25,413 nucleotides of DNA from positions 1 to 25,413 of the IMG/VR virus record IMGVR_UViG_3300025174_000104. One strand, given 5' to 3'. A model generated the notes under the pieces. That model was not told the DNA's origin, did not search any database, and saw nothing but the letters and a program-made list of their open reading frames with translations. Both the position numbers and the translations under genes were made by a program. Each line of letters opens with the position of its first letter. Positions within the stretch are counted from its first letter, which is position 1. Shown here one piece after another: positions 1 to 25,413 of this stretch. This DNA is from a virus.

Positions 1-88
1 CGATCCATTTGCGGGAAGCTGACGCGAATAGATTTTTGAGCATATCAACAGCAGCGGGGGCGACAAGTGACGCGAGAATAGTTTCCAT
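1..88 (-). CDS. Partial small phage protein of the lysis region, possible holin
   Basis: An open frame starts with ATG at 88-86, one base after the endolysin stop codon (TAG, 92-90), and runs off the left edge after 29 codons. A GGGG Shine-Dalgarno-like stretch lies about six bases before the ATG. The visible N-terminus begins METILASLVAPAAVDMLKNLF and continues to a Trp near the edge. It is moderately hydrophobic and resembles the start of small phage proteins found beside endolysins, including GTA-type holins. The rest lies outside the window, so membrane segments cannot be judged. The tight spacing supports co-translation with the endolysin. The function is inferred from position only. Confidence 0.5.
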   Translation of the reverse strand, partial: METILASLVAPAAVDMLKNLFASASRKWI

Positions 89-89
89 C

Positions 90-557
90 CTAGGCCCCCA
101 TAGCGATCCGAAATATGCGGATCAACCAGTTTTCACCGAAACGATCATAATTACGAGTGCCCTGATAGCGCATGGTCCGGAAGGCCATAAAGCGCGCCCA
201 GTGCCACTTCCGAGATTCCTTGGCGAGCCTTAGAGTCACGACTCCGATAATGCCGTCTTGATTAGTCTGTAACGTATGTTGCAACATCTTGATTGCAGCA
301 TCGGTTCCCTGATTGATCGCCGCGTCGAAAACGAACAGGGATAGCGGCCAAGGAAGCTCCTCGCATTTACACGGGTTCCAATAATCGCGCATATAGATGG
401 CTTTTGCTTGATCTGTTGTCAGGCTGGGAATGTTGATTTCAGGATACGCGCGTTTGGAAATTCCATATTTTGTTTCTCCGCCAGGATCAAGCGGGTCTAT
501 TACATATCCTCCTTCCTCGGCCAAAATAAGATCGATTGCCCTATCGAATTTGTTCAT
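90..557 (-). CDS. Endolysin, glycoside hydrolase family 108 (N-acetylmuramidase)
   Basis: This 155-residue protein should cut the glycan strands of peptidoglycan at the end of infection. The N-terminus carries the GH108 signature: EEGGY at residues 14-18, with E15 the likely catalytic acid, followed by DPLDPGG and TKYGIS at 21-34. The C-terminal half (about residues 90-140) looks like the peptidoglycan-binding domain that usually follows GH108. No signal peptide is visible, so export would need a holin. The start is placed at the ATG at 557 because it forms an ATGA overlap with the upstream gene's stop. An ATG two codons earlier (563) is also possible. The same frame is open upstream to 710, but that extension is Arg-rich and lies inside the upstream gene. 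Family assignment is secure. Confidence 0.9.
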   Translation of the reverse strand: MNKFDRAIDLILAEEGGYVIDPLDPGGETKYGISKRAYPEINIPSLTTDQAKAIYMRDYWNPCKCEELPWPLSLFVFDAAINQGTDAAIKMLQHTLQTNQDGIIGVVTLRLAKESRKWHWARFMAFRTMRYQGTRNYDRFGENWLIRIFRIAMGA

Positions 558-850
558 TTCCATGGCGGTTTCATTCCGATTGCGATAGCGACTAGTCCGA
601 GCGCGCCGACGATCATCAACCCGACGAACGCCGCGAAGAACAGCTTTCTTCCCTTGCGATACGCCTTGAGTAGATCGCGCAAGGTCTGTAATGTCTCCAT
701 GTCGAGACATTCGGCGAATTGGTCCATTACGATGTGCGCCCTGAAATGGTTCTCCGGGTCTATCCAGAAATCATGCTTTGATTCGCGGATGGACGCGATG
801 ATTTGCGGCGCCAGTACCGTCGCCAGCCGTTTTATTTCTTCCTGATTCAT
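554..850 (-). CDS. Small single-span membrane protein, candidate holin or lysis accessory
   Basis: The 98-residue protein has a hydrophilic, partly helical N-terminal 65 residues, a basic stretch (KAYRKGRK) and one strong hydrophobic segment at about residues 70-92, then a short tail ending PPWK. Its gene sits directly before the endolysin gene and overlaps it by ATGA, the usual place for a holin or other membrane protein of the lysis cassette. A purine-rich GAGGA lies about 10 bases before the ATG. A single C-terminal span is unusual for a classical holin, so it could also be a spanin-like or regulatory membrane protein. No family was recognised. The membrane span is clear; the role is inferred from position. 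Confidence 0.6.
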   Translation of the reverse strand: MNQEEIKRLATVLAPQIIASIRESKHDFWIDPENHFRAHIVMDQFAECLDMETLQTLRDLLKAYRKGRKLFFAAFVGLMIVGALGLVAIAIGMKPPWK

Positions 851-872
851 TCACCATTCTTCCTCGATTGAT

Positions 873-984
873 TCACCAGCTAACAGCATTTATTTCCGCC
901 TCTGTTGTCGCCGCCTGCACCGCCGCCGATTTAGCGAGCAGATTATTCAAATACGAAGGTCAGGGCCTTGTCGAAGTCACTCAT
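873..984 (-). pseudogene. Short broken reading frame between the fibre-associated and membrane-protein genes
   Basis: The 130 bases between the two neighbouring genes hold an ATG at 984 that overlaps the upstream TGA as ATGA. It encodes only MSDFDKALTFVFE before TAA at 945-943. In the adjacent frame, from TTG at 950 to TGA at 873, lies LNNLLAKSAAVQAATTEAE followed by INAVSW. This has normal phage-protein composition and no stop. The two parts look like one small protein of about 36-38 residues split by a one-base frameshift near 948-952. It could instead be two micro-ORFs or plain spacer. The coupling-type ATGA start suggests the first frame was once translated. Confidence 0.3.
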
Positions 985-1367
985 GTCAGCCCCTTCCACA
1001 CGTTGATTAAAACATCATGATACTGGGTTTTGGCGATAGCCGGTTTTCCTTCCAATACTCGCACCCGGTTCTCCTGGTCGAAGTTGATCTCGAACAGAAG
1101 TCGTTGGGTTTTGTCATCGAGACGGGAGGTGTATTCGATGACTTTTTCGGCATCTAGCTCGGCGGGTGTTTTGAGTCTCCAGCAGACCGCAGGGTTCATT
1201 GGGTCAAGTTGCCAGTCGCTCGACAAAACAAATCCTGCTGGGCGCGGCGGTAGCTGTCCGTTTACATCTTCTCTCCATAATATTCTTGACGGATCAAAGT
1301 AGTAACCACCATCACCTATTTCGGTAACCTCGTGGCGACCAGCCGGAGCATTTACGATTAGTTTCAT
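981..1367 (-). CDS. Hypothetical tail-fibre-associated protein
   Basis: This 128-residue protein follows the tail fibre gene with an ATGA overlap (1364-1367). The N-terminal 60 residues are rich in Gly, Tyr, Trp and Pro and probably form beta structure. The second half (from about residue 65, KTPAELDAEKVIEYTS) is predicted helical and charged. That layout, a small gene straight after a fibre with a helical C-terminal half, resembles fibre assembly chaperones and fibre-tip proteins, but I recognise no named family. It could be a second fibre subunit or a chaperone needed for fibre trimerisation. The function is inferred from context. Confidence 0.55.
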   Translation of the reverse strand: MKLIVNAPAGRHEVTEIGDGGYYFDPSRILWREDVNGQLPPRPAGFVLSSDWQLDPMNPAVCWRLKTPAELDAEKVIEYTSRLDDKTQRLLFEINFDQENRVRVLEGKPAIAKTQYHDVLINVWKGLT

Positions 1368-2611
1368 GTGCCAACCTTTACTACGGAGAAAAATACTTTA
1401 TTGGTTGTGTTACCGCTATTCCCATCGCCGTGAGGGCGGATTACATCGCCGGAGGAAAAACGTCTTGTTATCGAGCAATTCCCCATCCTCGCTAAAACAT
1501 TTTCTTCGCCCATCATTACCCTGTTGGCGATATCAATGTTCTCAATATATGTTGAGAGTTGCGACGAGTTTACGGAAGCACCAAATATTTCCACGGCTGC
1601 ATCACGGATGTCTGACATGAATAAATTGTATATCCCAGTCTCATTGATCGTAAACGATGCGCCGTTGGCGGCGCTGTCGGCATAGGTAATGGCAGTACCC
1701 ACGTTTGTCAAGACGGTGGTATATCTGCGTATCATTATGTTGGTAGACCCCCAACCGTTGCCCGTGTGAACGACCACGGAATGGTTCCCGACGGTAGTAA
1801 TTACCGCGTATCCGGTTTTCTTTATCGGCCGAATCGTAAACGGCCCCGTCACGGCCTTTGCACGGGCCAGAACCCTGTCCCCCACTTCCGCCGTCCAGTT
1901 AGCATCCCCGTCCACTTCAAGGTTGGCGTTGTTCGTCCAGATATGGGCGGCGTTCATGTAAATCTCCGCCTCCGCGCCTGCTTGTGGGGCATCGGCGAGA
2001 TCGGTGAAAGTAACTGCCGTGCCGGTGGCGGTAACGTAGTTCCCAAGACTCCACGGGTTCATAGTCGTGGCGTGGGCGGCGATGGAGGCATTGGCGTCAA
2101 TTATTGATGCATTCGATAATTTAAACTCTTTTGAATGTCTAGATTGTAAATCAACCAAAAAGCCATTTGCAGCAGCATTGACAATAACGCGAATTGATTG
2201 TAACGAAAGTATTGTAACATCCGCCGATGTCTCATTTATCGTATTCGATGCCGTAGCTCTAGCTAATATCGCGCTATTAGTCGTATCTGTGGAAATAATA
2301 TTGCAAAACCATCCAGCAGTTAATGAATTTGCATCCGATAAAGTAAGCGTGACACCGGAACCGGAAACTTGGATAATTTTGTTGAAATGCGAGGCATCCA
2401 ACGTGGTGCTTGTCGTAATGGCGATTGGGCCAGTATCGAAATGCGTTACTAATTCGGAATTAATTGTGTCAGCGAGATTTTTTATCGGATCGGCGAGTTT
2501 GGTTTTGATAGTGCTATATTTGCCTTTGTTGGCTTCACTTACCGTGCCGTCGTCCGGCGGAGGCGTGGCATTATACCCGGTTGTGGAATTAGTTGAATAT
2601 TTTGTGCCCAT
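1364..2611 (-). CDS. Tail fibre-like virion protein with C1q/TNF-like C-terminal domain
   Basis: The 415-residue protein starts with a Ser/Thr/Asn/Pro-rich segment and a short helical part (about 25-55) that could attach it to the tail. A run of beta-rich sequence with many Thr, Ala and Asn follows (60-270). From about residue 285 (IMIRRYTTVLTNVG) to the end, the pattern of regularly spaced strands with FTINETGIYNLFM and a final KVFFSVVKVGT matches the jelly-roll (C1q/TNF-like) heads often found at the ends of phage fibres. It probably binds the host surface. It lies after the internal virion proteins and before the lysis genes, as fibres do in many podoviruses. No pectate-lyase-type tailspike repeats or catalytic motif were seen. 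Confidence 0.7.
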   Translation of the reverse strand: MGTKYSTNSTTGYNATPPPDDGTVSEANKGKYSTIKTKLADPIKNLADTINSELVTHFDTGPIAITTSTTLDASHFNKIIQVSGSGVTLTLSDANSLTAGWFCNIISTDTTNSAILARATASNTINETSADVTILSLQSIRVIVNAAANGFLVDLQSRHSKEFKLSNASIIDANASIAAHATTMNPWSLGNYVTATGTAVTFTDLADAPQAGAEAEIYMNAAHIWTNNANLEVDGDANWTAEVGDRVLARAKAVTGPFTIRPIKKTGYAVITTVGNHSVVVHTGNGWGSTNIMIRRYTTVLTNVGTAITYADSAANGASFTINETGIYNLFMSDIRDAAVEIFGASVNSSQLSTYIENIDIANRVMMGEENVLARMGNCSITRRFSSGDVIRPHGDGNSGNTTNKVFFSVVKVGT

Positions 2612-2613
2612 TA

Positions 2614-4587
2614 TTATTCATCTCGAATAAATTGAGAATTTTCATTTGAGGTATCTTCTTCCAGAAGATCGTATATTTGTCCCAATGCTTGTTGATAAGC
2701 AGGTGTATTTTTCGGCTGTGTCGCTAGGATTCGTAGAGCCTTATTTCCTTTTTCCGAGAATAATACCCATGACAACCCCATTGGCCCGAATATCTTACCG
2801 GTCATGCGCGCAATAAAAATGGGGTTACCGCTGAATAAATTTCCCATCACATCAGCGAATGTCTGTCTTATGCCAATAGCCTTCGCTGAGTACCCGTGTT
2901 TATCCGCCGCGCGATCCAGCAATTTCATCCCCGTCAGGAATTGCGTTCGTTTTGCAGCATCGGGCATGAGCGCGAGAATCCTTTCGCGGTTGGCCACGTT
3001 CTCGAAGAATTGATTTGGATTAAAACGGCTTTGACCCACGAGGCGTTCTGGATGCTGAGACGATTTATCCATGGCGCGATAAATATATGCAGCGGTCATA
3101 TCATTCCACGCCTGTTCTCCGCCGGGTATTTTCCGCATGGCTTCATGCATCCCTTTGATGCGGGAGGGGGTCATTTTAGGTATAGTCTCGGAAATTTTGT
3201 AGGGATCAAAAGTTTCTTTTGCGAATAAAGACGCCATAGCGTCTTTATTGAATTTATCTATCTGTATGCCACCACGATGCCATATATTAACCGCTCGTTT
3301 CAATTGAGTGGATGCTACACCAGAATAATTTTCGGCATCAATAAGCAGGGCTGTCATGAGTTCTTTCTGTGCCCGCCCACGACCTTGTTTATCTAGATTT
3401 TGAAATAATTCTCGTGCAATCTTTTCCCGCCATTGAAGAAATTGATCCGCCGTGAGCTTGCCTTGACCGCTTTCCAATTGAGCCGCCAATGTTTTTTGAA
3501 TCGTCGTCGCCGCAGCTTTGGCTTCCGCTGATCCGGGCACAGCAATATTCGCCATATCATCTATGGCGGCTTGAAATTTCGGCATTTCAATTGCTGGTTG
3601 TTTCCCGACAACATGACGGAATTTCCCATATTCCGTTCGCCCAAGTATGCTTTGTTGTGTTTTGTATCGCGTTATTCCTTGTGAATATATCTTTCCTAGA
3701 GTTTTCCCCGATGCAGTAGTCAGCCCTTCTTTGGATTTATTGCTGAAAACTCGCGCTGTTTTCTCCATATATTGTTCAGCGTCGAGTAACTGTTTATTCA
3801 TGAATTCCCTGCCAGAAGCGGCTCCAGAGGCTCCAGCTTCCAAGTCCACTAACCCCGGATGCCCGGATTTTTGTCCTGCTGTCAATTTCACTCCGGTAAT
3901 TTTCGAGATGTCTTCCCCTTCACGGGCGGCTTGAGTTGCAAGAATATTCTGATATTTCAGCGGATAATGTCTTCCCGCTTCCAATCCACCACGCAACAAC
4001 ATTCCAGCGGCTGCGCCGGTTCTGAACCGATCTAAACGCGATGTCTTTGATCTCTCCTCGGCGGGGATATAACTAAGTGCGCTTGCTGCGCCCCCGACGG
4101 CACCGGTATAAAGCACTCCCATCAAGCCTTTCGCCGGCCCTCCAGGAATGGCAAAGTACGGCGCAATTTCACCCGCCATTCCAACAGATTTGGCCGCTCT
4201 TTGTTCTCCCGGTGACAAGGATTGCAAAGCTGCGCGATATGCCGCGTCCGATCTATCTATCCTTTCGGTGAAAGCGGGTTCATAATTCGTGCCGGCGTAC
4301 TTATCCAGTTGTTCCAATCCGCTTTGCGCCATACCCAGGACGGGCCTTCCCATACCCCGCAAGCCCATGAGTGTAGCTGCGGTTGCTCGCGTGACGGGGC
4401 TGCCATCTTTTGCCGAACGCACGAATCCAGACAGAAAAGTCTCCGGAGGTTTTGTCTCCATGCCTGGATCAGTTAAAGACTGTTCCAGTTCGTTAAACTC
4501 GGTGTCCGATAATGAATCGGCATATTGCCTACGCTCATCGTCCGTCATTTCTCCCCAGATTTGTTTTATTTCTTCGGATCTGTTCAT
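2614..4587 (-). CDS. Large internal virion (ejection) protein
   Basis: At 657 residues this is the third and largest of three consecutive proteins between the nozzle and the fibre, the place of internal virion proteins ejected with DNA in T7-like and P22-like phages. The N-terminus is acidic and helical (MNRSEEIKQIWGEMTDDERR). Residues about 135-172 are rich in Gly, Ala and hydrophobics. The middle is long, Lys/Gln/Ala-rich and helical. A second hydrophobic stretch near residues 590-615 (NPIFIARMTGKIFGPMGLSW) could insert into a membrane. No lytic transglycosylase motif was seen. Its gene overlaps the upstream one by ATGA. The role follows from position and composition, not from a recognised domain. 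Confidence 0.6.
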   Translation of the reverse strand: MNRSEEIKQIWGEMTDDERRQYADSLSDTEFNELEQSLTDPGMETKPPETFLSGFVRSAKDGSPVTRATAATLMGLRGMGRPVLGMAQSGLEQLDKYAGTNYEPAFTERIDRSDAAYRAALQSLSPGEQRAAKSVGMAGEIAPYFAIPGGPAKGLMGVLYTGAVGGAASALSYIPAEERSKTSRLDRFRTGAAAGMLLRGGLEAGRHYPLKYQNILATQAAREGEDISKITGVKLTAGQKSGHPGLVDLEAGASGAASGREFMNKQLLDAEQYMEKTARVFSNKSKEGLTTASGKTLGKIYSQGITRYKTQQSILGRTEYGKFRHVVGKQPAIEMPKFQAAIDDMANIAVPGSAEAKAAATTIQKTLAAQLESGQGKLTADQFLQWREKIARELFQNLDKQGRGRAQKELMTALLIDAENYSGVASTQLKRAVNIWHRGGIQIDKFNKDAMASLFAKETFDPYKISETIPKMTPSRIKGMHEAMRKIPGGEQAWNDMTAAYIYRAMDKSSQHPERLVGQSRFNPNQFFENVANRERILALMPDAAKRTQFLTGMKLLDRAADKHGYSAKAIGIRQTFADVMGNLFSGNPIFIARMTGKIFGPMGLSWVLFSEKGNKALRILATQPKNTPAYQQALGQIYDLLEEDTSNENSQFIRDE

Positions 4588-5426
4588 GGCTTCTTTTTAA
4601 GCAGTCTGTTTAAACGCTCGACGCGACCCGACTTGGAGGCCGGAGGTTCAAAAACACCGGGAACATTCTTATATCTTGTGGCAAGTATTTCCTTATAATT
4701 CCGGCTTCGTTCTCGTACTCTTGAAATTTGCGCCTGGATTCCCTCCGCTTGTCCGATACTTGTCAATTTAGCTGCATTATCCACGAATTTTTCTGTAAAC
4801 GGCAATTCACCCGGTTGCAAAACGCCCATCTGGTCAATAGTGCGTACTCCGCTCTGTACCGCCGCATGCAAACTTTGAGCTTGTTTACGCAGGCTCGGAT
4901 TCCATGCCAACGGCCCTGCTCCCACTTGAGTGCCATGTTCTTTTAGGAAACCTTCATATTGTTCAAGCGCATGATCGAGTTTTGCAAGGTCTTCTTGTTT
5001 CTGTTCGTATTCTTTATGTCGTTCTTTAACATAAGGGCCGAGTTTCATGCCTCCCTCAACTGGGATTTTGACAAAAGGTCCGCCTTTCACTTGCCGATAA
5101 ACATCGCCTTCGGGTGAATATTCTTTTTCCCCCTCGTATTCCACGGGCGCTATCTGTCCACGTCTTTTTCTTTGCACATCGAGCGCGGCGCTAAGATATG
5201 GAGTTGTTTTTTCGTTCAATTGCATCAACCGAATGGCATTTTTCTCGGTTATCAGGCCATTGGCGATATATTCAGCCATGGTTTGAATCTGCGGCAAATG
5301 TTGAGGATCATTCGGGTCCATATTCCCTGGTTTTTTCATTCCTTCAATCCATAGATTGAGATGAACAGATTGTTCTTCCGCATCTTCCGGTGTTGGAAGA
5401 TCGCGCATGAATTTTTTAGTTTGCAT
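4584..5426 (-). CDS. Internal virion protein, helical
   Basis: The frame is open from 5504, but the ATG at 5426 is the better start. It overlaps the previous stop as TAATG and has a GGGGG Shine-Dalgarno five bases upstream, while the longer version adds an Arg/Gln-rich tail that is only a shadow of the preceding gene. The resulting 280-residue protein is hydrophilic and rich in Lys, Glu and Gln, with a probable coiled coil around residues 130-175 (KERHKEYEQKQEDLAKL). No catalytic motif or membrane span is visible. It is the middle member of a trio of internal virion protein candidates and ends in an ATGA overlap with the 657-residue gene. I do not recognise a named family. Confidence 0.6.
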   Translation of the reverse strand: MQTKKFMRDLPTPEDAEEQSVHLNLWIEGMKKPGNMDPNDPQHLPQIQTMAEYIANGLITEKNAIRLMQLNEKTTPYLSAALDVQRKRRGQIAPVEYEGEKEYSPEGDVYRQVKGGPFVKIPVEGGMKLGPYVKERHKEYEQKQEDLAKLDHALEQYEGFLKEHGTQVGAGPLAWNPSLRKQAQSLHAAVQSGVRTIDQMGVLQPGELPFTEKFVDNAAKLTSIGQAEGIQAQISRVRERSRNYKEILATRYKNVPGVFEPPASKSGRVERLNRLLKKKP

Positions 5427-6193
5427 TAATTCCCCCAGCTGCCGCCTCCGGCTTCGGGCTTTTTGCCGCCTTTGCCTTTGCCGATGCTGGCGAAATCCCC
5501 CCAATCGGTTACAAGTGTATGCCAGGTTTCCGCAGATTTAGCAATATTCTGAAGCTGCTGCAATTTTCGCTGTTGTGACATCTCAAATGCAGTCATCGCC
5601 GCTTGAATTTGTCCTTGCGCCATTCCCAATCCGGTCATTTCTTCATTGAGCCTTGCCATGGCGGTATTCATGTCTATATTACCAACGTCTATAATCGCCC
5701 CCAAACGCTGTGTGTCTAATCCGGTTAATGCCTGTAAATCCTCCATTTCCGCAATTGCGGATTGATCCGCCAAGGCTCTTTGCGATTCGACATCGAACCC
5801 GGTAAGAGATTGTTCCCCAAAGCTGGAACCGCCTAAACCTCGTAAACCGATGGAGCGTTGTATTTCTCCCCTGCGCTGCGCCATTTGCGACTGTAAGGGA
5901 TTAAGCCGTGCTTGGCGGAAAGCCGATTGATTTCCTAGAAAACGGTTGCGAATATCCTCCGATCTCGTCAAATAATCGCCCAATCCTTCTCCGGTACGCT
6001 TTAACGCCGTTTCCTGGAGAGATCGAATGGAAGGATCGAGTTTAAGTCTACCATCCTCCAAACTCGAAAATTGAGTATAATAATTTTTCGGTCCAGCGTA
6101 TTCGCCAGCGGCATAATCCGGATCGGTCCCTTCTCTGCCAAAAACATTGGACAATCGCTTAAGACCTCTAAATTCATTTTTCAATTTACTCAT
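5426..6193 (-). CDS. Internal virion protein, Gln/Ala-rich helical
   Basis: This 255-residue protein starts by ATGA overlap with the GNAT-like gene. It contains long helical stretches rich in Gln, Ala and Leu (about residues 95-220, for example MAQRRGEIQRSIGLRG and EMSQQRKLQQLQNIAKS) and a Gly/Lys-rich tail (GKGKGGKKPEAGGGSW). This composition and its place after the tail nozzle match small ejection proteins of podoviruses, which assemble into a channel after leaving the capsid. There is no signal peptide and no enzyme motif. The function is inferred from position and composition. Confidence 0.6.
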   Translation of the reverse strand: MSKLKNEFRGLKRLSNVFGREGTDPDYAAGEYAGPKNYYTQFSSLEDGRLKLDPSIRSLQETALKRTGEGLGDYLTRSEDIRNRFLGNQSAFRQARLNPLQSQMAQRRGEIQRSIGLRGLGGSSFGEQSLTGFDVESQRALADQSAIAEMEDLQALTGLDTQRLGAIIDVGNIDMNTAMARLNEEMTGLGMAQGQIQAAMTAFEMSQQRKLQQLQNIAKSAETWHTLVTDWGDFASIGKGKGGKKPEAGGGSWGN

Positions 6194-6732
6194 GGTTTCT
6201 TTTTCCCTTCGATGCTGAATAAATATTCATTTCCTCGCGGATCGCCACAGATAACACGACCAACGGGGCGGAGAACGCCATATTCGCAACAATGTTCCAA
6301 TAAATTTTTCGATTCTTCCAGGCTGCGAATAAAACATACGCCGACTTGGCGTTGATAGCGTATAAATTGCAGAAAAGCCACGCTGGTCCGAAAAATATTT
6401 CGTTTCGACGCCCATGGAAAAAATTCAGCATGAGGCTCATATCGCCAGCCGTCAGAAAACATCCATATAACGACCACCGGGCCGGTGCGCGACGGGAATT
6501 GTTCATTGTCATCGTCTATGATAAGTATTTCGGTCTCCCGCGCCAGGCTCTTGATTTTTTCACAAAAAATAGATTGTTCTATCTTTTCCGATAATTCGTA
6601 AAACGGCTTATGTTTATGAGCCACCCACAATATCGCCATATCCTCGTTTTTATTCGGGTCAAATAACCGAATATGCGGGCGATTCTTTCCAAAAAGTCTA
6701 TCTCTCTTTTCCTTGTATGTTTCAAGCTTCAA
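6190..6732 (-). CDS. GNAT-like protein, probable internal virion protein
   Basis: The 180-residue protein lies between the nozzle and the internal virion proteins, the same place as GNAT-fold proteins in many podoviruses (T7 gp13-like). The segment GPVVVIWMFSDGWRYEPH, then PWASKRNIFRTSVAFLQF, then a final YGVLRPVGRVIC resembles the strand-helix order of these GNAT-like virion proteins. No clear acetyl-CoA loop (Q/RxxGxG/A) is visible, so catalysis is doubtful. The start is a TTG at 6732, overlapping the nozzle gene by 11 bases. No in-frame ATG lies near it, the next being about codon 32. The family call is moderate and the role inferred. Confidence 0.5.
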   Translation of the reverse strand: MKLETYKEKRDRLFGKNRPHIRLFDPNKNEDMAILWVAHKHKPFYELSEKIEQSIFCEKIKSLARETEILIIDDDNEQFPSRTGPVVVIWMFSDGWRYEPHAEFFPWASKRNIFRTSVAFLQFIRYQRQVGVCFIRSLEESKNLLEHCCEYGVLRPVGRVICGDPRGNEYLFSIEGKKKP

Positions 6733-8260
6733 TTTTCATTACATCGAATAATTGTGAAGATGTTGCTGACAAACTAAGATAAAATCCAACCCCTCGGCCT
6801 ATCGGACTAAAGCCCTTGGTGCTTACTCGTTCCGAATAAAAAAACCCACTATTCCAATAATACGCTCCTCCGAAATACCAGCTACCCCCCCAATACATAG
6901 CGAGGTCCCCGAGAGGCGGGCCTTCCAATGGAACGGTACAGCGATTTATGGCGTAATCGTCTCCCCACTCGAAATCCATCAGTAAATCAATATCGGCGAT
7001 TCGCCGATAATAAATCCTGCCGCGCAATCGCTGTAATTGTGGATTAAAATCGTCAATCGTTTCGATGAATTTTGTCTTGCGATATACACTAATATCGGTG
7101 GTTCCGGCATCTCCATCCCCAACACCTTCTAACTGATAAATATTTCCTTCGGAATCACCAAAATAAACATACCAATCCGTTCCTCCGGGGTTTCTCATAT
7201 AAATCGCGCTATTGATGGCAAAAGACGAGGAATGCCCCGTCTGATAAACCGACCAGGGAGAAAAATTTGCTGTCAATAAATCCTTATAAAGCACAAGAAT
7301 TTTATTGTTACCGATAAAGAAATAAACCTTTTGTCGTTCTTGATCGTATACTGTAATGCAATCGGTAATATTATTGGCGGTATTTCTAATCCATCTCGAT
7401 AAATCGTCGGTCTTAATATCTCCATATGCTTGCACGGCGCGGATTGATTCGATACTTCCGTTCTTTTTCATATAAACAACATCATCCCCGATGCTGGTTA
7501 CTGTTTCGGTGCCAATCGCTTGCGAGCCCGAATAAAAAGGACTCCATGCAAATCCCATCGAATCCGTGCCAGTCAGCTTCCAAAGGCCGCCATTTGTCGT
7601 GGAGATAATGAGCACGCCAAAAAACAAAGCAATACCGTTAATCGGCCTAAGATCAGGTGTAACCATATAAAACGCCTCATTCCCAGTCGAAAATGAGGAA
7701 TCCTGGGCGCGCTTGGCGGTGTCATAGGATTCAGGATTTTCAAATGCCGAAACTACTAGCAAATGCGGCGTATTGGTACCAGCGGTTACATTGAATAACC
7801 AAATTCTGCCAAGATGAACAATGCCATATTTAGCATATAGCGAGCTTCCCAATCCTGTCGTTAAGGTTGAAAATGTCGTTCCGTCCCATTTTTTTATGAC
7901 AGTCGCTTTCGCCAGATCGGTAATTACGGCATACCCACCGAGATTCCATGTCGTGCCTCGTAACCTGCTGTTTAAGTTAACCGTTCCGCGTGAAGTAAAG
8001 CCAGTTGTTCCATCCCATTGATAAATTGTATCTCCGGCTTGTATCAGCGTAGTTTCAGTATCGTCCGACTTGATTAGTTGGATAAACCCATTGATCGAAA
8101 GCGCATTTGTCGCGGTTCCCAGTTTATCGAAGGGCTTTCTGGGACGAAAATGAGTATCTGGTGATCCGAGTTCAAAATTATATCCTTCAATACACTCCTG
8201 ATCCAAAACCAAGGTCATATCCTGTTCGTTCAACCCACCCTCGAATGTAAGAACAGCCAT
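6722..8260 (-). CDS. Tail nozzle / stabilisation protein with beta-propeller fold
   Basis: This 512-residue protein is rich in beta strands, with repeated aromatic and Gly motifs such as TTLIQAGDTIYQWDG, VIKKWDGTTFSTL and LWKLTGTDSMGFAW, as expected for a beta-propeller. Length, composition and position directly after the adaptor gene match the tail nozzle or stabilisation proteins of podoviruses (P22 gp10 and T7 gp12 type). These form the lower tail ring and hold fibres. The N-terminus (MAVLTFEGGLNEQD) resembles those proteins. The gene starts by a TGATG overlap with the adaptor stop. A cell-wall enzyme was not detected. Confidence 0.75.
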   Translation of the reverse strand: MAVLTFEGGLNEQDMTLVLDQECIEGYNFELGSPDTHFRPRKPFDKLGTATNALSINGFIQLIKSDDTETTLIQAGDTIYQWDGTTGFTSRGTVNLNSRLRGTTWNLGGYAVITDLAKATVIKKWDGTTFSTLTTGLGSSLYAKYGIVHLGRIWLFNVTAGTNTPHLLVVSAFENPESYDTAKRAQDSSFSTGNEAFYMVTPDLRPINGIALFFGVLIISTTNGGLWKLTGTDSMGFAWSPFYSGSQAIGTETVTSIGDDVVYMKKNGSIESIRAVQAYGDIKTDDLSRWIRNTANNITDCITVYDQERQKVYFFIGNNKILVLYKDLLTANFSPWSVYQTGHSSSFAINSAIYMRNPGGTDWYVYFGDSEGNIYQLEGVGDGDAGTTDISVYRKTKFIETIDDFNPQLQRLRGRIYYRRIADIDLLMDFEWGDDYAINRCTVPLEGPPLGDLAMYWGGSWYFGGAYYWNSGFFYSERVSTKGFSPIGRGVGFYLSLSATSSQLFDVMKIEA

Positions 8261-8952
8261 CAGCGATACCCATAACCATAAAAATCGGAAGCGTTATCAT
8301 GCCGAAGAAAAGCATACAAACGGGCTTTTGCATTATTATACGTGGCATCTGCTGATAACTGCGCTAGTGGCTGTTGAGAAAGCATAATAAAAAATCTACG
8401 CGCAGCCATTGAAATAAAGGAATAATATTCCTCATTATTATGAAACGGCAGTGTATCCGTAGAATTCACGACCATCACCGATTTTTCATAATCATAAGAA
8501 AGTGAACGATTGTTATAAGTGGAATTAGGAACATTGTAAAAAGCCACTTGCTTCGTGGTTGAATTCTCCCAATACCAGTAATTCGGGGCACCTTCGGTGG
8601 TTTTATATTTATAATCCTGATGCTGTAATTTTTCCTCACCTCCGGGCCATTCGTAAATCCGTTGATTGTCGGTGGTATCGTAAAATGACGCCAACCCGAA
8701 AAACCGGACAAAATCGGCTGCCAATGAATATGTCCTGGTGCTTGTCACAAGATTCACCGATCCGGAAGTCTTTTCATAAGGGATAAGCCTTTCCGAAACT
8801 ATTTCCGCGAGTTCATCCTGAATGGAAATTTGCGCCAATTGTATGTCAGACGCATGTTGCGTTTCAGAAAAACTCGTTATGTTGTCGTCATCGCCCGATA
8901 TGACATTATTGCTTCGCAATAAACGGTTCACGCCATCTATGAATGTAGCCAT
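8260..8952 (-). CDS. Head-tail adaptor protein (T7 gp11-like)
   Basis: The 230-residue protein should form the ring between portal and nozzle. The N-terminus (MATFIDGVNRLLRSNNVI) and helices around 35-60 are followed by the typical adaptor core, with a strand carrying YSLAADFVRFFGLASF, then YEWPGGEEKL and APNYWYWE, and a C-terminal helix with MAARRFFIMLSQQPLAQLS. The order adaptor then nozzle is conserved in podoviruses. No Shine-Dalgarno is visible: the bases before the ATG are the A/T-rich tail of a terminator hairpin (8960-8997). Expression may therefore depend on readthrough and be much lower than that of the capsid gene upstream. Confidence 0.75.
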   Translation of the reverse strand: MATFIDGVNRLLRSNNVISGDDDNITSFSETQHASDIQLAQISIQDELAEIVSERLIPYEKTSGSVNLVTSTRTYSLAADFVRFFGLASFYDTTDNQRIYEWPGGEEKLQHQDYKYKTTEGAPNYWYWENSTTKQVAFYNVPNSTYNNRSLSYDYEKSVMVVNSTDTLPFHNNEEYYSFISMAARRFFIMLSQQPLAQLSADATYNNAKARLYAFLRHDNASDFYGYGYR

Positions 8953-8959
8953 AATTTGT

Positions 8960-8997
8960 AAAAAAATAGGGGGCAGAGCCGGTCACGGGTGCCCCCT
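8960..8997 (-). terminator. Rho-independent terminator after the major capsid gene
   Basis: On the minus strand an 8-bp perfect stem (AGGGGGCA at 8997-8990 pairing with TGCCCCCT at 8975-8968) with a 14-base loop is followed, after one A, by seven T residues (8966-8960). This is a textbook intrinsic terminator. It starts 22 bases after the capsid stop codon and ends seven bases before the adaptor ATG. Confidence 0.9.
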
Positions 8998-9019
8998 GAC
9001 TTGTTGTTGTGGGGTTATG

Positions 9020-10105
9020 TTATGTGGTTAAATCCTTGGCGAGTGTATGAATCTTGGTGATCCATCTCCCATTCAGGATTTTTGTTGCGTGCCAAGCTTT
9101 CCATGAGACAGAACCAATCTCGTTAAACGGATCGCCCACTCCCGATGATCCGGGTTTATGATAAATAATCTCAATAGGCTTGTCTCGATTCTCCGACATC
9201 GTTTTGACGGAAGTACCGAAAGCAACTCCAAGCCCCACCGTTCCCACGGCATCCTTACCATAGATATACGATGTGTAAACATCGTTGGTATCCACGGAAG
9301 TACCGCGAAAGACGTTGGAAGTCGAGGTTGTGCCGGCCCCGGTCTGGATAGGAGCGATCTCGGTCGAAACCCACCGTACACCATTCACGGCTCCGAATTC
9401 ACCGACCAGAGTTTCGGTATAACCGCCGTATTGCTCCACTCCGATAAACCCAGTCAAACCGCGAATATCCTCTTCCACGTCCGGATGAGTAGTGCCGAAA
9501 TAACTGGCGCGGACAGGAGAAGTGGCGATATTTTGCGATCCAGTTGCCATCGTGAACATTTTCAGAGCGGAATTCCGATTCAGAAGATTGACACAATATT
9601 TAATGTCATTCGCCTTTATCTCCGCAATAATGCCGGCAGTGGTGCTCGCGCCGGAAGCGAGTCGAACTTGAGATGCAGTATCGAACTCGATTCGAGCGAC
9701 GCTATTCAACGATTCCCCGGCGTTGGCCCCGAGAACATCCATGAGAGCCATCGTATCGGAATCAATATTGAACAGATCAATCTCTTCGACCACCGTTATG
9801 CCATTGGCATATTTAGCGACAGCCTTGGAGATGTTGGTGTAGGTTGGACGAACCGTGTCTCTGCTGTTGCCAAAAGCTATCGTGCCGCCGGGTGAACCTT
9901 GGCCGAGAGCCGTGGTAACAGCGGCGAGATTTTCAATACGCCGCCAGAGCACAGTGGATGAACCGCCTTTCTTTTCAAGAACCCCCGGTCGGGTGCCATT
10001 AAAGAACGGCAGCACTTTTCGCGCGGCGCTCAGAAGTCCCCGGATATAAACAACATTTACTTCTCCGGGTAAATCCGAAGCCTGCGTAGTACGTACTATT
10101 GCCAT
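9020..10105 (-). CDS. Major capsid protein, N4-gp56 family
   Basis: This 361-residue protein forms the icosahedral shell. The N-terminus (LPGEVNVVYIRGLLSAARKVLPFF) and the acidic helix region FDTASQVRLASG match the N4-gp56 capsid family. So does the C-terminal pattern DPFNEIGSVSWKAWHATKILNGRWITKI, which corresponds to the family's recurring GTVGWKAYYA-type ending. The gene follows the scaffold gene, the usual order. Its start is well supported: AGAAGG (complement of 10115-10120) lies nine bases before the ATG. A strong terminator immediately downstream fits high, discrete expression. No sign of truncation. Confidence 0.9.
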   Translation of the reverse strand: MAIVRTTQASDLPGEVNVVYIRGLLSAARKVLPFFNGTRPGVLEKKGGSSTVLWRRIENLAAVTTALGQGSPGGTIAFGNSRDTVRPTYTNISKAVAKYANGITVVEEIDLFNIDSDTMALMDVLGANAGESLNSVARIEFDTASQVRLASGASTTAGIIAEIKANDIKYCVNLLNRNSALKMFTMATGSQNIATSPVRASYFGTTHPDVEEDIRGLTGFIGVEQYGGYTETLVGEFGAVNGVRWVSTEIAPIQTGAGTTSTSNVFRGTSVDTNDVYTSYIYGKDAVGTVGLGVAFGTSVKTMSENRDKPIEIIYHKPGSSGVGDPFNEIGSVSWKAWHATKILNGRWITKIHTLAKDLTT

Positions 10106-10111
10106 TTGTTT

Positions 10112-10804
10112 TTACCTTCTATTCGTTAACCACCATCGGTCGAATTCCGTATCGGTCAGTTTCATTACATCGTCCTGCCCGGTCGGGGTCCGCGATGACA
10201 TGGCTTTTTGACTTGCTTTGGCCGCGCGCTGATTTTCAATCAATTGAGGATCGGGAAGCACTTGAAAAGTTCTCGATGCTTCCGTGGATATGACTTCCAA
10301 AGCCTCATTCAAGGCATTGGGATTGATATGCCGATTGTCCCAAATTCGCCGGAAAATGGGATCATCCCGATATTTCTTTTCCAGCAAAATTTCAGTATAC
10401 ATCGGATCAATCTTTAACTTTTGATTGACGCGCTCGACCGCCTTGTTCACTTCCACATTCAACCGCTCCTGCTCGGTTCGTTGCCTCATTTCCGAAACTG
10501 TATTTGTCAACTCGCGCAGGGTGTTGTTCATCTGCGTCGTGTTTTCACGATACAATCTATTCCAGGTTTCCGGATCGGTGATGGGATCAACCGCCGTTGG
10601 CGAATAGGACGGAGCCTGTGTAACAGGCTGTTGAGTTTGCGAAGTGAATTGTTTGATCTCTTGCTCAAGATTGTATTTCTTGGCAATTTCCGCCATAGTG
10701 GCGGGTTGGTTCTCCGGCGGTAAATTTTCCGCTGGTTGTTGCTGGGCCGTAACTTCCGTTACTTCAACCGGCTTTTCGCTCGGCTGAGTATTTTCGTTTA
10801 CCAT
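10112..10804 (-). CDS. Capsid scaffolding protein
   Basis: The 230-residue protein lies directly before the capsid gene. The first 80 residues are disordered and rich in Pro, Gln, Glu and Thr. The middle (about 85-150) is strongly helical with a probable coiled coil (MRQRTEQERLNVEVNKAVER). The C-terminus is basic and aromatic (FDRWWLTNRR), the kind of short positive tail that contacts the capsid protein in other scaffolds. A GGAG Shine-Dalgarno lies seven bases before the ATG. No protease domain was seen. The call rests on composition and position. Confidence 0.7.
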   Translation of the reverse strand: MVNENTQPSEKPVEVTEVTAQQQPAENLPPENQPATMAEIAKKYNLEQEIKQFTSQTQQPVTQAPSYSPTAVDPITDPETWNRLYRENTTQMNNTLRELTNTVSEMRQRTEQERLNVEVNKAVERVNQKLKIDPMYTEILLEKKYRDDPIFRRIWDNRHINPNALNEALEVISTEASRTFQVLPDPQLIENQRAAKASQKAMSSRTPTGQDDVMKLTDTEFDRWWLTNRR

Positions 10805-11012
10805 GTTTAATCTCCAGTGTCGGGGTTATCTTTAAAAATACCAGCCAGACATCGAACCCTTGTTGTTTGGCCGATTCAAATTTCCAGATTTCAGTATTAT
10901 CAAGTCGCGCGTCGTAAGACGGGATGACAGGCCGCTGTTTCATTACATCCGCGACAAAATCCATGAAACGCGGGTCGGAACGCAACTCATATAATAAGTT
11001 TTCGTGTTTCAT
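10764..11012 (-). CDS. Small hypothetical virion-region protein
   Basis: An 82-residue protein, overlapping the gene before it by ATGA and the scaffold gene after it by 41 bases. The N-terminal half is helical and charged (MKHENLLYELRSDPRFMDFVADVM). The rest contains WKFESAKQQGFDVWLVFLK and a basic tail. The long overlap with the scaffold start is unusual in this window and suggests translational coupling. No family was recognised. Its place between neck-type and scaffold genes suggests an assembly role. Confidence 0.55.
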   Translation of the reverse strand: MKHENLLYELRSDPRFMDFVADVMKQRPVIPSYDARLDNTEIWKFESAKQQGFDVWLVFLKITPTLEIKHGKRKYSAERKAG

Positions 11013-11536
11013 GCAGCTTCAAGAAGTATTTGGAGAATCAAATGTTCTTCTTCATTCATTTCTTCCTGAATCTCGCGTAATCTTTTCTGTGACTGATTAT
11101 ATTTATTTTTAATTTGTTGTTCAGCCTTTACAAAAGCATCGTGAAAATCCACCATCGCTGTTTCCATATCGGAAACGAAACGGGCTTTTTGTTCCAGCTT
11201 TCTCGCCGCCAACCGATCTTCTTTTTCAGCGGCACGCCGAATAAGTTCGACTAATTCTTGTTCATCGTAATTTTTCTCTACAGTCAGGATGCGTCTTTTT
11301 TCAGGAATATAGTAATATCTCCTGATCGGCGCTCCTCCGCGATCAATTATCGCTGGTATTTCTCCCGGTACGTCCACGATTGCAGAATATTCCGCTAGGA
11401 CCAATGCATCAACCGTTGCTGAAATAGTTAAATCCAGCGATACCGTTGCAGAATATTCTGTCAATACCAGCGCGTCAGTCGAGGCATTGACCTCGACGTT
11501 TCCCGCCGTTGTGGTGGCTAGTATGGGGGAAAACAT
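11009..11536 (-). CDS. Virion-region protein with a duplicated DALVL-EYSA motif and coiled coil
   Basis: The 175-residue protein has two parts. Residues about 15-56 hold a tandem 22-residue repeat, with DALVLTEYSATV at 21-32 and DALVLAEYSAIV at 43-54, each preceded by a strand-like segment. From about residue 85 the protein is highly charged and helical (NYDEQELVELIRRAAEKEDR to the end) and should form a coiled coil. The gene ends in an ATGA overlap with the 82-residue gene. Similar repeats occur in other environmental phage proteins, from memory and not checked. A neck or decoration role is possible. Confidence 0.6.
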   Translation of the reverse strand: MFSPILATTTAGNVEVNASTDALVLTEYSATVSLDLTISATVDALVLAEYSAIVDVPGEIPAIIDRGGAPIRRYYYIPEKRRILTVEKNYDEQELVELIRRAAEKEDRLAARKLEQKARFVSDMETAMVDFHDAFVKAEQQIKNKYNQSQKRLREIQEEMNEEEHLILQILLEAA

Positions 11537-11547
11537 TTACTTACGTC

Positions 11548-11820
11548 TCAGGGCGTATTAGGAATCGTCTGCGCCACGTTCAATATAGAGTTCCCGGCAA
11601 GTTGCGCCCTGTTAACGCCTATTCGCCCCAGCACTATTTCTTGACACAGAGGAAACAAAACTTCATCGCGCATCTGTGCCTGAGTCAGACCTTTCAGGCG
11701 GGCGCGCCCAAACGCCAATGTTTCAGCCCATGAAAGCGCAGGAGTCGTTACTGAAAATGAGCACGCGAATTCCACATGATCGTCTGTTTCCACGATAGCT
11801 GTAATCGTTACGGTTGCCAT
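11548..11820 (-). CDS. Small hypothetical virion-region protein
   Basis: A 90-residue protein starting by a one-base overlap (TAATG) with the upstream gene. The N-terminus (MATVTITAIVETDDHVEFAC) is beta-like and the middle is helical (ALSWAETLAFGRARLKGLTQ). No signal peptide, membrane span or enzyme motif is visible and I recognise no family. It sits in a row of genes for decoration-like proteins and is probably a virion or assembly component. Confidence 0.55.
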   Translation of the reverse strand: MATVTITAIVETDDHVEFACSFSVTTPALSWAETLAFGRARLKGLTQAQMRDEVLFPLCQEIVLGRIGVNRAQLAGNSILNVAQTIPNTP

Positions 11821-12548
11821 TAGACTCCCATCATCGGCAGAGTTTGTGTTTTCATGAACGTAGCCGCCGCCTCGCGCAGTCGCATGATATACGCCGAACC
11901 TGTATGCGCGGCGGCCAGCGTCGAGGCGTACACCGGCGCGGCGGTGGCCGTCCCCGCCGTGCAGGCGGCGTACCCACCGGACATCGCCATGTCGCCACCG
12001 GCGGTCGTCACCAGGTCAGCCGCAGGTGACTCCGTGAAAGCCGCTATGGTCGCACTGGTCGCGGTGACGCCGATTGCCGACTGCGTGGCCGCGTCTGAGC
12101 GGAGCGCGGCGTAAGCCACAAGCATGTCCCCGGCAGTAATGCCCGGGTTGCTGCTGGCAGTCACCGAGAATCCCGTACCGGCGGTATTATCTCCACCTCC
12201 CGCTCCGGCTATCTCCCACGAATTTGTAGCATTTTGAAATACTATGATGACGCAACCGGAAACGTTGTTCGTCGCATTGGTAACCGTCGGGTTCGTCTCA
12301 CTGCCGGTGTGCTGCTTCCAGAAGACTCGTATCTGCATGGAGCCAACATCCACGCCAGCCGCCACCGTGCCGTCCGTCGCGCTCCCGTAATTGTTCCAGC
12401 TTTGATTTATGGTTGGGGCGTCGCTATAGGGCTTGGTGCCGTAGAAGCACAGCATCATGTCGCCGGTTACGGCACCCGCTGGAATGCCCGGCGTGAGGTT
12501 CGCCGTGCCGTTCGTGTAGGTCCCGACCGCTCTGAGCGAGATGGACAT
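11820..12548 (-). CDS. Beta-rich surface or decoration-like virion protein
   Basis: The 242-residue protein is rich in Ala, Thr, Gly and Asn with short alternating strands, as in beta-sandwich surface proteins. The N-terminal stretch with LTPGIPAGAVTGDMMLCFYG is a pattern seen in many uncharacterised phage and environmental virion proteins (TP-LPAG-GDLML type). Its gene overlaps both neighbours by one base. It is GC-rich compared with the tail genes: the 60 bases 11941-12000 contain 46 G or C. Likely a capsid decoration or fibre-type protein; no enzyme motif. Confidence 0.55.
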   Translation of the reverse strand: MSISLRAVGTYTNGTANLTPGIPAGAVTGDMMLCFYGTKPYSDAPTINQSWNNYGSATDGTVAAGVDVGSMQIRVFWKQHTGSETNPTVTNATNNVSGCVIIVFQNATNSWEIAGAGGGDNTAGTGFSVTASSNPGITAGDMLVAYAALRSDAATQSAIGVTATSATIAAFTESPAADLVTTAGGDMAMSGGYAACTAGTATAAPVYASTLAAAHTGSAYIMRLREAAATFMKTQTLPMMGV

Positions 12549-13780
12549 TAGGCTATGTTCTTTACAGCAGCCGCGAAAATTCTTACGTCAGTCACCGCCG
12601 CCGACAGTTGCGCCGTCCATGCGGTATTAACCGTCGTTTGCTCTATTGGATCGTTAGAATCCGTGAATCCCACTGATTGTCCGGCCGGGACATACCATGA
12701 AAATAATACCGAACCCGCCGTTGTATCTCGAAAATCCACACGCACCGCCGTAGCCGAGGTATTGCAAATCCAAAGTTTCGTGAGATCGTGAAAAGTCGCC
12801 GCTGCCGCCGCAAGTAAAGTCGTTTCCGTGGTTGAAGTCAGCGTGATGGTATTCTTGATTCTTAAACCACGCGGGACATTGGCTCTGACAATCTGTCTGC
12901 CCTGAAGATCGAAAATTGCCTTGACGCGGTCAAGTGCGGCGACCGAGGTAAGCGCCGATCTGGCGATACCGCCCACGCTTACTGGATTGCCCGAGTCCAC
13001 CCCATCGTGAGCCACGTCTCCCGCTGAGACTGCGGCCACGGAATCGGAGGCCGAGGTTAAGTCACGAACATCAAGATTCGTGGCCGTAACAACCACGGAT
13101 TCGCCGTCGAGCGTAACGGCGGTGTCTCCGGCGAGGGTGACTCGCGGCATGACCACGTTGCCTTCCGTGTAGGACGGGGCGGCGGCGTTGGCAATGCAAC
13201 CGATGACCTCGTGTGCTTCGGCCGAGGGGGCGCTGGTGTTAGTGGTCTTGTCGCCCTGGACGATGTTATCGCCGGGACGAAAACCGACTTCATGGGGGAC
13301 ACCGACAAAGGAACAAACGACCTGATGATTAAACGTCGCCTGAATCGTTCCACCGTTCACATACTGGGCGCGGTGGTACCGCGCATTGCAGATATGTTCC
13401 TCGACGAACACCGCTCCCGCCGACACGGCATCGCCGTCAACGGTTCGCCAGGTCGCGTTATCGTGCGATTCCTGATAATTGTGCGTGCCGGCGACATCGG
13501 CATAGATGTAGTGCGTGACAAATTTGCCCACTACGGTCGTATCGAACGCGGGCGAATTATAGGTCGCGCCGACGGCTAACGTGACTATCGTGGTGTCGAT
13601 ATGCGTGGCGACATCTATAGGCGGGGCGGTCGGAAACGGATTAGCAGATCGAAGATCGCCGGCATTGGTGCCGTCCGCGCCATGTACCAGTTTGACTCTC
13701 GGAAAGTGAATACCGGCGATGTCGTCAGTAGCTACCACTGCGCCGGCGTCCCACTGAGTTTTTGTTAGAGTATCGGCCAT
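12548..13780 (-). CDS. Putative virion surface protein with two PRV-L repeats
   Basis: This 410-residue protein is beta-rich. A short unit appears twice: FPRVKLVHGADGTN at residues 26-39 and MPRVTLAGDTAV near 205-220. A segment with DSGNPVSVGGIARSAL near 260-275 matches a stretch that recurs in many phage structural proteins of unknown function. The C-terminal 110 residues have jelly-roll-like strands (TKLWICNTSATAVRVDF, then SVLFSWYVPAGQSVGF). It probably decorates the capsid or forms a head fibre. The gene is GC-rich, overlaps the next by one base and starts one base after the previous stop. Confidence 0.55.
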   Translation of the reverse strand: MADTLTKTQWDAGAVVATDDIAGIHFPRVKLVHGADGTNAGDLRSANPFPTAPPIDVATHIDTTIVTLAVGATYNSPAFDTTVVGKFVTHYIYADVAGTHNYQESHDNATWRTVDGDAVSAGAVFVEEHICNARYHRAQYVNGGTIQATFNHQVVCSFVGVPHEVGFRPGDNIVQGDKTTNTSAPSAEAHEVIGCIANAAAPSYTEGNVVMPRVTLAGDTAVTLDGESVVVTATNLDVRDLTSASDSVAAVSAGDVAHDGVDSGNPVSVGGIARSALTSVAALDRVKAIFDLQGRQIVRANVPRGLRIKNTITLTSTTETTLLAAAAATFHDLTKLWICNTSATAVRVDFRDTTAGSVLFSWYVPAGQSVGFTDSNDPIEQTTVNTAWTAQLSAAVTDVRIFAAAVKNIA

Positions 13781-13781
13781 A

Positions 13782-14225
13782 TCAGGTATTGGTTATCGTG
13801 TAAAAACCGGAGGCGTTCCAGTTGATTGTCAGGCTGCCGGCGGACATGTTCACGGGCCCCCCCAGATCAACATAGGCAAAAGCGGGATCGCCGACCTGTG
13901 TGTCATTGTACAGAATTCCCCAATAGGCATCGGTGTCGTTCGAGGCGTGTTGCGCCCAGGATGGGTTAGTGGATGAATCGGCCGTCGCCACCGCGCCGGA
14001 TTGAGTTATGATCGTTCCCCACGTTCCCAGAGACGTTCCCCCGGCGATATAACTCCCGGCCGCGCCGACTTCCGTGAAATCACCGAGAGCCGGCGTGACC
14101 GTTGTCTGCGCCGGGGTAGTCGTGTTGTCGCAAACGGCGACCTTGATGTCGTCGGCTGCCTCCCACCCGCCGTCCTGAATCAGGGCCAGGGCCTCGTTGA
14201 ATACGACGATGTCGCCCCTAGCCAT
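13782..14225 (-). CDS. Small beta-rich virion (decoration-like) protein
   Basis: The 147-residue protein starts by a one-base overlap with the portal stop (TAATG). It has a short helical start (MARGDIVVFNEALALIQDGG) followed by beta-rich sequence with many Thr, Ser, Gly and Trp (for example DAYWGILYNDTQVGDPAFAYVDLGG), and ends in INWNASGFYTITNT. Proteins of this size and composition just after the portal are common in phages and are usually head decoration proteins. No catalytic motif was seen. Confidence 0.6.
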   Translation of the reverse strand: MARGDIVVFNEALALIQDGGWEAADDIKVAVCDNTTTPAQTTVTPALGDFTEVGAAGSYIAGGTSLGTWGTIITQSGAVATADSSTNPSWAQHASNDTDAYWGILYNDTQVGDPAFAYVDLGGPVNMSAGSLTINWNASGFYTITNT

Positions 14226-16360
14226 TATTCCCTAGCTCCAGTTGCTTCGGCCAATTTGCCATTGGCATCGCGTGTAACTTTGACCTTAATCGGCCTGCTC
14301 ATGTGATTGACAAGAGAGCTTACTGTCTTATTCATTTCCGATAATTTGTTGTCCACTTCCGATGTCTGTTTCTCGGAAATAGACAGAATCTTATCGAGCG
14401 AACCGACAATGGAGTTTATCTCCGATATGGAGATGGCCGGTCCCTGCTGGCTTCCGGCGGATTTCGCCACTTCCAATTGCGCCTTAAGCACGCTCAATTC
14501 TCCTTCAAGTTGAGTCTTGAATTCGGTGATATTTATTTGTGTTTCCGCGCGCATCTGTGCTTCCATGACTTTTGCTTCATTGACGGCCTTGGTAATAGCC
14601 AATTCTTTTTCCAATTCGCCAATACGCTGTTGCGCCTGCTGAATCATCTGTTCTGCTTCCTGCGCGATCATCATGGCTTCCTGCGGCAACCCCTGATCGA
14701 GATTCAAGAATCTCTCTGGATTCTTAACCCCGGCATCCTGATAAGCCTGTTTAGCCAATTCCACGACATTCGGGAGCTTTTGTGTCATGGGATTGGATAA
14801 CAGGAAAGCCGTGACTTCACCGACTCGTTGCGCCCTGGCTCTCTCCCCCAAGGCTCCGCGCGAACCGACAACATCGAAAACCACATTCACCGGGATGTCT
14901 TCGGCGGTAACTTGCATAAAATCAGGAGCATCCATCTCTGGATTGTAAAACGTATAATTTTGGAGATATTTTTTGTTCAATTCATGTTGCATATAAAGAA
15001 ATGGCCGCAACGCATGACGCTCTTGTTTGTCCACGAATTCCGCCGTTCTGATCTCGGCCTTGACATCCGATGTCGTGATCTCCGTGGCCGTTTTGTCCGT
15101 CCTGTCGTCTCCCGCGCCGGAACGAATGGCATTTATTCCCAATCCTTGATTCAATTGTGCAATTATGAATTCTAAACCGACCATCGCCGCTTGCGGATCA
15201 CCCGCTTGTATTTCCTTGACGCCATAACTTCCCTTGACCCCGATCTTCGCTCCCGGAGCCATGCGTGGCCCGCCGTCCAAGACAAGTTGCGGATCGTTGG
15301 CATCATAAGCTATTGGCGGCTCCACTCTCATTGCCATGGAATCAATCAGCTTATTCGCCATTTGACTTCCCAATTTTTGCATTGGCGAGAGTTTTATCAA
15401 CGGCGAAGTATAATATGGGTCGCGTACATCCACGCGCTCATAACCGGAATAAATAATAGATGGGGAAGCAAGATCATTCGGTGCAAAATAGACAATCACA
15501 TCGTTTGCAAGAATAACCTTGGAATTCGGCAACAAGATATTGCCGTCTCCTCTTTCTATTTCCAGATCACCGTAATACTTGATTAACTCCACATCCTCGG
15601 TTTCAACATCTTTGTTCTGATTTGTTTTCTTTTTGATTCTATTCAAATTCTCCAACATCCAGCCTTCGCCTTGCGCCATGTTCTTTAAAAGATAAAGCGG
15701 AAGATAATCCACCAAGATCATCGAGCCGGTATAAAACAAGTCGGTACCAATTACCGATGGCGAGGGGTCGGGATAAGAATTCCACATGGAATACGGAACC
15801 CAAATGGGCGCGGAGACTTGTTCTACCCCAGTACCACCATGCAATCGAATACGATTCTCCCAGCGAATTTCGGTGACATAAGACCCATGATGCAGCGATT
15901 CCTTAACCGAAAGCTCATAACGTGCCTTTAGGCCGAAATCAAGATGTTGCTGCACCAATAATGCACGATAAGCGCGATCAATAAAATCTTGCGCTTTGGC
16001 GTCTACTTGTTTCGTGCCAGTATCGTCGAGTACCGCCGGAATTTCAGAGTGAACCTCGAACCAGGAGCGTGTCGTGGGGAAAGTAAGCCGCATAACATCA
16101 GCGGCAATAATCTCTGAAGCTTTTGCCAATTCACCAAGTTCAAGTACCGATCTCCATTCCGGATCAATTTTCTTTCCATCTTTGGCAAAACGCTTCATTG
16201 GCTCCATCGCCAATTGACGATCAACTTCTTTCCAAATCAATTCATGCGTTTTGCGAAATTTTTGATTCTGACGGCTTTTTAATTCATCGCGGATTTTCCC
16301 CGCGACTACATCCCAGTCTTTTTGACTGATTTTCCGTTTCTTTATATTTTCTGTGCTCAC
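14225..16360 (-). CDS. Portal protein (head-tail connector)
   Basis: At 711 residues this matches the portal proteins of podoviruses (P22, T7 and N4 types). It forms the ring at one capsid vertex through which DNA enters and leaves. The N-terminus is helical and charged. The central region contains the typical mix of strands and helices (WVPYSMWNSYPDPSPSVIGT, and QLNQGLGINAIRSGAGDDRT before the long crown-type helices). Residues about 545-620 form a long Gln/Glu-rich coiled coil. The gene starts with GTG overlapping the terminase stop (GTGA, 16357-16360). The neighbour order terminase then portal supports the call. Confidence 0.85.
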   Translation of the reverse strand: MSTENIKKRKISQKDWDVVAGKIRDELKSRQNQKFRKTHELIWKEVDRQLAMEPMKRFAKDGKKIDPEWRSVLELGELAKASEIIAADVMRLTFPTTRSWFEVHSEIPAVLDDTGTKQVDAKAQDFIDRAYRALLVQQHLDFGLKARYELSVKESLHHGSYVTEIRWENRIRLHGGTGVEQVSAPIWVPYSMWNSYPDPSPSVIGTDLFYTGSMILVDYLPLYLLKNMAQGEGWMLENLNRIKKKTNQNKDVETEDVELIKYYGDLEIERGDGNILLPNSKVILANDVIVYFAPNDLASPSIIYSGYERVDVRDPYYTSPLIKLSPMQKLGSQMANKLIDSMAMRVEPPIAYDANDPQLVLDGGPRMAPGAKIGVKGSYGVKEIQAGDPQAAMVGLEFIIAQLNQGLGINAIRSGAGDDRTDKTATEITTSDVKAEIRTAEFVDKQERHALRPFLYMQHELNKKYLQNYTFYNPEMDAPDFMQVTAEDIPVNVVFDVVGSRGALGERARAQRVGEVTAFLLSNPMTQKLPNVVELAKQAYQDAGVKNPERFLNLDQGLPQEAMMIAQEAEQMIQQAQQRIGELEKELAITKAVNEAKVMEAQMRAETQINITEFKTQLEGELSVLKAQLEVAKSAGSQQGPAISISEINSIVGSLDKILSISEKQTSEVDNKLSEMNKTVSSLVNHMSRPIKVKVTRDANGKLAEATGARE

Positions 16361-17820
16361 CAGTTGCTTAATCCTGCATAAGATTGTTGAGGTTTTTGCC
16401 TGATCGGTTGGGTTATGGCATGCCTTCGCATCATAATCGCATAACGAGTGGCATCCATCAGATCATCATTAAATTTGGCGATCTCACCATTCTTGCGATG
16501 GTACATGCGCCATTCGTCGAACCAATCCTTGAGATTGGAAAATACTTTGAATCGTCCGGTTTCCATGCGCGAAAGTATTTCCTGAATTCCGATCTCCACT
16601 CCATTCCCGCCTTGTCCTTCCTTCTGGCCGATAGAAGGTGGATTGGAAAATGGCTGAAAATGCATATTGACTCCCATGGACCGATACAGATCTGCCATGG
16701 GTTTCCCCGATTTGGGATCATGTTTCATGCCGTCATGCGGCCAAACAACGGGAACCCATTCACCACGGCTTCTAATCGCCTGAGCATGAATTTCAGTCAA
16801 TGCTCTGGATTGCTTCCAGCAATCGTATAAATAGAGAATATCCGTATCCCGATCCCATGTCAGGCAAACAAGCGTGGCAGCGTGTTCCCATCCAAAATCC
16901 ACGCCGATGATCCTCGGCCAATGACCGGGGATACGGAATGGATCGATGATTATCTTTCCTTCGTCAACTGGATAAACCATGCCGGTACCAATCATGGGCT
17001 TGCCTTGAGACCGCATTTCCCGTTCATGTTCCGGGAATTTCAACAACGATTGTCGTCTCTTATCCGGAGTCATATGCGGCGCGTCGTCCCATGTGGCCGT
17101 AATCAGGGCTTCTCCTGGATTACGGGAATACATGATCTGATGCACCGTGCGCGTGATCCCATCTTCCGGCGTATAGGTAAGATACCCTATGCCGTCGGTG
17201 GAAAGCGTGGCGCGTTTCTGTTGCGATAAAATATCTTCCGGCGGCTCTTCGTCATCCCAGAACCCATGAAGCCTGTACCCCATGAATTTCTTTGCGCCTT
17301 GTTCGTAAGGTTTAAGATAAATCTTCGACCAACCACCGCTGGCGTGCTTCACCAGGCAGATTTCAAACGCATTGGGGACACCGGCTTTGCGCGTGGTCTC
17401 GCCGAGGCATTCTTTCGGTATGGCCCCAGTTCCCAGGGCGGTCGGATCGGCCGGCTCGCCGAATAATTCCTTTTGACAACGATCCCTGGTCGTCTCATTG
17501 GTATTGGAAGAAGCCATCCATTCGACCGGATAATCGAAAACATGGCCTTGCCACCAGTCGGGATACCTCCCCGTAAGATGCATCGCTGTTTCCATCGCGC
17601 CGCAAGTGGATTTCCCAATTTGATTCGCACACTGTAAAGCGCGCATGATCGCAAGATGCGATTTATTCTTGTCTGATTTTACCGGAACGAAATCACCCTC
17701 GCCGAAAACATGATGAAACTTTTTTTGGAATTCATAAGGATTATAAAATTCCAATCGGTGTATTTTTTGATATTGCTCCATCTTGGAAATGAGATGAACT
17801 ACTTCTTCGGCAACATCCAT
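16357..17820 (-). CDS. terL: Terminase large subunit
   Basis: This 487-residue protein is the ATP-driven DNA packaging motor and nuclease. Visible motifs are a Walker A-type loop ANQIGKST at 65-72, a Walker B GFWDDEE at 186-192, and the C-terminal RuvC-like nuclease with IGVDFGWEHA at 305-314 (D308) and NDDLMDATRY at 451-460. Length is normal for the family. The gene starts four bases after the radical SAM stop and overlaps the portal start. It is separated from the probable small subunit gene (22,129-22,524) by about 4.3 kb of sugar-related genes, which is unusual. Confidence 0.93.
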   Translation of the reverse strand: MDVAEEVVHLISKMEQYQKIHRLEFYNPYEFQKKFHHVFGEGDFVPVKSDKNKSHLAIMRALQCANQIGKSTCGAMETAMHLTGRYPDWWQGHVFDYPVEWMASSNTNETTRDRCQKELFGEPADPTALGTGAIPKECLGETTRKAGVPNAFEICLVKHASGGWSKIYLKPYEQGAKKFMGYRLHGFWDDEEPPEDILSQQKRATLSTDGIGYLTYTPEDGITRTVHQIMYSRNPGEALITATWDDAPHMTPDKRRQSLLKFPEHEREMRSQGKPMIGTGMVYPVDEGKIIIDPFRIPGHWPRIIGVDFGWEHAATLVCLTWDRDTDILYLYDCWKQSRALTEIHAQAIRSRGEWVPVVWPHDGMKHDPKSGKPMADLYRSMGVNMHFQPFSNPPSIGQKEGQGGNGVEIGIQEILSRMETGRFKVFSNLKDWFDEWRMYHRKNGEIAKFNDDLMDATRYAIMMRRHAITQPIRQKPQQSYAGLSNW

Positions 17821-17823
17821 AAA

Positions 17824-18783
17824 TCATCCTCGATACGCCACGCAATCTTCACAAATAGTCCCGGTCACGTCTTTTTTCAAATGCACAGCGCGCAAAGTCT
17901 GAAATATCTCGGAGTTCCATCCTTCCATGAAACTCGTTCTGGTCAGGTCGGCCATAGTCCATTTATCCCCAGCATCGAAACAACAGGCCGAGAGCTTGCC
18001 ATCGTAGGTTATATGACCTTCGGTAAAAGCCGACCAACAAGGCAAGGGATCGCGCAAGTTCTCGATCCGGCCCTGATTCCCCGCAATAGGCCGGAATCCC
18101 AACTCTTCCTCTCTCTTGGTGGCAAGGCTGCCCATTGAATACAAGGGCAACCAATAATGCTGATCCACGAACGGTCTAATCTCTTGTACCAGTCTCTCCA
18201 TCGCCTGTTGTTGATCCCCGTCATACATGATGGATGAGGCATAAAGCCCGGTTTTATAACCGAGGTCTTTACGAAGTCGCCACGCTGTTTGTAAATTATT
18301 TTTAATATCGTAAAAAATATCCCCCTTTACCTGCGCGATTTCCGACAATTGTTCAGGCGTGGAGTTATTCAAAGAAAATTTCAAGGAATCCAAGCCAGCT
18401 TCCATCGCCGCCGCAACCCTGTATGGCCAAGCCAGACTGCCATTGGTAGTGCAAAAAACATAGGGGAACCCAACGACTCTTTTCGCATAACGAATGGCGT
18501 CAACCAGAATCTGCGGACGGGAAAACGGCTCGCCGATATAAAAAACCCCGAGCTCTTCGACCCCCGCCGCGCGCATCTCATTGGCTAAACGCATAAATAA
18601 TTCCCAATCCATGTCTCCGCGTTTCTTGATCCGGAGATGATGCGCGCAAAATCCGCAGCGGAAATTACATTGACTGGTAAGCTCAATCTTCACTGACTTG
18701 GGGGCCGGAAGAACCGTTTTCCTGTAATTTTCCGGGATACCGGTAATTGCGTCTATTCTTTTCGTAATTTGATTGCTTGTCAT
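17824..18783 (-). CDS. Radical SAM/SPASM-type enzyme, substrate unknown
   Basis: The 319-residue protein carries the radical SAM iron-sulfur motif CNFRCGFC (C39, C43, C46) at the start of a TIM-barrel-type sequence, with GEPFSRP and TTNGS segments expected for the SAM-binding strands. The C-terminal 75 residues hold five more cysteines (C249, C267, C268, C311, C314), including the SPASM-like pattern of CC and final CEDC, which should bind at least one further cluster. Such enzymes modify peptides, sugars or small molecules. It is last of the sugar-related block and directly before terL. The substrate could be a sugar nucleotide or a protein. The family is firm, the reaction unknown. Confidence 0.85.
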   Translation of the reverse strand: MTSNQITKRIDAITGIPENYRKTVLPAPKSVKIELTSQCNFRCGFCAHHLRIKKRGDMDWELFMRLANEMRAAGVEELGVFYIGEPFSRPQILVDAIRYAKRVVGFPYVFCTTNGSLAWPYRVAAAMEAGLDSLKFSLNNSTPEQLSEIAQVKGDIFYDIKNNLQTAWRLRKDLGYKTGLYASSIMYDGDQQQAMERLVQEIRPFVDQHYWLPLYSMGSLATKREEELGFRPIAGNQGRIENLRDPLPCWSAFTEGHITYDGKLSACCFDAGDKWTMADLTRTSFMEGWNSEIFQTLRAVHLKKDVTGTICEDCVAYRG

Positions 18784-18791
18784 AAAATAAA

Positions 18792-18923
18792 TTACTTCTT
18801 TTTACTTTTACCGGCTTTACGTATAGCAATGGCGACTGCTTGTTTTTGCGGATAACCCTCCTTTTTTAAAATTCTGATGTTTTTGGAAACAGCTTTGTCC
18901 GATTTACCTTTGGCTAAGGGCAT
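18792..18923 (-). CDS. Small basic phage protein, 43 residues
   Basis: A short open frame begins with ATG at 18923, overlaps the end of the ColD-type gene by 20 bases, and stops at TAA 18794-18792, nine bases before the radical SAM gene. The product starts [17 protein letters not shown], contains [16 protein letters not shown] and ends in a Lys run. This GKS...NI...PQKQAVAIA...AGKS arrangement is one I know from many small uncharacterised phage and prophage proteins. It is strongly basic and helical, so it may bind nucleic acid. The function is unknown, but the recognisable pattern makes it a likely real gene. Confidence 0.75.
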
Positions 18924-20001
18924 CAATGGCTCCTATCATGGGTTGATGAAAATTACCGATATAAACGCCTTTCTCATGTATTCTATCGGCGTTTCCCAAC
19001 TCACCGACGATTTCATGATCATAATATTCGATTGATTTGGATTTGGTGAAATTGCCACCGACAATCGGGCGATATTCGACCCCTTTCTCGTCGAATTCCT
19101 TCTTGATTGATTCTATTTCATCGTCCACGATGGCGAAGGCAAACCAGGATGATTCCCCTGTTTCCTTCTGCATCCACCATCGGCGTTTCCGACAAACTTC
19201 TCTCCATCGTTCGGCGTTTTCTCTTCTGCCGGCAATAAAACCATAGAGTTTTTTCAACTGCTCCAACCCGACGGCGGCGGACATTTCCACGGGGCGGACG
19301 TTATATCCGGGAAACAGGAATTCATAAGCCGATGGCTCGATATTGAAAACATTCTTTTCCGGCAAATGCCGCGTCCATCCATGGGAACGAAGACAAAGAA
19401 GCATCTGATAATAATATTCATCATCCGTCGTGACGATTCCCCCTTCCATCGTCTGAATATGATGGGAGAAAAACATTGAGTGTGACGCCATGATCCCGAA
19501 ATTACCGGTTTTCATTCCTTCATATTCGGCTCCCATGGATTCGCAATTATCTTCCAGAGTCGCATGATTCGGAAATCGTTTATAATCGTTCGGATTTCCC
19601 AAAAGATTAACGGCGAGAATCAATTCTTCTCCGGTATAAGCTTCGTGAAGCCGATCCAAATCATAATTCAGTGTATCCGGATCAATATCCACGAATTTCA
19701 GCGCCCAGTCGTATTGCTGGAACGGAGAATAAGATGTCGCCCATGAGACCGCCGGGACAATAACGACACCGGGACCATTCTGGATAGTAAAAGCAGCAAC
19801 CATCAGAAGATTGGCCGAAGAACCGGAATTGACCATGACTGCGTATTTGGTCCCGCACCAATCGGCGTAAGCCTTTTCAAAAGCTCTTACATTCTTTCCC
19901 ATCGTGAAATTCCCGGAATCAAGAACTTTCAGAATTGCGTTTTTCTCCTCCTGTCCCCAGGTATTAAGCGATAACGGGTGAATAATTTCTGATTTGCTCA
20001 A
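18904..20001 (-). CDS. colD: GDP-4-keto-6-deoxy-D-mannose 3-dehydratase, ColD type
   Basis: This PLP/PMP enzyme of the DegT/DnrJ/EryC1 fold removes the 3-hydroxyl of GDP-4-keto-6-deoxymannose, a step towards 3,6-dideoxyhexoses such as colitose. In the 377-residue numbering that counts from 20037, the ColD hallmark is histidine (H192 in [12 protein letters not shown]) where aminotransferases have the PLP-binding lysine. [10 protein letters not shown] (D163 region), [26 protein letters not shown] and YRPIVGGNF also match ColD as I remember it. I prefer the TTG at 20001, giving [12 protein letters not shown] and 365 residues, over a TTG at 20037 inside the preceding gene; the start is uncertain. 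Its substrate is the product of the neighbouring GDP-mannose 4,6-dehydratase. Confidence 0.88.
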
Positions 20002-20911
20002 TTTCAGATTCCACCATCTCTTTGATGATTTGTTCAAAGGAATATTTTGGTTTCCAACCTAATGCTCTGATCTTGGAAGCATCCCCAATCAGGCTATCCA
20101 CATCCGCCGGACGATAACTATTTATATCCTGTTTTACATATTCCGACCAATCCGAAATTCCGATATGCTGGAATGCCTCGGTCAACAAATCCCTGATTGA
20201 TCTCGATTCCCCCATAGCTACGACGTAATCACTGGGGGTCTCCTGTTGCATCATAATCCACATGGATTCGACAAAATCTTCCGCATGCCCCCAATCGCGT
20301 CTGGCATCGAGATTCCCCAATACGATATACCGATCCAGGCCGAATTTAATCCTCGCCACGCCACGACAGATTTTCCGGGTGACAAAATCCAAGCCTCGTA
20401 TCGGAGATTCATGATTGAATAGAATTCCATTACAAGCAAAAAGCCCATAAGCTTCCCGATAATTGACCGTAAGCCAATAAGCGGCAAGTTTCGCCACACC
20501 GTAAGGGCTTCGAGGATGGAAAGATGTCATTTCAGATTGCGGCGGCTTGGACGCCCCGTAAAGCTCCGAGGTGGACGCTTGATAAAATCTTGCGCCGCAC
20601 ATCTTGGCCCCTTCCAGGCAGTTAAGAGTTCCAATCGCGTTGATTTCAAAAGTCGTCCTCGGTATTTTGAAAGACTCCCCAACATGAGACATCGCCGCGA
20701 GATGATAGATTTCCGAAGGATTGATCCTCTGGATAATATCGGTGATTCGTGGATCGGTAACGTCTCCCTCGACGATTCCCACGCCAATCGGAACTTGTTT
20801 AGGTTGCGAAGTTCTTCTGACAAGCCCATGAACTTCATATCCCTTTTCAATCAATAATTTCGAGAGATAACGGCCATCCTGTCCGGTAAGTCCGGTAATA
20901 AAAGCCCTCAT
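19964..20911 (-). CDS. gmd: GDP-mannose 4,6-dehydratase
   Basis: The 315-residue short-chain dehydrogenase family protein converts GDP-mannose to GDP-4-keto-6-deoxymannose using bound NADP. The cofactor loop GLTGQDG is at residues 7-13. STSELYG (113-119, with T114 and E116) and SPYGVAK (Y137, K141) form the active site. NHESPIRG (166-173), GNLDARRDWGHAEDFVE and YRPADVD are typical of Gmd. It is slightly shorter than common bacterial Gmd proteins (about 340-370). The start at 20911 overlaps the methyltransferase stop (ATGA). The open frame continues upstream only as a shadow. Its 3' end overlaps the ColD-type gene, whose substrate it makes. Confidence 0.95.
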   Translation of the reverse strand: MRAFITGLTGQDGRYLSKLLIEKGYEVHGLVRRTSQPKQVPIGVGIVEGDVTDPRITDIIQRINPSEIYHLAAMSHVGESFKIPRTTFEINAIGTLNCLEGAKMCGARFYQASTSELYGASKPPQSEMTSFHPRSPYGVAKLAAYWLTVNYREAYGLFACNGILFNHESPIRGLDFVTRKICRGVARIKFGLDRYIVLGNLDARRDWGHAEDFVESMWIMMQQETPSDYVVAMGESRSIRDLLTEAFQHIGISDWSEYVKQDINSYRPADVDSLIGDASKIRALGWKPKYSFEQIIKEMVESEIEQIRNYSPVIA

Positions 20912-21411
20912 CGCAGTTTCAAATGCACTTCGAGTTCCAGCGATTCCCTGCGTTTTTTGGAATCCGGATGCACGGAATAACCAGTGACAATAAAATATTC
21001 GGCCAGCTTCTCCAGCCACCACGCCGGGGGTTTGACAATAAGATGCGCGTTTCTTCCATCGGGAAGTTTCTTCGCCGCCGGACCACAACCGATGGTGATA
21101 TAGCCGGCGTGTTTCATCTTGGAAGCCATGTGGTTCAAAACATCGTCAAGATATTCCGGTTCTATATGTTCAAGAACGTCGGTACAAACCAAAAGGTCTG
21201 CGGGGTCCGGATCGGCGGAAAAATCGGGGATTCCAGGATCGTATCGCTTCCCGATTCCGAGTTTCCCCTTGCCACAGCCGTAATCGAGAATATCGGAATA
21301 TCCCAAGGATTCGATATACTCTTTTCTCCGTTTCGATCCCATGCCGAAGTTTCTATTCTTCCGATGCATTTTCAGCAATAGACCCCGATAGGAGTCACTG
21401 ATTAACGGCAT
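20908..21411 (-). CDS. Small class I SAM-dependent methyltransferase
   Basis: The 167-residue protein has a SAM-binding motif I, ILDYGCGKGKL (residues 41-51), an acidic strand after YDPGIPDF, and the motif IV-like LLVCTDVLEHIEPEYLDD (73-90), all typical of class I methyltransferases. It is shorter than most, lacking a substrate-recognition extension. Such minimal enzymes occur in phage sugar cassettes, where they might methylate a sugar or a small acceptor. The target is unknown. The gene overlaps the preceding glycosyltransferase gene by 17 bases and the gmd gene by ATGA, so it belongs to the same transcription unit. Confidence 0.8.
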   Translation of the reverse strand: MPLISDSYRGLLLKMHRKNRNFGMGSKRRKEYIESLGYSDILDYGCGKGKLGIGKRYDPGIPDFSADPDPADLLVCTDVLEHIEPEYLDDVLNHMASKMKHAGYITIGCGPAAKKLPDGRNAHLIVKPPAWWLEKLAEYFIVTGYSVHPDSKKRRESLELEVHLKLR

Positions 21412-22132
21412 ACTTCTCGACGACTTCCTTGCGTTTGCCCTTTAAATGCACGATATATTCCCCAAGAACCGATTTACCGAAAACATCCAAATCATCCAGG
21501 GACATTTGCCTGTTTTTGGGAATTTTGAAAAATGGCGACAGGTTATGGCTGGGAATGCCGGAGGTTCGGCGCGCGAAATCGAAAGCCTCGCAATCGTGCC
21601 AGCGGGCATGATCCATAAACCATCCGTGACGGATAAATCCGATATATTGCTTTAGGAATTCCGGGAATTTTTCATTCTCCGTGTCAAATCCGACGAAACC
21701 GGTTTCCGTGTAAACCCCTTCGCGTCCGAGATAGGTCAGCCCTTTGTCGTCGAACAACGAAACCAGAAACTCCTCCGGGATCGGCTTTCGAATAAAACTA
21801 TCGGCATCGAGCCAGAAAACCTTTCCCTTGTATTCCTTCAACACATCCCATTGAGCGAACATCTTGCGGGAAAACTTCCAAAGATCGTAATTGTAATTGT
21901 ATCCATCTTTTGTTCTACCGTGACAGATAGGAACATTTTTGATGTTTTGATAAAATCCCATCACGCCTTCGATGTCGAAAAAATTCCGCTTTTCCAGTTT
22001 CGCGTCATTCAGATCAATATCGGATTCGATATAACAAACGATGCTGAAAGGCCAATTGTTAATAGCGGATTTCAACATCTCCCGTCCATAAGCCTCGTAT
22101 CCCGAATGGGAAAAAGTCGTAACCGCAATCAA
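21395..22132 (-). CDS. Glycosyltransferase with DXD motif (GT-A type)
   Basis: This 245-residue protein has the layout of nucleotide-sugar-dependent GT-A enzymes. The start is beta-alpha-beta (MIAVTTFSHSGYEAYGREML). A hydrophobic strand ends in VFWLDADSF (106-113), where D109-A110-D111 is the metal-binding DXD. A strand-like YLGREGVYTETGFVGFDT follows, resembling the acceptor-side region of these enzymes. No signal peptide or membrane span is seen, so it should act in the cytoplasm. The start is a TTG overlapping the upstream stop as TTGA (22129-22132). Donor and acceptor are unknown; a GDP-sugar from the adjoining genes is possible. Confidence 0.7.
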   Translation of the reverse strand: MIAVTTFSHSGYEAYGREMLKSAINNWPFSIVCYIESDIDLNDAKLEKRNFFDIEGVMGFYQNIKNVPICHGRTKDGYNYNYDLWKFSRKMFAQWDVLKEYKGKVFWLDADSFIRKPIPEEFLVSLFDDKGLTYLGREGVYTETGFVGFDTENEKFPEFLKQYIGFIRHGWFMDHARWHDCEAFDFARRTSGIPSHNLSPFFKIPKNRQMSLDDLDVFGKSVLGEYIVHLKGKRKEVVEKYAVNQ

Positions 22133-22524
22133 TGTGGCATTTCCTGCGATTGATCCGTCTTTTCTCCGATAGGTCCGGCCCCAATATCGGGCGATTTACT
22201 GAGCTTGTCGAGCAATAAATCGACCGTGGCTTCGCCTAAAAGAAATTTCAGTCTGACCAGCATATCGTCGTAATTCGCCGTTTCATTGGTTACGGTCTGA
22301 ACCACGTCCTGCATGGACATGGTGGGAAGAACGCGATCAAGCAGAATTTGCGCCGCCTTGACCTGAGTAGCTTTCAATTCACATTCGCCGGCTAGATGTT
22401 TTTGCAGAGACTCGACAATCATCGTCGTTTTGATCTTGGCGCGCGTCATTTCAGACTGTTGCCTCCATGTCTTACTTGCGGCCAAAGCTTTGATCGGGCT
22501 GAATGACTTGCCTTTTAACGTCAT
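22129..22524 (-). CDS. terS: Probable terminase small subunit
   Basis: The 131-residue helical protein contains LQKHLAGECELKATQVKAAQ followed by ILLDRVLPTMSMQD. The pattern of ...GE-EL-ATQV-AA-ILL-KVLP... is one I recognise from small DNA-packaging (terminase small subunit) proteins. The N-terminus is basic and Ser/Lys-rich and the C-terminus acidic and disordered. A GAGAGA stretch lies before the ATG at 22524. The small subunit normally sits beside the large one, but here sugar-related genes of about 4.3 kb intervene. A DNA-binding small protein of another kind is the alternative. Confidence 0.6.
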   Translation of the reverse strand: MTLKGKSFSPIKALAASKTWRQQSEMTRAKIKTTMIVESLQKHLAGECELKATQVKAAQILLDRVLPTMSMQDVVQTVTNETANYDDMLVRLKFLLGEATVDLLLDKLSKSPDIGAGPIGEKTDQSQEMPH

Positions 22525-22539
22525 GGTTATCTCTCTGAA

Positions 22540-22571
22540 AACGAATTATCTCAACGAATTATCTCAACGAA
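22540..22571. repeat. Tandem 13-bp repeat across a stop codon
   Basis: AACGAATTATCTC occurs twice head to tail (22540-22552 and 22553-22565), followed by a partial third copy AACGAA (22566-22571). The repeat spans the stop codon (TAA at 22561-22559) of the 63-residue gene and the spacer before the small terminase gene. It looks like a recent slippage duplication that changed the intergenic length without affecting the reading frame upstream. Confidence 0.85.
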
Positions 22572-22750
22572 GGATCGGCGGGATTCAGTTGTTTTTTCAA
22601 TGGAATTACCAGATCGTTCCGGTCGAGATCGTATCCTTTTGAGTTCAGCCAAGTTCTCCATATCGGAAATGGATTGCCGGCGACTTGAGCTTCTAAATTC
22701 AGTCCTCCATATTCCTTACGCAATTTCGCAGTCAAAATAGCATCACCCAT
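22559..22750 (-). CDS. Small hypothetical protein, 63 residues
   Basis: The gene starts with ATG at 22750, overlapping the GT29-like gene by eight bases, and ends 34 bases before the small terminase ATG. The product begins MGDAILTAKLRKEYGG, has NPFPIWRTWLNSKGYDLDRN in the middle and ends in a basic PSLR. The Trp- and aromatic-rich middle suggests a folded small protein. There is no membrane span or signal peptide and I recognise no family. Its tight packing in the operon supports that it is real. Confidence 0.5.
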   Translation of the reverse strand: MGDAILTAKLRKEYGGLNLEAQVAGNPFPIWRTWLNSKGYDLDRNDLVIPLKKQLNPADPSLR

Positions 22751-23351
22751 ATTTTAAATTTCCTTCATTCGTTCGATTTATATTGGTTTCAAATGAAACC
22801 TTATAAAAATCTCTCAACATGGTTAAAAGTTGATTCTCTTTAATCCAGTCATGGTTTATCGCTCCGGTTCCGGTGCGTGGAAGTTCGGCGCGGGTAAATG
22901 GCAGTTCGGGGTTGAATAAAGTATCGAATCCCGCGATCTGTAAAGTCTCGGGCCTGAACCGTTCCAATGCCATGACGATAGAAGCCATACCGGTCGAGAC
23001 ATTCGGATGCTTTGCCCCAAGATTTCTGAATTTTGCGTTCCAGGTGTTGCAGAGATTCAATGGAATCCAAAGATAGGCATTGAGTTCTTTTTTCGCCGCC
23101 TCGACTGCGTTTTCGTCGTACCAGCCCCTTTTGGGGTATCCCCAAAATTCATGAACCTTTATAGTCTTGAAACAACCCAGAACTTCCGTGGAGGCGCAAA
23201 GATAATCTGTTTTTACGCCATAATCCTTGGGATTGGTCCTAATCAGATACTCGGCCCGTTTCAAACGAACGACATTATCGAAACTGTCTATCCATTCACC
23301 CAATCCTTGTCCTTCAAGAGAAGGTCCATGTCCGACGATAATGGTTTTCAA
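22743..23351 (-). CDS. Sialyltransferase-like glycosyltransferase (GT29 type)
   Basis: The 202-residue protein has the order of motifs of GT29 sialyltransferases in shortened form. VGHGPSLEGQGLGEWIDSFDNVVRL (6-30) corresponds to the large sialylmotif, with the YGVKTDY segment after it. STGMASIVMALE (119-130) with IAGFD (139-143) corresponds to the small motif. HDWIKE (H167, E172) fits the HxxxxE very-small motif. Phage and bacterial relatives of this size are known but their donors are uncharacterised. There is no signal peptide. Start: TTG at 23351 overlapping the upstream stop as TTGA, with GGGTGG upstream. It may transfer a sugar other than sialic acid. Confidence 0.72.
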   Translation of the reverse strand: MKTIIVGHGPSLEGQGLGEWIDSFDNVVRLKRAEYLIRTNPKDYGVKTDYLCASTEVLGCFKTIKVHEFWGYPKRGWYDENAVEAAKKELNAYLWIPLNLCNTWNAKFRNLGAKHPNVSTGMASIVMALERFRPETLQIAGFDTLFNPELPFTRAELPRTGTGAINHDWIKENQLLTMLRDFYKVSFETNINRTNEGNLKYG

Positions 23352-23653
23352 TGCAAGCCCACCCGTTCCTCCGGGCCCAATAATCTATTGGTCAGGCTCA
23401 TGGTTTGGCGGATATTTTTGTCTAGATGTTCATCTTGAATCATGTAAAGAACGTCAATGAAAAATTCATTCATATCCAACATGTCTTCTATCAAAAAATG
23501 AATCGTCTGATCCGATGGGTTGGAAAGAACGGCGTCAACTTTCGAGATCGCCGGCTCCATTCTCGGTCTGAGATCGGGCCAATTCACCATCAAGGCCGTT
23601 AACATACCACGCAAAGTCTCGATTTCCCCATAAATTTCATTGACGATACTCAT
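23348..23653 (-). CDS. Small hypothetical helical protein, 101 residues
   Basis: The gene overlaps the GT9-type gene by 17 bases and the GT29-like gene by TTGA, and has GGAGG very close to its ATG. The product is acidic and predicted to be all helical (MSIVNEIYGEIETLRGML, then MLDMNEFFIDVLYMIQDEHLD). No domain was recognised. It lies between two glycosyltransferases, so it might be a partner of one of them, but that is only a guess. Confidence 0.5.
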   Translation of the reverse strand: MSIVNEIYGEIETLRGMLTALMVNWPDLRPRMEPAISKVDAVLSNPSDQTIHFLIEDMLDMNEFFIDVLYMIQDEHLDKNIRQTMSLTNRLLGPEERVGLH

Positions 23654-24680
23654 ATTCCTCCAGAGAGTTGAATACCTTCACCGATCCATAAATCATGTGA
23701 GAAACATCGTTTCCAATACCGTAATACCAAAGCGCCGGGTCTACTTTCCCCGTTCCCTTGGGGGGTTTGATAGCGTCACAGAGCACCCCCAACCCTCCGC
23801 ATTCATGCACAACCGTCTGCGTCACGGAAACAACCCTGTCCAGACAGGAGATGAAGTTTAGATGATTTTCCATATCCAACATGGAGTTTGGTTGGATTTC
23901 AACCAATTTTTCGTGTTTCCCTTCATATTGAACATTAAACAGCGTCCCTCTCGGGGAAATTTTGTCTATTAGTTTGTTTACATCCAGAATTCCATGTCTC
24001 GCTTTCCAAGCCACTCCGATCCATGGTTTTGGGTATTGCCAAAGTCTTTCCAGCCACGCTTTTCTTATATTCTGGTCGGGTTTTAAAAAAGGCTTCCTCG
24101 GAAAATGCGATTTGTTCCTTCGATAAAACATGAATAAATCCGCGAGCGCAACCACGCTTGCCTCTCCCTCGATCTGAGAAAGAACTCTTCTGGGAGTGCA
24201 TTTAATTCCGAACGATCTCCGAAAAACCGGGAAAAGTCTGGGATGACACTGCAATTCCAGGGGGTCATGGCCAAGTCTGACAATTAATTCTGGAATAGCC
24301 GAGGCATATAAAATTTCATCTCCTATTCCTTGCTCTGAGGCAATAATTAGATGTTTAACTTTATTGCCATTCCATTTCGGAACAGTCATACCGCCTTTCG
24401 GCCCACCATTCCATCCCTGGAAAGTAATGGACCAATCACTTCTATATTCCCATCCATCCCAATTATCGAACTTCCCCAAGGAAAGCCTTGTGGAACATAA
24501 ATGCCATCTAAAATTTATCGGAAAAGCCGAATAATTAATCCCTCCTGATCTTTTGATAGTTTTTCTTAGGAATTTTTTCATCCTTTGCCACTTTAAAGCA
24601 GTAAGGTCTTTCCACTGACAATGTTTTAAATCTTCTTCAAAAGATTCATAAACATCAGCCCAATGCGATTTAGTGGTCAT
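23637..24680 (-). CDS. Glycosyltransferase of the GT9 / TPR-linked type
   Basis: The 347-residue protein resembles the catalytic part of TPR-linked and GT9-like transferases. The N-terminal section ends with an aromatic GWEYRSDWS and FQGWNGGP. The key motif SEQGIGDEILYASAIPEL (115-132) corresponds to the EQGLGD-type loop of that family, followed by LQCHPRLFPVFRRSFG. The C-terminal half has WIGVAWKARHG and a late FISCLDRVVSVTQTVVHECG, matching the family's VISVDTAVAHLAG-type segment. This is the first gene of the minus-strand unit. It has no clear Shine-Dalgarno, only an A/T-rich leader. Donor and acceptor are unknown. Confidence 0.72.
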   Translation of the reverse strand: MTTKSHWADVYESFEEDLKHCQWKDLTALKWQRMKKFLRKTIKRSGGINYSAFPINFRWHLCSTRLSLGKFDNWDGWEYRSDWSITFQGWNGGPKGGMTVPKWNGNKVKHLIIASEQGIGDEILYASAIPELIVRLGHDPLELQCHPRLFPVFRRSFGIKCTPRRVLSQIEGEASVVALADLFMFYRRNKSHFPRKPFLKPDQNIRKAWLERLWQYPKPWIGVAWKARHGILDVNKLIDKISPRGTLFNVQYEGKHEKLVEIQPNSMLDMENHLNFISCLDRVVSVTQTVVHECGGLGVLCDAIKPPKGTGKVDPALWYYGIGNDVSHMIYGSVKVFNSLEEYEYRQ

Positions 24681-24700
24681 TAAATATATTTATGTCTAGG

Positions 24701-24800
24701 AATTAGTTATGAAAAATGTGGAGGGTGTAGAACCTAAACCTAATCGCCCCCACAGAGGGGGGGCCCCTATATCCGAATATTCTAATATTCATAACTAATT
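24701..24800. repeat. 13-bp inverted repeat with 74-bp spacer
   Basis: AATTAGTTATGAA at 24701-24713 is the exact reverse complement of TTCATAACTAATT at 24788-24800. The arms flank the leader of the leftward operon, so they could be paired operator sites or cruciform arms. Confidence 0.75.
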
Positions 24801-24856
24801 TAGCCTATCTGCCTAAGCCTATCCAAGACTGACTTGAGACTAGATTTATAGGCATG

Positions 24857-24928
24857 TTTAGATCAAGTCATTAATTTAGATCAAGTCCAGGATTAATTGA
24901 ATTCCAGTCCAGGATTAATTGAATTCCA
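24857..24928. repeat. Iteron-like direct repeats (13 bp x2 and 22 bp x2)
   Basis: TTTAGATCAAGTC occurs at 24857-24869 and 24875-24887, 18 bases apart. It is followed by a perfect 22-base tandem duplication, 24885-24906 and 24907-24928, containing GGATTAATTGAATTCC. Such clustered direct repeats in a phage control region are typical of sites for an initiator or repressor protein. Confidence 0.8.
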
Positions 24929-24962
24929 GGAGGAAGAGGGGGCGGAAAGGATAAGCCTCAGC

Positions 24963-25006
24963 CTCAGCACATTCAACACACGTCTCCCTCAGCACACGCT
25001 CAGCAC
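24963..25006. repeat. Three copies of CTCAGCAC
   Basis: CTCAGCAC is found at 24963-24970, 24988-24995 and 24999-25006 inside a C/A-rich stretch, with a further CCTCAG just before the first copy. They may be protein-binding sites, but part of the similarity could come from the biased composition of the stretch. Confidence 0.5.
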
Positions 25007-25223
25007 GCATCTCACCGCACACATCGTCCTAACTAGACTAATTCTTAAAGACAATCTGCCCGTAACTACGCTGTTGGTATTAGCATTTCCTCATATACCG
25101 TTTATCGGCTGGATTATACCGTCTGCCTTGCCGGCTGGGGCGTGATCTCTACCCCACCCGCTATCCTTGCATGTCCCTGCCATTTTACAGGCACTGTGGG
25201 GCTTTACAAGCGGTCGGTTTGGG

Positions 25224-25255
25224 CTGACGGACGGCATAAGCGGACTGACGGGCGG
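25224..25255. promoter_or_regulatory. Direct repeats spaced 21 bp upstream of the rightward promoter
   Basis: CTGACGGACGG (25224-25234) and CTGACGGGCGG (25245-25255) differ at one position and start 21 bases apart, two helical turns. They end 12 bases before the -35 box at 25268, a fitting place for an activator or repressor bound on one face of the DNA. Confidence 0.5.
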
Positions 25256-25267
25256 TTGATGTAACAC

Positions 25268-25296
25268 TTGAACTGTAAATCGGCTTACCCTATTAT
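25268..25296 (+). promoter_or_regulatory. Sigma-70-type promoter for the rightward (probably early) genes
   Basis: TTGAAC at 25268-25273 and TATTAT at 25291-25296 are separated by exactly 17 bases and match the -35 (TTGACA) and -10 (TATAAT) consensus at four and five of six positions. Transcription should start near 25303, giving a leader of about 50 bases before the ATG at 25354. Confidence 0.7.
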
Positions 25297-25353
25297 CCCC
25301 TTGTGACACCGTGCCGGCGGACCCGGCTTAACCTTGGAGACGAGGACGCCAAA

Positions 25354-25413
25354 ATGAAAACCAAAATCATCTACAACGCATGCCGTGAAAACCTCGGCGA
25401 CAACACAACAGAC
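25354..25413 (+). CDS. Partial rightward gene, N-terminal 20 codons
   Basis: This is the only plus-strand gene seen. The ATG at 25354 is preceded by GGAGACGAGG; its GAGG (25342-25345) lies eight bases upstream, a good ribosome binding site about 50 bases after a predicted transcript start. The visible product starts MKTKIIYNACRENLGDN and continues past the right edge without a stop. Too little is seen to name a function. Position and direction suggest the first gene of the early region. Confidence 0.7.
   Translation, partial: MKTKIIYNACRENLGDNTTD

Follow-up and report, generated by a model that had tools for sequence, protein, structure and literature searches.

A twitch-like radical SAM enzyme family found in phage glycan cassettes and, behind FNR-type boxes, in many Betaproteobacteria

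Introduction

Radical SAM enzymes permit C-H chemistry beyond that of ordinary sugar enzymes. The two-cluster SPASM motif found in some of them comprises seven cysteines (CX9-15GX4C-gap-CX2CX5CX3C-gap-C; PMC6231123), and BtrN (2-deoxy-scyllo-inosamine dehydrogenase) is a twitch-type radical SAM enzyme whose substrate is a sugar-like aminocyclitol (PMC9012708). Many SPASM/twitch enzymes act on peptides (PMC9012708, PMC6231123). Here, we describe a radical SAM/twitch family of phages and bacteria, no description of which was found in openly licensed papers. The starting point was a 25.4-kb linear IMG/VR virus record (the whole stretch of 25,413 nucleotides is called “the window” below) that also carries major head, portal/adaptor, endolysin and SU10-type adaptor genes. 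An earlier, sequence-only reading had placed a radical SAM/SPASM enzyme next to terL in a phage sugar block of this record and had suggested the product of a neighboring ColD-like enzyme among its possible substrates.

A radical SAM gene with one predicted auxiliary-cluster domain

The open reading frame runs exactly from position 17824 to 18783 on the minus strand (319 aa), with the following features:

17824..18783, minus strand: radical SAM/SPASM (twitch-like) enzyme, 319 aa (supported by PF04055, PF13186, eight conserved Cys and an AF2 model)
18646..18669, minus strand: CX3CX2C radical SAM cluster motif, residues 39-46 (C39-C46; from the translation, invariant in relatives)
17842..18039, minus strand: SPASM/twitch region, residues 249-314 (C249, C267, C268, C311, C314; Pfam SPASM, invariant Cys)

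The CX3CX2C motif and the Pfam Radical_SAM core (PF04055: E = 1.7e-12, residues 33-166, 48.2 bits against a cut-off of 29.5) place the protein in the radical SAM superfamily, and a SPASM match (PF13186: E = 2.2e-10, residues 249-314, 41.1 bits against a cut-off of 21.5) with five conserved C-terminal cysteines places it among SPASM/twitch proteins. In an alignment of 166 relatives, eight of the nine cysteines of the window protein were essentially invariant (C39/C43/C46 of the CX3CX2C motif, plus C249, C267, C268, C311 and C314), the same number as in the sequence-only reading of a radical SAM cluster plus an auxiliary cluster; the ninth, C111, was not conserved. The five C-terminal cysteines do not make a full two-cluster SPASM domain, and CX2CX5CX3C was absent from the alignment. 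Since the seven-cysteine motif would need more cysteines than the C-terminal region offers, one auxiliary cluster would be expected, and the region looks like a short twitch type in which four to five cysteines would fit a single auxiliary cluster. In the AlphaFold (AF2) model (pLDDT 86.8, pTM 0.88), the first barrel strand already began at residue 30, with no domain ahead of the barrel. Between phage pairs with unsaturated synonymous sites, dN/dS was 0.04 to 0.28 (a range that leaves out the window versus L004 and one other pair), indicating purifying selection. The low dN/dS and the occurrence of the family in >100 viral and >100 genomic contigs argue against a chance reading frame. These results confirmed the gene product as a genuine radical SAM enzyme whose C-terminal part is a SPASM domain.

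A scan of viral sequences returned 64 relatives (46 to 100% identity), a scan with an alignment as query returned 115 matching stretches (80 kept), and more than 100 environmental phage contigs carry the radical SAM gene. Among isolate phages there was no full-length match and only two partial matches at 30% identity. The genome scan returned 129 relatives, mostly from Betaproteobacteria metagenome-assembled genomes (MAGs), of which 80 were kept (53 to 69% identity). No NCBIfam family scored above its cut-off for the window protein, the equivalogs for MoaA, PqqE, NirJ, AhbC/D, viperin and the sactipeptide and mycofactocin maturases included, and 40 further family members matched, by E-value, the same distant NCBIfam families only. 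QueE and NrdG profiles were not among the listed NCBIfam and PHROG matches of the window protein and no equivalog came near its cut-off, in agreement with the earlier view that this enzyme does not resemble phage-encoded members of known pathways such as queuosine synthesis. In fold searches, viperin, MoaA, SuiB, DesII, BtrN, BlsE and EpeE all matched at TM 0.4 to 0.6; model-based matches of this kind inform at the general radical SAM level only and fail to separate sugar, nucleotide and peptide enzymes. A PDB search with the SPASM region alone gave no match. Judged by these sequence comparisons, the radical SAM/twitch proteins form a coherent family that is absent from curated libraries.

Phage neighborhoods

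The other annotated genes around the radical SAM gene of the window are as follows:

16357..17820, minus strand: terminase large subunit (TerL), immediately downstream (Pfam Terminase_6N/6C)
18792..18923, minus strand: small basic protein of 43 aa, phrog_2423, overlapping the end of the ColD-like gene (PHROG family)
18904..20037, minus strand: ColD-like PLP/PMP sugar 3-dehydratase with His replacing the aminotransferase Lys (E = 2.4e-100 to ColD, 2gms; SHH motif aligned)
19964..21088, minus strand: GDP-mannose 4,6-dehydratase-like (GMD) gene (Pfam GDP_Man_Dehyd, 5.7e-113; NCBIfam gmd, 379 bits, cut-off 415); translation probably begins inside the called reading frame
20908..21411, minus strand: class I methyltransferase of the glycan cassette (cluster 3; phrog_24759 methyltransferase, 2.2e-25; cluster in 32 viral loci)
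21395..22132, minus strand: putative glycosyltransferase-like cassette gene (cluster 7; from context only, with no Pfam or PHROG match; cluster in 20 viral loci)
22743..23351, minus strand: sialyltransferase (GT29)-like cassette gene (Pfam Glyco_transf_29, 9e-6)
23637..24680, minus strand: gene related to TPR-containing, putative glycosyltransferase-like proteins, itself a candidate glycosyltransferase (cluster 2; cluster in 34 viral loci; phrog_36377 weak)

Both neighbors named in the sequence-only reading were found as described: the Terminase_6N/6C gene abuts the radical SAM gene, and the ColD-like protein aligned almost end to end with ColD (E about 1e-100), the dehydratase-type His included. 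The small phrog_2423 reading frame separates the radical SAM gene from the ColD-like gene. Together, the GMD and the ColD-like dehydratase (18904-21088) represent two steps towards a 3,6-dideoxyhexose; no ColC-like reductase was recognized within the window.

Genes of the viral loci were called with a codon-model script and then clustered; the contigs were often short, and cassette annotation came partly from fold or weak homology. In 51 of 70 phage loci, two or more genes of glycosyltransferase, methyltransferase or sugar type lay within four genes of the radical SAM gene. The glycan-type share of neighbors fell from 47% for adjacent genes to 32, 28 and 18% for those two, three and four genes away, and to 0 to 3% at nine genes or more, a gradient that shows clustering with an annotation resting on partial homology, because the cassette set was drawn from the neighbors themselves. 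The commonest neighbor family had no Pfam match; its AF2 model (pLDDT 92) matched GT8/GT24-type glycosyltransferases, and DxD-like residues were conserved. In the 80 best-matching other viral loci of this neighbor glycosyltransferase, the radical SAM gene was found in none. The glycosyltransferase is common in viruses lacking the radical SAM gene and would thus be a general phage gene that the radical SAM enzyme has joined, and one that does not need the enzyme. Other phage neighbors were GT9, GT29/MptE-like, FkbM and further methyltransferase, GMD and ColD genes. The cassettes often adjoined virion or packaging genes, and phage copies were not clustered with NrdDG or other anaerobic genes. 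No conserved small-ORF family was apparent next to the radical SAM gene among the relatives. Small ORFs were considered as peptide substrates and set aside, the most widespread families looking like shadow ORFs of neighboring genes. For a cassette glycosyltransferase with a GT8-like fold (phrog_28018), 54 of 74 Burkholderiales genomes also carry chromosomal homologs (L262-L273), nearly always in single copy and often near TPR proteins, pilins and porins.

Only 15 of 84 viral loci had a GMD-like gene and 14 a ColD-like gene, most having neither, and the TerL cluster of the window type occurred in 14 of 84. TerL adjacency and the GMD and ColD-like genes are largely traits of one phage group. Of the sequence-only reading, the sugar block held both here and in most carrier phages; the link to terL did not extend to the family, and the specific tie to the ColD product was not supported, given the scarcity of the GMD and ColD-like genes.

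Bacterial orthologs and FNR-type boxes

The orthologs (53 to 69% identity) are chromosomal in Betaproteobacteria, many from soil and water, and their carriers include Azoarcus sp. L1K30 and the complete genome GR16-43 (L066). In GR16-43 and many MAGs, neighbors were nrdD/nrdG, fnr/crp-type regulators, uspA, cbb3 oxidase, hemN, nar and hemerythrin genes (names of bacterial neighbors were mostly assigned by reading the sequences, and the genomes are mostly MAGs). In most Betaproteobacteria the ortholog lay with genes for respiration, Fnr/Crp, UspA and ribonucleotide reductase rather than with sugar genes. Of 74 genomes in one Burkholderiales family, 41 had the ortholog, compared with 4 of 151 in a Rhodocyclaceae-type family. 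Within the Burkholderiales family, the partner glycosyltransferase did not co-occur with the enzyme (30 of 41 genomes with the enzyme, 24 of 33 without), and co-occurrence was weak both for NrdD (10/41 versus 4/33) and for flagellin (19/41 versus 9/33).

A minority of bacterial copies (L075, L081, L119 and L141) stood in glycan settings. One (L075) lay in a flagellin/FliD region with a TPR protein, a SIS-type isomerase and the same glycosyltransferase and methyltransferase families as the phage cassettes; two (L081, L119) directly preceded a KdsD-like (arabinose-5-phosphate-isomerase-like) SIS gene, and one (L141) was near rhamnose/heptose and secretion genes. Type II secretion/pilus genes were found near the ortholog in L141 and in L101/L134. 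The SIS/CBS arabinose-5-phosphate-isomerase-like gene adjoining the radical SAM gene (L081, 4631-5608; L075, 8976-9959; L119, 5686-6678) hints, for the bacteria concerned, at a sugar that is Kdo-like or derived from arabinose. In some Betaproteobacteria (L274, at 5956-6897, and L085, L089 and L110), a tandem, more divergent radical SAM paralog directly precedes the ortholog.

An exact TTGAT-N4-ATCAA box was present within 250 bp upstream of 26 of 78 bacterial orthologs (L066-L145) and, allowing up to one mismatch, of 39 of 78, counts that are non-independent owing to related genomes. Controls gave 0 of 80 inside the gene, 2 of 78 at 700 bp upstream and 0.6% in shuffles, and 2 of 79 viral upstream regions had a box. 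About two thirds of the boxes were 60 to 92 bp from the start, and boxes stood behind 14 of 43 tandem and 25 of 35 divergent neighbors. With a box in the promoter region, these orthologs are putative members of the FNR regulon, and FNR probably controls the ortholog in many Betaproteobacteria. Such control would say nothing of the substrate, since regulation of this kind could apply to oxygen-labile enzymes whatever their pathway.

Evolution of the family

A single clade for all sampled viral copies was rejected (p-AU = 8e-28), and the larger tree required about ten changes between phage and bacterium, at least four of them forced by well-supported branches. The window grouped with viral L004-L007 and genomic L066-L069 (SH-aLRT 89). 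As viral monophyly was rejected, the gene has moved repeatedly between phages and bacteria. Two MAG-binned contigs (L111, L137) had phage-like gene order; these and some other MAG contigs of the genome set are probably viral.

Likely function

We put at roughly 0.5 the probability that the family is an oxygen-sensitive, single-auxiliary-cluster (twitch-like) radical SAM enzyme whose substrate, which it modifies, is a surface-glycan building block or intermediate. The sugar part of this reading is supported by the placement of the gene in a glycan cassette in most phage loci; the minority of bacterial glycan islands and the neighbors of distant relatives point the same way, and action on a glycan precursor is about an even bet on this evidence. 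The FNR-type boxes bear on the oxygen-responsive part only. From fold and motifs, the CX3CX2C cluster would cleave SAM to a 5'-deoxyadenosyl radical and the C-terminal cysteine domain would carry a second iron-sulfur cluster. The radical may then remove hydrogen from a sugar or sugar-linked carbon, with the auxiliary cluster taking an electron (a BtrN-like dehydrogenation) or aiding epimerization or elimination, and cassette glycosyltransferases and methyltransferases might build the product into a glycan of the virion in phages, or of flagella, pili or the envelope in some bacteria. FNR control, probable in many Betaproteobacteria, would suit an oxygen-labile enzyme, and the phage copies would act apart from the regulatory box, in glycan cassettes often beside virion or packaging genes. 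Against a role in glycans, the bacterial gene is mostly found among respiration and regulator genes, and in one Burkholderiales family the partner glycosyltransferase is as common in genomes without the enzyme as in those with it.

The same bacterial evidence makes an anaerobic housekeeping role a serious rival. HemN and NrdDG replace oxygen-dependent enzymes, and this enzyme might likewise act on a cofactor, tRNA base or metabolite at low oxygen and be carried by phages as an auxiliary metabolic gene that supports hosts in anoxic habitats. The excess of boxes (39/78 with up to one mismatch versus 0.6% in shuffles, many at 60 to 92 bp), the Fnr/Crp, UspA, cbb3 oxidase, HemN, Nar and NrdDG neighbors and the frequency in one Burkholderiales family all fit such a role; we nonetheless consider it rather unlikely, since the patchy distribution elsewhere is unlike that of a housekeeping gene, phage copies accompany glycan genes rather than anaerobic ones, some bacterial copies lie in flagellar-glycan islands, and co-occurrence with NrdD is weak. 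As to tRNA-modification and anaerobic maturase families, orthology to which the sequence-only reading had set against a sugar role, no NCBIfam equivalog reached its cut-off, and the nearest cellular relatives do adjoin anaerobic or microaerobic genes and carry FNR-type boxes, which goes part of the way toward that opposing case. Post-translational modification of a capsid, tail, flagellin or pilin side chain, perhaps creating a glycosyltransferase acceptor, would agree with the virion and packaging genes beside phage cassettes, with the flagellin and type II secretion/pilus genes near a few bacterial copies, and with the peptide substrates common among SPASM/twitch enzymes (PMC9012708, PMC6231123). 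It seems unlikely to us, as for most bacterial copies no neighboring gene encodes such a protein, the model shows no added N-terminal peptide-binding (RRE-like) domain and no conserved small peptide gene is apparent alongside; the usual marks of a RiPP maturase, a leader-peptide-binding domain and an adjacent precursor gene, were thus not seen, though an RRE-free maturase would still be compatible.

Two narrower proposals carry far less weight. In this phage, GMD, the ColD-like gene, the small ORF and the radical SAM gene follow one another in that order on one strand and no ColC-like reductase was recognized in the window, which would be in keeping with an enzyme dedicated to GDP-4-keto-3,6-dideoxymannose (the ColD product) within a 3,6-dideoxysugar pathway of the phage. 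Only a minority of phages have the GMD/ColD pair, however; the ColD product is therefore an unlikely substrate for the family as a whole, and we regard such a dedicated role as very improbable. Viperins, which are not known to carry SPASM cysteines, ranked high in both the fold and the profile searches, yet the window protein reached 31 bits where NCBIfam prokaryotic viperin requires 180, the profile matches covered the radical SAM core alone and TM was only about 0.6; a virus-encoded viperin-like nucleotide enzyme, and with it a defense role, was rejected as hardly credible.

Returning to the glycan-precursor reading, an FNR-induced bacterial enzyme might install a surface-glycan change specific to anaerobiosis, and phages might repeatedly have captured it, minus the oxygen-responsive box, to decorate virions with a radical-modified sugar; we offer this extension only tentatively. 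The family ties phage glycan cassettes to an apparent FNR regulon of Betaproteobacteria. Were the substrate a glycan precursor, surfaces would be decorated in response to oxygen and phages would have a new way of glycosylating their virions; should that reading be false, an unrecognized FNR-linked enzyme would have been identified. Bacterial orthologs (e.g., in Azoarcus sp. L1K30 and GR16-43) make the question experimentally tractable.

Comparison with known systems

BtrN shares with the window protein its small size, the CX3CX2C site and one auxiliary-cluster (twitch) domain, and what we take to be its ligand spacing (C169/C187/C232/C235) resembles that of residues 249/267/311/314. The profile match to BtrN (E = 7.5e-11) is, however, confined to the core, TM was 0.52 over the query, and aminocyclitol genes were not recognized near the window gene. 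Residues 249-315 match NF033640 (twitch domain-containing radical SAM protein), as did all 41 family members at E ≤ 0.001, but in the twitch region only, and the window protein scored 36.8 bits, short of the cut-off of 170. The best NCBIfam core matches were the tungsten-cofactor oxidoreductase maturase TIGR04317 and MoaA (59 and 47 bits), far below their cut-offs of 380 and 284, and oxidoreductase or molybdopterin genes were not recognized near the window gene. Viperin/pVip ranks high by fold and core profile and differs in the SPASM cysteines, which it is not known to have, and in the family cut-off that the window protein falls far short of. Plasmid radical SAM/SPASM proteins of Azospirillum, Brachyspira and Lawsonia are only 23 to 27% identical, but share the domain order over most of their length and similar neighbors (DegT, GT41 or other glycosyltransferase, GMD and methyltransferase genes), and these distant full-length relatives lie mostly in glycan-type clusters.
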